55,804 bases of DNA from the NCBI GenBank assembly GCA_902517895.1, contig CABYEA010000009.1, positions 1 through 55,804 on the forward strand, given 5' to 3'. Positions 1 to 55,804 of the stretch are shown one piece after another. This stretch comes from an uncultured Bacteroidota bacterium (GTDB lineage Bacteria > Bacteroidota > Bacteroidia > Flavobacteriales > Flavobacteriaceae). Under the pieces are notes generated by a model. It had not been told where the DNA came from. It saw nothing but the letters and a program-made list of their open reading frames with translations, and made no database searches. The translations under genes were made by a program, and so were the position numbers. Positions within the stretch are counted from its first letter, which is position 1. Each line of letters opens with the position of its first letter.

Positions 1-101
1 TCTTTTGATTCCTCAGGTTTAGTTTCTTCTTTATCCTCAGATGGGGGTTCTTTATCCTTCTTTCTTTTGAAAAGAGAAAAAAACTTATCGAATAAACCCA
101 T
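1..101 (-). CDS. ftsY: FtsY, signal recognition particle receptor (N-terminal fragment)
   Basis: Only the first 33 codons or so are inside the window; the gene runs off the left edge. The visible peptide starts MGLFDKFFSLFKRKKD and continues into a Glu/Lys/Pro-rich stretch, which is the usual amphipathic, membrane-contacting head and acidic linker of FtsY. FtsY is the GTPase that docks ribosome-SRP complexes at the inner membrane. The GTPase (NG) domain is not visible, so the call rests on this head and on gene order: rpmB, rpmG, a DUF4295 gene and ftsY form a conserved block in Bacteroidota. The start ATG is at 101. Confidence 0.8.
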   Translation of the reverse strand, partial: MGLFDKFFSLFKRKKDKEPPSEDKEETKPEESK

Positions 102-184
102 AATATAATGTTATGTAATTACACTATAAATATAGGATAAAAGATATTTAGTAAATAATAAAAGGTTAAAATAACAGAAATTAG

Positions 185-334
185 TTATTTACTCAGAAAT
201 TCGTTGACCTTTTCCTGAGGCAGTATAGATTCGACAAATGAGTAAGCACCAGTCTTTGGGGATTTTACCATCTTTATAGCTTTTGTAAGCCTTTTTGATT
301 TTGATTGTAATGATGCAACAGCTTTTTTTGCCAT
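185..334 (-). CDS. DUF4295 family small protein (49 aa)
   Basis: A 49-residue basic protein starting MAKKAVASLQSKSKRLTKA and ending VNEFLSK. Size, the Lys/Arg-rich N-terminus and position directly after rpmG and before ftsY match the DUF4295 family, which is restricted to Bacteroidota and whose role is unknown. The constant link to L28 and L33 genes and the basic composition suggest a ribosome-associated protein, but that is inference. The start lies 7 nt downstream of the rpmG stop, so it should be cotranscribed with rpmB and rpmG. Confidence 0.85.
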   Translation of the reverse strand: MAKKAVASLQSKSKRLTKAIKMVKSPKTGAYSFVESILPQEKVNEFLSK

Positions 335-341
335 GATTTAT

Positions 342-524
342 TTATTTTATCTCTTTGTGAACAGTCATCTTTTTCAAAATCGGATTAAATTTTTTTAATT
401 CGATTCTATCAGGTGTATTTTTTTTATTTTTAGTTGTAATGTACCTTGAAGTTCCTGGCATACCACTATCTTTATGCTCTGTACATTCTAAAATTACCTG
501 AACTCTATTACCTTTCTTTGCCAT
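342..524 (-). CDS. rpmG: Ribosomal protein bL33
   Basis: A 60-residue basic protein beginning [18 protein letters not shown], with the [20 protein letters not shown] core and a C-terminal [11 protein letters not shown], all typical of bL33 of the large subunit near the E site. Only one cysteine (in LECTE) is present in the region where zinc-binding (C+) bL33 proteins carry CxxC pairs, so this looks like a C-minus, zinc-independent form. It follows rpmB by 6 nt and precedes the DUF4295 gene by 7 nt, so the three form one transcription unit. Confidence 0.97.
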
Positions 525-530
525 TTAAAA

Positions 531-767
531 TTATTTTAAAAAACCTTTAAGTTTTGCATCTTTTAGAGCAGCTTTGATTCCAATTTTATTAATTGTTTTT
601 AGAGCAGATGCTGTTATTTTAAGCGTAATCCACTTATCATCTTCAGGAATATAAAAACGCTTTTTGATCAGATTAGTATCAAATGTTCGTTTTGTTCTAT
701 TCAAAGAGTGAGAAACATTGTTTCCAACCATTCTCTTTTTTCCAGTAAGATCACATACACGTGCCAT
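531..767 (-). CDS. rpmB: Ribosomal protein bL28
   Basis: A 78-residue basic protein starting MARVCDLTGKKRMVGNNVSH, the standard N-terminus of bL28, a large-subunit protein near the E site. It is the first ribosomal gene of the rpmB-rpmG-DUF4295-ftsY block. The 77-nt gap upstream, between this gene and the cinA-like gene, contains a candidate Bacteroidota promoter (806-834), so the block probably starts its own transcript here. Confidence 0.97.
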   Translation of the reverse strand: MARVCDLTGKKRMVGNNVSHSLNRTKRTFDTNLIKKRFYIPEDDKWITLKITASALKTINKIGIKAALKDAKLKGFLK

Positions 768-805
768 ATTAAAAGTTTTCTCAGTAAAACATATAATTTC
801 AGGCG

Positions 806-834
806 CGAATTTACAATTTTTTTGTTATTCTCAA
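806..834 (-). promoter_or_regulatory. Candidate promoter of rpmB-rpmG-DUF4295-ftsY
   Basis: Read on the minus strand, TTG (834-832) is followed after 18 nt by TAAATTCG (813-806), one mismatch from the Bacteroidota -7 consensus TAnnTTTG. The start site would be near 799, giving a leader of about 30 nt to the rpmB ATG at 767. It lies in the only sizeable gap between cinA and rpmB. Confidence 0.4.
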
Positions 835-844
835 GGTAAATTTT

Positions 845-1315
845 TTAATTTTTTAAAATATTATTTAGCAGTCTAAACACATTAGAAACGGCACTTTCAA
901 TGTTCGTGTTTCTGTCATCTTTGAAATTAAATTCCCAAACATCTACTTTATTCTTAAAATTAATAGAAATAAAAACTTGTCCAATCGGTGATAAACCATC
1001 ACCAGATTTTGAGCCAACATTGCCTGTAATAGAAATAGATATGTCTGATCCAAACAAATCCTTTACAGCATTAGACATATCTTTTGCGATTTCAGGACTT
1101 ACAAGTCCGAATAACTCAATTCTTTTTTTATCAATATTTAATATTCTTATCTTTGAGTGAGAAGAATATGTGACAACTCCACCTGAAAAAAATTCAGAAG
1201 CACCCTCGAATGATACTATGTTTGAGGCAATCCTGCCACCTGTACAACTTTCGGCGACAGAAATTGTCAAATTTGCCTTTCTTAATTTTTCTATTATTAT
1301 TGATATATCTTCCAA
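845..1315 (-). CDS. CinA C-terminal domain protein (nicotinamide-nucleotide amidohydrolase, PncC type)
   Basis: A 156-residue single-domain protein carrying the CinA C-terminal signature: SVAESCTGGRIAS near residues 19-31, FFSGGVVTYSS, and a SITGNVGS motif near residue 97. Stand-alone members (PncC) deamidate NMN to nicotinate mononucleotide in NAD recycling. The N-terminal MoCF-like domain of full-length CinA (over 400 aa) is absent, so this is the short form. It lies 6 nt after the FAH-family gene and is followed by rpmB after a promoter-bearing gap. Assignment to the family is secure; the substrate is inferred from PncC. Confidence 0.85.
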   Translation of the reverse strand: MEDISIIIEKLRKANLTISVAESCTGGRIASNIVSFEGASEFFSGGVVTYSSHSKIRILNIDKKRIELFGLVSPEIAKDMSNAVKDLFGSDISISITGNVGSKSGDGLSPIGQVFISINFKNKVDVWEFNFKDDRNTNIESAVSNVFRLLNNILKN

Positions 1316-1321
1316 TATTTC

Positions 1322-1933
1322 CTACTTTACTTTTAAATTAAATAATTTTTTTTCTTCGAGATAGCCTACTAATTCATCTCCAACACTTACCTTTCCAACT
1401 CCGGATGGGGTTCCAGTGAATATAATATCACCAATCTTTAACGTGAAATATTTTGAAATATATGAAATAAGTTCATCAACTTTCCACAACATCAGAGATG
1501 TATTTGAGTTTTGTACTACATTTTTATTTAACTCTAATCTAAAATTAATATTATTTATATCTTCAATTTCGGATAAATCAATCCAATCACTAACAAAACA
1601 AGATCCGTCGAATGCTTTTGATTTTTCCCACGGTAATCCGTTTTTTTTAAGCTGAGACTGTAAATCTCTTGCTGTAAAATCTATACCTAAACCTATAAAA
1701 TCATAGTACTTGTGACTAAATTTATTTTGAATGTGTTTTCCAATTCGGGAGATTTTTATGATTAACTCTGTTTCATAATGAATCTCATCAGAAAATTCAG
1801 GGATAAAAAATGGTCTATTTTTCAAAATTAAAGAGGAATCAGGCTTGAAAAATAAAACAGGATTTTCTGGTCTCTGATTATCTAATTCCCTAATGTGATC
1901 AGCATAGTTTCTTCCGACACAAATTATTTTCAT
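1322..1933 (-). CDS. Fumarylacetoacetate hydrolase (FAH) family protein
   Basis: A 203-residue protein with FAH-fold hallmarks: MKIICVGRNYADHIRE at the N-terminus, PVLFFKPDSSL, the metal-binding HYETELIIKI, GIDFTARDLQ, KAFDGSCF and the C-terminal GDIIFTGTPSGVG. Enzymes of this fold act on acylpyruvates, oxaloacetate or related 2-oxo acids using a divalent metal held by Glu/Asp. Length and motifs resemble the acylpyruvase/oxaloacetate decarboxylase branch (FAHD1-like). It sits 5 nt behind the E2 acyltransferase gene and 6 nt ahead of the cinA-like gene, so all three are probably cotranscribed. The exact substrate cannot be read from the sequence. Confidence 0.88.
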   Translation of the reverse strand: MKIICVGRNYADHIRELDNQRPENPVLFFKPDSSLILKNRPFFIPEFSDEIHYETELIIKISRIGKHIQNKFSHKYYDFIGLGIDFTARDLQSQLKKNGLPWEKSKAFDGSCFVSDWIDLSEIEDINNINFRLELNKNVVQNSNTSLMLWKVDELISYISKYFTLKIGDIIFTGTPSGVGKVSVGDELVGYLEEKKLFNLKVK

Positions 1934-1938
1934 TGTGC

Positions 1939-3270
1939 TTATATTTCTCGATTTGAGTTCCAGTTTTCCAAGTAATCCTTAACTGCTTTTATAAACTTAC
2001 TCCCAAGTGCTCCGTTAACAACTCTGTGATCATAAGAATGGGAAATTATCATTTTTTTCCTAATCCCAATGTAATCCCCCTTTTCAGTTTCAATAACACT
2101 TGGAATCTTTCTAATGGCGCCAAAAGCTAATATTCCAACTTGGGGCTGATTTATAATAGGTGTACCCATAATGCTTCCAAACACTCCAACGTTTGTCACT
2201 GTATATGTTCCTCCAGCCACATCGTCAGGGGTTAGGTTATTGGATCTAGCTCTACTTGCCAGATCATTAACCGATTTTGTCATACCAACAAGGTTTAACT
2301 GATCAGCATTTTTAATTACAGGCACAATTAAATTTCCGTCATCAAGTGCGGTAGCCATTCCAATGTTTATTTTCTTTTTGAGAATAATTTTATCATCTGA
2401 AACAGAAATATTCATCATCGGATATTGCCTTAGAGCTACTGTTACTGCCTCAATAAATATAGGAGTAAAAGTAAACTTTTGTCTTTCTCTACTCTCAAAA
2501 CCAGACTTTACTCGATCTCTCCAATTATAAATACTAGTTACATCAACCTCAATAAATGACTGAACATGAGCAGATATCTTAACAGAATCTGTCATATGCC
2601 GGGAAATAATTTTACCCATTTTTGTCATTTCAATTACTTCATCACTAAAATCAGATACATCTAATTTTTCTGGTTGAATAATATTTGAATCTGACTCAAT
2701 TGGTTTATGAAGAATTATATTTCTTTTAGATAAAAAGGATAATATATCATTTTTAGTTATCCTTTTATCCTTTCCAGTTCCTTTTATTTGGGTTAACTCA
2801 TCAGATGTAATACCTTCTTTCTTAATCATATTCTTTACCAAAGGAGATAAAAAGCCCTTATTTGAGGTTATCACTTTGTCAGTTTTTAATATGATTTCTG
2901 CAGATTTTTCTAACGATTCAGTTATTTCTTTGGCCAGTTCTTTTCCAGTAATATTTTTGTCTTCAGTTGACTCTATTTTTACTTCCTGAATATTATTTTC
3001 AGTATTTGTTTCTACTGAAATTTCTGTTTCATCAGTTTCGATAATCGCTATAGTTTGACCGACCTCAATAATATCATTTACATTAAAGCATTTTTCGATT
3101 AAAATTCCCTTTTTTTCTGAGGGAACTTCAGAATCAACCTTGTCGGTTGCTATTTCTACCACTGCCTCATCAAATTCAATTGTATCTCCGATTTCTTTGA
3201 GCCAAGTCGTCAGTGTAGCCTCAGCAACGCTCTCCCCCATTTTTGGCAATTTCAACTCGAATTTAGACAT
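1939..3270 (-). CDS. 2-oxo acid dehydrogenase E2 component (dihydrolipoamide acyltransferase)
   Basis: A 443-residue E2 protein with one lipoyl domain (about 1-75; lipoyl-lysine K44 in EIATDKVDSEVP), an acidic/Thr-rich linker, a peripheral subunit-binding domain (about 137-180, FLSPLVKNMIKKEGI) and a catalytic CAT-like core (about 210-443). E2 transfers acyl groups from E1 to CoA. One lipoyl domain and the sequence of the core favour the branched-chain type, but pyruvate cannot be excluded; no E1 or E3 gene is nearby. The active-site HxxxDG motif reads H415-R-V-V-N419-G, so the usual aspartate is asparagine while the catalytic histidine is kept. The next gene, an FAH hydrolase, starts 5 nt downstream. 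Confidence 0.9.
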   Translation of the reverse strand: MSKFELKLPKMGESVAEATLTTWLKEIGDTIEFDEAVVEIATDKVDSEVPSEKKGILIEKCFNVNDIIEVGQTIAIIETDETEISVETNTENNIQEVKIESTEDKNITGKELAKEITESLEKSAEIILKTDKVITSNKGFLSPLVKNMIKKEGITSDELTQIKGTGKDKRITKNDILSFLSKRNIILHKPIESDSNIIQPEKLDVSDFSDEVIEMTKMGKIISRHMTDSVKISAHVQSFIEVDVTSIYNWRDRVKSGFESRERQKFTFTPIFIEAVTVALRQYPMMNISVSDDKIILKKKINIGMATALDDGNLIVPVIKNADQLNLVGMTKSVNDLASRARSNNLTPDDVAGGTYTVTNVGVFGSIMGTPIINQPQVGILAFGAIRKIPSVIETEKGDYIGIRKKMIISHSYDHRVVNGALGSKFIKAVKDYLENWNSNREI

Positions 3271-3337
3271 TAAAATAGATTTGAATTAAGTACTTAAAAT
3301 TAGTGAAAATAGTCCAATTCATGATTTTAAAATTTAT

Positions 3338-4435
3338 TTAATCAAAAAAAACAACATTTCCTTTTTGATTCATTCCAGATGACTCGATAACATAATTATA
3401 GTCTTCAGGTAAAAACCAAAATTTTATATTTTCTCCGTTTTGTAAATTATCAATGTGACTAATTATCTGTTTAAAACTAAGATAATTAGAATCAAAAATA
3501 ATATTACATTGGTCGTAACTAGTGTCAATTTGATTTACCAAAGATATTTCACCAAGCAAATCATTTAATTTATTGATAGGTTTGTCACCGATTAATATAT
3601 TTCTTTTGTTTTTAACTTGGGCAATTTGTCTTTTTGGCATAATACTATTAAGCAAGACCAAGAGTTTTGAAACAAGTAAAATTGTGGTCAATAAAAATTG
3701 ATTTGAAGAAAATATATTTTTAAAATATATTTTCATTGCTCCGTAGAAATTTCTAAGGTAATTTATGTCATTTGAAGTGCTTTCGCCTTTAAAGTGAATT
3801 AATGTAGAAGTAGCACTATAAAAGTTATTCAATCCTATTTTTTTAGTTTCATAGCAAATCTCTATATCCTCACCGTACATAAAATATTCCTCATTGAATC
3901 CACCAACCTTTTTGTATATAGAGTTTTTAATAATCATATTTGCCCCGCACAAAACATCAACAGAGCCTGAATCAAGCTCACCTAGGGAAGAATAATATTT
4001 ACCATCAAAACCTAAAAGCTTTTTTAAAATAATTTTAATGTTTGGCAGATTTCTTTTGCTCTCCTTTAAAAAATTCCCTTTTCCGTCAATCATTCTAAAT
4101 CCAAAAATCCCCAAATCATCCAATTTAAATTTAAAAAATTGATGAAAAATATCCTCAGGAATAATAGTGTCAGGATTTAGAAAAAATAAAAATTCACCCT
4201 TAGCAAATTTAACGGCCTTATTATTAGCTTTGGAAAATCCTATGTTAATATCAGATTTAATTAGCTTCAAATTGTAGTTTTTAGATTCTAAAAATTCTGC
4301 AGTACCATCCGACGATGAATTATCGATTACAATAATTTCTCCATCAATATTATTTAAAGCTTTAATTACACTTTGAATACAATAATCCAAGAATGCTTTA
4401 CAATTGTAGCTTACAATTATTACAGAAACTTTCAA
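3338..4435 (-). CDS. Family 2 glycosyltransferase (rhamnosyltransferase-like)
   Basis: A 365-residue GT-A protein. The N-terminus has MKVSVIIVSYNCKAFLDYCI, then VIDNSSSDGT, NIGFSKANNKAV, FLNPDTII and GGFNEEYFMYGEDIE, the order seen in WbbL-like GT2 enzymes that build lipopolysaccharide or other surface glycans at the cytoplasmic face. A hydrophobic stretch (about 245-270) may anchor it in the membrane. It starts 2 nt after recR on the same strand, so it is cotranscribed with recR; this pairing says nothing about its glycan. Donor and acceptor sugars are unknown. Confidence 0.88.
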   Translation of the reverse strand: MKVSVIIVSYNCKAFLDYCIQSVIKALNNIDGEIIVIDNSSSDGTAEFLESKNYNLKLIKSDINIGFSKANNKAVKFAKGEFLFFLNPDTIIPEDIFHQFFKFKLDDLGIFGFRMIDGKGNFLKESKRNLPNIKIILKKLLGFDGKYYSSLGELDSGSVDVLCGANMIIKNSIYKKVGGFNEEYFMYGEDIEICYETKKIGLNNFYSATSTLIHFKGESTSNDINYLRNFYGAMKIYFKNIFSSNQFLLTTILLVSKLLVLLNSIMPKRQIAQVKNKRNILIGDKPINKLNDLLGEISLVNQIDTSYDQCNIIFDSNYLSFKQIISHIDNLQNGENIKFWFLPEDYNYVIESSGMNQKGNVVFFD

Positions 4436-4437
4436 TT

Positions 4438-5055
4438 TTAACTTTTTAGTGATTTTTCAAATGGAATTCTGTCTGTAATACTTCTGCCTAACGTAATCTC
4501 ATCTGCATATTCTAAGTCATCCCCAACTGAAATACCCCTAGCAATTGTTGATGTGGCTATATTGTAATCTGAAATTTGTCTGTAGATGTAAAAATTAGTT
4601 GTATCACCTTCCATTGTGGTACTTAACGCAAATATCACCTCTTTTATTGGATTGTTCTTTACTTTTTTAACTAACGATTGGATATTTAAATCATCTGGTC
4701 CAATTCCGTCAATAGGAGATATTTTGCCTCCTAAGACATGATAAAGACCATTAAATGAACTTGTTTTTTCGATAGCCATTACGTCCCTTATATCCTCAAC
4801 TACACAAATGAGCGATTGATCCCTTCTAGGATTTGAACATATTTCACAAACATCTAAATCTGAAATATTATGACAATTTTTACAGAAATTTACATTTAAT
4901 CTCATCTCTGAAATTGCATTTGCTAGGTTTTTAGTTAGGGATTCAGGTTGTCTTAATAGAAAGAGAACCAAACGTAATGCAGATTTTTTACCTATTCCAG
5001 GTAAATTTGAAATTTCATTAACCGCATTTTCGATAAATTTTGAGGAAAACTCCAT
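4438..5055 (-). CDS. recR: Recombination protein RecR
   Basis: A 205-residue protein with the three RecR modules in order: helix-hairpin-helix ([17 protein letters not shown], about 18-34), a C4 zinc finger (CKNC...CEIC, about 58-73) and a Toprim domain ([14 protein letters not shown] through GPDDL). With RecO it loads RecA on SSB-coated single-stranded DNA during gap repair. The length matches the family. It is divergent from the symporter gene at 5159 with 103 nt between the two starts and is the first gene of a long minus-strand run. Confidence 0.96.
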
Positions 5056-5158
5056 TAAACAAACTTACAAATTTTAAGAAGTTACTCTTCCTTTGATTTG
5101 TTCTTTTTTTCAAAAAACATTAAAAATTATAGTTAACTTAGAAAAGCAAAAATTTAAT

Positions 5159-6685
5159 ATGAATTCAGCAACGATTATTTCAGTAATTGCTATTTATTTT
5201 TTAGTGCTTTATATTATTTCTTATCTAACAGGAAAGGATGATAGTAATAATGTTTTTTTTAATGCTGGAAGAGATTCAAAATGGTATGTAGTTGCATTTG
5301 GAATGGTTGGCGCATCATTATCAGGTGTTACCTTTATTTCTGTTCCCGGGTGGATTGAAAGCTCCCAATTTAGTTACCTACAGGTTGTATTTGGATATTT
5401 TGTAGGCTATCTAATTGTTAGTTACATATTACTGCCTGTTTATTATAAGTTAAATTTAACTTCGATATACGAATATCTGGATATTAGGTTTGGTAAGTCT
5501 GCACATCTAACTGGAGCATTTTATTTTTTCATTTCAAGATTACTAGGTGCTTCTTTTCGCTTGTTTCTCGTAGCTATTGTACTTCAACAATTTGTTTTTG
5601 ATAACTGGAATATACCATTTCCTGCCACAGTTGGAATTTCAATTGCCCTAATTTGGATATACACATTCAAAGGCGGTATAAAAACCATTGTTTGGACCGA
5701 CACATTACAAACTTTATTTATGATTTTGGCAGTAATTATTTCTATTATTTCTATTTTGAATAGTATTGATTTTAGCCTATCAGAGTATTTCTTTTCTGAT
5801 GAATTTAAAAGATTCAACCAAGTTTTTTTTACTGAAGACATAAATGACAGAAATTATTTTTTTAAATCATTTATTGGGGGTGTTTTTGTGACAATATGTA
5901 TGACAGGGCTTGACCAAGACATGATGCAGAAAAACTTAACATGTAAATCTATTGAGGATGCTCAAAAAAATATGATTAGTTTTAGTGTTGTTTTGGTTTT
6001 AGTAACTGCCTTATTTATGTTTTTAGGCAGTTTGTTGTTTTCTTACAAAGATATAAATGGCATTGAAACCCCATCAATGAATGGTCAAGTGAGAACTGAT
6101 TTACTTTTTCCAGAAATAGCGCTAAATAGTGAATTAGGTTTAGTCTTAGGAATTAGTTTTCTACTTGGTTTAATTGCTGCAGCCTATAGTAGTGCAGATA
6201 GTGCACTAACTTCTCTTACAACTTCATTTTGTGTCGATTTTTTAGGGATGGGGAAAGATGAGAAAAAAAATAAAAAAACAAGAAAGATTATACATTTTCT
6301 AATGAGTTTATTATTAATGATAACCATAATTATATTTAAGTATGTTTTAAGCAACAATGTTATTGACAGTCTCCTTACAGTTGCATCATACACATATGGT
6401 CCACTTCTTGGATTATTTGCGTTTGGTTTATATAGTAAAAGAAAATTAAGAGGTAATATGATTTATTTTGTGGTTATTCTTGCACCTATTTTAACTTATT
6501 TAATTAATATAAGTCCTACCTTAATTTCTTATTATAACCTTGAAGTAATAACAGGATGTAATTTAGGCGCTTGGGAATGTGCAAATATTTATGCTAAAGA
6601 AAATCTATATATATTTGGCTATGAATTATTACCAATCAATGGACTAATCACAATGACAGGCCTATATATTTTTTCAAAAAGATAA
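5159..6685 (+). CDS. Sodium:solute symporter (SSS family)
   Basis: A 508-residue integral membrane protein with about 13 hydrophobic helices in the LeuT-like SSS fold. It begins MNSATIISVIAIYFLVLYII and has VAFGMVGASLSGVTFISVPGW (split here as VAFGMVGASLSG and VTFISVPGW), GLDQDMMQKNLTCK and AAYSSADSALTSLTTSF, matching the conserved sodium-site helices. It would import a small solute with Na+; the substrate is not evident. A TTG at 5093 could extend it by 22 residues, but the ATG at 5159 gives a clean N-out helix 1, so I use it. It is followed by a terminator at 6712-6750. Confidence 0.88.
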   Translation: MNSATIISVIAIYFLVLYIISYLTGKDDSNNVFFNAGRDSKWYVVAFGMVGASLSGVTFISVPGWIESSQFSYLQVVFGYFVGYLIVSYILLPVYYKLNLTSIYEYLDIRFGKSAHLTGAFYFFISRLLGASFRLFLVAIVLQQFVFDNWNIPFPATVGISIALIWIYTFKGGIKTIVWTDTLQTLFMILAVIISIISILNSIDFSLSEYFFSDEFKRFNQVFFTEDINDRNYFFKSFIGGVFVTICMTGLDQDMMQKNLTCKSIEDAQKNMISFSVVLVLVTALFMFLGSLLFSYKDINGIETPSMNGQVRTDLLFPEIALNSELGLVLGISFLLGLIAAAYSSADSALTSLTTSFCVDFLGMGKDEKKNKKTRKIIHFLMSLLLMITIIIFKYVLSNNVIDSLLTVASYTYGPLLGLFAFGLYSKRKLRGNMIYFVVILAPILTYLINISPTLISYYNLEVITGCNLGAWECANIYAKENLYIFGYELLPINGLITMTGLYIFSKR

Positions 6686-6711
6686 TCTAAAAAATTTCTA
6701 AATTAATCAGT

Positions 6712-6750
6712 AAAATGCCAATATGTCATTTAGTTTATTTTGGCATTTTT
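6712..6750 (+). terminator. Rho-independent terminator after the symporter gene
   Basis: AAAATGCCAA (6712-6721) pairs with TTGGCATTTT (6740-6749) around an 18-nt loop, followed by T residues. It lies 27 nt past the symporter stop and 35 nt before the htpG ATG, so htpG must have its own promoter or depend on readthrough. Confidence 0.65.
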
Positions 6751-6784
6751 ATTGACAATATTAAATAAAATAAAAATTGATACT

Positions 6785-8671
6785 ATGAAAAAAGGAAATA
6801 TTAATGTTTCGGTTGAAAATATTTTTCCACTGATAAAAAAGTTTTTATATAGTGACCACGAAATATTTTTACGTGAATTAATTAGTAATGCAACTGATGC
6901 TACTTTAAAACTTAATCATATTGCAAGTATCGGCAAAGAAAAAATTGATGTTGGAAATCCTTTGATAGAAGTAAAAGTAGACAAAAAAGGGAAAAAACTG
7001 CATATAATTGATCAGGGAATTGGAATGACGGCTGACGAAATTGAAAAATATATTAATGAAGTTGCATTTTCAGGTGCTGAAGAATTTTTAGAGAAATACA
7101 AAGATAGCGCAAAAGATTCTGGGATTATAGGTCACTTTGGTCTAGGTTTTTATTCTGCTTTCATGGTAGCTAAAAAAGTCGAAATAATTTCAAAATCTTA
7201 CAAAAATAAACCTTCTGCTCATTGGACCTGCGATGGGTCTCCAAACTATACATTGGACAAAGGCACTAAAAAAGACAGAGGTACTGAAATAATTTTACAC
7301 ATAGACAAAGATTCTAAGGAATTTTTGGAAGAAAATAAGATTTCCGAGTTACTTGTTAAGTATAATAAGTTTATGCCAATTCCAATAAAATTTGGAACCA
7401 AGGAAGAAACTCTTCCCCTAGAAAAAGATGCCAAGGAAGGTGACAAGCCAAAAACAAAGACTGTTGATAATATTATAAATAACCCAAACCCTGCTTGGTC
7501 AAAGCAGCCAAAAGATCTAAAAGATGAGGATTATAAAGGTTTTTACAGAGAACTATATCCAATGCAATTTGAGGAGCCATTATTTAATATCCATCTTAAT
7601 GTAGATTATCCATTCAATCTGACTGGGATTCTTTATTTTCCAAAATTAACTAATGATGTAAATATTCAAAAAGACAAAATTCAACTCTATCAAAACCAGG
7701 TTTTTGTAACCGATAATGTTGAAGGTATTGTTCCAGAATTTTTAACACTTTTAAGGGGTGTGATTGATTCTCCAGATATTCCACTAAATGTATCTCGTTC
7801 CTATTTACAAGCTGATGGAGCTGTTAAGAAAATTTCAGCCTACATAACCAGAAAAGTTGCTGATAAACTAGCTAGTTTATTTAAAAATGATCGTGATGGC
7901 TTTGAAAAGAAATGGAATGATATAAAAATTGTTATCGAATATGGAATACTCAGTGAAGAAAAGTTCTTTGAAAAGTCTGAAAAATTTGCACTTTATCCTA
8001 CAGTTGATGATAAATATTACACTTATGAAGAGTTATATAACAAAATCAAAGCTAAACAAACAGATAAAGATGACAAACTTGTAATACTTTATTCATCTGA
8101 CAAGCAAGCCCAACATAGTTATATAGAAAAGGCTAAAAATAAGGGCTATGCAGTTCTTTTATTAGACTCTCCTATAGTTAGCCATTTAATCCAAAAACTA
8201 GAAAGCTCAAAAGAAAAAATTCAATTTGCTAGAGTTGATTCAGACCACATAGACAATTTAATTAATAAGGACAAAAATAAGGTCTCAAAACTAAATGATG
8301 ATCAAAAAAAGGAACTAGAGGAAATTGTAAAAAATGTTGTTAATGATGAAAAGTTTGTTGTTAAATTAGAATCCATGGATTCTAACGAGAATCCTTTTAT
8401 TATAACTAATCCTGAATTTATGAGAAGAATGAAAGAGATGCAACAAAACGGCGGCGGCGGTATGTTTGGAGCTGGTAATATGCCTGAAATTTTCAATTTA
8501 GTTATAAATACTAACTCTGACTTAATTTCTCAAATTATAAACACAAAAACTAAGAATAAACGAGAAAGATTAATATCTCAAAGCCTAGACTTGGCAAAAC
8601 TTTCCCATGGTCTTCTCAGGGGTGAGGAACTAACAAATTTCATTAAGAGAAGTTATGATATTATTAAATAG
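6785..8671 (+). CDS. htpG: Molecular chaperone HtpG (bacterial Hsp90)
   Basis: A 628-residue Hsp90. The GHKL ATPase domain has ELISNATDA (about 31-39), DQGIGMTADE (about 82-91) and GHFGLGFYSAFMVA (about 119-132). The middle domain has RSYLQADG-type residues, and the C-terminal dimerisation domain ends LLRGEELTNFIKRSYDIIK. It folds and remodels client proteins in the cytosol. A Gly-rich stretch (GGGGMFGAG) sits in the C-terminal part. An upstream ATG at 6740 lies within the terminator stem and would add a leader unlike the family, so the start at 6785 (MKKGNINVSVENIFPL) is preferred. Confidence 0.97.
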   Translation: MKKGNINVSVENIFPLIKKFLYSDHEIFLRELISNATDATLKLNHIASIGKEKIDVGNPLIEVKVDKKGKKLHIIDQGIGMTADEIEKYINEVAFSGAEEFLEKYKDSAKDSGIIGHFGLGFYSAFMVAKKVEIISKSYKNKPSAHWTCDGSPNYTLDKGTKKDRGTEIILHIDKDSKEFLEENKISELLVKYNKFMPIPIKFGTKEETLPLEKDAKEGDKPKTKTVDNIINNPNPAWSKQPKDLKDEDYKGFYRELYPMQFEEPLFNIHLNVDYPFNLTGILYFPKLTNDVNIQKDKIQLYQNQVFVTDNVEGIVPEFLTLLRGVIDSPDIPLNVSRSYLQADGAVKKISAYITRKVADKLASLFKNDRDGFEKKWNDIKIVIEYGILSEEKFFEKSEKFALYPTVDDKYYTYEELYNKIKAKQTDKDDKLVILYSSDKQAQHSYIEKAKNKGYAVLLLDSPIVSHLIQKLESSKEKIQFARVDSDHIDNLINKDKNKVSKLNDDQKKELEEIVKNVVNDEKFVVKLESMDSNENPFIITNPEFMRRMKEMQQNGGGGMFGAGNMPEIFNLVINTNSDLISQIINTKTKNKRERLISQSLDLAKLSHGLLRGEELTNFIKRSYDIIK

Positions 8672-8683
8672 AATAATAATGAT

Positions 8684-8717
8684 AATCACCCCTTAAATTT
8701 AAGGGGTGATTTTTTTT
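8684..8717 (+). terminator. Strong rho-independent terminator after htpG
   Basis: A perfect 28-nt inverted repeat (8684-8711; core CACCCC/GGGGTG with an A/T apex) is followed by a run of eight T (8710-8717). It begins 13 nt after the htpG stop and separates htpG from the giant secreted-protein gene. Confidence 0.9.
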
Positions 8718-8760
8718 ATTATCTTTAGCCACTCTAAATTGGCTTTGTTTTTGTTGCTTC

Positions 8761-8775
8761 GTTGTTGCTAACAAC
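8761..8775. promoter_or_regulatory. 15-bp dyad upstream of the giant secreted-protein gene
   Basis: GTTGTT-GCT-AACAAC is a perfect 6-bp inverted repeat with a 3-nt centre, 36 nt before the ATG at 8811. It could be an operator or a small leader hairpin. No good TAnnTTTG element is visible in the 93 nt between the htpG terminator and the start. Confidence 0.25.
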
Positions 8776-8810
8776 TCGGTGTTGACTTTAGAAATGAAAC
8801 TTATTTTTAA

Positions 8811-11800
8811 ATGGGATTAAAAAAAATATTTAGGCTAATTTTTGTTGCAATGTTGTTCTTGAGTTTTCAGAACATTTTAGCCCAATTCAGCAAAACACAT
8901 TACATACCACCTATTTCTGGTGACGGAGGAGCTCAAATTCAATATATTTATGTTTCTACTCCAAATGAAGATGAATTTAATGTTAGTATAACACCCATTG
9001 GTGGTCTAACTGAGCAATTTACTGTTTCAAACTCTGCTCCTCTAGAGTATTATGTTGGAAATGGGGAACAAACTAATTTTTTTACACAATCATCGGACTC
9101 AGGTCAAATATTAAATAATAAAGGTTACATAATTGAAGGGGATAATTTGGTGTATGTTTCCGTAAGATTATTTGGCGGACCAAGTTGGGCATATTATCAA
9201 GGGGGTCAATTAGTTAGTAAAGGTTTATCAGCACTGGGTCAAATCTTTAGAATTGGAACTTTTCAAAATGAAAGTACATTTGTTGATGGCGACTCAATGC
9301 TAAATTTTATCTCTGTTTTAGCTACACAAGATAATACCTCAGTAAACTTTTCAAATTTTGGAAATGGTGTAACATTTGTAAACGATCAAGAACCAGGGAA
9401 TATAATCTTAAATAACGGAGAAAGTTACGTTGTATCGATAAAACCAACTAATTCAAATTTAAATAATATTAATGGTTTAATTGGGGTTTTGGTTGAAGCC
9501 GACAAACCAATAGCTGTGAATTCAGGGTCATTTAATGGCTCAAATGCAAATTCAAGTGAAGGTCATAATGGCCAAGATGCTGGAATTGACATGCTAGTTC
9601 CCATAGAAAGAGTTGGAAGCGAATATATATTTGTTCGAGGAGTCGGAGCTAGTCAAATTGAACGACCGCTTATAGTTGCACACGAAGAAAATACTGATAT
9701 TTATGTAAATGGTATTCTAGAATACACTATTGCTCAGGCAGGAGAATATTGGTCTATTCCGTCTAGTTTATATGGTGTAACCTATGATCTATACACCAGT
9801 AATGGGCCAGCTACTAATGAATCTTATAACATGTATGTAGAAACCTCTAAACCAGTTTTTGCCTATCAATTTATTGGTGGATTCAGACCAGGAAATGGTG
9901 GAACGCAAGGAATACCCAATCAAGGAATGTTTTTTGTACCCTCAATTAATTGTAAAACTCCAAGAATTGTGAATAATATTCCTGAGGTCAATAAAATTGG
10001 ACAAGATTATTCTTTTGAAGGAGTAGTTACAATAGTTACCGAGTCAGGATCTGATGTATTAATTACTGAAAATGGTATAACCCAAAACATATTAGGTTAT
10101 GGAGTTGTACCTTCTGCTGTGTATGGAGGTGCATTTGAAACTTATACCTTAGAGGGATTAACAGGAAATATCTCCGTTGAATCTTCATCTCAAGTATATG
10201 TTGCGACTTTTGGAGCTTATGAGTATGCAACATTTGGTGGATATTATTCTGGTTTTGAACTAAAACCTGAAATTATTCTAGAAGGAGTAAATAACGAGGA
10301 CAATTTATGTATTCCAAACTTAAATTTGAGTTTAAGTAGTATATCAACTTATGACCAATTTCAATGGTATTATAATAATACCGCTATCGATGGGGCTAAT
10401 TTGAATAATTATTCGCCAACTGAGCCAGGCTATTATCAAATTTCAGGTTTCATTGATGGATGCGATGGATCGCTTCTATCTAATAATATTCCTGTAAGCG
10501 ATTGCCCTAACGATTATGATGGAGATGGAGTAAATGATAACATCGATATTGATAATGATAATGATGGAATTCCAAATTGTGATGAGTCATTAGGAAATCA
10601 AAGTTTACTAATTGTTGAAAACGGTGGTACTTTAGACAATATGGGTGACTACACTTTCAGCTTAACAGAAAGCCCAAATTCAACTGATAACAGTAACTGG
10701 ACTGGTTTTGTAGGAGGTTTTACAGTGACAACTGACGCCTCATACGTCGATGGAGATTTTAATGATCAACCTGGTTTTACAAAAACCATTGTAACATTTG
10801 AAAATGAGGTTAGTTTAGAGTTTAGCTATAATAACACACTTGATACATCCTACAACATGAACAATAATGAATGGTTCGCAATTGTTGTTCCATTTGACAA
10901 AACAATTACATTACTAGATCCTAACGACGAATTATTAATTGATTCAAATTTTGATGGAATATTTGAAGCTGGTATCACAGAAATTTCAAACTTTAATATA
11001 AGATATAAAGTCAAAGACGAAAACCTAAATCAAGGGACATTTAGCTTCAAAACTCATCTCACAGAAAGCTTCGAGTTTGAGCATTATAATGAGGGCAGTG
11101 AAACAGATAGTGTTATCATTAATATTATAGCTACTTGTGTTCCAATCGATAGTGACAATGATGGAATTGTGGATTCAAAAGATTTTGATAGTGATAATGA
11201 CGGAATCATAGACATAATTGAAGCTGCTGGAAATAATTATGTACCAATTTCAAATATTGATGAAAATAATAACGGATATGATGATGTTTTTGAAAATGAT
11301 TTTACACCTCAAGATTTTGATGAAGACGGGGTTTTTGATTATTTAGATTTAGATTCAGATAATGACGGAATTTTTGATTTACATGAATCTGGCGCTTTAG
11401 ATTTTGTTCAAGACATTAATTTAGATGGTACTATTGATGAAATTAATGTTGGAACAAATGGATTAGAAAACTCATTAGAAAATATTATTGATTCAGGAAT
11501 TTTAAATTTCATAATAATTGATTCAAATGGAGACGGATTCTTTAATTATATCGATTTAGATTCAGATTCCGATGGGTGTTTAGATGTTGTTGAAGCTGGA
11601 TTTAATGACGAAAATGATGATGGTATTCTGGGTAATGAACCAATATCAACTAACCCTAATAATGGAATTGTTATTAGCGCTTCAACTGGATATGATTTAC
11701 CCATTAACGATGACTTTATCACAAATGCTCCAATCACAATTGATGTGCAGCCAGAATCTGAAATTATTATTTGTGAAGATGATTCTGTTCAAATAATAAT

Positions 11801-14800
11801 TGAATCAAATACTATCGATAGTTTTGAATGGCAATTTACCTCTGATGATGTTAATTGGTATCCATTATCAGACGAAAACGCATTCTATTCCGGGGTTAAC
11901 ACTGGCGTTTTGACTTTAAATAACATTCCTTCAAATTTTAATAATAACAAATACAGAGTTCTGGTTGATAGAGTTGGGTATGGTTGTATCGTTTATTCAG
12001 ACATTTCTACAATTTTTGTGGATCCGTTACCCGAGGTTATCATTCCAGATCCATTGCAGGAGTGTGATGATGATTATGATGGTTTTGTTTCATTTTTTGA
12101 TTTATCTCAGAAAACAGAAGAGATTTTAAATGATCAAGAGGGTGTTACTGTTAGTTATCATGAAACTCTTGAACAAGCTGAAAATAATTTGAGTAGTATT
12201 GATGGCTTGTACACAAATATTGAAGAAGACGGCCAAATCATTTATGTTAGATTAGAGGATGATGAAACTGGTTGTATTTCAACAACAACTCTCGAGCTTA
12301 TTGTGAACCCTATTCCCGAAATCATCCCCCCTACTATTCTTGAGGTTTGTGATGCAAATTATGATGGTGTTACCACAATAGACTTAACCTTGCTAGATGA
12401 TGATATATTAAATGATCAAGAAGGAATAAATATTACTTATCATTTGTTACCAGAGGATGCAAACACAGGTGAAAATACCATAGTCAACCCCGAAGCTTAC
12501 CAAAACTTAACATCTCCTTTTACTCAAGAGCTAAATGTTCGTTTAGAAAATGAAACAACCGGATGCTATTCTACTACTACCCAAGGTATAATAGTGAATA
12601 TACCTGCAACAATTAATGTATCAGACTACGAACAATGTGATTACATAGATTCAGGAGATTTACAAGAAATTTTTGATATAACCACTAAGGACGATGAAAT
12701 TATCAATGGACAAAATGTTACTCTGTCTTATTTTACATTATTTGAAGACTCTCAAAACAACATCAATGCCCTTAGCAATGAAGAGCTGATAGCTTATGAA
12801 AATACCGCTGCTGCCAGTGAAACAATTTATATAAGATTAGAGCATAACATAACAGGTTGTCTTAGCTATGGTAATTTCAATATCACTGTGAATCCATTAC
12901 CAGTTGTTGATTTAACCACAGATTTAGTTCAATGTGATATTGATGATATTCAAGATGGAAAAACAACCTTTAACCTAGAGGAAGCTGCTGAAAATATTGT
13001 TATCGGAGATGATCCTGATAATTATGTCCTTACCTTCCACTTGTCTCAAGAAGATTTAGAGGCAGGAATAAATGCTATAGAAACCCCTACTGCTCATGTA
13101 AATGCTATCATAGATGAAAATGGTATTGAAACTATTTTTCCAAATCAAGATATATTCTGTAGGGTAGAAAATATAGCTACCGGATGCTTCACAACAGCTT
13201 TTTTCTACTTACAAGCTATTTACAATCCTATTCCTGAAAATGCAGGACTAATCGTATGTGATAATAGCGAAGGAAATGGTAACGATTACGATGGTTTAGG
13301 ATTATTTACATTAAGTGATGCCAATGAGTATGTATTATCAATAATAATTGACAATCTTAACAGTGATGAAGACCCTACCAACGATGTTGCTAGTTTTAAC
13401 GAATTAACAGTTTCTTATTATCTGAATGAAGAAGATGCATTATTAGAGTTAAATCAACTACCTAACGAATACATAAGTGAAGTGCCTAATGAGCAAAGGG
13501 TATACCTTAGAGTTGAAAGAGATAATGACTGCTTTGGTATTAACTCTATGCTATTAGAAGTATTACCTGTACCTGAATATAATGAGGTGCCTGACGAGAT
13601 ATTATGTACATATACACCTGGTGTAATAGATGTCAACCTTACAGATTATGATGCGCAAGTACTAGGATTACAAGACCCTAATTTATATATAGTAACGTAT
13701 CATGATTCTCAGTTAAATGCAGATACTGGGTTTAATGCACTAGAAAGTCCTTACACTGTAAATGAACAACAAACCATCTATACGCGTGTGGAAGTTGATA
13801 ATAATAATCCGTTTGAAACAGGATGTTTTATATCCAATATAAACTTCACTTTAACCGTTGAACCAAAACCTGTTTTTGCAGCACCTTCTCCATTGATTGT
13901 TTGTGACGATGATGATATTGATGGCATAACCAGTATAGACATATCTGTTAAAACAGAAGGTATCATGGCTGGTATTGTGGAGAACGTTGTTACCTATCAC
14001 GAGACAGAGGAAGATATGAATGCAGGTGTAAATGCTATTGAAAATACGATGGGTTACACAAATACTGAAAATCCACAGATTTTATATGTAAGAATTGAAG
14101 ATGATATGACTGCGGTAACAGGTTGTTACGCGGATACCACTCTTGAGTTATTTGTGCAAATCCCACCACCGGTAAGTAATCCTCCTGCTTTAGAGTACTG
14201 TGATGCAGATGCAGACGGTTTTGGAGTGTTTAATCTTACCGACTCTGATGAAGCAATAGCTAACGGATTACCTAATTTATTAATAAGCTATCATGAGACT
14301 CAAGCCGATGCAGAAAATAATCTATTCCCTATTATTGGAGAATATGATAATATAGTTGCATATGAGCAAACAATATATGTTCGAGTAGAAGATACCACAA
14401 TTACCACTGACTGTTTTAGCTACATAGAACTTTTACTAGTTGTAAATGATGTTCCTCAGATAAATACTGATCCTTCATCACTTGAAGTATGTGATGATGA
14501 CACAGATGGTTTAGGGTTATTTGATTTAAGTCTTAGTAATGATCAAGTACTTAATGATTTAGATCCTTCAGAGTTTACCATTACCTATTACGAGAGCTCT
14601 GAGAACGCTGAGAATACTGAAAGTCCTATAGTAACTCCGTTTGCTTACACTAATATTACTCCGTTTAATCAAACTGTTTGGGTTCACGTAGAAAACAATA
14701 CAACAGCCTGTTACAATACAACAACTATAGAATTGACCGTAAATGAGTTGCCAGTACTTATACAGCCTGATCCTCTTAATTTATGTGATTATAATAATCC

Positions 14801-17561
14801 TGGTGATGAAGTAGAAGAGTTTACACTGGAAGACAGTATTGGACAGGTGCTACAAGGACAAACAGGTATCGGTATTACTTTCTATGAGACACAGGAAGAT
14901 GCCGATAATGGTAGCAATCAAATTGTTAGTCCTTACACGAATACGAGTAATGCGCAAACTATATATTTAAGAGGTGAAAATGAGATTACAGGATGTTATT
15001 CCACGATTACATTAGACCTTAGGGTTAATCCTATTCCAAGCCCTGTAGTTCCTGAGCCTATAGAGGAATGTGACGAAGATAATGATGGGTTTACGTTTTT
15101 CACCGTAGAAGCTAATGAAACAGATATTATTAACGGAGAGCTAGATATTTTTCTTTCTTACTACGAAACAATTACCAATGCAGAAAATGCTGTAGATCCT
15201 ATTATTAGTCCATATTATAATATTGTTCCTGACAGTCAAATAATATTTGTCAGAGCAGAAAATATTGTTACAGGTTGCTTTACTATAGTTGAGCAAGAAC
15301 TTGTTACAATCCCTTCGCCAGAATTACCATTAATCATAGAGGATATTATTGCTTGTGATGATGATTATGATGAGATTACGGTATTTGATTTAACCCAAAG
15401 AGATGAAGATATCTTTGGAGAACAAAGCACTACGGACTTTGGCTTAACCTATCACGAAACACTGATTGAGGCAGAGACGGGAGAGAATCCTATTGTAAAT
15501 ACTACTAGTTATCAAAATTTAACTAACCCACAAACTATTTTTGTAAGACTTGAGGATCTCGATAATGGATGTGTGAGTATTGGGGAGTTTAATCTTATTG
15601 TTGTTCTTCCCCCTGTTATTGTACAGCCTACAGCGCTAGATCAATGTGATGATGAGATTGCTGATGAAATTACAGAGTTTGACTTAACTGTTAAGGATGA
15701 TGAAATAACGGCAGGCAATATAGATTGGGAAGTTATTTATTATGAAACGCCAGAAGACGCTTTAGCTGCAACAAATGCTATTGAAAACCCTGAAGCTTAC
15801 ACAAATACCGCTGTTGCAGGCAATGCTACTAATCCGCAAACATTACATGTGGCAGTTGTAAATACAGAAGGATGTATTGCTTATACCACTTTAACCATAA
15901 GGGTACTTCCTAATCCAACACCAAGTACAGATCCTGCGGATATTGGATTATGTGATTATGAAAATACAGGGGACCAGATAGAACTTTTTGATATTACCAT
16001 AAATGAAGCATATATCATAAACGGTGAGCTTGGGGTAAGTGCTGCTTATTACGAGTCTTTAGAAAATGCTACAGAGCAAATAGATCCTATTGTAGACCCT
16101 ACCAACTATACCAATATAGAACTAGGACAACAAACAATATATGTAAGGGTCACTAATGACACCACAGGATGTTTTACCATTGTTACCTTTGATATTATAG
16201 TAAATCCTTTACCAGATATTGGGGATGTACCTGACGTAATTGCCTGTGAAATAAATACAGATTATTTTTATGACTTTGACTTAGAAACTGTCACCAGTGA
16301 ACTATTAGACTCTCAAGATCCTGCAAACTTCACGGTAACTTATTATGAAACATTAGAAGATGCCGATAACGGAGAAAACGTATTGGTTAGCCCTTATACA
16401 AACCTTACAAATCCACAGGAACTATTTGTAAACATCACCAATAATCTAACAGGATGTATTATTACGGGTGCTGGATTTAACATAGAGGTGCAAGAAGCAG
16501 CCATCGCAAATGGTGATGGAGTACCTGCAGAACTTATAATATGTGAGGACACAACAACAGAAAATGATGGTTTTACTGAGTTCAACCTGACGGATTTAGA
16601 TGCACAGATTTTAGACGGACAAGATCCTGTAAACTTTACAGTAACTTACTATGCTACTATAGAAGACGCTGATGCTGCTGTGAATGCGCTACCAATAAAT
16701 TTTGACAATACTGATAATCCACAGGTTATTTTTGCAAGGGTAGATAATGATACTACTGTAGATGACCAATGTTATGATATTACACAAGCAACGCTATTGG
16801 TTAATTTACTTCCAGAATTTACTTTAGAAGATAGTTACATGGGTTGTATTAATATAAATGGAACCGAATTAATAGGTCCAACTGTAATGGTAATAGATCT
16901 TCCCGATGATCAGTATACTTTTGAATGGATTAACCCAACTGGAGTTGTAGAAGCCACCACGGCAGAGCATACTCCATTAATGGGAGGAATATATACAGCT
17001 GTAGCTACTAATATATTAACTGGATGTGTCAGAGAAGTTACAACAGAAGTAATCCCTAGCTCACCTGCTATTTTAGTAGACCCTGTTGTAACCACTGAAT
17101 TCTTTGCAGAAGAAGCTATTATACAAGTGGATATTGAAGGATACGGAGACTATGAATACAGACTGGATAATGGTCCTTGGCAAACAGATAATACATTTAC
17201 TGATGTGTCAGGCGGGTTCCATGAAGTAACTGTCAGAGATTTAAATGGCTGTGGAATAAGTACCGCTAATGTATTGGTAATTGATTATCCAAGGTTCTTT
17301 ACACCTAACGGAGACGGATACAATGATACATGGCGTGTAGAAGGATTAGAAACCAGACCACAAGCAAGTATATACATCTTTGATAGGTATGGTAAATTAC
17401 TTAAACAACTAAGCCCTCTTGGTGAAGGTTGGGATGGTACATTTAACGGAAAACCTCTACCAGCTACCGATTACTGGTTCAGTATAAAACTTGATGTGAT
17501 TTATGGAAGTGATGAAAGCAATGTCAAAACTTTTACCGGACATTTTAGCCTGAAAAGATAA
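8811..17561 (+). CDS. Giant T9SS-secreted repeat protein (type B sorting domain, 2916 aa)
   Basis: The N-terminal signal peptide (about 1-24, FVAMLFLSFQNILA) is followed by a beta-rich IgGFc-binding-like region (about 25-490), thrombospondin type-3-like Asp/Asn calcium loops (about 567-600 and 780-960, for example DGDGVNDNIDIDNDNDG), an Ig/PKD-like segment (about 985-1080), 16 tandem repeats of about 95-100 residues (about 1070-2670), two more beta domains, and a C-terminal type B sorting domain from FFTPNGDGYNDTW (2829) to the end. Each repeat has one Cys in a CD-rich start and one in a (T)GC motif near its end. It should be exported by Sec, cross the outer membrane by the type IX system and stay on or leave the surface. 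Gliding/adhesion is the usual guess for such proteins, but no catalytic domain is visible. It stands alone, with terminators before it and a convergent gene 3 nt after it. Confidence 0.9.
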   Translation: MGLKKIFRLIFVAMLFLSFQNILAQFSKTHYIPPISGDGGAQIQYIYVSTPNEDEFNVSITPIGGLTEQFTVSNSAPLEYYVGNGEQTNFFTQSSDSGQILNNKGYIIEGDNLVYVSVRLFGGPSWAYYQGGQLVSKGLSALGQIFRIGTFQNESTFVDGDSMLNFISVLATQDNTSVNFSNFGNGVTFVNDQEPGNIILNNGESYVVSIKPTNSNLNNINGLIGVLVEADKPIAVNSGSFNGSNANSSEGHNGQDAGIDMLVPIERVGSEYIFVRGVGASQIERPLIVAHEENTDIYVNGILEYTIAQAGEYWSIPSSLYGVTYDLYTSNGPATNESYNMYVETSKPVFAYQFIGGFRPGNGGTQGIPNQGMFFVPSINCKTPRIVNNIPEVNKIGQDYSFEGVVTIVTESGSDVLITENGITQNILGYGVVPSAVYGGAFETYTLEGLTGNISVESSSQVYVATFGAYEYATFGGYYSGFELKPEIILEGVNNEDNLCIPNLNLSLSSISTYDQFQWYYNNTAIDGANLNNYSPTEPGYYQISGFIDGCDGSLLSNNIPVSDCPNDYDGDGVNDNIDIDNDNDGIPNCDESLGNQSLLIVENGGTLDNMGDYTFSLTESPNSTDNSNWTGFVGGFTVTTDASYVDGDFNDQPGFTKTIVTFENEVSLEFSYNNTLDTSYNMNNNEWFAIVVPFDKTITLLDPNDELLIDSNFDGIFEAGITEISNFNIRYKVKDENLNQGTFSFKTHLTESFEFEHYNEGSETDSVIINIIATCVPIDSDNDGIVDSKDFDSDNDGIIDIIEAAGNNYVPISNIDENNNGYDDVFENDFTPQDFDEDGVFDYLDLDSDNDGIFDLHESGALDFVQDINLDGTIDEINVGTNGLENSLENIIDSGILNFIIIDSNGDGFFNYIDLDSDSDGCLDVVEAGFNDENDDGILGNEPISTNPNNGIVISASTGYDLPINDDFITNAPITIDVQPESEIIICEDDSVQIIIESNTIDSFEWQFTSDDVNWYPLSDENAFYSGVNTGVLTLNNIPSNFNNNKYRVLVDRVGYGCIVYSDISTIFVDPLPEVIIPDPLQECDDDYDGFVSFFDLSQKTEEILNDQEGVTVSYHETLEQAENNLSSIDGLYTNIEEDGQIIYVRLEDDETGCISTTTLELIVNPIPEIIPPTILEVCDANYDGVTTIDLTLLDDDILNDQEGINITYHLLPEDANTGENTIVNPEAYQNLTSPFTQELNVRLENETTGCYSTTTQGIIVNIPATINVSDYEQCDYIDSGDLQEIFDITTKDDEIINGQNVTLSYFTLFEDSQNNINALSNEELIAYENTAAASETIYIRLEHNITGCLSYGNFNITVNPLPVVDLTTDLVQCDIDDIQDGKTTFNLEEAAENIVIGDDPDNYVLTFHLSQEDLEAGINAIETPTAHVNAIIDENGIETIFPNQDIFCRVENIATGCFTTAFFYLQAIYNPIPENAGLIVCDNSEGNGNDYDGLGLFTLSDANEYVLSIIIDNLNSDEDPTNDVASFNELTVSYYLNEEDALLELNQLPNEYISEVPNEQRVYLRVERDNDCFGINSMLLEVLPVPEYNEVPDEILCTYTPGVIDVNLTDYDAQVLGLQDPNLYIVTYHDSQLNADTGFNALESPYTVNEQQTIYTRVEVDNNNPFETGCFISNINFTLTVEPKPVFAAPSPLIVCDDDDIDGITSIDISVKTEGIMAGIVENVVTYHETEEDMNAGVNAIENTMGYTNTENPQILYVRIEDDMTAVTGCYADTTLELFVQIPPPVSNPPALEYCDADADGFGVFNLTDSDEAIANGLPNLLISYHETQADAENNLFPIIGEYDNIVAYEQTIYVRVEDTTITTDCFSYIELLLVVNDVPQINTDPSSLEVCDDDTDGLGLFDLSLSNDQVLNDLDPSEFTITYYESSENAENTESPIVTPFAYTNITPFNQTVWVHVENNTTACYNTTTIELTVNELPVLIQPDPLNLCDYNNPGDEVEEFTLEDSIGQVLQGQTGIGITFYETQEDADNGSNQIVSPYTNTSNAQTIYLRGENEITGCYSTITLDLRVNPIPSPVVPEPIEECDEDNDGFTFFTVEANETDIINGELDIFLSYYETITNAENAVDPIISPYYNIVPDSQIIFVRAENIVTGCFTIVEQELVTIPSPELPLIIEDIIACDDDYDEITVFDLTQRDEDIFGEQSTTDFGLTYHETLIEAETGENPIVNTTSYQNLTNPQTIFVRLEDLDNGCVSIGEFNLIVVLPPVIVQPTALDQCDDEIADEITEFDLTVKDDEITAGNIDWEVIYYETPEDALAATNAIENPEAYTNTAVAGNATNPQTLHVAVVNTEGCIAYTTLTIRVLPNPTPSTDPADIGLCDYENTGDQIELFDITINEAYIINGELGVSAAYYESLENATEQIDPIVDPTNYTNIELGQQTIYVRVTNDTTGCFTIVTFDIIVNPLPDIGDVPDVIACEINTDYFYDFDLETVTSELLDSQDPANFTVTYYETLEDADNGENVLVSPYTNLTNPQELFVNITNNLTGCIITGAGFNIEVQEAAIANGDGVPAELIICEDTTTENDGFTEFNLTDLDAQILDGQDPVNFTVTYYATIEDADAAVNALPINFDNTDNPQVIFARVDNDTTVDDQCYDITQATLLVNLLPEFTLEDSYMGCININGTELIGPTVMVIDLPDDQYTFEWINPTGVVEATTAEHTPLMGGIYTAVATNILTGCVREVTTEVIPSSPAILVDPVVTTEFFAEEAIIQVDIEGYGDYEYRLDNGPWQTDNTFTDVSGGFHEVTVRDLNGCGISTANVLVIDYPRFFTPNGDGYNDTWRVEGLETRPQASIYIFDRYGKLLKQLSPLGEGWDGTFNGKPLPATDYWFSIKLDVIYGSDESNVKTFTGHFSLKR
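12030..16815 (+). repeat. 16 tandem ~100-residue Cys-containing repeats inside the giant protein
   Basis: Repeats start at cysteines of the form (E/V/Q/L)CD with Asp-rich followers; the first Cys codon is at 12063 (residue 1085), the second at 12348 (residue 1180) and the sixteenth at 16542 (residue 2578), giving a mean period of about 99.5 residues. Each unit reads CDxDxDG..FDLT..D..IL..Q, then (V/I)TYYET.EDA, N.I..P..YTN, Q(T)IYVR(L/V)E and (T)GC(Y/F) followed by a strand ending NP(L/I)P. Two cysteines per unit suggest one disulfide per domain, and the Asp clusters suggest calcium. Adjacent units share DNA-level similarity, for example repeats 15 and 16. Confidence 0.85.
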
Positions 17562-17564
17562 ACC

Positions 17565-18227
17565 TTAATTAACTAGAAAATCAAAAAAATTAACATAGGG
17601 CTCGTTTTCCAATGTAAAATGCCACCATTCTTTAGAATAATTTTTAAAACCATTGTTTGTCATAATTTCATAAAGAATCATTCTATTAGATTTTTGAATT
17701 TTTGAAATATTTTCATGAAAGGTAGATGATTCAATATCAAAAAAATCAAAAAGGGTACCCATATCAAGTTCTTTCCTTGTTTTTAAATTAAGCAGAGAAA
17801 CATCAACTGTGCTTCCTCTAGAATGTGATGATTTATAAGCAATATAACCTAATTCGAATAATTTTGATTTTTTAATATTTGGATAATAAATACTTTTATG
17901 GATTGTATCATTTAGATCTTTTGACCAATTAACAAAGAAATCTACAGCTCTTTGAGGTCTATATGCGTCATAAACAATTAGTGAGTAGCCTAACTTATTA
18001 AAATCATCTTGAGCATTAGATAAAGCATTTGCACATTCTTTAGATAATATTGCCTTATTTGAATTGTAACCATCAACAATGTGTCCAGTGAAGTTTGAAT
18101 TTGAATAATATTTCAAATCAATAATTATTGTATTATTGATATCACTTATATAAACAAAACCATCCTTTAAAGAAGAGATTGAAAAAAATAAAATGAAAAG
18201 GGAAAAGTAAATTTTTTGCATTCTCAT
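17565..18227 (-). CDS. D-alanyl-D-alanine dipeptidase family protein (peptidase M15D, VanX/DdpX-like)
   Basis: A 220-residue protein with an N-terminal hydrophobic signal (about 6-19). The zinc-peptidase M15D motifs are complete: YDAYRP with R90, SSHSRGSTVDVS with zinc ligands H135 and D142, and EWWHF with general base E200 and ligand H203. The family hydrolyses D-Ala-D-Ala dipeptide; the signal puts this member in the periplasm, fitting peptidoglycan turnover rather than vancomycin resistance. No vanH/vanA partners are present. It ends 3 nt from the end of the convergent giant gene and is divergent from the DUF5916 gene. Confidence 0.88.
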   Translation of the reverse strand: MRMQKIYFSLFILFFSISSLKDGFVYISDINNTIIIDLKYYSNSNFTGHIVDGYNSNKAILSKECANALSNAQDDFNKLGYSLIVYDAYRPQRAVDFFVNWSKDLNDTIHKSIYYPNIKKSKLFELGYIAYKSSHSRGSTVDVSLLNLKTRKELDMGTLFDFFDIESSTFHENISKIQKSNRMILYEIMTNNGFKNYSKEWWHFTLENEPYVNFFDFLVN

Positions 18228-18243
18228 AGAAACTTATATTGAA

Positions 18244-18258
18244 GTAAGAATATCTTAC
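18244..18258. promoter_or_regulatory. 15-bp dyad between divergent M15D and DUF5916 genes
   Basis: GTAAGA-ATA-TCTTAC is a perfect 6-bp inverted repeat with a 3-nt centre. It falls where the -33 element of the plus-strand promoter (with -7 at 18271-18278) would sit, and 17 nt upstream of the M15D start, so one bound protein could affect both genes. No sequence name can be given to the regulator. Confidence 0.3.
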
Positions 18259-18270
18259 GTAATTATTCTA

Positions 18271-18278
18271 TATTTTTG
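18271..18278 (+). promoter_or_regulatory. Candidate -7 element of the DUF5916 gene
   Basis: TATTTTTG fits TAnnTTTG exactly and lies 15 nt before the TTG start at 18293. The -33 part is not recognisable; the region is occupied by a dyad. Confidence 0.35.
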
Positions 18279-18292
18279 TTAAAATTTTTGAT

Positions 18293-20509
18293 TTGAAAAA
18301 AAAGATTTTAATTTTTTTATTTACATTATCAAATTTACTGATATCTCAGAATCAAAAAAAAGATCTACTTGTAAAATTCACTGAAAATAAAATTACAATT
18401 GACGGTATTTTAGATGAACCGGATTGGAACACAACTAAAGCTGCATCAAACTTTTATGAATCTTTTCCTGATCATGGAAAAAAAAGCAACAACCAAGCTT
18501 TTATAAAAATAATGAATGATGATAATTTTCTATATGTTGGAGTTAAAGTAATGGTTAAAAGAAAAAATCTAAAATCCAATTCATTACGTAGAGATTTCCA
18601 AGCTCAAAACTCAGATAATATAACTCTGATATTTGACACTTTCAATGATGGAAATAATGCATTTGTTTTCGGAAGTAATCATCTTGGTATTCAAAGAGAC
18701 ATGTTATTATTTAATGGTGGCAATGAACTAAGAGACTGGGATATGACTTGGGATATTAAATGGTTTTCTAAATCAAAGGTTTATGACGATTTTTATGTAA
18801 CTGAATGGAAAATCCCATTATCTGCTTTTAAATACAGAGAAGGCGAAACCAAATGGGGTTTTAACTCATATATGAGGAATACAGAAAGTAAATCATGGAT
18901 AAGTTGGAATCTTGCTCCAGAAAATCTATTCTTTTTTAATCTGGCATTTACAGGCACAATGTACTTTGAAAAACCTTTAAGTAGTTCGAAACAGAAAAAA
19001 TCTATTATTCCTTATATTAACAGCATTGCGTATAATGATTATCAAGAAAATAAAAATGGTGATGATTTTGAGTTTGGTGGTGATGCAAAATTTGTTATAA
19101 ATAATTCTCTAACCCTAGATTTGACGTATAATCCTGATTTCTCACAAGTAGAGGTTGATCAACAAGTAACTAATTTGACAAGATTTGAAGTTTCTTTGCC
19201 TGAAAAGAGACAGTTTTTCATAGAAAACAGTGATCTTTTTTCTCAACTTGGAAACAGCAGAGAAGCTAGACCATTTTTTTCTAGAAGAATTGGTATTGCT
19301 AAAGACCTTGACGATAATGATATTCAAAATAAAATAAATTTAGGACTTCGACTAAGTGGAAATATAAACAATAGATTAAGAGTTGGTATATTAAATATGC
19401 TTACCGGTGCAGATATTGAAAATAAAATTTCAGCCTATAATAATTCTATATTTATTTTACAACAAAAAATGTTTAGTAGGTCTAATCTGAATACATTTAT
19501 TATTAGTAGAGATGCTACAGGTGATTATGATTTTTTAAGTAATGATGAGAAATTTAATAGAGTTGTAGGATTTGATTATAATTTAAGAGATGCAAAAGGA
19601 AATTGGAATGGAAAGTATTATTTCCATAAATCTTTTTCCCCCGAAAACAACGATGACTCTACTTCCTTTGGAATTAGTACCACATATGAATCTACTAATA
19701 TAAACCTAAGAGCTGCAGGTTCTTATATTGGCAAAAACTTCAGATCCGACTTGGGATTTATTAGAAGAACTGATATAATTAAGTTATACCCTGAAATTAG
19801 ATATACTTTTTGGCCCAAAGAAGCAAAATTAATTAATCATAGTTTTGAAGTTACACCAGTTTATATCTTTAAGCCCAGTCTAAATAATGAAATTTCTGAT
19901 TATTACATAATTTCAAAATGGGATGGCATAATCAGAGATGGAAGTAGAATTAATTTTACTATGTGGAATAGATATACATTCCTTTATGAAGATTTTGATC
20001 CATCGGGAACTAATAATGGTCATTCGCTACCAGCCAATAGTGGGTATCACTACACAAATTTTGATTTTTCTTTTGACTCAGATGATTCAAAAGATTTTAA
20101 CTTTAGAATTAATCCGTCATTCGGTAAATTTTATAATGGTAACAAAACATCTATTGATATCGAATTAACAAACAGAATTAGACCAAAATTTATAAGCTCT
20201 ATTGAAATGAAATACGATAAAGTAAAGTTACCTACTCCATATTCCTCTGCTAACATTTTTTTGATTGCTCCAAGATTTGATTTTACTTTCACAAAAAACC
20301 TTTATTTGGCAACATTATTACAGTACAGTAATCAAAATGATAATCTCAGTATAAACACAAGATTACAATGGAGATTTGCTCCACTTTCTGATTTATTTAT
20401 AGTTTATAATGATAATTATTTTACAGAGAATAGATATGACAGCATTTTCATTCCTAGGGTTACAACTAGATCTATCAATCTTAAATTAACTTATTGGCTA
20501 GATATTTAA
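18293..20509 (+). CDS. DUF5916 outer-membrane protein with CBM9-like N-terminal domain
   Basis: A 738-residue protein with a signal peptide (KKKILIFLFTLSNLLIS) starting at a TTG codon; no ATG lies close enough to preserve the signal. Residues about 25-220 form a CBM9-like beta-sandwich (ITIDGILDEPDWN, FLYVGVKV, ITLIFDTFNDGNNAFVF, VTEWKIPLSAFKY). The rest alternates polar and hydrophobic residues as in an outer-membrane beta-barrel and includes the characteristic LPEKRQFFIEN and RRIG segments of DUF5916. Function is unknown in this family, although the fold suggests glycan binding at the cell surface. The stop overlaps the next ATG by one base, so the downstream lipoprotein is translationally coupled. 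Confidence 0.82.
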   Translation: MKKKILIFLFTLSNLLISQNQKKDLLVKFTENKITIDGILDEPDWNTTKAASNFYESFPDHGKKSNNQAFIKIMNDDNFLYVGVKVMVKRKNLKSNSLRRDFQAQNSDNITLIFDTFNDGNNAFVFGSNHLGIQRDMLLFNGGNELRDWDMTWDIKWFSKSKVYDDFYVTEWKIPLSAFKYREGETKWGFNSYMRNTESKSWISWNLAPENLFFFNLAFTGTMYFEKPLSSSKQKKSIIPYINSIAYNDYQENKNGDDFEFGGDAKFVINNSLTLDLTYNPDFSQVEVDQQVTNLTRFEVSLPEKRQFFIENSDLFSQLGNSREARPFFSRRIGIAKDLDDNDIQNKINLGLRLSGNINNRLRVGILNMLTGADIENKISAYNNSIFILQQKMFSRSNLNTFIISRDATGDYDFLSNDEKFNRVVGFDYNLRDAKGNWNGKYYFHKSFSPENNDDSTSFGISTTYESTNINLRAAGSYIGKNFRSDLGFIRRTDIIKLYPEIRYTFWPKEAKLINHSFEVTPVYIFKPSLNNEISDYYIISKWDGIIRDGSRINFTMWNRYTFLYEDFDPSGTNNGHSLPANSGYHYTNFDFSFDSDDSKDFNFRINPSFGKFYNGNKTSIDIELTNRIRPKFISSIEMKYDKVKLPTPYSSANIFLIAPRFDFTFTKNLYLATLLQYSNQNDNLSINTRLQWRFAPLSDLFIVYNDNYFTENRYDSIFIPRVTTRSINLKLTYWLDI

Positions 20510-21168
20510 TGAAAAATAAAGCAATCATTTTTTTAATCATCCTAACTTCCTGTTCATTGGAAAAGAACAATCTTATTATCAAAGGTGAAATAAGCGAGGT
20601 TAAAAATTCAAAAATATATTTAGCTAATACAGAACAAGAAAAAATTGTTGATTCTGCAAAAATTATTAATGGCAAATTTATTATGGAGGCATCTATAAAT
20701 GAACCTTTGGAAATGAGCTTGATTTTAGATAATAAAAACTCTAAAAATAAATTTAATTTTATAACAGAGCCAGGCCAGATTTTATTTACTAGCTCAAAAA
20801 ATAAATTCATATTCAACGGAAAAATTCAAAATTCTAAAATCTATTCTGATTTAAAAAAATTAGAAAATCAAATTAATCGATTTGACGAAATGGATTTAGA
20901 TATGTTAGCCGAACAAATTAAAGTTTCTTCTAATAGAGATCAAAATAAATATGATTCGATAAATAAGCAAAGACTTAAGATTAACGAAAAAAAAATATTA
21001 TTCATTGTGAATTATGCTATGAATAATTCTTCAAATCCACTTTCTGCATATATTTCTTATAAATACAAAGGAAATATTAGTAAAAAATATTTAGAAAAAA
21101 TCTATGAAAAGCTATCATATGAAGTTAAATATTCATACTACGGAAATAAACTAGTCTCTATTCTCTAG
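20509..21168 (+). CDS. DUF4369 lipoprotein without a thioredoxin domain
   Basis: A 219-residue protein with a lipoprotein signal (MKNKAIIFLIILTSCS; lipobox LTSC, Cys at residue 15). Residues about 20-110 resemble DUF4369 (IIKGEISEVKNSKIYLAN, VDSAKIINGKF), the domain that normally precedes a TlpA/AhpC-like thioredoxin domain in Bacteroidota. Here the protein ends after a Lys-rich helical part, with no WCxxC motif, at about 60% of the usual length. No downstream frame continues it; the cupin gene on the opposite strand overlaps its last 11 nt. It may be a truncated oxidoreductase partner that lost its catalytic half, or a natural short form. Start at 20509, one base overlapping the DUF5916 stop. 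Confidence 0.7.
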   Translation: MKNKAIIFLIILTSCSLEKNNLIIKGEISEVKNSKIYLANTEQEKIVDSAKIINGKFIMEASINEPLEMSLILDNKNSKNKFNFITEPGQILFTSSKNKFIFNGKIQNSKIYSDLKKLENQINRFDEMDLDMLAEQIKVSSNRDQNKYDSINKQRLKINEKKILFIVNYAMNNSSNPLSAYISYKYKGNISKKYLEKIYEKLSYEVKYSYYGNKLVSIL

Positions 21169-21637
21169 CGTAATCATCCTGCAGCCTAACTATATCATTC
21201 TCATCTGATGGATTGGCTGGGTCTGTGTGAATCCATATTTCTGCAACTATTCCAAAATCTGATAAACCAATTAATCGATGTCTTTCACCTTTCTGTAATT
21301 CGATAATATCACCCACATTGAAAATCTTCATCTCATTTTCATAATTATCTGTTGACTTTATAACGCCAACAATATTTTTATATACTCTCCATATTTCTTT
21401 TCTTCTATGATGATATTGCCATGACAATCTAGAATTGGGTTTTACTATCAAAATTTTAGGGCTTATCTTGCCATTTAATTTCAAATTTTCTTTTGAAATA
21501 AACTTGTAAATAAATTCTTCAGACTGTGAATCATCAATTAGTAAAAATCCTCCCCAAGGTCTATTAAAATCGTGACCTATAACTTTAAAACCAAGGTTTT
21601 CTATTTCTTCTCTCGTGTCTTTATAATATTTAATCAA
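21158..21637 (-). CDS. Phosphomannose isomerase type II-like cupin protein
   Basis: A 159-residue protein with a single cupin barrel: NRPWGGFLLIDD, ILIVKPNSRLSWQYHHRRKEIWRVYK (key residues Q, H, H and E as metal ligands), GDIIELQKGERHRLIGL and IAEIWIHTD. This is the mannose-6-phosphate isomerase type II cupin signature without the GDP-mannose pyrophosphorylase domain. It would interconvert or bind a sugar phosphate, but activity is unproven. Its start overlaps the queD stop by 4 nt (ATGA), so it is the third gene of idi-queD-cupin. Confidence 0.8.
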   Translation of the reverse strand: MIKYYKDTREEIENLGFKVIGHDFNRPWGGFLLIDDSQSEEFIYKFISKENLKLNGKISPKILIVKPNSRLSWQYHHRRKEIWRVYKNIVGVIKSTDNYENEMKIFNVGDIIELQKGERHRLIGLSDFGIVAEIWIHTDPANPSDENDIVRLQDDYARE

Positions 21638-22044
21638 TTTCCAGAGTATTCAACAAAATTTCGAGGAGTTTCATATAATTTTACTGACAAAGCTAATTCT
21701 TTGTCAATTTCATTTCTTAAAATATCATATATGTAAATACAAATATTTTCAGCCGAGGGGATTACATTTGAAAAATGTGGGATATCTAAATTTAAATTTT
21801 TATGGTCTAATCTCTGCTCTATCTCATTTTTTATAATTTTTTTTAACTCGCCCATATCTATAACATAACCAGTTTCAGGATTAATTTTTCCTTTAACACT
21901 AACTACTAATTCATAATTATGGCCATGGTAATTTGGGTAATTGCATTTTCCAAATACTTGATTGTTTTTTTCATCAGACCATTCTTTATTATATAATCTA
22001 TGAGCTGCATTAAAGTGAGCTTTTCTACTTACTGTAATTTCCAT
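21634..22044 (-). CDS. queD: 6-carboxy-5,6,7,8-tetrahydropterin synthase / PTPS family
   Basis: A 136-residue PTPS-fold protein. The zinc ligands are H15 (FNAAHRL) and the HGH pair H40/H42 (YPNYHGHNYEL); the catalytic cysteine position is C34 (GKCNYPN), and LDHKNLN, PSAENIC and LYETPRNFVEY complete the family signature. QueD makes 6-carboxytetrahydropterin from dihydroneopterin triphosphate on the way to queuosine; tetrahydrobiopterin-type activity is an alternative. It overlaps idi by 16 nt upstream and the cupin gene by 4 nt downstream, so expression is coupled to the isoprenoid gene although the pathways differ. Confidence 0.9.
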   Translation of the reverse strand: MEITVSRKAHFNAAHRLYNKEWSDEKNNQVFGKCNYPNYHGHNYELVVSVKGKINPETGYVIDMGELKKIIKNEIEQRLDHKNLNLDIPHFSNVIPSAENICIYIYDILRNEIDKELALSVKLYETPRNFVEYSGN

Positions 22045-22559
22045 TTTTTTAAAGTTTCATAATATTTATTCATTATAATAATAAACCAAGCTGTATAATG
22101 CTCTGGACTAGTTTTCATTTCTTTAAATAGTATGTCAATGTCTATCCATTTCCAATCATCAACTTCTTTTGGATTAGGTTTTGGATTTCCATCAAATACT
22201 CCTAATAATACATGATCATTTTCATATTCAATTAAACCATTTGAAAATTCAACTCTATATATAAACGAACAAAAATTATACAATTTAGTCACAAATCCCA
22301 TTTCCTCATTTAATCTTCTTTTACCTGCCTTTTCATTGTCTTCACCCTCAAGTTGATGGCTACAACAGGTATTGGACCAAAGATTAGGAGTATGGTATTT
22401 AGTGGAGGCCCTTTTCTGAATTAAAATTTTCCTGTCAGAATTAAAAATTATAACGGAGAAAGCTCTATGGAGCTTACCTTTAAGGTGAGCCTCCATTTTA
22501 GGCATTAAACCTATTTGATTATTATCTTTGTCTACTAGTACGACCTTTTCTTCCAGCAT
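22029..22559 (-). CDS. idi: Isopentenyl-diphosphate delta-isomerase, type 1
   Basis: A 176-residue Nudix-fold enzyme that interconverts IPP and DMAPP for isoprenoid and carotenoid synthesis. Metal ligands H25 and H31 (EAHLKGKLHRAFSV), the catalytic cysteine in WSNTCCSHQ (C65/C66), and the Nudix-like AGKRRLNEEMGF (E85/E86) are present. The protein ends at about the family length. It is the first gene of idi-queD-cupin and has its own TAnnTTTG element at 22581-22588. In this organism its product would also feed beta-carotene and retinal for the rhodopsin at the right end. Confidence 0.96.
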   Translation of the reverse strand: MLEEKVVLVDKDNNQIGLMPKMEAHLKGKLHRAFSVIIFNSDRKILIQKRASTKYHTPNLWSNTCCSHQLEGEDNEKAGKRRLNEEMGFVTKLYNFCSFIYRVEFSNGLIEYENDHVLLGVFDGNPKPNPKEVDDWKWIDIDILFKEMKTSPEHYTAWFIIIMNKYYETLKKWKLQ

Positions 22560-22580
22560 ATATTGTCAAAAGTAAAAATG

Positions 22581-22588
22581 CAAATTTA
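22581..22588 (-). promoter_or_regulatory. Candidate -7 element of idi-queD-cupin
   Basis: On the minus strand TAAATTTG fits TAnnTTTG exactly, 21 nt before the idi ATG, in a 44-nt gap after DUF3467. No convincing -33 element is seen. Confidence 0.4.
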
Positions 22589-22603
22589 ATAAACCTAATA
22601 AAA

Positions 22604-22915
22604 TTAAGCTTTACCAGTTGGTCCAAAATTTAATTGAAATTTTGGGTTATCATAGTCTTTTATTGAACCAAAGCTTTCCTCAAATCTGTTTATATTATCA
22701 TTTAGAGCCTTTGCTAATTTCTTCGCGTGTTGAGGAGTAATAATTATCCTTGATTTTACTTTATTTTTTGGCGAACCTGGCATTATAGAAATAAAATCTA
22801 TAACAAACTCGGAAAGCGAATGGTTTATGATAGCTAAATTTGAATAAGTACCTTCAGCAACTTTTTCATCAAGCTCAATATTAATTTTCGATTTTTGTTC
22901 TTTCTTTTTTTCCAT
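22604..22915 (-). CDS. DUF3467 family protein (103 aa)
   Basis: A 103-residue protein starting MEKKKEQKSKINIELDEK and containing AEGTYSNLAIINHS, FVIDFISIMPGSPKNKVKSR and IIITPQHAKKLAKALNDNI, the DUF3467 pattern. The family is small, conserved and of unknown role, and in Bacteroidota it sits right after rpoC. It starts 10 nt after the rpoC stop and should be cotranscribed with the RNA polymerase genes. An upstream TTG-type extension to 22963 would overlap rpoC by 38 nt and lacks family similarity, so the ATG at 22915 is used. Confidence 0.85.
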   Translation of the reverse strand: MEKKKEQKSKINIELDEKVAEGTYSNLAIINHSLSEFVIDFISIMPGSPKNKVKSRIIITPQHAKKLAKALNDNINRFEESFGSIKDYDNPKFQLNFGPTGKA

Positions 22916-22925
22916 AAAAATAAAA

Positions 22926-25900
22926 CTAGTTAGTATTGATTTCCTCATCAGAAATTGAAGCATCCATCAATTCGTCATAACTTTCCTTTGATCCAACCAA
23001 AATATCATCATATTTTCTTAAGCCGGTTCCCGCAGGGATTCTATGACCAACAATTACATTTTCTTTCAAACCATCTAGATAATCAACTCTTGCATTCACT
23101 GCAGATTCATTCAAAACTTTCGTGGTTTCTTGAAATGACGCAGCTGAAATAAATGATTTTGTTTGTAATGATGCTTTTGTGATACCTTGAAGAATTGGTG
23201 TAGCAGTAGCCGGTCTCGAATCCCTTGCAATGACTAAATTCTTGTCTTCTCTCTTAAGTATTGAATTTTCATCTCTAAAGTCCCTAGAAGAAATTATTTG
23301 ACCAACTTTAAATGTCTCTGAATCTCCCGCATCTTCAACAATTTTCTTACCGTAAATACTATCGTTTTCATCAATAAAGTCCGATTTGTGAACAAGCTGA
23401 TCCTGTAAGAAAATAGTATCTCCGGAGTCTTGAATCTTTACTTTTCTCATCATTTGTCTTACTACAACTTCAAAATGTTTATCATTAATTTTCACTCCCT
23501 GTAATCTGTAAACCTCCTGAACCTCATTAACCAAATATTGCTGAACAGCAGATGGCCCCTTGATATTTAATATATCATTTGGAGTAATAGATCCTTCAGA
23601 CATAGGAGTTCCTGCCTTTACAAAATCATTTTCCTGAACTAAAATTTGATTTGAAAGTTTAATCAAATATTTTCTGATTTCACCAGTTTTAGCCTCAATT
23701 ATAATTTCTCTATTTCCACGTTTTATTTTTCCAAAAGAAACAACGCCGTCAATTTCACTAACAATAGCAGGATTTGACGGATTTCTTGCCTCAAATAATT
23801 CGGTAACCCTTGGTAAACCTCCCGTAATATCTCCAGTTTTTGCTGACTTTCTTGGAATTTTAACCAATATTTTTCCTAAGTCAATTTTATCACCATCATT
23901 TACAACTAGGTGCGCACCCACTGGAAGATTATATGATCTTATAATTTCGTTTTTAGAATTTTTAACGTGTAATGTAGGGATTAGCTTTTTATTTCTAGAT
24001 TCGATAATTACTTTTTCCTGAAAACCTGTTTGCTCGTCAATTTCAACCTCATATGTCAAACCTTGCTCAATATTTTCATAACTGATTTTTCCAGCATAAT
24101 CTGAAATAATAACACCATTATATGGATCCCATTCGCAAACAAGAGTTCCCTTTTTGATCTTTTTCTTATTTTTCACATAGAGAAAAGATCCATAAGGTAT
24201 ATTGTTATTACTTAAAGTTAACCCTGTATTCGGATCGGAAATTTTAATTTCAGATGTTCTAGAAATTACAATCTCAACCTCTTCACCGTCATTATTTTTA
24301 CCTTTAACAGTCTTTAAATCTTCTATTTCAATATTTCCGTCAAATTTGGAAACAACGCTATTTTCTTCAGAAATATTTCCTGCAATACCACCCACATGGA
24401 AAGTTCTAAGTGTTAACTGTGTACCAGGCTCTCCGATCGATTGAGCCGCAACTACTCCAACTGCTTCCCCCATTTGAACGTCTTTTCCTGTTGCTAGATT
24501 TCTTCCATAACATTTTGCACATATTCCTCTCTTAGATTCACATGTTAAAGCAGACCTAACCTCAACAGTTTCAACCGATGAGTTCTCAATTTTATCAGCA
24601 ATCAAGTCATTGATTAGTTCCCCTGATTTTACTAGTAATTCACCAGTTAAAGGGTCATATACATCTTGTAGTGATGTTCTACCAACTATTCTATCTCCAA
24701 GTTTCTCAACAACTTCTTCATTTTTCTTTAAGGCAGAGACATTTATTCCTCTTAGAGTTCCACAATCCTCCTCTGTTATAATCACATCTTGAGAAACATC
24801 GACCAACCTTCGGGTTAAATAACCTGCATCTGCTGTTTTTAGTGCTGTATCTGCCAAACCTTTTCTTGCTCCATGTGTTGAGATAAAGTACTCTAAAATT
24901 GAAAGTCCTTCTTTGAAGTTAGAAAGAATTGGATTCTCAATGATTTCACCTCCTCCAGCTGTAGATTTTTTTGGCTTTGCCATTAGACCTCTCATTCCAG
25001 TAAGCTGTCTAATTTGTTCTTTAGAACCTCTTGCACCAGAATCTAACATCATGTATACAGAGTTGAATCCTTGTTGATCTTCTCTAATTCTTTTCATTGA
25101 TAATTCTGTCAATTCTGCGTTAGTGGAAGTCCAAATATCAATTACCTGATTGTATCTTTCATTGTTAGTGATTAGACCCATATTATAATTTGATTTGATC
25201 ACATCAACCTGCTTATTAGCTGCATTAATCATTTGAAACTTCTCATTTGGAATAATAATATCTCCTAAACTAAAGGAGAGACCTCCCTGAAAAGCAAACT
25301 TATATCCTAAAGTTTTAATTTCATCTAAAAACTCGGCTGTTTCAGGGACGCTGGTAATCTTTAAAATATCGCCAATAATATCTCTCAATGATTTTTTTGT
25401 CAATACTTCATTGATGAAACCAGCTCTTTCAGGAACTTTTTCGTTGAATAGAACCCTTCCTACAGTTGTATCTATGATTTTATCTACCAATTTATTTTCT
25501 GAATCTAAATCCTTAGTCTTAACTTTTACAGTTGCATTTAAGTCTACTTTATTTTCATTGTAGGCAATAACTACCTCCTCAGGCGAGTAAAAAGTCAGGC
25601 CTTCACCCAAAACTTTAATTCCATCAGATGATACTTTTTGTTTTGTCATATAATACAAACCTAAAACCATATCTTGAGAAGGAACAGTTATTGGGGAACC
25701 GTTTGCAGGATTTAAAATATTGTGAGAAGCTAACATTAGAAGTTGAGACTCCAGTATAGCTTCTGGTCCTAGTGGTAGATGTACAGCCATTTGATCACCA
25801 TCAAAATCAGCATTAAATGCAGTACAAACTAGTGGGTGAAGCTGAATTGCTTTACCCTCAATCAACTTTGGCTGAAAAGCTTGAATTCCTAATCTATGAA

Positions 25901-27233
25901 GGGTTGGTGCTCTGTTTAATAGTACAGGGTGACCTCTAAGTACATTTTCCAAGATATCCCATACAATTGGGTCTCTCCTATCGATAATTTTTCTGGCAGA
26001 TTTAACTGTTTTTACAATTCCCCTTTCCATTAACTTTCTGATTATAAAAGGTTTGTAAAGTTCAGCTGCCATATTCTTTGGCAAACCACATTCAAAAAGT
26101 TTCAAATCAGGGCCAACCACTATTACAGACCTTGCAGAATAATCAACCCTTTTACCTAATAAGTTTTGTCTAAATCTACCTTGTTTTCCTTTCAATGAAT
26201 CAGAAAGTGATTTAAGAGGTCTATTGGATTCAGTTTTTACTGCAGACGATTTTCTTGTATTATCAAATAATGAATCAACAGACTCTTGCAGCATTCGTTT
26301 TTCATTTCTTAAAATAACCTCTGGAGCTTTAATCTCAATCAATCTCTTTAACCTGTTATTTCTTATGATAACCCTTCTGTATAAATCATTTAAATCAGAA
26401 GTTGCAAACCTACCACCATCGAGCGGAACCAGTGGTCTTAACTCGGGTGGAATGACAGGAATCGCTTTCATGATCATCCATTCGGGTAAATTTTCTCTAT
26501 TAAGGTTACCCTCTCTAAAAGATTCAACAACTTGTAATCTTTTTAGAGCTTCAGTTTTTCTTTGTTTAGATGTTTCATTATTGGCTTTATCTCTTAATTC
26601 ATAAGAAAGGTCGTCTAAATCAATTCTGGATAAAAGATCAATTAAACATTCTGCACCCATTTTAGCAATAAACTTTTCAGGATCACTGTCGTCCAAATAC
26701 ATGTTTTCCTGAGGTAATAAGTCAAGAACATTTAAATATTCTTCCTCAGTTAAGAAGTCCATTTTATCTAGAGGCTCACCCTCTGTGTTTTTTGCATTAC
26801 CTGGCTGTATAACAACATATCTTTCATAATAAATAATCATGTCTAGCTTCTTAGAAGGAAGCCCTAGGAGGTAACCAATTTTATTTGGTAATGATCTAAA
26901 ATACCAAATGTGAGCGACAGGGACAACTAAATTAATGTGACCAATTCTATCTCTTCTGACCTTTTTTTCAGTCACCTCAACACCACACCTATCACAAACA
27001 ATGCCCTTATATCTAATTCTTTTATACTTACCACATGCACACTCATAATCTCTAACAGGTCCAAAAATTCTTTCACAAAATAATCCATCTCTTTCAGGTT
27101 TGTGAGTTCTATAATTTATTGTTTCTGGTTTAAGTACTTCTCCCCTAGAAGCTGATAATATAGATTCTGGTGAACCTAAACCAATAGAGATCTTATTAAA
27201 TTTAATCGTGGTATTTTCTTTTTTTCTACGCAT
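22926..27233 (-). CDS. rpoC: RNA polymerase subunit beta'
   Basis: A 1435-residue beta' subunit. The N-terminal zinc site is C65, C67, C80 and C83 (CACG...CDRCG). The catalytic loop NADFDGDQM (magnesium-binding Asp triad) is near residue 470, and a second zinc site ([13 protein letters not shown]) lies near residues 890-910. The length and the bridge-helix region (RGLMAKP) are typical. It follows rpoB by 17 nt and precedes DUF3467, as the last large gene of the tuf-to-rpoC unit. Confidence 0.99.
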
Positions 27234-27250
27234 AATGTGTGTAAAATTTA

Positions 27251-30200
27251 TTATTCTTCTAATCTTATATCCAAACCTAAACCTTTTAGTTCATGCATCA
27301 GTACATTAAATGACTCAGGTAAACCAGGTGTAGGCATTGATTCCCCTTTTACAATGGCTTCATATGTTTTTGCTCTTCCAACTACGTCATCAGATTTAAC
27401 GGTTAAAATTTCACGTAATGTACTTGACGCTCCGTAGGCCTCTAATGCCCAAACTTCCATCTCACCAAATCTTTGACCACCAAACTGAGCTTTTCCACCC
27501 AATGGTTGTTGGGTAATTAATGAATAAGGGCCAATAGACCTTGAATGCATTTTATCATCGACCATATGCCCAAGCTTAAGCATGTAAATAACACCCACTG
27601 TTGCAGGTTGATCAAACTTTTCACCGGTACCTCCATCATAAAGGTATGTGTGACCAAATTTAGGTAAACTTGCTTCATCTATTATTTTGTTAATCTCATC
27701 AATTGATGCACCGTCAAAAATTGGGGTAGCATATTTTTTATTCAGCTTTAAACCCGCCCATCCTAGAACAGTTTCATAGATTTGACCTATATTCATCCTT
27801 GAAGGAACACCTAATGGGTTTAGGACAATATCAACAGGCTTTCCATCTTCAAGGAATGGCATATCTTCTTCCCTGACAATTTTCGCTACAATACCCTTAT
27901 TACCATGTCGACCTGCCATTTTATCACCCACTTTAAGCTTTCTTTTTTTAGCAATGTAAACCTTAGCTAACTTTAGTATGCCTGAAGGCAATTCATCACC
28001 AACTGAAATCGTGAACTTTTCTCTTCTTAATGAACCTTGTAAATCATTCTCTTTTATCTTATAATTATGGATAATTTGTGAAACAATATCATTAGTTGAT
28101 TTGTCTGCAACCCACTTAGTAGTAACCAAGTGAGCAAAATCATCAGCCGAATTCAACATTTTTTGGGTAAACTTTTTTCCCTTTGGAAAAACCTCTTCTC
28201 CCAAATCATTGAATATACCTTGAGATGTTTTTCCGTTTAATACGCTGTAAAGTTTTTGAACTAAAACTCCTTTTAACTCAGAAAAATTTGCATCATATAA
28301 ATCTTCAAGCATATTTAGGTCTTCCTTGTCCTGAATCCTTTTCCTTTTATCTTTGACAGACCTTGCAAAAAGTTTTTTATCAATAACAACCCCATTTAAA
28401 GATGGTGGAGCTTTTAATGAGGCATCTTTAACATCGCCTGCTTTATCTCCAAAAATGGCTCTTAAAAGTTTCTCTTCAGGGGTGGGATCACTTTCCCCTT
28501 TAGGAGTAATTTTTCCGATCAAAATATCTCCCGCATTTATTTCAGCTCCAATTCTGATCATACCATTTTCGTCTAAATCTTTAGTAGCTTCTTCAGAAAC
28601 GTTAGGAATATCATTTGTTAACTCTTCATTACCCAGTTTAGTATCTCGTACTTCAATAGAATATTCATCGATGTGAATTGAAGTAAAAACGTCATCCCTA
28701 ACAACCTTCTCAGAGATTACAATAGCATCCTCAAAATTATAACCTTTCCATGGCATGAAAGCAACTTGTATATTTCTACCAAGTGCTAATTCACCGTTAT
28801 TAGTGGCATATCCCTCACACAAAACCTGGCCCTTAGAAACTTTGTCACCTCTTGATACTATGGATTTTAAATTTACACATGTGCCTTGGTTAGTTTTTTT
28901 AAATTTTGTGAGTTTATAAGTAACAGTATCAGAATCAAAGCTTGTTAAAACTTCATTTTTATTTCTACTGTACTTAATTATAATCTCATTTGCATCAACA
29001 TATTGAACAATACCATCTGCTTCTGCGTTAATGAGAACCCTAGAATCAGATGCAACCTGTTTTTCTAGGCCGGTTCCAACAATAGGAGACTGTGGTAATA
29101 GTAATGGAACAGCTTGACGCATCATATTTGAACCCATAAGAGCTCTGTTGGCATCATCATGTTCCAGAAAAGGAATTAATGATGCAGATATCGATGCAAT
29201 CTGGTTAGGGGCAACATCAGTATAGTGAACATTTGTAGGCTCGGTTAAAGGAAAATCTCCTTCTTGCCTTGCAATCACCTTTTCATCTAATATCTTACCT
29301 GACTTGTCAAAAGTAATATTTGATTGTGCGATCAGCTTGTTTTCTTCCTCCTCTGCACTCAGATATGTCGGGTCTGATTTCAAATCAATGATACCATCTT
29401 TAACCTTCCTGTATGGTGTTTCAATAAACCCCATATTATTGATCTTCGCAAAAACCCCTAAAGAAGAAATTAGACCAATATTTGGACCCTCAGGGGTCTC
29501 AATTGGGCATAATCTTCCATAGTGAGTATAGTGCACATCACGAACCTCAAAACCTGCTCTTTCTCTAGAAAGACCCCCAGGACCCAAAGCAGACAACCTT
29601 CTTTTATGAGTTATTTCAGCTAAGGGATTTGTTTGATCCATAAATTGAGATAATTGATTTGTTCCAAAAAATGAATTAATCACAGATGATAAGGTCTTGG
29701 CATTAATTAGGTCTATAGGAGTAAAAACCTCATTATCACGGACATTCATTCTTTCTCTAATAGTTCTAGCCATTCTAGCTAATCCAACTCCAAATTGTGA
29801 GGATAATTGTTCACCAACTGTTCTAACTCTCCTGTTGGATAAGTGATCAATATCATCTATCTCAGCCTTTGAGTTAATAAGTTCAATTAGGTACTTTATA
29901 ATGGTTATGATATCTTCAGTTGTTAGAACCTGTTTGTCCATTCCAATATCTAAACCAAGTTTTTTATTCATTCTGTATCTACCTACATCACCAAGATTAT
30001 ACCTTTGATCACTAAAAAATAATTTGTCAATAATTCCTCGGGCTGTCTCTTCATCAGGTGGCTCTGCATTTCTTAATTGTCTGTAAATGTGCTCAACCGC
30101 CTCTTTTTCCGAATTTGTAGGGTCTTTCTGCAAAGTATTGTGAATAATTGCATACTCACCTTGTTCTGTTATTTCTTTATGAATTAAAACTGTCTTTACA

Positions 30201-31063
30201 CCACACTCAATTATTTCCTTAACATTGTCTTTATCAATCTCTGTATCCCGATCTAAAACAATTTCATTTCTTTCAATAGAAACTACTTCTCCAGTATCTT
30301 CATCAACAAAATCTTCATGCCAGGTATTTAGTACACGAGCTGCCAATTTTCTACCATAAAATTTTTTTAAATTGGCTTTGGAAACCTTTATCTCTTCTGC
30401 CAAATCGAATATTTCCAGAATATCCTTGTCTCTTTCATAACCTATGGCTCTAAATAATGTAGTTACTGGTAACTTCTTTTTTCTGTCAATGTAAGCATAC
30501 ATAACACTATTAATATCAGTAGCAAATTCTATCCATGATCCTTTAAAAGGAATTACTCGTGCAGAATATAACTTTGTTCCGTTAGCATGAAAAGATTGAC
30601 CAAAAAACACACCAGGTGATCTATGCAATTGTGAAACCACAACTCTTTCAGCACCATTGATGCAAAAAGTTCCACTAGGTGTCATGTAAGGTATAGTTCC
30701 AAGATATACATCCTGAACAATTGTCTCAAAATCTTCGTGTTCAGGGTCTGTACAATAGAGCTTTAATCTAGCCTTTAATGGGACACTATAAGTTAATCCT
30801 CTTTCAATACATTCCTGTATGGAATATCTGGGAGGATCAACAAAGTAATCTAAGAATTCTAATACAAACTGATTTCGGGCATCAGTTATTGGAAAGTTAT
30901 CCTGAAATGTGTTGTATAAACCCTCTTCTCCACGTTCATCTGATTTAGTTTCTAGTTGAAAGAAATCCTTAAAAGATTTAATTTGAATATCCAAAAAATC
31001 GGGATATTCACTAGCGTTTTTAATTGAAGAAAAATTTATTCTTTCAGTTAATTTCGTTGACAT
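27251..31063 (-). CDS. rpoB: RNA polymerase subunit beta
   Basis: A 1270-residue beta subunit with the rifampicin-region signature ([20 protein letters not shown], then [15 protein letters not shown]), and the C-terminal [14 protein letters not shown] motif that contacts the active site. Family length is normal for Bacteroidota. The ATG is at 31063, after a 110-nt gap from rplL that holds two hairpins (31120-31149 and 31167-31188). Confidence 0.99.
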
Positions 31064-31119
31064 ATAGTTTTTATTTTAAAAAATGAATAATGAAAAATCG
31101 TTTAATTATACCAAAAGGC

Positions 31120-31149
31120 ATAGTCATAAATCCTAATACATATGACTAT
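31120..31149 (-). promoter_or_regulatory. Hairpin in the rplL-rpoB gap
   Basis: ATAGTCATA (31120-31128) pairs with TATGACTAT (31141-31149), 9 bp with a 12-nt loop, inside the 110-nt gap between rplL and rpoB. Together with the second dyad at the rplL stop it could act as a processing or attenuation site that gives more L12 than RNA polymerase message. It has no long T run, so full termination is unlikely. Confidence 0.4.
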
Positions 31150-31166
31150 AACTTTATTTGATTAAA

Positions 31167-31188
31167 GTTGAACTTATTTAAGTTCAAC
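31167..31188 (-). promoter_or_regulatory. Dyad overlapping the rplL stop codon
   Basis: A near-perfect 22-nt palindrome with 10-bp arms (GTTGAACTTA / TAAGTTCAAC) covers the last codons and TAA stop of rplL (stop at 31174-31176). In RNA it would be a hairpin with almost no loop, so the lowest apex pairs would open. It may protect the rplL 3' end or reduce readthrough into rpoB. Confidence 0.4.
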
Positions 31189-31554
31189 CTCAGCTCCAGC
31201 TTCTTCTAAGGATTTTTTGAATCCTTCAGCTTCGTCCTTGCTTACTCCTTCTTTGATTGTCTTTGGTGCACCATCAACAAGCTCTTTAGCATCCTTTAGA
31301 CCTAAACCTGTTAACTCTTTCACCAATTTTACAACTGCAAGCTTAGATCCACCTGCTGCTGTGAGAACTACATCAAATTCTGATTTTTCCTCACCTGCAT
31401 CTCCGGCTGCACCACCACCTGCTGCTGCAGGAGCTGCGACTGCCGTTGCTGCTGGCTCGATACCATATTCATTTTTTAAAATGTCAGCTAGCTCGCTTAC
31501 CTCTTTTACCGATAAATTTACTAACTGCTCTGCGAAAGTTTTTAAATCTGCCAT
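31174..31554 (-). CDS. rplL: Ribosomal protein bL12 (L7/L12)
   Basis: A 126-residue stalk protein with an N-terminal dimerisation helix pair ([18 protein letters not shown]), an Ala/Gly-rich hinge (about 35-53) and the conserved C-terminal domain ([20 protein letters not shown], then [13 protein letters not shown]). It recruits translation factors to the ribosome. It follows rplJ by 39 nt, and its stop overlaps a 22-nt dyad. Confidence 0.98.
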
Positions 31555-31593
31555 TTTTCTGTTTTTATTTTACTTTATTATTATTATTTTTTC

Positions 31594-32109
31594 TTATTTG
31601 TTTGATAATGTTTGAAGAATTCCTGAAAGCCTTCCTCCACCTGATGAAAGTGCAGAAATTAAATTCTTGGCTGGAGACTGTAGTAACATTATTATATCAC
31701 CAATTACTTCTTCTTTAGACTTAATCGCAAATAATGTTTCTAATTGCTCATCACCAATATAGATGTCTTCTTCAATCATAGCACCCTTAAGTATTGGTCT
31801 TTCAGATTTTTTTCTAAAATTCTTAATAACCTTAGCAGGTGCACTACTAACTTCAGCAATCATAACTGAAGTATTACCTTTAAGCGTCTCTTTTAACCCA
31901 CCAAAATCTTTTTCAGAATCATCCATTGCTTTTTCAAGCAATGTGTTTTTAACAACTGATAATTTCACACCAGCTTTAAAACACATTCTTCTTAGATTTG
32001 ATGTCTCATGAGCATTTAAACCCGAAATATCTGCCAAATAAATATTTTGATTCGACTTTAATACTTCAAGTATTTCATTAATCGCTACTGATTTTTCTTC
32101 TCTAGTCAT
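31594..32109 (-). CDS. rplJ: Ribosomal protein uL10
   Basis: A 171-residue uL10, the stalk base that carries L12 dimers. It begins MTREEKSVAINEILEVLKSN and has the IYLADISGLNA and KLSVVKNTLLEKAM motifs, with a C-terminal helix for L12 binding. It starts only 8 nt after the rplA stop, so there is no room for the long L10-binding leader known from Escherichia coli; any such feedback must act elsewhere. Confidence 0.97.
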   Translation of the reverse strand: MTREEKSVAINEILEVLKSNQNIYLADISGLNAHETSNLRRMCFKAGVKLSVVKNTLLEKAMDDSEKDFGGLKETLKGNTSVMIAEVSSAPAKVIKNFRKKSERPILKGAMIEEDIYIGDEQLETLFAIKSKEEVIGDIIMLLQSPAKNLISALSSGGGRLSGILQTLSNK

Positions 32110-32117
32110 AATTACAA

Positions 32118-32804
32118 TTATATTTTAGGGTCAATAGCTAAGCTAGGGCTCATAGTTGACGAAATGTAAATAGACTTGATATATGTTCCTTTAGCACCTG
32201 ATGGCTTGAGCTTGATTAATGTTTGGATCAGCTCATTAGCATTTCCTACAATTTTATCAGCTGAAAAAGATACTTTACCGATTGGAGCATGAACAATACC
32301 AGATTTATCAACCTTAAAATCAATTTTACCTGCCTTAACATCAGAAACTGCCTTAGCAATATCCATGGTGACTGTACCAGTTTTAGGATTAGGCATTAAA
32401 CCCCGAGGACCTAATATCCTTCCTAAAGGGCCTAATTTTCCCATAACACTAGGCATGGTAACAATTACATCCACATCAGTCCATCCACCTTTAATCTTAT
32501 CAATATATTCGTCTAACCCTACGAAATCAGCACCAGCTTTTTTAGCCTCATCTTCTTTATCAGGTGAAACTAAAGCAAGAACCTTCATGTCTTTTCCAGT
32601 TCCGTTAGGAAGAGAAACAACACCTCTAACCATTTCATTAGCTTTCTTTGGATCTAATCCTAATCTTATAGCTAAGTCAACAGATGCATCAAACTTTGTA
32701 GTTGTAATATCTTTAAGCAATGAACATGCTTCATCCAGATTATACAGCTTATTATCATCAATTTTTGCTTCCGATAATTTCCTATTCTTAGTCAATTTTC
32801 CCAT
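32118..32804 (-). CDS. rplA: Ribosomal protein uL1
   Basis: A 228-residue uL1 beginning [15 protein letters not shown], with the conserved [26 protein letters not shown] and [13 protein letters not shown] segments. It forms the L1 stalk near the E site and represses the rplK-rplA mRNA in many bacteria. The ATG at 32804 is chosen over a TTG-type start at 32843, which would overlap rplK by 29 nt. The true gap to rplK is 10 nt. Confidence 0.97.
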
Positions 32805-32814
32805 TTTATTTAAA

Positions 32815-33255
32815 TTATTCAGGGCCTTTACCACCCTTAACATTTATACCCATAGATCTAGCGGTTCCAGCAACCATTTTCATTGCAGATTCAATTGTAA
32901 ATGCATTTAAATCAACCATTTTATCTTCGGCAATTACTTTAACCTGGTCCCACGTGACCTTTGAAACTTTATTAATATTTGGCTCACCAGAACCTTTTTT
33001 AACCTTTGCCGCTTCCAAAAGCTGAACAGCAGCTGGTGGTGTTTTGATTACAAAATCAAACGATTTGTCTTTGTAAACCGTAATTACCACCGGTAAAACC
33101 TTTCCTGGTTTGTCCTGAGTTCTAGCATTGAACTGCTTACAAAAATCCATAATATTTACACCAGCAGCTCCTAAAGCAGGACCAACGGGCGGTGATGGAT
33201 TCGCAGCACCTCCTCTAACTTGTAACTTAAGAACTTTATCTATTTCTTTTGCCAT
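32815..33255 (-). CDS. rplK: Ribosomal protein uL11
   Basis: A 146-residue uL11 beginning [21 protein letters not shown] (20 leading residues are diagnostic: [20 protein letters not shown] follows), with [20 protein letters not shown] and a C-terminal AGTARSMGI. It forms the GTPase-associated centre with 23S rRNA. It lies 67 nt after nusG; the gap has only a weak hairpin (CTATTG...CAATAATAG) that could be an L1 target but is not convincing. Confidence 0.98.
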
Positions 33256-33322
33256 ATTACTAATTTAAGTTTCTATGATTCTATTATTGGAAGCAATAGT
33301 ATCATTTTATATTATGTAACAT

Positions 33323-33880
33323 TTATAATTTTTCAACTTGCATATAGCTTAGTTCTAAGGGAGTTTTCCTTCCAAAGATCCTTACCATTACCTCAAGTTT
33401 TCTTTTTTCTTCATTTATTTTTTCAATGGTTCCATCGAATCCATTAAAAGGGCCGTCAATAACCTTAACATTTTCACCATGAATAAATGGTATAACCATA
33501 TCAGATTCTTCCAGTAAGGATAACTCATCAACCTTACCTAACATTCTATTTACTTCGCTTTGACGCAAAGGAATAGGATCACCACCCTTGGTTTCACCTA
33601 GAAAACCGATAACATTTGTTATAGATTTGATGACGTGAGGTACTTCACCTGTTAAATTGGCTTTAATCATTATATATCCAGGAAAATAGGTCTTATCCTT
33701 AGTTACCTTCTTTCCATTTCTTATTTGAACCACTTTTTCAGAAGGTACAAGAATTTGCTCTATGAAGCTATCCATACCAACTCTGGCAATCTCGTTTTCA
33801 ATGTATGTCTTAATCTTGTTCTCCTGACCACTTACAGCCCTGACAACATACCACTTGAATAAAGAATTTTTATCAGACAT
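33323..33880 (-). CDS. nusG: Transcription termination/antitermination factor NusG
   Basis: A 185-residue NusG with the NGN domain (FKWYVVRAVSGQENKIKTYI, YFPGYIMIKANL) and a C-terminal KOW domain (GENVKVIDGPFNGFDGTI). It binds the RNA polymerase clamp and couples transcription to Rho or ribosomes. It follows secE by 10 nt and precedes rplK in the usual order. Confidence 0.97.
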   Translation of the reverse strand: MSDKNSLFKWYVVRAVSGQENKIKTYIENEIARVGMDSFIEQILVPSEKVVQIRNGKKVTKDKTYFPGYIMIKANLTGEVPHVIKSITNVIGFLGETKGGDPIPLRQSEVNRMLGKVDELSLLEESDMVIPFIHGENVKVIDGPFNGFDGTIEKINEEKRKLEVMVRIFGRKTPLELSYMQVEKL

Positions 33881-33890
33881 AAACTAAAAT

Positions 33891-34085
33891 TTAAATTATA
33901 AGATTAAAAAATTCTTTAATTACTCTGCTAAACATAGTATCTAGTCCCCATATAATTAACGAAAATATCACAGAAAAAACAGCAACTAAAACCGTTAAAT
34001 TCAGGCCCTCATTGAAACTAGGCCAACTAACATGTGACTTAAGTTCTTCAAATGATTCACTAACATATTTAACAATTCCTGTCAT
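33891..34085 (-). CDS. secE: SecE, preprotein translocase subunit
   Basis: A 64-residue single-span SecE beginning MTGIVKYVSESFEELKSHVSWPS, which has the amphipathic helix and conserved (V)SWPS turn before one transmembrane helix (about 28-50). It stabilises SecY. An in-frame extension to 34208 would read through tRNA-Trp and is not real. It lies 13 nt after the tRNA-Trp gene on the same strand, so the tRNA is cut out of the tuf-secE transcript. Confidence 0.95.
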   Translation of the reverse strand: MTGIVKYVSESFEELKSHVSWPSFNEGLNLTVLVAVFSVIFSLIIWGLDTMFSRVIKEFFNLII

Positions 34086-34098
34086 ATTATATTTTTTG

Positions 34099-34171
34099 CA
34101 CGGGTTGAGAGACTCGAACTCCCGACACCTGGTTTTGGAGACCAGTGCTCTACCAACTGAGCTAAACCCGT
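34099..34171 (-). tRNA. tRNA-Trp (anticodon CCA)
   Basis: A 73-nt cloverleaf on the minus strand: acceptor ACGGGTT/AACCCGT, D-loop AGCTCAGTTGGTAGAGC, anticodon stem CTGGT with loop CTCCAAA (CCA), T-loop GGTTCGAGTC-type. The discriminator is G and the 3' CCA is not encoded. It sits between tuf and secE, its normal Bacteroidota site. Confidence 0.97.
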
Positions 34172-34238
34172 AAACATAAGTCAAGGTATTTTGTTTGTTT
34201 ACAAACAAAATACCTTAGCATATATTATGGGTTTTAAT

Positions 34239-35426
34239 TTAGTCTAAAATTTCAGTAACCTGACCAGCACCAACAGTTCTACCGCCTTCACGGATAGCAA
34301 AACGTAAACCATCATTCATTGCAATTGGCTGAATTAACTCAACAGTAATTGTTAAGTTGTCACCAGGCATAACCATTTCAACTCCAGATGGTAACTCAAT
34401 AGTTCCAGTTACATCAGTAGTTCTTACATAGAACTGAGGCCTGTAGTTATTATGAAATGGAGTGTGACGTCCACCTTCTTCTTTTTTAAGGATATAAACC
34501 TCTGCTTTAAACTTCTTATGCGGAGTTACTGATCCTTGTTTACAAATAACCATCCCTCTACTGATATCAGTTTTTTCAATACCTCTTAACAGGATACCTA
34601 CGTTGTCACCGGCTTCACCTCTATCTAAGATTTTACGGAACATCTCAACACCAGTTACTGTAGAAGTTAGTTTTTCTGCACCCATTCCAATAATATCAAC
34701 AGAGTCACCAGTATTAGCAACACCTGTTTCAATTCTACCCGTGGCTACAGTACCTCTACCTGTAATTGAGAATACATCCTCAATTGGCATTAAAAAGTCT
34801 TTATCAACCTCTCTTGTAGGTAATTCAATCCATGAATCAACGTTTTTCATTAATTCTAAAACTGTGTCAACCCACTTTTGCTCACCATTTAAAGCACCAA
34901 GAGCTGAACCAGCGATAACGGGTCCGTTGTCACCATCATATTCGTAGAATGATAATAATTCACGAATCTCCATTTCAACAAGTTCTAAAAGCTCGTCATC
35001 ATCTACCATGTCAACTTTGTTCATGAATACAACAATTCTTGGAATACCAACCTGTCTTCCAAGAAGAATGTGCTCACGAGTTTGTGGCATTGGCCCATCA
35101 GTAGCAGCAACAACAAGTATTGCCCCGTCCATTTGTGCAGCACCAGTTACCATGTTTTTTACATAGTCGGCGTGACCTGGACAGTCTACGTGAGCGTAAT
35201 GACGATTTTCAGTTGCATATTCAACGTGTGATGTATTGATAGTAATCCCTCTTTCTTTTTCTTCAGGAGCATTATCAATAGTATCAAAATCTCTTTTTTC
35301 GGATAAACCAGCATCAGCTAATACTGTTGTAATAGCAGCTGTAAGCGTAGTTTTACCATGATCTACGTGTCCGATAGTACCGATATTTAGGTGCGGTTTC
35401 GAACGATCAAAATTTTCCTTTGCCAT
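34239..35426 (-). CDS. tuf: Elongation factor Tu
   Basis: A 395-residue EF-Tu with G1 [10 protein letters not shown], the [12 protein letters not shown] switch II, NKVDMV (G4) and SALGAL (G5) in the GTPase domain, followed by beta-barrel domains 2 and 3. It delivers aminoacyl-tRNA to the ribosome. It is the first gene of the tuf-tRNA-Trp-secE-nusG-rplKAJL-rpoBC unit and has a good promoter at 35460-35491. In related genomes four tRNA genes lie directly upstream; here the nearest tRNA is 5.2 kb away. Confidence 0.99.
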
Positions 35427-35459
35427 AATATAATATTTTAGTTGCTTTTAAAATGAGCG

Positions 35460-35491
35460 CAAATATAAATTTTTTATATCTAATTAACCAA
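35460..35491 (-). promoter_or_regulatory. Promoter of the tuf operon
   Basis: On the minus strand TTGG (35491-35488), 20 nt, then TATATTTG (35467-35460), an exact TAnnTTTG -7 element. The start site would be near 35453, about 27 nt before the tuf ATG. The rest of the 147-nt gap to the AlkA-like gene is A/T-rich. Confidence 0.7.
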
Positions 35492-35573
35492 TTTATTTGT
35501 TAATTTTTTTTTGAAGAGCCCAATCTGTAAAAAAAAACAAAGAAATTTAGATCTTTAATTATATAAAAACCAA

Positions 35574-36191
35574 CTACTTATGGTCTTTGAAAAAAATCTG
35601 ATTTTCAACTGATTCCCAGAGCAATAGGCATGCGATCGAATTGTAAGGTGACCAATTTTTGGTCAATTTTTCAATTTCATCTTTTCCCACCGACTGTAAA
35701 TGGTAATTTTTCTTTATGCTGTTAATCAGTGCCAAATCCTTAGGAGAAAAAATATTTTCTCTAAATAAATTAAATATCAAAAACATCTGAGCTGTCCACT
35801 CTCCAATTCCTTTGATTGACACCAAACAATCAATAACCTCTTTGTTGGACATTTTATTAAAGTCAATAGTTTTAGATTTAAAAAAATAAAAAACATTTTT
35901 AATGTATTCTGCTTTTCGGAAAGAAATCCCGATGGATTGAAGATCAGAATTTGACATATTCATTATTTCTGATTCAGATTTTTTATTAACTATTTTTGCA
36001 AATCTATTCTTAACAGTTATAGCTGCTTTAAAACTTATTTGTTGTTCAATTATAAGATTTGCAATAGAAATGGCATAATTTGAATTATATCTGTTACACC
36101 AATCAATTTCATTACCAAACTTATCGATAAGATAGTACATAACTTTATCATTTGACAAATGATTGTATGCCAATTCAATTGTACTTTTCAT
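35574..36191 (-). CDS. DNA-3-methyladenine glycosylase (AlkA-like, HhH-GPD)
   Basis: A 205-residue base-excision repair glycosylase. The helix-hairpin-helix is at about 123-142 (LVSIKGIGEWTAQMFLIF) and the catalytic aspartate is D152 in FSPKDLALINS, matching the FPxxDLGL pattern of AlkA. It removes alkylated bases such as 3-methyladenine. The length equals the short, single-domain AlkA of many bacteria. It is separated from tuf by the tuf promoter and from the upstream membrane-protein gene by 7 nt, so those two are probably cotranscribed. Confidence 0.88.
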   Translation of the reverse strand: MKSTIELAYNHLSNDKVMYYLIDKFGNEIDWCNRYNSNYAISIANLIIEQQISFKAAITVKNRFAKIVNKKSESEIMNMSNSDLQSIGISFRKAEYIKNVFYFFKSKTIDFNKMSNKEVIDCLVSIKGIGEWTAQMFLIFNLFRENIFSPKDLALINSIKKNYHLQSVGKDEIEKLTKNWSPYNSIACLLLWESVENQIFFKDHK

Positions 36192-36198
36192 CTGAATA

Positions 36199-37059
36199 TT
36201 AATAATTTTCTTCAGCTAGTTTGTAGATTCTGAGAATGATTAAACCAAAAACTACTCCAAGAATTAGTAATAAAATACTGTATAGTCCTTCTGCGCCAAA
36301 AGAAAGTCTCAGTAAAATTGTTGAAATAATAAACCCTGTATTTCTTATTAATTGAGAATATCTCTCAGTATACTGGAAGGAAATCAATAATATAAATACA
36401 TCGACTAGGATAAGAATTGTAAAAAAGTCTACAAAGAAAACACCATTCAGATTTTGTGTGTAAGATTCTGATATAAATACTTGAATTATCCAATCATAAA
36501 AATTGACGAAACATAAAACCAACAGAGTTGGTACTAGTAAAATTGACATAAGCTTTTTGTAACTTATAAACTTATTTAAATTTTTATTCGTTTTACGCTT
36601 TGGTGTATTAACCCATGTTTTTTTGAATAGATGTATCAGATAAAAGATAACTATTACAGCAAGCAAATCATATATTAACTGCAAATTATTAGCATTTAAA
36701 ATATTTGAATTATCTAAACTGATTTCTGGAATATCTTTGAATATTTTTCTGATTAGGACCAGAGAAATAATTTCATATTCTTTTGCCACAGATGTGGTAA
36801 AAGATCTTGGCAGATAATGGATTAATAAAAATGCCTCATAAACCAGTATGAATGTAAAGGGTGTATATAGGGCAGATATGGGGTTACTTGATAAATTTGT
36901 TTTAGATGAGAATATATCTACACCATAATAGTATTCAAAAAATATCAAAAGCAGATGAACTATAAAACCACCAACTGCTAAAAACATAATGTTTTTCTCA
37001 AATAGTTCTACATTTTTCTGAGAAAAAATATTAGAATGTAAAGTTTCAATTCTATCCAT
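36199..37059 (-). CDS. Integral membrane protein of unknown function (286 aa)
   Basis: I do not recognise this protein. It has about seven hydrophobic stretches (near residues 24-45, 64-84, 130-146, 172-192, 208-228, 240-256 and 262-278) with short loops and a Lys-rich loop around 150-160 (KRKTNKNLNKF), so a cytoplasmic positive patch. No enzyme motif is visible. The 59-nt gap to the upstream lipoprotein gene and the same direction allow an operon with it and the AlkA-like gene. It lies in the 5.2-kb stretch that separates tuf from its usual tRNA neighbours. Confidence 0.6.
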   Translation of the reverse strand: MDRIETLHSNIFSQKNVELFEKNIMFLAVGGFIVHLLLIFFEYYYGVDIFSSKTNLSSNPISALYTPFTFILVYEAFLLIHYLPRSFTTSVAKEYEIISLVLIRKIFKDIPEISLDNSNILNANNLQLIYDLLAVIVIFYLIHLFKKTWVNTPKRKTNKNLNKFISYKKLMSILLVPTLLVLCFVNFYDWIIQVFISESYTQNLNGVFFVDFFTILILVDVFILLISFQYTERYSQLIRNTGFIISTILLRLSFGAEGLYSILLLILGVVFGLIILRIYKLAEENY

Positions 37060-37118
37060 AATGAGACACTAACAATATTTGTGCCGTTATGAATAGAGTT
37101 AAACTTAAATTATTATAA

Positions 37119-37874
37119 CTAAAGTACTGGTACTCCGTTAGAAATGGTAGAAATTGGAGCTACCATATAAATATCCTTTTTGTATACATTAGTGTTGCTA
37201 TCACCTTCAAAACCAGTCCAAAGTTCAGATAGTAAATAATCATCAATTGCTGATCTAGATGTAAAATAATAAACACCACCATATATATTACCGTCTGTAC
37301 TATTAATCATAGTCTTACCAATCATACCAGGAAAATTTTCATTGCTGAAAACCGGAGCATATTCTTTCACTTGACTTGACATTTCTTCGTCAGTTGGATT
37401 AACCTCATTAGAATAATTTACAACAAGGATGTGAAGTCCTGATGAATCATCTGGATTAGAGGATGTTTTTCTCATGGAATGATTTCCATTTGCTAATTCA
37501 GTACCATCAAATGTTTTAAAAACATCAGTTTTGAAGTTTACTAAATTTGGATGTGCGACCACTCCTTTCCATAATTCTGATTCTAAATAAACATCAACAT
37601 CTTTCTGATTTGAGAAATAATATACACCTCCAAAGATTTCCGTCTCTAAATTTCCTACAAATGACTTTCCAAGTAGACCTGGTACATTTTCAGACGTAAA
37701 GCTTGGAGCAACAGCGCTGCCCAATTCGGCATGCTCTTCTAAAGTCATATTTTCAAGTTGATAATTTACAATTAATACCGTTTCATCTGCATAAATTGAG
37801 GTTTGGTCATTTGTATTTGAGTTTTTACAACCCATTAGAATGATAAGAAAGGAGAATATTAAAAATTTTTTCAT
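37119..37874 (-). CDS. Lipoprotein with two YdhR-like ferredoxin-fold domains
   Basis: A 251-residue protein with a lipoprotein signal (FSFLIILMGCKNS, Cys at residue 16). It contains two copies of a domain of about 90 residues (about 28-115 and 147-236), each with L(I)VNY, PGL/MLGK(S/T), (F/Y)GGVYYF and YL.SELW. This pattern resembles the YdhR family of dimeric alpha+beta barrel proteins, which form one barrel from two subunits; the tandem copy here would form an internal pseudo-dimer at the membrane surface. YdhR is annotated as a putative monooxygenase, but no activity is assured here. It is divergent from a flavodoxin-fold quinone reductase gene 134 nt away. Confidence 0.65.
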   Translation of the reverse strand: MKKFLIFSFLIILMGCKNSNTNDQTSIYADETVLIVNYQLENMTLEEHAELGSAVAPSFTSENVPGLLGKSFVGNLETEIFGGVYYFSNQKDVDVYLESELWKGVVAHPNLVNFKTDVFKTFDGTELANGNHSMRKTSSNPDDSSGLHILVVNYSNEVNPTDEEMSSQVKEYAPVFSNENFPGMIGKTMINSTDGNIYGGVYYFTSRSAIDDYLLSELWTGFEGDSNTNVYKKDIYMVAPISTISNGVPVL

Positions 37875-38008
37875 TGATTTTAATTTTAAATAATTATTGA
37901 TTGTTCAATTTAAAATGAATTTATCAAATAACAAAGTAAGTTTAAAAATTAAGGTAAATATTTTTATAGTGGCACATGATTTGATATCTGAGATGAAAAA
38001 GTAGTTAG

Positions 38009-38623
38009 ATGAAAAACTTAATCATTGTCGGACACCCTTATAAGAAATCCTTTTGTTACAATGGAATATTTAAAACAATTTTCAACGAGATAAATAAGTC
38101 TGGCCAAGACTTAAAGGTGATTGATCTATATAGAGATAGTTTTTCTAGACCTCGAACAAAACTGATTGAAAAATATAAAAACTTAGTGATTTGGAGTGAA
38201 AGAATATATGTCATTTCTCCCGTATGGTGGTTTAGATTAACCCCAAGAATGGAGGTTTTCTTCGATGAAGTACTCACTCCAGGTTTTGCATACAAGTTTG
38301 TAAATGTAACAAAGACATATGCATATCCAAAACCATTTCTAAAAGACAAAAAAGTACGTACTTATATTACTCATGGGGCACCAGCTCTACCTGTAAAAAC
38401 TCTTTATTTTAATTCTGTCAAATTAAGGCTTGTTATGGGTGTTTATTCATTTGTATTTGGATGGAAATTATCGCTTTGGTTTAGGACCAAGCAATTCTGG
38501 TCAGTTCCATTTGTAAGTGATAAAAAGAGAAAAAAATATCTTAGAGTTGTACTAAACGATATTCAAAATGATCTTAGGACCAAAAATATTTTCAAACCTA
38601 AACCAGCTATGCAAAATAATTGA
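38009..38623 (+). CDS. NAD(P)H-dependent flavodoxin-fold oxidoreductase (quinone reductase-like)
   Basis: A 204-residue protein with MKNLIIVGHPYKKSFCYNG (FMN/FAD phosphate loop), VIDLYRDSF, ISPVWWFRLTPRMEVFFDEVLTPGFAY and THGAPALP, the signature of the MdaB/KefF/NQO1 flavodoxin-like group. It would reduce quinones or similar acceptors with NAD(P)H in the cytosol. It is the first gene of a plus-strand run: the DoxX-like gene starts 2 nt after its stop, followed by two small membrane-protein genes. Confidence 0.8.
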   Translation: MKNLIIVGHPYKKSFCYNGIFKTIFNEINKSGQDLKVIDLYRDSFSRPRTKLIEKYKNLVIWSERIYVISPVWWFRLTPRMEVFFDEVLTPGFAYKFVNVTKTYAYPKPFLKDKKVRTYITHGAPALPVKTLYFNSVKLRLVMGVYSFVFGWKLSLWFRTKQFWSVPFVSDKKRKKYLRVVLNDIQNDLRTKNIFKPKPAMQNN

Positions 38624-38625
38624 TT

Positions 38626-39042
38626 ATGTTAAAAAGATTTGATACAAACGATTATTTAATCAGAATTCCACTGTTTATTATTTTTTTCTGGTTTGGAATT
38701 TTAAAAGTTCTTGATGTTTCCCCTGCAACCGAGCTTATCATTGATACTGTTTTTTGGATGCCTTTTTTATCTGCTAAAACCTGGTCAATTGTTATTGGAT
38801 ACTGGGAAATGGCAATCGGTATTTGTTTCTTAAATAAAAAAACCACTCTTGCAGCTGTTGTACTAATGTTTTTACAAATGGCTGGAACTTTTTTGCCATT
38901 AATAATTTTACCAAATATTACTTTTCAAGATGGCAACCCTCTTCTGCCAACATTAGAGGGTCAATACATAATAAAAAATATAATAATCATTACTGCTGCC
39001 CTTATAATTGGCAGGAGTTATCTTAAAATTAAATTTAAATGA
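38626..39042 (+). CDS. DoxX-like membrane protein (138 aa)
   Basis: A 138-residue protein with four predicted membrane helices. The pattern IPLFIIFFWFGILKV...SPATELI and FLQMAGTFLPLIIL...TLEGQYIIKNI fits the DoxX/YkgB-like family of quinone-linked membrane proteins. The ATG at 38626 (MLKRFDT) is used; an in-frame TTG at 38620 overlaps the previous stop. Its stop overlaps the next start by 4 nt (ATGA), so it is coupled to the small membrane gene. Pairing with an NAD(P)H:quinone reductase supports a role in quinone or redox balance, but that is inference. Confidence 0.7.
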   Translation: MLKRFDTNDYLIRIPLFIIFFWFGILKVLDVSPATELIIDTVFWMPFLSAKTWSIVIGYWEMAIGICFLNKKTTLAAVVLMFLQMAGTFLPLIILPNITFQDGNPLLPTLEGQYIIKNIIIITAALIIGRSYLKIKFK

Positions 39043-39224
39043 AAAAAATAATAGAAGTTTATTACCCCGTAATTTTAGCATTTTTATGTCTTCTTTACTC
39101 TGTTGGACTAGGGTTGACTGGCAATACCGCAGAAGCTCAATATACAGCTCATTGGCCTGGAACAATTTTACTATTTGCAATAGCAATTAGACAAAGAAGA
39201 AGAGATTATAACTCAAAAAAATAA
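39039..39224 (+). CDS. Small membrane protein (61 aa)
   Basis: A 61-residue protein with two hydrophobic stretches (about 8-26 and 41-50) and a basic C-terminal tail (RQRRRDYNSKK). I do not recognise the family. The start overlaps the DoxX-like stop by 4 nt and the next small gene starts 3 nt after its stop, which argues for a real coupled gene. Confidence 0.6.
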   Translation: MKKIIEVYYPVILAFLCLLYSVGLGLTGNTAEAQYTAHWPGTILLFAIAIRQRRRDYNSKK

Positions 39225-39227
39225 GAT

Positions 39228-39416
39228 ATGTTAAGCCCATTAATGTTTATAATTGGATTTATTATATTCCTTCTTTACATGTCTGGATTACTTTGGATGA
39301 TTAAATCTTCACACGATGATCAAAGAAGAAGAAGAGAAAGAGACGAAAGGTTTAGCAAATCTGATGAAAATGACTACGATGGTGGGGGCAATTGGGGTAG
39401 ATTTGATAATGAATAG
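39228..39416 (+). CDS. Small single-span membrane protein with an acidic tail (62 aa)
   Basis: A 62-residue protein with one N-terminal helix (LMFIIGFIIFLLYMSGLLWM), then a highly charged stretch (QRRRRERDERF) and an Asp/Gly-rich end (DYDGGGNWGRFDNE). No family recognised. The last base of its TAG stop (39416) is the first base of a decayed tRNA-Thr fragment, so the gene end may have been set by an integration event. It is the last gene of the plus-strand run that begins with the quinone reductase. Confidence 0.55.
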   Translation: MLSPLMFIIGFIIFLLYMSGLLWMIKSSHDDQRRRRERDERFSKSDENDYDGGGNWGRFDNE

Positions 39417-39459
39417 AGTCAATTTCGGAAATTGAACCCAGGACTTCTTCCTTACCAAG
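39416..39459 (-). repeat. Degenerate copy of the tRNA-Thr(GGT) 3' half (older attachment-site scar)
   Basis: These 44 nt match the 3' half of the intact tRNA-Thr(GGT) gene (discriminator side to anticodon loop) at 36 of 44 positions. The T-loop TTCAATT and the anticodon-loop side (CTTGGTAAGGAAG-like) are kept, while the T-stem has changes that break pairing. No 5' half is present, so it is not a tRNA gene. It reads as an old integration scar. It lies 56 nt from the exact copy at 39515-39558. Confidence 0.75.
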
Positions 39460-39514
39460 TAAAAGCTTTTAGATGGAAAATATAATTTTTTTGGTTTTTT
39501 TATACAATTTGAAT

Positions 39515-39558
39515 TGAGCCAATGCCGAGAATTGAACTCGGGACCTCTTCCTTACCAA
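39515..39558 (-). repeat. Exact 44-nt copy of the tRNA-Thr(GGT) 3' half (attachment-site copy)
   Basis: Identical to 40637-40680, the region from just past the discriminator through the T arm and variable region into the anticodon loop of tRNA-Thr(GGT). The next base differs (A instead of G at 39559) and similarity then fades within a few bases. A direct repeat that starts in the anticodon loop and runs to the 3' end of a tRNA is the classic att duplication left by a tyrosine integrase. The 1.1 kb between the two copies holds one gene. Confidence 0.85.
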
Positions 39559-39636
39559 AGAAGATATAAGGATATAAATGAAAATATTTCAAGGGAAAAG
39601 TTCAACTGTTTAATATCTTATGCTGGTTTATTTAAT

Positions 39637-40542
39637 TTATAAAAGTTTTGATAAAATATTTATCCAAACATCTTCGTATAGTATATTACCTATTCCTTCA
39701 CCGTGAAATGGATTTCTAACTTTGTTGTTGCGTTTACGTTTTTCTAAAGCAAGCATAAAAATGTTTTCTTTAGGAATTTTCATATTCAAATAAGTCTGGT
39801 GGATAGGAATGGCCATAATCTCATTTGTGTGAAAAATACCGTACCATTTATGTGCAGGGGTTAAACTTTCATTTGAATACCAGTTTGCAATTATTTTTTC
39901 TGCGTTTTTATTTGCATAATCTTTATTTTTTGGAGATTTTGACCAATCCCATCCACCAGAAAAACTAATAACGCCACCTACATTATGATTTTTAGCAATC
40001 ATACAAGCCATACCTCCTCCTTGCGATTGACCAGCTACAACTATATTTGACCAATTAATTTTATTCTGAATTAGATATTTTTCCCAACCATCTTTTGGCT
40101 TATTAGTCTTGAGGTAAACTAAAAGATCCTTAAATCTGGTGTAGATTGCGTCTTTTGGCAAATCTGTAATTAAATTTGAGATATTGTGTCCATATATTCT
40201 TTTTAATCGAAATTTTTCTGCACAATTCTCATCTAAAAATAGATTTTCATTAATACAAGTTGTTGAAATGCCTGGAGTTGAAATCACTGATAGAAATATT
40301 ACTCTATACCCAAGATTTAAAGCTGTTTTTAAAAAAAGTGATTTTTTTGGTTTTCCAGATGTCCCAGGCAAAAATAAAATTAGTTTATTATTTTCTTTTT
40401 TATCATACTGAATTAAATGTGGGTTATTAAACTTATCGATGCTTGAATCAATTTCTGAAGGCCTAACACTAAGCTCTGTTAAATTATAATTTTGAGAAAA
40501 AGAAACAAGTGGAATAAATAGTAATAGTATTAGCTTTATCAT
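39637..40542 (-). CDS. Secreted alpha/beta hydrolase (BPSS1187-like)
   Basis: A 301-residue protein with a signal peptide (MIKLILLLFIPLVSFSQ). Features of an alpha/beta hydrolase are LILFLPGTSGKP (oxyanion side), the nucleophile elbow GQSQGGG with S173, and a C-terminal NPFHGEG with a candidate catalytic histidine. The region CAEKFRLKRIYG and the spacing resemble the BPSS1187-like hydrolase family, whose substrates are unknown. It is the only gene between tRNA-Thr(GGT) and an exact copy of that tRNA's 3' half, so it looks like cargo of a small mobile unit. Possible roles include ester hydrolysis in the periplasm. Confidence 0.7.
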   Translation of the reverse strand: MIKLILLLFIPLVSFSQNYNLTELSVRPSEIDSSIDKFNNPHLIQYDKKENNKLILFLPGTSGKPKKSLFLKTALNLGYRVIFLSVISTPGISTTCINENLFLDENCAEKFRLKRIYGHNISNLITDLPKDAIYTRFKDLLVYLKTNKPKDGWEKYLIQNKINWSNIVVAGQSQGGGMACMIAKNHNVGGVISFSGGWDWSKSPKNKDYANKNAEKIIANWYSNESLTPAHKWYGIFHTNEIMAIPIHQTYLNMKIPKENIFMLALEKRKRNNKVRNPFHGEGIGNILYEDVWINILSKLL

Positions 40543-40575
40543 TCAAGAAAAATACAAAAAAAAACGCCACTTTAC

Positions 40576-40595
40576 ATTTGACCTAAATTTGACCT
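40576..40595. repeat. Two direct 9-bp repeats with 11-bp period beside tRNA-Thr
   Basis: ATTTGACCT occurs at 40576-40584 and again at 40587-40595, one helical turn apart, in the 96-nt gap between the hydrolase gene and the tRNA-Thr(GGT) 3' end. Such phased direct repeats can be binding sites for a regulator of the hydrolase gene or arm-type sites of an integrase next to its core site. Neither is proven. Confidence 0.4.
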
Positions 40596-40638
40596 TTAAT
40601 TAAGAAAAAAGATAGTTGAAAATGGCTATTAACAGATG

Positions 40639-40710
40639 AGCCAATGCCGAGAATTGAACTCGGGACCTCTTCCTTACCAAGGAAGCGCTCTACCACTGAG
40701 CTACACCGGC
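40639..40710 (-). tRNA. tRNA-Thr (anticodon GGT)
   Basis: A 72-nt gene on the minus strand with acceptor GCCGGTG/CATTGGC (two G-U pairs), anticodon stem CTTCC/GGAAG with loop TTGGTAA (GGT), and T-loop TTCAATT. CCA is not encoded. Its 3' half is the repeat unit found again at 39515-39558 and, degraded, at 39416-39459. The T-stem sequence and discriminator are part of that repeat, so an incoming element would have rebuilt the 3' end. Confidence 0.95.
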
Positions 40711-40723
40711 TAGTGATTTTTTG

Positions 40724-40796
40724 AGCGGGAGACCGGGTTCGAACCGGCGACATTCAGCTTGGAAGGCTGACGCTCTACCAACTGAGCTACTCCCGC
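40724..40796 (-). tRNA. tRNA-Gly (anticodon TCC)
   Basis: A 73-nt gene with acceptor GCGGGAG/CTCCCGC, D-loop AGCTCAGTTGGTAGAGC, anticodon stem TCAGC/GCTGA with loop CTTCCAA (TCC) and T-loop GTTCGAAC. CCA is not encoded. It is the third gene of the Thr-Tyr-Gly-Thr array as read on the minus strand. Confidence 0.96.
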
Positions 40797-40805
40797 ATTT
40801 TTGTG

Positions 40806-40888
40806 TGGGGAGAGCAGGATTCGAACCTGCGAAGGTAAAAACCAACAGATTTACAGTCTGTCCTCGTTGGCCGCTTGAGTATCTCCCC
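40806..40888 (-). tRNA. tRNA-Tyr (anticodon GTA)
   Basis: An 83-nt class II gene with acceptor GGGGAGA/TCTCCCC, anticodon stem ACAGA/TCTGT with loop CTGTAAA (GTA), a long variable arm and T-loop GTTCGAAT. CCA is not encoded. Second gene of the array. Confidence 0.96.
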
Positions 40889-40911
40889 GAATAAAATATT
40901 TTAAAGAACTG

Positions 40912-40985
40912 AGCCGATGGAGGGACTCGAACCCACGACCTGCTGATTACAAATCAGCTGCTCTAGCCAGCTGAGCTACATCGGC
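40912..40985 (-). tRNA. tRNA-Thr (anticodon TGT)
   Basis: A 74-nt gene with acceptor GCCGATG/CATCGGC, anticodon stem GCTGA/TCAGC with loop TTTGTAA (TGT) and T-loop GTTCGAGT. CCA is not encoded. First gene of the array, about 35 nt downstream of a promoter-and-hairpin region at 40998-41054. Confidence 0.96.
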
Positions 40986-40997
40986 CTCTTTTTTTTC

Positions 40998-41020
40998 AAA
41001 AAAAAGCCCGCTTTGAGCGG
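40998..41020 (-). terminator. Terminator-like hairpin between the tRNA promoter and tRNA-Thr(TGT)
   Basis: CCGCT-CAA-AGCGG (41020-41008, minus strand) is a 5-bp GC-rich hairpin followed by GC and eight T (41005-40998). It looks like the terminator for the xerC gene, but an exact TAnnTTTG element with a -33 TTTG lies directly upstream, so an RNA starting there would begin within this hairpin. Confidence 0.5.
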
Positions 41021-41024
41021 ATTG

Positions 41025-41054
41025 CAAATGTAAATATTTATTTTTTCAATCAAA
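41025..41054 (-). promoter_or_regulatory. Promoter of the Thr-Tyr-Gly-Thr tRNA array
   Basis: On the minus strand TTTG (41054-41051), 18 nt, then TACATTTG (41032-41025), an exact -7 consensus. The start site would be near 41018-41020, so the transcript would open with a GC hairpin and a U run before the first tRNA. Confidence 0.6.
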
Positions 41055-41093
41055 ACAAATTATATTTTTTTTTAATCAGAAAACAAATAAAAA

Positions 41094-41984
41094 CTAGCTC
41101 TTATTTCGTGGATGAGATTTCCTGAAAACTTTTTTAATTTCTTCAATGGATCTATTAGTATATACCTGGGTAGCTGCAAGACTCGTATGTCCCAATAAAT
41201 CTTTTACAGAATTCAGATCTGCACCATTATTTAGAAGATGAGTGGCAAAAGAGTGTCTTAAAATGTGTGGGCTCTTTTTAATCTTGGTTGAAAAACCAGA
41301 AAAATATTTTTTAGTGATTCTGTAGACTAAATTATCATATATTTTTTTTCCCTTGGATGTTAAAAAAAGTGAATCATTGCTTTTTATATTTTTAAGTTTA
41401 TTTCTGTAAACCAAATATTTTTTTATTGATACTAGAGTAGACTCAATCAGCGGAATATATCTCTCCTTATTTCTTTTTCCCAACACCTTAATTCTTGTGT
41501 TTGAATAATCAATATTTTGAATTTTTAGATCGATTAACTCTTGTCTTCTGATTCCCGTTGTGTACAATAGTTCTAATACAAGATAATCTCTAAACCCTTC
41601 AAAAGAGTTTTTAAAATTTTTAGAATTTAAAACATTTAAAATTTCATTTTCAGAGAATGGTAATTGAATCGTTGATTTTGTTCTTAATGCCTTATGCTCA
41701 TTTAAAGGATTTATACTAATATCTCCAGTTTTGAGTAAAAACTTGTAATAACTATTTAGGGAGGATATTTTTCGGTTTATTGAACTATTTGATATTTTAT
41801 TACCCACAAGTGATACGATCCATGACCTAATTTGAGAATAATTAGCTTTTTTAATACCTTTTTGATCAAACTTATCTTGGTTAAAATCATAAAAAGTATT
41901 TAAGTCCTTTTTGTAAGCAATAATAGTCTTGTTAGAGTAATTTTTCTCTAATAGTAAGTAGTCAAGAAATGATTTGAATTCCAT
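41094..41984 (-). CDS. xerC: Tyrosine recombinase, XerC/XerD type
   Basis: A 296-residue tyrosine recombinase with an N-terminal SAM-like core-binding domain (about 1-90) and a catalytic domain with complete active-site residues: TTGIRRQEL (Arg), SPHILRHSFATHLL (H-x-x-R), LLGHTSLAATQVYTN (His and the nucleophile Tyr). It sits between rpsU and the tRNA-Thr array, the usual place of the housekeeping Xer gene of Bacteroidota, which resolves chromosome dimers at dif. The neighbouring tRNA-Thr scars raise the question of whether this enzyme or a lost integrase made them; gene position favours the housekeeping role. ATG at 41984 is used; TTG at 41996 would add four residues. Confidence 0.85.
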   Translation of the reverse strand: MEFKSFLDYLLLEKNYSNKTIIAYKKDLNTFYDFNQDKFDQKGIKKANYSQIRSWIVSLVGNKISNSSINRKISSLNSYYKFLLKTGDISINPLNEHKALRTKSTIQLPFSENEILNVLNSKNFKNSFEGFRDYLVLELLYTTGIRRQELIDLKIQNIDYSNTRIKVLGKRNKERYIPLIESTLVSIKKYLVYRNKLKNIKSNDSLFLTSKGKKIYDNLVYRITKKYFSGFSTKIKKSPHILRHSFATHLLNNGADLNSVKDLLGHTSLAATQVYTNRSIEEIKKVFRKSHPRNKS

Positions 41985-42048
41985 ACCTAAAAACAAATAT
42001 AAATTTAATAATTATTAGTAAGTATGTTTGAAATTTTGGAAATATAGG

Positions 42049-42243
42049 TTAAATATCTTCTTGGTTTCTGAGTCTTTGTACGTGCTGAGCTTTTTGAATC
42101 TCAGCTCTCCTTTTAATAGAAGGTTTTACAAATTCTTTTCTGGTTTGTAATGACCTCTTCGTTCCAGTTTTATCAAACTTTCTTTTGAAACGCTTCAATG
42201 CTCTATCGATATTTTCTCCGTCTTTAATTGGTATTATTAGCAT
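42049..42243 (-). CDS. rpsU: Ribosomal protein bS21
   Basis: A 64-residue basic protein starting MLIIPIKDGENIDRALKRF, with KRKFDKTGTKRSLQTRKEFVKPS and a C-terminal QRLRNQEDI, as in bS21. In Bacteroidota bS21, with bS18 and bS6, holds the 16S 3' end and hides the anti-Shine-Dalgarno sequence, so most mRNAs here lack an SD. This gene is an exception, with a strong SD at 42252-42257. It heads the rpsU-xerC-tRNA segment. Confidence 0.96.
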   Translation of the reverse strand: MLIIPIKDGENIDRALKRFKRKFDKTGTKRSLQTRKEFVKPSIKRRAEIQKAQHVQRLRNQEDI

Positions 42244-42250
42244 ATTACAA

Positions 42251-42257
42251 ACCTCCC
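42251..42257 (-). promoter_or_regulatory. Strong Shine-Dalgarno site of rpsU
   Basis: On the minus strand GGGAGGT (42257-42251) stands 7-8 nt before the ATG at 42243, with an upstream GAA that extends the match. This is the best SD in the window. In this group it is known to let bS21-free ribosomes, whose anti-SD is exposed, preferentially translate rpsU, which makes a negative feedback loop. Confidence 0.75.
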
Positions 42258-42274
42258 TTCTTTAAAATTTGATG

Positions 42275-42303
42275 CAAATATAAACTAAAAATAATCTAAC
42301 AAA
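42275..42303 (-). promoter_or_regulatory. Promoter of rpsU
   Basis: On the minus strand TTTG (42303-42300), 17 nt, then TATATTTG (42282-42275), an exact TAnnTTTG. The start site near 42268 gives a leader of about 25 nt that contains the SD. Confidence 0.65.
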
Positions 42304-42322
42304 AGATTTTAAGGAGAAAAAA

Positions 42323-43852
42323 TTATTTTTTTATCGCCTCTAAATATTTTTTTAGTTGCTCTTTAACTATTGGAAACAAAAAGTATAACCCAACCATATT
42401 TGGAAATACCATGGCAAAAATCATTGCATCCGAAAATGCCCATATTGAATTCATACTAGCAGCAGCACCAATTACAACAAATATCAAAAATAGAACCTTG
42501 TAAGTTAAATCCGCAATGTAACCTCTTCCAAATAGAAACTTCCACGATTGTAATCCATAATATGACCAAGATATCATTGTAGAAACTGCAAATAATACAA
42601 CAGCTATAGTTAGAAATATATCAGATCCAGGAATATACTGAGCAAATGCCATTTGAGTAATTCCTGCACCCTCATACACAACTCCGTCAATTAAAACTCC
42701 TCCCATTCCGTCACCTCCATAAACAAATGCTCCAGTTGAGTTAAATGTAATAATAACAAGCGCTGTCATAGAACAAATAACAACAGTATCAATGAAAGGT
42801 TCAAGTAAAGCTACTAGTCCTTCAGACGCTGCATACTTTGTTTTCACTGCAGAGTGGGCTATTGAAGCAGAACCAGCTCCAGCCTCATTTGAAAATGCTG
42901 CTCTTTGAAAACCAACCATCAAAACCCCAATAATTCCTCCAACTCCAACAGCAGTTGGATTAAAAGCTTCTCTAAAAACAAGTTCTATAGCATCATCGAT
43001 AAATGAAAAGTTTATCGCTAATATATATATACAAGCTAGTATATATAGTAAAGCCATAAAGGGAACAACTTTTTCAGTAACAGATGCAATCCTCTTTATA
43101 CCACCAATAATAATTACTCCCACCAGAGCAGCAAGAATAAGACCTATCATAGCGCCTGCAAATGTAGATTCATAGCCAAATAGATTTTTTATGACAATTG
43201 TGGCTTGATTTGATTGTGCTGCATTACCTCCTCCGAAGGAGCCCCCGATACAAAAAATTGCAAATAGGGATGCTGCAATTGTACCCAGGGTTTTAAAGCC
43301 TTTTGATTCAAGTCCTCTACTTATATAATACATGGGTCCACCATAAACTACCCCATCTTTATCAACGTCCCTAAAGTAAACACCAAGAGTACATTCTACA
43401 AATTTTGTAGACATACCTAATAATCCACAAACAATCATCCAAAAAGTTGCGCCAGGTCCTCCTAAAGCAATTGCTAACGCAACGCCGGCAATATTTCCGT
43501 TTCCAACAGTACCAGAAACAGCAGTCGCAAGTGCCTGAAAGTGTGATACTTCTCCGTCTTTTGATTCAGAATCACTTTTCTCAAGACTATCGTACTTGCC
43601 TCTCACAACATTAATAGCAGTCCAGAAATACTTTATGTTTGGAAACCAAAAATATAAAGTAAAAAATAATGCACTACCGACCAGCAAATATATTACAAAA
43701 GGATAGTCCCCTATTGGGTAAAAAACATATTTGCTAAAAAAATCTGAAATAGGCTGAAAAGCTTCATCAATTTTCTGATCCAAACCTTTTTCTTGGGCAT
43801 TAATATTTAATGAAATCAGCATTGATAAAAATGTAATGGTATTTTTTTTCAT
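42323..43852 (-). CDS. Alanine/glycine:cation symporter family (AGCS)
   Basis: A 509-residue transporter with about 11 helices. Family motifs are ALATAVSGTVGNGNIAGVA, GGPGATFWM, PMYYISRGL, GVGGIIGVLMVGFQRAAFSNEAGAGSA (key segment FSNEAGAGS) and AVVLFAVSTMISWSYYG. It imports alanine or glycine with Na+ or H+. A hydrophobic N-terminal segment (about 4-18, INAQ at its end) may be a signal peptide, as seen in Bacteroidota members. The start ATG at 43852 (MKKNTITF) is preferred to a GTG at 43876. Confidence 0.9.
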   Translation of the reverse strand: MKKNTITFLSMLISLNINAQEKGLDQKIDEAFQPISDFFSKYVFYPIGDYPFVIYLLVGSALFFTLYFWFPNIKYFWTAINVVRGKYDSLEKSDSESKDGEVSHFQALATAVSGTVGNGNIAGVALAIALGGPGATFWMIVCGLLGMSTKFVECTLGVYFRDVDKDGVVYGGPMYYISRGLESKGFKTLGTIAASLFAIFCIGGSFGGGNAAQSNQATIVIKNLFGYESTFAGAMIGLILAALVGVIIIGGIKRIASVTEKVVPFMALLYILACIYILAINFSFIDDAIELVFREAFNPTAVGVGGIIGVLMVGFQRAAFSNEAGAGSASIAHSAVKTKYAASEGLVALLEPFIDTVVICSMTALVIITFNSTGAFVYGGDGMGGVLIDGVVYEGAGITQMAFAQYIPGSDIFLTIAVVLFAVSTMISWSYYGLQSWKFLFGRGYIADLTYKVLFLIFVVIGAAASMNSIWAFSDAMIFAMVFPNMVGLYFLFPIVKEQLKKYLEAIKK

Positions 43853-43911
43853 ATAGCGTTTTTGAATGAAGATCACAATATGAGAAAAAATTTAGATTTT
43901 TAAAAATTAAT

Positions 43912-44889
43912 TTAAATGTAACCCATTTTGCTCATCCACTCGTCACTATATATCTTTTTGAGATATCTACTTCCATGATCATGAAATAGAACCACTACAA
44001 GATCTTGTGGATTAAATTTTTCTTTCAGTTGTAAAACACCCTTGATTGCGGCTCCGGCTGAATTTCCTAGAAACATCCCTTCCTGCTTTAATAATTCTCT
44101 GCAAAAAATTGCTGCATCTTTGTCTGTCACTTTTGTGAAGCCATCAATTATATCAAAATTAATATTCTTAGGTATCATGTCTTCACCAATACCTTCTGTC
44201 ACGTAGGGGTATATTTCATTCTTATCAAAATTACCGGTTTCGTGAAATTTTTTTAAAACCGAACCGTATGCATCAACCCCCCAAACCTTAATATTTGGTT
44301 TTTTTTCTTTCAAAAATTTACCAACTCCTGAAATAGTTCCACCAGTTCCAACACCAACTACAAAATGGGTAACCCTTCCATCTGTTTGATCCCATATTTC
44401 AGGTCCAGTAGAGTTGTAATGGGTCATTGTGTTACTAGGATTATCATATTGATTAACATACCAAGAATTTTTGGTTTTTACAGATAAACTTTTTGAAACT
44501 GAGTAATATGACCTGGGATCATCAGGGTCAACATTTGTGGGGCAAACAACAACTTCAGCCCCAAACGCTTTAAGAATATCTATTTTTTCTTTTGACTGCT
44601 TATCACTGGTTACAAAAATACATTTGTACCCTCTAACAGTTGCTGCAATAGCCAAACCTATCCCAGTATTACCTGAAGTACCTTCAATGATTGTACCACC
44701 CGGTTTTAAATATCCTTTTTTTTCAGCATCCAAAACCATATTTAATCCAATCCTGTCCTTGACTGAGTTACCAGGATTAAAGGTTTCATATTTAGCCCAA
44801 ACTTTACAGGGTAGATCCTTTGTAATGTTATTCAACATTACCATCGGAGTATTTCCTATAGATTCGGTTAAATTATTATAATAATCCAT
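43912..44889 (-). CDS. PLP-dependent cysteine/cystathionine beta-synthase family protein
   Basis: A 325-residue fold-type II PLP enzyme. PLP lysine is K44 in NPGNSVKDRIG, with the phosphate loop GTSGNTGIGLA (about 68-78) and GVGTGGTISGVGKFL. The residues EGIGEDMIPKNI and the closing HDHGSRYLKK are closer to cystathionine beta-synthase than to CysK, but the regulatory CBS domains are absent. It makes a beta-replacement product from serine or O-acetylserine. A TAnnTTTG element sits 10 nt before the start, so the leader is very short. Confidence 0.87.
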   Translation of the reverse strand: MDYYNNLTESIGNTPMVMLNNITKDLPCKVWAKYETFNPGNSVKDRIGLNMVLDAEKKGYLKPGGTIIEGTSGNTGIGLAIAATVRGYKCIFVTSDKQSKEKIDILKAFGAEVVVCPTNVDPDDPRSYYSVSKSLSVKTKNSWYVNQYDNPSNTMTHYNSTGPEIWDQTDGRVTHFVVGVGTGGTISGVGKFLKEKKPNIKVWGVDAYGSVLKKFHETGNFDKNEIYPYVTEGIGEDMIPKNINFDIIDGFTKVTDKDAAIFCRELLKQEGMFLGNSAGAAIKGVLQLKEKFNPQDLVVVLFHDHGSRYLKKIYSDEWMSKMGYI

Positions 44890-44898
44890 TATGAATTA

Positions 44899-44906
44899 CA
44901 AATATA
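44899..44906 (-). promoter_or_regulatory. Candidate -7 element of the PLP beta-synthase gene
   Basis: TATATTTG on the minus strand, exact TAnnTTTG, ends 9 nt before the ATG at 44889. The start site would be only about 5 nt before the ATG, a nearly leaderless message. No clear -33 box. Confidence 0.35.
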
Positions 44907-44932
44907 ATTTAATGTGCCTATTACACAGCTAT

Positions 44933-46165
44933 TTAATTAAATTTAATTGAATCTTTTGGGGAGACCTTTGAAACCAAAAGGCTTGGAAAAAAAATTGAAA
45001 TAACACACAACATAAAAACAATTATATTTAGAATAAATATATGGGAAAATTCGATAAAAACAGGAACACTATCAACATAGTAAATTTTCGGATCTAGTGT
45101 GATTATTTTATACTTATTCTGAATTGTAAGAATTAATAATCCAATTACATTTCCTATTAAAATACCAATTAGAATTAAGTAAGACGCAGTATATATGAAA
45201 AACTTCTGAAGAGATTTATTTGATAAACCAAACGCTTTCAATATTCCAATCATATTTGTTCTTTCAAGAATTAGAACCAGTAAAACTGAAATTATATTTA
45301 CAGAGGCTACTAAAATCATAATAAATATAATTGCATAAATATTTTTATCGAAAAGCCCAATCCATTCATAAACAGAAAAATATTTTTGCTTGATCGTTAT
45401 AACATCATAATCAGGTGGTGAATTTAAATATATGTTTTCACTAGTCGACTGTAAATATTTCATGTCATGAATAAAAATTTCCAAGGAACTAATTTCATCA
45501 TCATCCCATTTTGAAATTCTTCTAATCTGTTTAATATCGCCAAAAATAAATTTTGAATCTAGCTCCTCAAAACCTGAATCATAAATACCAACAACAATTA
45601 ATTTTATAACATATGGATTTGGATTGTCATAGTTTGAAAATAACATTTGGAAGCTTCCATCTACTTTTAAATTGAGCTTGTCCGCTAGTGTTTTTGAAAT
45701 TAGAACATCATTAGAAAAATCATCTGAAAATAGGGGGATTTTTCCTTCAACAATATATTTTTTGATTCTACTAAAATCATAATTTTTTTCTAGCCCCTTA
45801 AAATATAATCCATCAAAATCTTGGGTTGTTCTAACAATTCCAAATTTTGAAATAGTTCTTTCAATATTTTTTACTTCTGGAATAGAATTTAAATAATCTA
45901 TAAATTTTAGATTTGGTGAAATAGGGTTAACAGAATTTTCATTAATTGTATTATTAAAGCTTTGTATTATTATATGACTTTCAAAAGATGAAATTTTTTC
46001 CTTAATCTCTCTTTGCATACCAAAACCAACTCCAATAGAAATTATCATTACAATAATCCCAAGGGCGATTGCAATAACTCCGATTTTTATTATTGGAGCC
46101 GATACACTATTTTTATGTGCTTTAGTACTTAAAATTCTTTTCGATAGAAAATGTTCAAAATTCAA
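44933..46165 (-). CDS. FtsX/LolCE-type ABC transporter permease
   Basis: A 410-residue permease with an N-terminal helix (about 28-50, IGVIAIALGIIVMIISIGVG), a periplasmic MacB-like domain (about 55-270), and three C-terminal helices (about 275-300, 322-346 and 375-400) with the FtsX-type ILKAFGLSNKSLQKFF motif. LolC/E-like permeases move lipoproteins, others peptides or cell-division signals. The matching ATPase may be encoded elsewhere; the ftsE gene on the other strand at 47367 is not its neighbour. The start is a TTG at 46165, which keeps the conserved MNFE...KR opening of this family, and it overlaps the start of the opposite-strand NamZ gene by 15 nt. Confidence 0.8.
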   Translation of the reverse strand: MNFEHFLSKRILSTKAHKNSVSAPIIKIGVIAIALGIIVMIISIGVGFGMQREIKEKISSFESHIIIQSFNNTINENSVNPISPNLKFIDYLNSIPEVKNIERTISKFGIVRTTQDFDGLYFKGLEKNYDFSRIKKYIVEGKIPLFSDDFSNDVLISKTLADKLNLKVDGSFQMLFSNYDNPNPYVIKLIVVGIYDSGFEELDSKFIFGDIKQIRRISKWDDDEISSLEIFIHDMKYLQSTSENIYLNSPPDYDVITIKQKYFSVYEWIGLFDKNIYAIIFIMILVASVNIISVLLVLILERTNMIGILKAFGLSNKSLQKFFIYTASYLILIGILIGNVIGLLILTIQNKYKIITLDPKIYYVDSVPVFIEFSHIFILNIIVFMLCVISIFFPSLLVSKVSPKDSIKFN

Positions 46166-47359
46166 AATTCTGCTCTGTTTATAATTTTAGTTCTTACTTT
46201 TAGTTTTTTAGTTTACCCTAATAATAAAACTATTGATATTAAATCTAATGTTATTGTCGGAGCAAACCAAATATCAAAATATGAAAATCTGCTGAAAAAC
46301 AAGAGAATCGGTATTGTTGCCAACCACACTTCGGTTATTTTTAAAAAAAATTTAAGTTATACCCACCTTGTTGACTCTTTGATTAAATTAGATTTTGATG
46401 TAAGAAAAATTTTTGCTCCTGAACACGGTTTTAGAGGAACAGAGCCAAACGGTGCTAATATTGATGATGAAATTGACATTAAAACTGGTCTAAAAATAAT
46501 TTCATTACACGGAAAAAATAGAAAATATGGGGAAATTAATGATGAGGATCTAAATGACATAGATATTTTAATTTTTGACATTCAGGATGTAGGTGTTAGA
46601 TTCTACACTCACATATCTACATTACACTATGTAATGGAGGCTTCAGCAAGAAATAGCATTCCACTAATTGTTCTTGATAGGCCAAATCCAAATGCTCATT
46701 ATGTAGATGGTCCAGTTTTAGAATTGGAAAATAAAAGTTTTATAGGTATGCATGAAGTTCCCATTGTATACGGGTTAACAATCGGAGAATATGCAAAAAT
46801 GATAAATAATGAAGGGTGGCTAAAGAATAAAATAAAATCAGATTTAATACTAATTAAACTCGAAAATTATGAGAGAAATAAAGAATATGATTTACCCATT
46901 ATCCCTTCTCCAAATTTACCAAACCAAAAATCTATAAATTTATATCCTTCACTTTGTTTATTTGAAGGAACAAATGTAAGTGTAGGAAGAGGGACTGACT
47001 TACAATTTCAAATTTATGGAAGCCCATTCTTAGATAAGAAGAAAAATGAATATAAATTCACTCCTGTAAAAAACAATGGGTCAAAATACCCAAAACACGA
47101 AAAAACCTTATGCTTTGGAAAGATTTTAACAAATACTAAAAGACTATATAAATTTAATTTATCTTATATTTTAGAAGCATACGCTGACACATCTAATAAA
47201 GAAGATTTTTTTAATAATTATTTTATTAAGCTAGCTGGAACCGAAAATTTACAAAATCAAATTGTTAGAGATGAGAACGAGGATGAGATTGTCAAATCAT
47301 GGCAAGAAAAATTGAATATTTACAAAAGAATAAGAACGAAATACTTAATTTATAATTAA
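46151..47359 (+). CDS. NamZ-like exo-beta-N-acetylmuramidase (DUF1343)
   Basis: A 402-residue secreted protein with a hydrophobic signal (about 8-22). DUF1343 motifs are NKRIGIVANHTS, IFAPEHGFRGTEPNGA, DILIFDIQDVGVRFYTHIST, LDRPNPN, GMHEVPIVYGLTIGEYA and NLYPSLCLFEGTNVSVGRGTD. The characterised member NamZ removes terminal MurNAc from peptidoglycan fragments. It would act in the periplasm. Its first codons are antisense to the first codons of the FtsX-like permease (46151-46165), so the two promoters must lie inside each other's coding sequence. The ftsE gene follows after 7 nt on the same strand. Confidence 0.87.
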   Translation: MFKIQNSALFIILVLTFSFLVYPNNKTIDIKSNVIVGANQISKYENLLKNKRIGIVANHTSVIFKKNLSYTHLVDSLIKLDFDVRKIFAPEHGFRGTEPNGANIDDEIDIKTGLKIISLHGKNRKYGEINDEDLNDIDILIFDIQDVGVRFYTHISTLHYVMEASARNSIPLIVLDRPNPNAHYVDGPVLELENKSFIGMHEVPIVYGLTIGEYAKMINNEGWLKNKIKSDLILIKLENYERNKEYDLPIIPSPNLPNQKSINLYPSLCLFEGTNVSVGRGTDLQFQIYGSPFLDKKKNEYKFTPVKNNGSKYPKHEKTLCFGKILTNTKRLYKFNLSYILEAYADTSNKEDFFNNYFIKLAGTENLQNQIVRDENEDEIVKSWQEKLNIYKRIRTKYLIYN

Positions 47360-47366
47360 AATTTTA

Positions 47367-48071
47367 ATGAAGAAAAAAGTTTTAGAATATAAAAATGTAG
47401 AAATTAAATTGGACTCTGATTTAAAAATATTGGGGTTGACATTAATTATAAATGAGGGGGAATTTGTTTTTTTAGTAGGAAAGACTGGTTCAGGAAAATC
47501 AAGCATTTTGAAATCAATGTACTCAGAAAATAAAATTTTAGATGGTGAAGCTAAAATTTCAAATACAAATCTTAAAACCATTAGTGAAAAGAATATTCCT
47601 TTTCTTAGAAGAAAAATTGGAATTATATTTCAAGATTTTCAGCTTTTGAAAGATCGAACTGTTTATAAAAATTTAGAATTTGTTTTAAATGCAACCGGAT
47701 GGAGTAAACATAATGAGAAAAAAGATAGGATTGTATCTTGTTTACAAAAGGTCCACATTTCAGAAATATCAAATAAGTATCCAAGTCAACTTTCTGGAGG
47801 TCAAAAACAAAAGGTTGCAATTGCAAGATCTTTACTAAACGAACCTGAGATAATTATCGCTGATGAGCCTACGGGTAACTTAGACCCTAAAAGTAGTATT
47901 GAAATAATGAATGTATTAGAAGAGATTAATCAAAATGGTAATACCATAGTTATGGCCACACATGATTTCAGTCTTTTACATAAATTCAAAGGAAGAATTC
48001 TGAGGTGTAGGAACGGAAAAATTGATGAAATCTTTCAAAAAGATTTAAATATTGAAACCGTCTACGAATGA
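47367..48071 (+). CDS. ftsE: Cell-division ABC ATPase FtsE
   Basis: A 234-residue ATPase with Walker A GKTGSGKSS (38-46), Q-loop FQDFQLL, signature LSGGQKQKVAIARS, Walker B IIIADEPTGNLD and H-loop TTHD-like ATHDF. It groups with FtsE by the DFQLLKDRTVYKN segment. FtsEX drives peptidoglycan hydrolases at the septum; the partner ftsX is not adjacent. It overlaps the next gene by 4 nt (ATGA), a link to a glycosyltransferase that is frequent in this class. Confidence 0.88.
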   Translation: MKKKVLEYKNVEIKLDSDLKILGLTLIINEGEFVFLVGKTGSGKSSILKSMYSENKILDGEAKISNTNLKTISEKNIPFLRRKIGIIFQDFQLLKDRTVYKNLEFVLNATGWSKHNEKKDRIVSCLQKVHISEISNKYPSQLSGGQKQKVAIARSLLNEPEIIIADEPTGNLDPKSSIEIMNVLEEINQNGNTIVMATHDFSLLHKFKGRILRCRNGKIDEIFQKDLNIETVYE

Positions 48072-48943
48072 TATCAATTTTAGTCCCATGTTTTGATTAT
48101 AACGCATATCCGCTTATTAGTATTTTAGAGAAACAAGCTTTAATGCTAAAAATAAAATTTGAAATCATATGTATTGATGATGGGTCTTTTTCATCTAAAA
48201 ACGAAATTAATCAAAAGATTAATCTGTTAACCAATTCTAAATTCATTGAATCTAGAAAAAATCGGGGGAGAATAAAAAATAGACTATTACTTGCTGAAAA
48301 ATCTCAATATGAATGGTTAATATTTTTAGATGTGGACTCTTTACCAATTGAAGAAAATTTTCTAAAAAATTATGTCGATCAATTAAATAAAGGAACGGTC
48401 ATCTTCGGAGGCTGCAAGTATAAAAAACCTATGAATGAAAATCATAATTTAAGATATGTGTTTGGCGTGCAAAGAGAAGAAATCATTAGTAATATTAGAA
48501 ATAAAAAACCCTATAAGTATGTTTTGTCACGTAATTTTTTGTGTAAAAGAAATATTCTAATAAGTGCCCTGTCATCAATTAAAACTATATCATATGGAAA
48601 TGATTACATATTTGGATCTATTCTCAAAAATATGGGGGTTGACATAATCCATATTGATAACCCAGTTTTAATAAATAATATTGATGAAAATCAAATTTTT
48701 GTAAAAAAAACACATCATGCACTGGATAATCTAATTAGCTCCTACAATAATAAAATTATTAAAAAACACAGCATTTCTATACTAAGGGCATATATAATTT
48801 TGGATATTCTTCTGATGAAGAAGATCTTTGTTAAACTTACTGATATATTTAAGAATTTACTTAAAAGAAATTTATACAAAAAAAATCCTAATTTGTTTTT
48901 GTTTGATGTTTACAGGTTAAATTATTTGTGTAAAATCAAATAA
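48068..48943 (+). CDS. Family 2 glycosyltransferase
   Basis: A 291-residue GT-A enzyme with ISILVPCFDYN, IICIDDGS and FLDVDSLPIEENFL (DxD motif), then a Lys-rich C-terminus (about 255-290) that may touch the membrane. It starts within the ftsE stop and ends 8 nt inside the convergent FdtA-like gene. It could act on a surface glycan together with the genes to its right, but ftsE linkage also allows a cell-envelope role. Substrate unknown. Confidence 0.82.
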   Translation: MISILVPCFDYNAYPLISILEKQALMLKIKFEIICIDDGSFSSKNEINQKINLLTNSKFIESRKNRGRIKNRLLLAEKSQYEWLIFLDVDSLPIEENFLKNYVDQLNKGTVIFGGCKYKKPMNENHNLRYVFGVQREEIISNIRNKKPYKYVLSRNFLCKRNILISALSSIKTISYGNDYIFGSILKNMGVDIIHIDNPVLINNIDENQIFVKKTHHALDNLISSYNNKIIKKHSISILRAYIILDILLMKKIFVKLTDIFKNLLKRNLYKKNPNLFLFDVYRLNYLCKIK

Positions 48944-49352
48944 GCTTAAATTGCTTAAATTGATCATAATCACGAAAATAATCAGACTCATCAAAATTAT
49001 CAGAAGCCAAAACCATGCAAATTGCAGCTGACGAAAAGTTTTCCATTTCCCTCCAAATTCCTTGAGGAATTAATAAGCCTTTATCAGGTTTATTTAACAT
49101 AACCTTTTTTCTTTTTTTTCCATCATCTAGTAAAACTTCAAAACTTCCACTGAGGGGGATCATTAATTGTACTAATTTTTTATGGGCATGACCTCCTCTA
49201 TACGAATCACTTGGAACATCATATAAATAGTAAACTCTTTTAATCGAAAATGGGATTACATCTTTTTCGATAACTGACAGTTTACCTCTTCCCTTTGGGT
49301 CTACTATTTTGGGAATATCGATTAAGACTACATCGTCAATTTTAGTATTCAT
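48936..49352 (-). CDS. FdtA/QdtA-like sugar 3,4-ketoisomerase (cupin)
   Basis: A 138-residue cupin of the WxcM/FdtA family with VDPKGRGKLSVIE, FSIKRVYYLYDVP, the RGGHAHKKL motif (catalytic H55/H57), LLIPQGIWREMENF and CMVLASDNFDE. FdtA and QdtA isomerise dTDP-4-keto-6-deoxyglucose to the 3-keto sugar on the way to 3-amino-3,6-dideoxyhexoses. The aminotransferase and acetyltransferase that should follow are not in the window. It is translationally coupled (4-nt overlap) to the downstream GT2 and is convergent, 8 nt overlapping, with the previous GT2. Confidence 0.85.
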   Translation of the reverse strand: MNTKIDDVVLIDIPKIVDPKGRGKLSVIEKDVIPFSIKRVYYLYDVPSDSYRGGHAHKKLVQLMIPLSGSFEVLLDDGKKRKKVMLNKPDKGLLIPQGIWREMENFSSAAICMVLASDNFDESDYFRDYDQFKQFKLI

Positions 49353-50167
49353 AGTGATTTAAATTTTTTAATTCCGTTTAATCCTACTAAGAATTTTCTA
49401 TAAACTTGTTCCCTGCTAATCATATTTTTTTTCTTTAATAAATAAATATGATGCACCAGCTTAAGGTATGATAAATAACCGTAAAACTTGTAAAAAATTG
49501 CTGCTCTCGCAAAAATATTTTTATCAATACCAGCAACTTGACCTGAGCTTTCTGAGGGATGGGTTAAAATAATTTTAGAACAAGATATTAATCCTAACTT
49601 CTTATTAAGAATATTTCTTAAAAAAATGTATTCATCACCTGTTTCAAACACAGCACCTAGTCCAAATAAAGGGTCAAATTTAATATTATTAGCAACAATC
49701 TTTTCCCTTTTGAATGCAATTAAAAACGAATTTATATATGAAATAGATTTATAATTGTGATTGGTAATTGAGGGGTAATTTTTAAAAAGAGAGCCGTTAT
49801 CATTTTTTGCATAATAAGTGATCACATCAGATTCATTTTGATTAAATGAATTCATAACAATTTCAGAAAAATTTTTTTCATAAATAACATCGTCATCACA
49901 TAATAAACATATATCGGCGCTTGATTTTGAAATTGCAAAATTTCGACTATTTGATAAGCCATTTGCCTGAATTCTATAATACTTTACATTAAATTTCTCA
50001 GAAATTGTATTCAAATCTTTTTCCGATTCAGATTGATCAACAACTATAATGGAATAATCTGTTGTGTTGCAGTTTTTGAACATATTATCTAAAAATGACA
50101 AGTTATTTCTCCCTTTGGTAGAGATTAAGATTTGTAAATTATTTGATTTTTTTAATACTTGTGTCAT
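49349..50167 (-). CDS. Family 2 glycosyltransferase
   Basis: A 272-residue GT-A enzyme with IIVVDQSESE, LSNSRNFAISKSSADICLLCDDDVIYE (DDD metal site), FDPLFGLGAVFETGDEYIFLR and a helical C-terminus. It precedes the FdtA-like gene in a two-gene unit, so it may use a 3-amino-6-deoxy sugar, though that is inference. It is divergent from the GT4-like gene, 36 nt apart. Confidence 0.83.
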   Translation of the reverse strand: MTQVLKKSNNLQILISTKGRNNLSFLDNMFKNCNTTDYSIIVVDQSESEKDLNTISEKFNVKYYRIQANGLSNSRNFAISKSSADICLLCDDDVIYEKNFSEIVMNSFNQNESDVITYYAKNDNGSLFKNYPSITNHNYKSISYINSFLIAFKREKIVANNIKFDPLFGLGAVFETGDEYIFLRNILNKKLGLISCSKIILTHPSESSGQVAGIDKNIFARAAIFYKFYGYLSYLKLVHHIYLLKKKNMISREQVYRKFLVGLNGIKKFKSL

Positions 50168-50175
50168 TAAAAAAT

Positions 50176-50183
50176 TATATTTG
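50176..50183 (+). promoter_or_regulatory. Candidate -7 element of the GT4-sulfotransferase-wzx unit
   Basis: TATATTTG, an exact TAnnTTTG, lies 20 nt before the ATG at 50204 in the short divergent gap. No good -33 element at the usual spacing. Confidence 0.35.
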
Positions 50184-50203
50184 AAAGTACTGAGAACAAT
50201 ATA

Positions 50204-51343
50204 ATGAAAATCTTACTTATCGGAGAATATAGTAATCTTCATAATTCTTTAAAAAAAGGATTGTTAAGTCTTGGGCATGAAGTTATTCTGCTAGGAAGTG
50301 GAGATGGTTTTAAAAAATATGATGTAGATATTTTAATAAAGTCAACGATTTTTGAAAACAAGTTTTTAAAAATTATTGCTAAAATAATAGATAAGATCTT
50401 TAAGTTTAGTTTAAACGAATTAGAGATTTATTTTAAATCTAAAAAAATAATAAAAAAATTTTCAAACTTTGATATTGTTCAACTCATTAACGAAAGTCCA
50501 TTTAATACATCAGCAAATTTAGAAATTAGCCTCCTTAAGTATATTTTTAAAAATAATAAGAAGGTTTTCTTATTAGCTTGTGGTGTAGATAATAAAAGTT
50601 TAAAATATGCAATTGATAAAAAATTTAGATACTCCATACTAACACCCTATTTCGAAAATAATTCTTTAAAAAAAGAATACCGACACATATTGAAGTACCT
50701 TAATTCAGATTACAATAAACTAAGTAATTATATCGAAAAAAATATTCAAGGAATAATTTCTTCAGACTTAGACTATCATATTCCATACTTCAATTCCAAA
50801 AAATATCTTGGAATGATACCTAATCCTATTGATATTGATAACTTAAATGATTATGCTAACCCTCTCAGCAAAAAAATTGTGATACTACATGCAATTAACT
50901 CAAAAAATAAACTAAAAAAAGGAAATAAATTTTTTGAAAAGTCATTATCAATAATTGAAGCTAAGTATTCAAATAAAATAAAGGTTGTAAGAACAATTGA
51001 TAAGTCCTATTCAGATCATATAAAAAATGTAAAAAATTGTAATATACTTTTGGATCAAGTTTATGCATATGATCAAGGTTATAATGCACTGGAAGCAATG
51101 GCACTGGGTAAAGTAGTATTGACAGGTGCTGAAAAAGAATGGAGAGAGCATTATAATATTGTTGAAGATCATGTCGTTATTAATGCAATGCCAGATATTT
51201 CATATTTGGTTGAAAAATTATCACTGTTAATTGAAAACCCAGGAAAAATAAAAATCATCTCAAAAAACGCTAGAGAATTTATTTTAAAATATCACGATTA
51301 TAAAACTATCACAAAAAAATATTTGGAGGCTTGGGAGAATTAA
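50204..51343 (+). CDS. Glycosyltransferase, GT4-like
   Basis: A 379-residue GT-B-type protein beginning MKILLIGEYSNLHNSLKKGL, with VEIILLGSGDG-like residues and a C-terminal half with YDQGYNALEAMALGKVVLTGAE (the E-rich donor-binding motif of GT4), followed by NIVEDHVVINAMPD. It would transfer a sugar from a nucleotide donor. It overlaps the sulfotransferase gene by 13 nt, so both are translated together and may act on the same glycan. Confidence 0.75.
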   Translation: MKILLIGEYSNLHNSLKKGLLSLGHEVILLGSGDGFKKYDVDILIKSTIFENKFLKIIAKIIDKIFKFSLNELEIYFKSKKIIKKFSNFDIVQLINESPFNTSANLEISLLKYIFKNNKKVFLLACGVDNKSLKYAIDKKFRYSILTPYFENNSLKKEYRHILKYLNSDYNKLSNYIEKNIQGIISSDLDYHIPYFNSKKYLGMIPNPIDIDNLNDYANPLSKKIVILHAINSKNKLKKGNKFFEKSLSIIEAKYSNKIKVVRTIDKSYSDHIKNVKNCNILLDQVYAYDQGYNALEAMALGKVVLTGAEKEWREHYNIVEDHVVINAMPDISYLVEKLSLLIENPGKIKIISKNAREFILKYHDYKTITKKYLEAWEN

Positions 51344-52254
51344 TTGAACATTTAAAGCCAAATTTTTTTATTCCTGGTGCAGCAAAATCAGGAACAACTA
51401 CTTTGCATGACATACTGAATACACATCCTGAAATATCAATGTCATCGATCAAAGAACCAGGATATTGGAAAAATAAAAATTTTAACGAATTTGGAAGCAC
51501 TGAAATAATTAATTATCAAAATTTATTTGTAAAAACAAGAAAGATTAAAGGTGAATCTAGTACGGCATATATGTACTATGATAGGTTTATAAATAATATA
51601 AAGAATAATTACGAGGAACCTCCAAAGTTTATATTTATTTTAAGGAATCCTATTGACAGATATATTTCTCATGTAAATTGGATGAAGGGTCTGGGATTAG
51701 AAAAAAATAAACTTGGGGAAATAATTAATATATCAGCAGAGTTTAATTTTAAAGAATATAATGATTATCCAAAATATTATTATGAGTTTGGTTTATATTA
51801 TAGATGGATAAAAAGATTTTTAAATGATTTTGGTAATGATAATATTAAAATAATAACGTTTGAGAAGTTATTAAAAAACAAACTATCAACCATTAATGAA
51901 TGTTTTGATTTTATCGGAGTTAGACCGCTAAATAAAATCAAAGAAATTAATTCTAATAAAACAAGAGAAATAGTTTTTCCAAGTGCATATCATTTTATTA
52001 GAAAATCTTTTTCTGGTAAAATGAAATACACAAAGGTCGGTAAGTATTTTCTACCAAAAAAAATTAGAACAATAATCAAAGGTCTAATAAAATTTGCAAT
52101 TAAAAATTGGATTAGTATTGAATCAAAAAAACAAAAAGTTTCAAATAAACACAGAAAAATATTGAGGGAGAAATATTATGAAGATGTAAAGGCTTTAAAA
52201 AAAGAATTAAATTATGATTTTCCGGAATGGGAAGATTTTAAAATAAATCAATGA
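51331..52254 (+). CDS. PAPS-dependent sulfotransferase
   Basis: A 307-residue sulfotransferase. The 5'-phosphosulfate loop PGAAKSGTTTL lies at residues 15-25 and the 3'-phosphate motif RNPIDRYISH at 105-114 (R105, S113), both matching sulfotransferases that use PAPS. The C-terminal helices are Lys-rich. Start is a TTG at 51331, the only reasonable one because the P-loop begins at residue 15. It overlaps the GT4-like gene by 13 nt and wzx by 4 nt, which suggests it sulfates the surface glycan made by this group. Sulfate donors would have to come from other loci. Confidence 0.88.
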   Translation: MGELIEHLKPNFFIPGAAKSGTTTLHDILNTHPEISMSSIKEPGYWKNKNFNEFGSTEIINYQNLFVKTRKIKGESSTAYMYYDRFINNIKNNYEEPPKFIFILRNPIDRYISHVNWMKGLGLEKNKLGEIINISAEFNFKEYNDYPKYYYEFGLYYRWIKRFLNDFGNDNIKIITFEKLLKNKLSTINECFDFIGVRPLNKIKEINSNKTREIVFPSAYHFIRKSFSGKMKYTKVGKYFLPKKIRTIIKGLIKFAIKNWISIESKKQKVSNKHRKILREKYYEDVKALKKELNYDFPEWEDFKINQ

Positions 52255-53504
52255 ATTTTATAAAAACTTCATTTTTATCAGGTTTAAGTACAGTAATTAG
52301 CTTATTAGCAAGACTAATATCTACAAAGATTGTTGCTGTTTACTTAGGTACGAATGGTATGTTTTTGATGGGACAAATTAAAGATTTTCTAAGATTAGGA
52401 AATACAATTGGTTCATTTGGAATTGAAAATGGAATTGTCAAATATGTATCTGAATATGAAAATGAAAAAACTAAACTTAGTAATATTATTGGAACAAGTT
52501 TTAAAATTAACTTCATAAGTGCGTTAATTTTTTCAGGTTTAATTATAGCATTCAAAAATCAAATTGCAGATTTTCTTCAGATTAATTTTAGTGAAAATTT
52601 TTACTTTTTAATTTTGATTTTTTCGATAATATCAGCTTCGATACACACTTGTTTTTTATCAATTTATAATGGTCTTAACAAAATTAAACTCTATGTATTA
52701 GTTAATATTTTTTCAAATATAGTATCTGCAATAATTCTTGTAATTCTGGTTTTAGAAATGGAAATAATTGGCGCATTTTATGCACTTGCAATTAATCAAA
52801 TATTTTCACTTTTTATAAATGTTATATTCTTTTTCATTTACAAACCATTTGAAATAGAATGGATTTTTAAACAATTTGTTTATGATAATTTGAAGAAATT
52901 ATCGAGTTTTTCTGTTATGGCTGTAGTTGGACCTACATGCTTAATAATTTCGACATTTATAGTTAGAGATTTTATATTTGCTGAATTTGGATCTGATCAT
53001 GCAGGTTCTTGGGAAGCGATGTGGAGAATCTCAGCAATATATCTTTTATTTTTAATTACAACTTTTAAATTTTATTTAATACCTACTTTTTCTAAACTTA
53101 ATAATAATGAATTGAAAAAAGAGGTTTTTAAAATTTGGAAAATAGTTATCCCAATTATTATAATAATTACTGTCGGTGTTTACATTACAAAAGACCTGAT
53201 CATAAACATTTTATTATCAGAAGAATTTATGTTAATCAACACCATAATTTTCTTTCACCTAATGGGAGACATAATTAAAATAAATTGTTGGGTTTTAGGA
53301 AATATAATGATCTCTAAAGCAGACACTAAAAGTTTTATATTTTTTCAAATTGAGTGGTCAGTTGTATTTGTATTATTAACATATTTATTTATTGATAAAT
53401 ATGGATTTGTAGGCGTTTCAATTTCCTATTTTATAACGTACATAATCCATTTTAGTTTATTAAATCTATACTTTAGAAAGCTTCTATGGATTAATAAAGG
53501 TTAA
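52251..53504 (+). CDS. wzx: O-antigen/polysaccharide flippase (Wzx-like)
   Basis: A 417-residue membrane protein with about 12 helices of the MOP superfamily (FLSGLSTVISLLARLISTK, FLRLGNTIGSFGIENGIVKYV, YVLVNIFSNIVSAIILVIL). It should move lipid-linked oligosaccharide across the inner membrane. It is the last gene of the plus-strand GT4-sulfotransferase-wzx unit and is convergent with the GNAT gene, with a 26-nt gap and no clear terminator. Confidence 0.85.
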   Translation: MNFIKTSFLSGLSTVISLLARLISTKIVAVYLGTNGMFLMGQIKDFLRLGNTIGSFGIENGIVKYVSEYENEKTKLSNIIGTSFKINFISALIFSGLIIAFKNQIADFLQINFSENFYFLILIFSIISASIHTCFLSIYNGLNKIKLYVLVNIFSNIVSAIILVILVLEMEIIGAFYALAINQIFSLFINVIFFFIYKPFEIEWIFKQFVYDNLKKLSSFSVMAVVGPTCLIISTFIVRDFIFAEFGSDHAGSWEAMWRISAIYLLFLITTFKFYLIPTFSKLNNNELKKEVFKIWKIVIPIIIIITVGVYITKDLIINILLSEEFMLINTIIFFHLMGDIIKINCWVLGNIMISKADTKSFIFFQIEWSVVFVLLTYLFIDKYGFVGVSISYFITYIIHFSLLNLYFRKLLWINKG

Positions 53505-53530
53505 AATTCTTAGCCCTCAACAATTTTTTT

Positions 53531-54502
53531 CTATATGATCAGATTATTTAATTTATAAAAATTTGATGTGGTAATTTCATAAAAATCATGTGTTAGTGAC
53601 CTAGCACCATATCCTTCTTTCCAATAATTTAATCCATTATTTATCTTCATTCCATTCTGTTCATGAGAATTACCAAAATCAAAGTACTTATAATTAGATA
53701 GATGATCAGTTATTAAGTTATAAAATAGAAAATCAAGCGAGCCAAGAGAATTTTTCTCTGAGTTTGATCCAATGTACTGTACATGAGCGACATTTTTTGT
53801 TAGAAAAATTGTAGTTCCTGCAACTATCTGACCCTCATGATAAATATTGAATTGTTTAATATTATTTTTAAAATTCCTTTTAAGATTTTTTATATCCTCC
53901 AAACTATGAACTGGATTTACGTCATGTCTGTTCGATAGTGTTGGTATTAATATAGAATTCCAAAAATCGTCTAAATCATTGGTTTCTTTTATTTCTAATT
54001 TATTCTTTTTACCCCTTTTATATCCTTGGATTCTGTCTTTTGAAATTTTATTTTTACTTTTCATATCAATAACAGAAATAATATCTCTCCTATATATTTT
54101 TGCTCCAGCAACATATGACAAATAATCAAGTTCTCCGTTAAAATAAGAATTGTAAATTGAAGGGATTTGTTTAATATATAGCTTCTTTATCGAATTTTTG
54201 TCAAAATACTTTAGCAAGTGGGTAAATAATTCAATGTACTTCAAAAATTTAATATCCCCCTTAACTAGAACTCCTCCATAGCTAAGACCCTCATGAGAAT
54301 AAGCCTCACCATCTCGAAAATTACAAGGGAATAATGCAATAAGCTCAGAATTATAAAATATTAACAATGAAAAATCGTCAAATTTTTCTGCATGGTAATC
54401 CATAAATTCTCTTTTAAATAAAAAAGTTGAGTTTTTAGAAATCTCTACAAAATTATTCCAGTCAACTTTATAGCTATCGTTGTAAGTTTTTATGGAAAAC
54501 AT
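53531..54502 (-). CDS. GNAT/FemAB-like acyltransferase
   Basis: A 323-residue protein with two halves like FemAB/GNAT enzymes: N-terminal SLLIFYNSELIALFPCNF, GLSYGGVLV, then HDVNPVHSLEDI and a C-terminal IVAGTTIFLTKNVAHVQYIGSN, FDFGNSHEQNGMKINNGLNYWKEGYGARSL. Members in glycan loci acylate amino sugars. It starts 11 nt after blh on the same strand, so it may be cotranscribed with the retinal gene, while its function fits the glycan genes to its left. Acyl donor unknown. Confidence 0.72.
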   Translation of the reverse strand: MFSIKTYNDSYKVDWNNFVEISKNSTFLFKREFMDYHAEKFDDFSLLIFYNSELIALFPCNFRDGEAYSHEGLSYGGVLVKGDIKFLKYIELFTHLLKYFDKNSIKKLYIKQIPSIYNSYFNGELDYLSYVAGAKIYRRDIISVIDMKSKNKISKDRIQGYKRGKKNKLEIKETNDLDDFWNSILIPTLSNRHDVNPVHSLEDIKNLKRNFKNNIKQFNIYHEGQIVAGTTIFLTKNVAHVQYIGSNSEKNSLGSLDFLFYNLITDHLSNYKYFDFGNSHEQNGMKINNGLNYWKEGYGARSLTHDFYEITTSNFYKLNNLII

Positions 54503-54513
54503 CGATTATAATT

Positions 54514-55377
54514 TTATTTATCCTTAACAAAATCCTTCATAATAAATACATGTGGAAGAGTTAAGCTTGAAATGATGATAAAAACAAATAATATTAAATT
54601 ATCACTAGTAAGTAAGTCATTATTAAATTGATATAACAGGAAACCAAAAATTATGGAAAGTATTGTGAATGGTAAAGTTTTTATATAAAATTTTATAAAA
54701 CTATCCGTTTTAAGTTCCTTGAATTCCAACATTAACATTGGCAATGAATGACAAAAACCAAAATATAACGCAAAAGAAGTTAATAAGTCTGTGTGAAAAA
54801 ATACCATATAAAGAATTGTGATTTCAGCATATAAAGGAACTTTTCTTTTTATATCAAAATTTACAATTGATAACATTAAAATAGCAACAGATATTAACAG
54901 GAAGAAAACACTATCAAAAGCTGATAAGTCTAAGTTTGAAAATTGGGGCAGAATATATAATATCTCTTGTAATTCTACAATATTATTTAAGAACAGGGAT
55001 AACAAAATATTTGCACCGACAACAAAATTTAAGAGTTTATTGTCTGTTGGATTGTAGCCTATAACTTGAGTTTCACCAAAATGATAACATGAGACAATTA
55101 AAAAAACTAAAAGACCTAAAAAAGGAGATATAACCCAAAGTATAATATTAAAAACAATTAGGGACAGGTATACTAAATAAAATATCAGTTTACTATCAAA
55201 CTTTCTGGCCTTGGGGTTAATAAATGCAATAATATGATCTACAGAGCCATGAGGAATACCAATAGAGAGCATAACAATAAGAAATAATAAAATCGAATAT
55301 GAACTCTCTAATCCAAAAAATATTATTGAAAATGCAAGAATTAATCCTGCAAGTTTTGATTTAACTACTACATTCAT
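54514..55377 (-). CDS. blh: Brp/Blh-type beta-carotene 15,15'-dioxygenase
   Basis: A 287-residue membrane enzyme with about eight helices. Four conserved histidines likely bind iron: H43 and H48 (SIGIPHGSVDHI), H99 (SCYHFGETQ), H210 (YFGFCHSLPM) and H276 (LTLPHVFIMKDF). Blh splits beta-carotene into two retinals, the chromophore of the neighbouring rhodopsin. It lies 83 nt after the rhodopsin stop, with a strong terminator between, leaving about 24 nt for its own promoter. Confidence 0.93.
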   Translation of the reverse strand: MNVVVKSKLAGLILAFSIIFFGLESSYSILLFLIVMLSIGIPHGSVDHIIAFINPKARKFDSKLIFYLVYLSLIVFNIILWVISPFLGLLVFLIVSCYHFGETQVIGYNPTDNKLLNFVVGANILLSLFLNNIVELQEILYILPQFSNLDLSAFDSVFFLLISVAILMLSIVNFDIKRKVPLYAEITILYMVFFHTDLLTSFALYFGFCHSLPMLMLEFKELKTDSFIKFYIKTLPFTILSIIFGFLLYQFNNDLLTSDNLILFVFIIISSLTLPHVFIMKDFVKDK

Positions 55378-55401
55378 TGGTTAGTTTATTTAAATAAATA
55401 T

Positions 55402-55439
55402 AAAAAAAAAAGGTGAGGGTTAAACCTCACCTTTTTTTT
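55402..55439 (-). terminator. Terminator between the rhodopsin gene and blh
   Basis: On both strands the structure is an A tract, AGGTGAGG stem, GTTAAA loop, CCTCACCT stem and a T tract, so it can act in either direction. It starts 22 nt after the rhodopsin stop (55461) and ends 24 nt before the blh start (55377). Confidence 0.8.
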
Positions 55440-55460
55440 ATAAGTTAATATTAAGCAAAA

Positions 55461-55804
55461 TTAGCTTTTAGCAGCATACCATACGGCCATACCAAAACCA
55501 ATTTTATTAATAGCATCACCTACGTTGTAAATGATATTCATAGCTCCTTCGTCAATAGCTACAAAAGAGTACCATCCGTCAGTACCTGCCATGTATCCAA
55601 GTGGATAAATAGCCCAACCAACTAGTACAAACCACTGTAACATTCTACCAGCTTCTGGAATTTTTCCAGATCCGCTAGCTAGGGCGTTACCTACAGCACC
55701 TGAAGGACCTCCAAAGATAGATAAACATCCAACTTCATAAGCCATCCAGAAGTAAGCAAGACCTGAAATAGCACCCCAAGTTTGAGCGTCTAACATTCCT
55801 GTTA
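55461..55804 (-). CDS. Proteorhodopsin (C-terminal fragment)
   Basis: Only the last 113 or so codons are in the window; the 5' part runs off the right edge. The visible part covers the last helices: AYFWMAYEVGCLSIFGG, MLQWFVLVGWAIYPLGYMAG (helix F, with W and YP) and NIIYNVGDAINKIGFGMAVWY (helix G). The retinal Schiff-base lysine is the K in INKIGFG, 14 residues from the end (codon at 55503-55505). This opens a light-driven proton pump of the proteorhodopsin type; the counter-ion residues and tuning position in helix C are off-window, so pump specificity and colour cannot be read. The C-terminus is short (AAKS). Confidence 0.9.
   Translation of the reverse strand, partial: TGMLDAQTWGAISGLAYFWMAYEVGCLSIFGGPSGAVGNALASGSGKIPEAGRMLQWFVLVGWAIYPLGYMAGTDGWYSFVAIDEGAMNIIYNVGDAINKIGFGMAVWYAAKS

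Follow-up and report, generated by a model that had tools for sequence, protein, structure and literature searches.

Downstream of its gene for tRNA-Thr(GGT), the genome of an uncultured bacterium of the family Flavobacteriaceae carries two partial copies of that gene, which raises the question whether mobile elements have been inserted at this site one after another or the copies are a product of local duplication, and, if elements were inserted, what they carried and which enzyme moved them. The locus lies in a stretch of 55,804 nt (the whole of the analysed DNA, hereafter the window; its genome is called G000), within a tRNA cluster that also includes tRNA-Gly, tRNA-Tyr and tRNA-Thr(TGT); its features are collected in Table 1. 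A first-pass annotation, made from the sequence alone, had claimed that the 3' half of the tRNA recurs once exactly and once with 8 changes, in the orientation of the tRNA and starting near the anticodon loop. The alignments bear this out: 40637-40680 agrees with the nearer copy at 44 of 44 positions (48 of 49 if the comparison is stretched to 39563), and the farther copy differs from 40638-40681 at 8 of 44 positions, in a register one base off that of the 44-mer, in which 35 of 44 positions agree. Both copies, henceforth scars, are oriented as the tRNA and lose identity just beyond its 7-nt anticodon loop. Neither is a chance match, because the next-best match in the window, and the only other one with at least 27 of 44 positions on either strand, is tRNA-Thr(TGT) with 30 of 44, and the top score in 20 base-shuffled windows, of which one strand was scored, is 26 of 44.

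Table 1. Features of the tRNA-Thr(GGT) integration locus (window coordinates)
Feature	Position	Strand	Remarks
Resident genus block	35574..39416		seven genes, from tuf to the integration site
Older, decayed scar	39416..39459	-	overlaps the stop codon of the last resident gene
Residue of an earlier element	39460..39514		55 nt; no recognisable gene, no class A or B end
Younger scar	39515..39558	-	matches the tRNA 3' half exactly; moved here by the cassette
Left cassette end	39559..39608	-	about 50 nt; common to G018, G011, G004 and G019
Cargo gene	39637..40542	-	301 aa, predicted secreted alpha/beta-hydrolase-like protein; PF02230, E 0.0022, below the curated cut-off
16-bp core GATAAAGCTAATACTA	40525..40540	-	at the cargo-gene start; one change from GAAAAAGCTAATACTA
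Right cassette end, class A	40543..40636	-	between cargo gene and tRNA 3' end; common to G011 and G019, altered in G020 and the inner G018 end
Direct repeats AGGTCAAAT	40587-40595 and 40576-40584	-	spaced 11 bp apart; putative arm-type sites of an integrase
tRNA-Thr(GGT), integration target	40638..40710	-	3' half toward lower coordinates
xerC-type recombinase gene	41094..41996	-	backbone, outside the cassette

In the loci compared, no other tRNA of the cluster has comparable copies. With up to 3 mismatches, the genome itself (1.26 Mb, 68% complete, 41 contigs) contains no copy beyond the scar and the tRNA. In 20 loci fetched from related genomes and in the window, no partial copies of tRNA-Tyr or tRNA-Thr(TGT) were found, and the partial matches of tRNA-Gly and tRNA-Trp are 18-24-nt stretches common to these two; a single 43-nt match of tRNA-Gly, in the outgroup genome G047, lies inside the tRNA cluster, where that genome's own diverged tRNA-Gly is expected.

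The 20 loci were fetched after a search with the tRNA cluster, which was matched in 60 of 60 relatives; 15 come from the same genus, four from other families of the order and one from another genus of the family (G024), and the former together with the window give 16 informative genus loci. The other five of the 21 genus genomes have no usable locus, the cluster being at a contig start in G002 and weak among the matches listed in G008, G010, G012 and G014. In all four outgroup loci (G043, G046, G047, G058) tuf lies 59-67 nt from tRNA-Thr, and the resident block is absent from this site; in the genus loci the block, of about 3-4 kb, separates the two genes, with tuf inside the stretch in 15 of the 16, the window included (the exception is G019). 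The first-pass annotation had advised a search for empty sites and for differing cargo between the repeats, and both are present. Nothing is inserted in the four outgroup loci and in four of the 16 genus loci (G005, G006, G007, G015), where the last resident gene is followed directly by the tRNA. Cargo accompanied by tRNA scars occupies the site in eight (G000, G004, G009, G011, G016, G017, G018, G019), and an ORF without a detectable scar in four (G001, G003, G013, G020), the right end in G020 being class A-like. In G000, G004, G009, G016 and G017 the oldest scar abuts the stop codon of the last resident gene or extends into it, and the scar at 39416 in the window therefore shows where the empty site used to be. 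Several extra genes, in a longer stretch, lie ahead of the outermost scar found in G011, G018 and G019; genes of 1489 and 485/486 aa located between tuf and tRNA-Thr in G011 and G018 (L041, L042) resemble by eye the two subunits of glutamate synthase.

The cargo differs from genome to genome. It comprises a PDDEXK_4 protein matching the candidate defence family PDC-S26 in G017, a kelch protein in G016, a DUF285 protein in G004, and an AIPR protein with an AbiU match plus a TPR protein in G019; the inner element of G009 and the cargo of G011 gave no Pfam match. Two of these genes are phage-defence-like, namely the PDC-S26 candidate (L039:14114-15331) and the AIPR/AbiU-like gene (L038:8056-9258). 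In the window, the 1.1 kb between scar and tRNA hold a single gene, whose N-terminus suggests that the product is secreted; integrase or recombinase, transfer, phage structural and conjugation genes are absent from it. The cargo gene contains a 28-nt inverted repeat (39795-39822 / 39933-39960, 86% complementary).

Among the 21 genus genomes, the hydrolase-like gene was found in G000 and G018 alone, and their cassettes were compared. Up to the gene start, the cassette body is identical at 940 of 941 positions and the left scar at 49 of 49, whereas in local alignments of the flanks identity is only 68% for the glycosylase gene (467 columns), 70% for xerC, 74% for the flavodoxin-like gene and 84% for tuf. 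Therefore, the cassette moved between attachment sites without its flanks, and simple local duplication, which the first-pass annotation had set against its own reading, is no explanation. According to that alternative, the tRNA 3' half was duplicated by slippage or unequal exchange and the intervening gene is an old resident, as the closeness and common orientation of the copies and the four of 16 loci with cargo but no detectable scar might suggest; because some alleles are empty, the cargo varies between genomes, ends are shared and the cassettes resemble each other far more than their flanks do, we regard it as extremely improbable. A further argument comes from G009, where an element bearing a probable recombinase (see below) has swapped the tRNA 3' half for a diverged version, the old half being found as the distal scar, and ARAGORN still detects the tRNA: such an exchange is predicted by integrase-mediated insertion, but not by duplication. 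Serial site-specific integration at tRNA-Thr(GGT) is thus well supported. The succession of at least two elements, the older decayed and the younger exact, stands as first proposed, with the refinement that the younger is a one-gene cassette without integrase and not a large island; of the older event the decayed scar and 55 nt are left.

The G000 and G018 cassettes do differ at the right end, where only 72 of 98 columns agree; the first 38 nt of the gene agree at 37 positions. The switch lies between 40538 and 40565, adjoining the gene start, and is not placed more narrowly because both ends are alike there. This difference bears on two other explanations. One is that the shared cassette is an artefact of assembly or contamination of environmental genomes, cross-contamination being conceivable as two genomes of the genus are recorded as coming from uncultured organisms; yet in both G000 and G018 the cassette lies inside longer contigs with the host's own flanks, and the copies have different right ends. 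We consider an artefact very improbable. The other is homologous recombination through the repeated tRNA halves, the shared ends and the signal-peptide starts, with the scars stemming from one ancient integration. The swap of right ends beside the gene start and the wide repetition of signal-peptide starts fit such exchange, but the 68-84% identity of the flanks of the shared cassette, the breaks of the scars at the anticodon loop, the differing repeat classes at fixed positions and the new tRNA 3' half in G009 do not, and as the origin of the locus it appears unlikely.

Integration by an enzyme is also what the element ends point to. Read outward from the tRNA, the right ends fall into class A with AGGTCAAAT, class B with AGGAYAAAW, class C with TGAACTTATA (G009) and a fourth with TGTCTTTTTA (the element of G365 described below). 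Ten elements were searched, each with its own motif and up to one mismatch; the altered class A ends (G020 and the inner G018 end) and the classless ends (G001, G003, G013 and the first cassette of G019) stood outside this test. In all ten, the motif is repeated 41-43 and/or 52-54 nt from the tRNA, and in eight at both positions (42 and 53 nt in the window); G016 and the inner G009 element have the repeat at 52 nt alone. In G365 the repeat pair recurs 96 and 107 nt from the other end of the element; by the same test, no second pair was found in elements of classes A, B and C. Left-end and right-end types are loosely combined across elements. The direct repeats may serve as arm-type integrase sites. 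In 11 of 12 scars the sequence stops matching the tRNA one or two bases beyond the 7-nt anticodon loop (five bases in the inner G009 scar), which would fit strand exchange there, anticodon loops being used by tyrosine integrases.

We therefore favour, as the likely reading, that 39515-40636 is a non-autonomous one-gene cassette inserted by an integrase at tRNA-Thr(GGT), where an earlier element had been lost, and that it moves in trans. In the scheme that we infer, which extends to the enzyme class, the crossover position, the action in trans and the route from cell to cell, a tyrosine-type integrase would insert the cassette into the 3' half of the tRNA gene, with the crossover most likely in the 7-nt anticodon loop and the arms of the stem acting as inverted core sites. 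The cassette's own 3' half would restore the tRNA, and the old 3' half would be displaced to 39515. The earlier element would have been inserted likewise and then lost, with the decayed scar and 55 nt as its remains. As the cassette has no integrase, it would most likely be moved in trans by the integrases of related elements that target this tRNA and have their ends laid out alike.

Candidates for such an enzyme come from two larger elements at the same tRNA-Thr, one of 4.5 kb in G009 (L046:1843-6316) encoding a protein of 597 aa and one of 5.1 kb in G365 (L098:3416-8478) encoding a protein of 629 aa, both with the end layout of the window cassette. These proteins and a relative in G341 share R and RxTF and, in two of the three, LGH with a Y after it, a pattern that we take to be the tyrosine recombinase motif, and they are probably very divergent tyrosine recombinases. 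They gave no Pfam or PDB match, and the one tested gave no PHROG match; hhalign returned an E of 0.031 with a probability of 1.6%, and structure modelling of the 597-aa protein gave results of too low a quality for use (pLDDT 33.7 and 37.5). A relative was found in two of 397 sampled family genomes, a sample that does not list G009 itself. The G365 element also encodes a protein weakly similar to a rolling-circle replication protein (PF23343, E 0.063). Neither a matching integrase nor a link to an ICE or IME was found for the ends of classes A and B; the related elements that bear a probable recombinase are those of G009 and G365. This lack tells against the favoured reading, as do the weak evidence for the recombinase, the loose combination of end types and the four genus loci with cargo but no detectable scar.

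The genomes also contain other recombinase genes. The gene at 41094-41996 was considered as the cassette integrase and rejected, since it is XerC-type and stands beside the tRNA cluster in the compared genus loci, the empty ones included. A search for PF00589 in the 21 genus genomes found two Xer-like proteins in most, two additional intact proteins (in G009 and G020) and two weak stretches in G000. The G020 protein adjoins tRNA-Asn and the G009 one a 50-nt copy of tRNA-Asn: at L152:12680-13863 the copy of the 3' part (90%) is followed by a 353-aa integrase gene, which makes this a second tRNA with a nested insertion. On contig C1 of G000 (L144:6380-6538 and 9353-9532) there are two C-terminal fragments of the tRNA-Asn integrase, 53 and 60 aa long, which share 98% and 92% identity with the G020 integrase.

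A phage origin of the elements was also considered, and it is not supported by searches of viral contigs. These contain no exact match of the tRNA 3'-half pattern or of the class B pattern, and no relative of the 597-aa recombinase or of the cargo protein; the class A repeat pattern occurs in two of them, L083, which has no tRNA, and L084, where the only tRNA is a tRNA-Met away from the match. Phage and plasmid records hold no relative of the 629-aa protein. The scar has a 36-nt match (91.7%) in Moraxella phage Mcat7, which is too short to be separated from conserved tRNA sequence. Among genome contigs, the class A pattern is found at nine places, two of them in the genus; three of the seven outside were scanned (L085, L089, L092) and have no tRNA, L089 having no similar end either. 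The class B right end has weak partial matches in 20 other genomes of the 397 family genomes, with the class B carriers absent among the matches listed.

Integrase-less elements that are stacked at a single target gene are already known, and this locus is a well-resolved variant. In Streptococcus salivarius, CIMEs (cis-mobilizable elements) and microCIMEs stand in tandem at one target gene, with gene-less remnants farthest from it (PMC7563491). The window cassette likewise keeps its attachment sites, lacks recombination and transfer genes and is part of a stack at the 3' end of a gene, with the 39416 scar as a gene-less remnant in the farthest position. CIMEs, however, derive from conjugative or mobilizable elements (PMC7563491), whereas the window cassette consists of one gene and has the same body in two distant genomes. 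A second parallel is provided by additive flexible genomic islands: those of Methylophilaceae, with 1 to 63 genes, are marked by repeated copies of the final 20 nt of tRNA-Lys (PMC10872708), and tRNA-targeted cassettes are described in Alteromonas (PMC4119200). These share with the locus a conserved tRNA target, recurring tRNA 3' ends and cargo variable from one gene up, and the genus accordingly shows tRNA 3'-end repeats together with empty, scarred and unscarred cargo-bearing loci (4, 8 and 4 of 16); conserved cassette ends or repeats are not described in the passages cited, in contrast to the end classes and fixed spacing found here (PMC10872708, PMC4119200). Tycheposons, as characterized second-hand in PMC10872708, are also islands bordered by tRNA in streamlined aquatic bacteria, but they span 4-200 kb and have a tyrosine recombinase, whereas the window cassette measures 1.1 kb and has none. 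Integrons, as described in PMC4119200, resemble it in that each cassette pairs a single gene with a recombination site and the integrase comes from elsewhere; in the window, however, a tRNA 3' half accompanied by direct repeats takes the part of that site, and no integron integrase was identified. With its single hydrolase-like gene, the window cassette has neither the structural genes of a prophage nor the conjugation genes of an ICE.

The window cassette works like a CIME or an additive-island cassette and is probably moved in trans. Its hosts, uncultured and presumably marine bacteria, have small genomes (incomplete assemblies of 1.0-1.5 Mb), to which single genes are added at one tRNA that is kept intact. 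The locus offers a clear instance of a single gene that has passed from one genome to a distant one while its surroundings stayed in place, and, since the layout of the ends is fixed and their repeats are interchangeable, it can be tested directly which integrase moves cassettes that lack one.

The start of the cargo gene links the cassette to other parts of these genomes. The gene opens with a 38-nt motif (one change), which with up to three mismatches is found, clustered, in 19 of the 21 genus genomes and, outside the genus, in one of 296 genomes (from a sample of 299); a reversed control pattern gave no match in the genus genomes. We surveyed its 16-bp core in 26 stretches, 19 picked for the motif and seven being tRNA-Thr loci, and found 136 occurrences with up to two mismatches and enough flank. 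The 19 (L144-L162) contain arrays of short co-oriented genes split by GAAAAAGCTAATACTA, e.g. L151:4254-11634 and L145:4221-9638, and the cores are co-oriented within each, except for one in L151 past tRNA-Asn that looks like chance; tRNA-Asn is present in ten of the 19. Beyond the core there is mostly a signal peptide, and unrelated sequence at part of the sites. The G000 and G004 cassettes at tRNA-Thr have only the core and the signal-peptide stretch in common with the arrays among the first 120 matches listed, which do not cover G004 in full. No title or abstract on this locus or on the arrays emerged from a literature search whose scope left out most subscription papers.

The arrays are possibly an integron-like system, or they could be a product of homologous exchange between repeated secretion signals. 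A wider and tentative proposal, which we consider doubtful, would join both sites in one economy of cassettes, in which arrays of short co-oriented genes, many of them near tRNA-Asn, with a 16-bp recombination core in the signal-peptide start and an integrase of no recognised integron type, would swap genes with the one-gene cassettes at tRNA-Thr that travel between species. If the link to the arrays were true, it would point to an unrecognised gene-cassette system in uncultured ocean bacteria, and if the two sites acted together, the system would be integron-like, with its recombination site lying inside a secretion signal, and any gene captured there would be secreted at once. Alignments between arrays end within 60 nt of a core in 373 of 916 cases. 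In 200 random placements this number averaged 110 and never rose above 136; the placements ignore gene starts, so that part of the excess could be due to genes beginning at the core. Of 109 cassettes, nine pairs recur between genomes at near-full length, some of them perhaps by descent.
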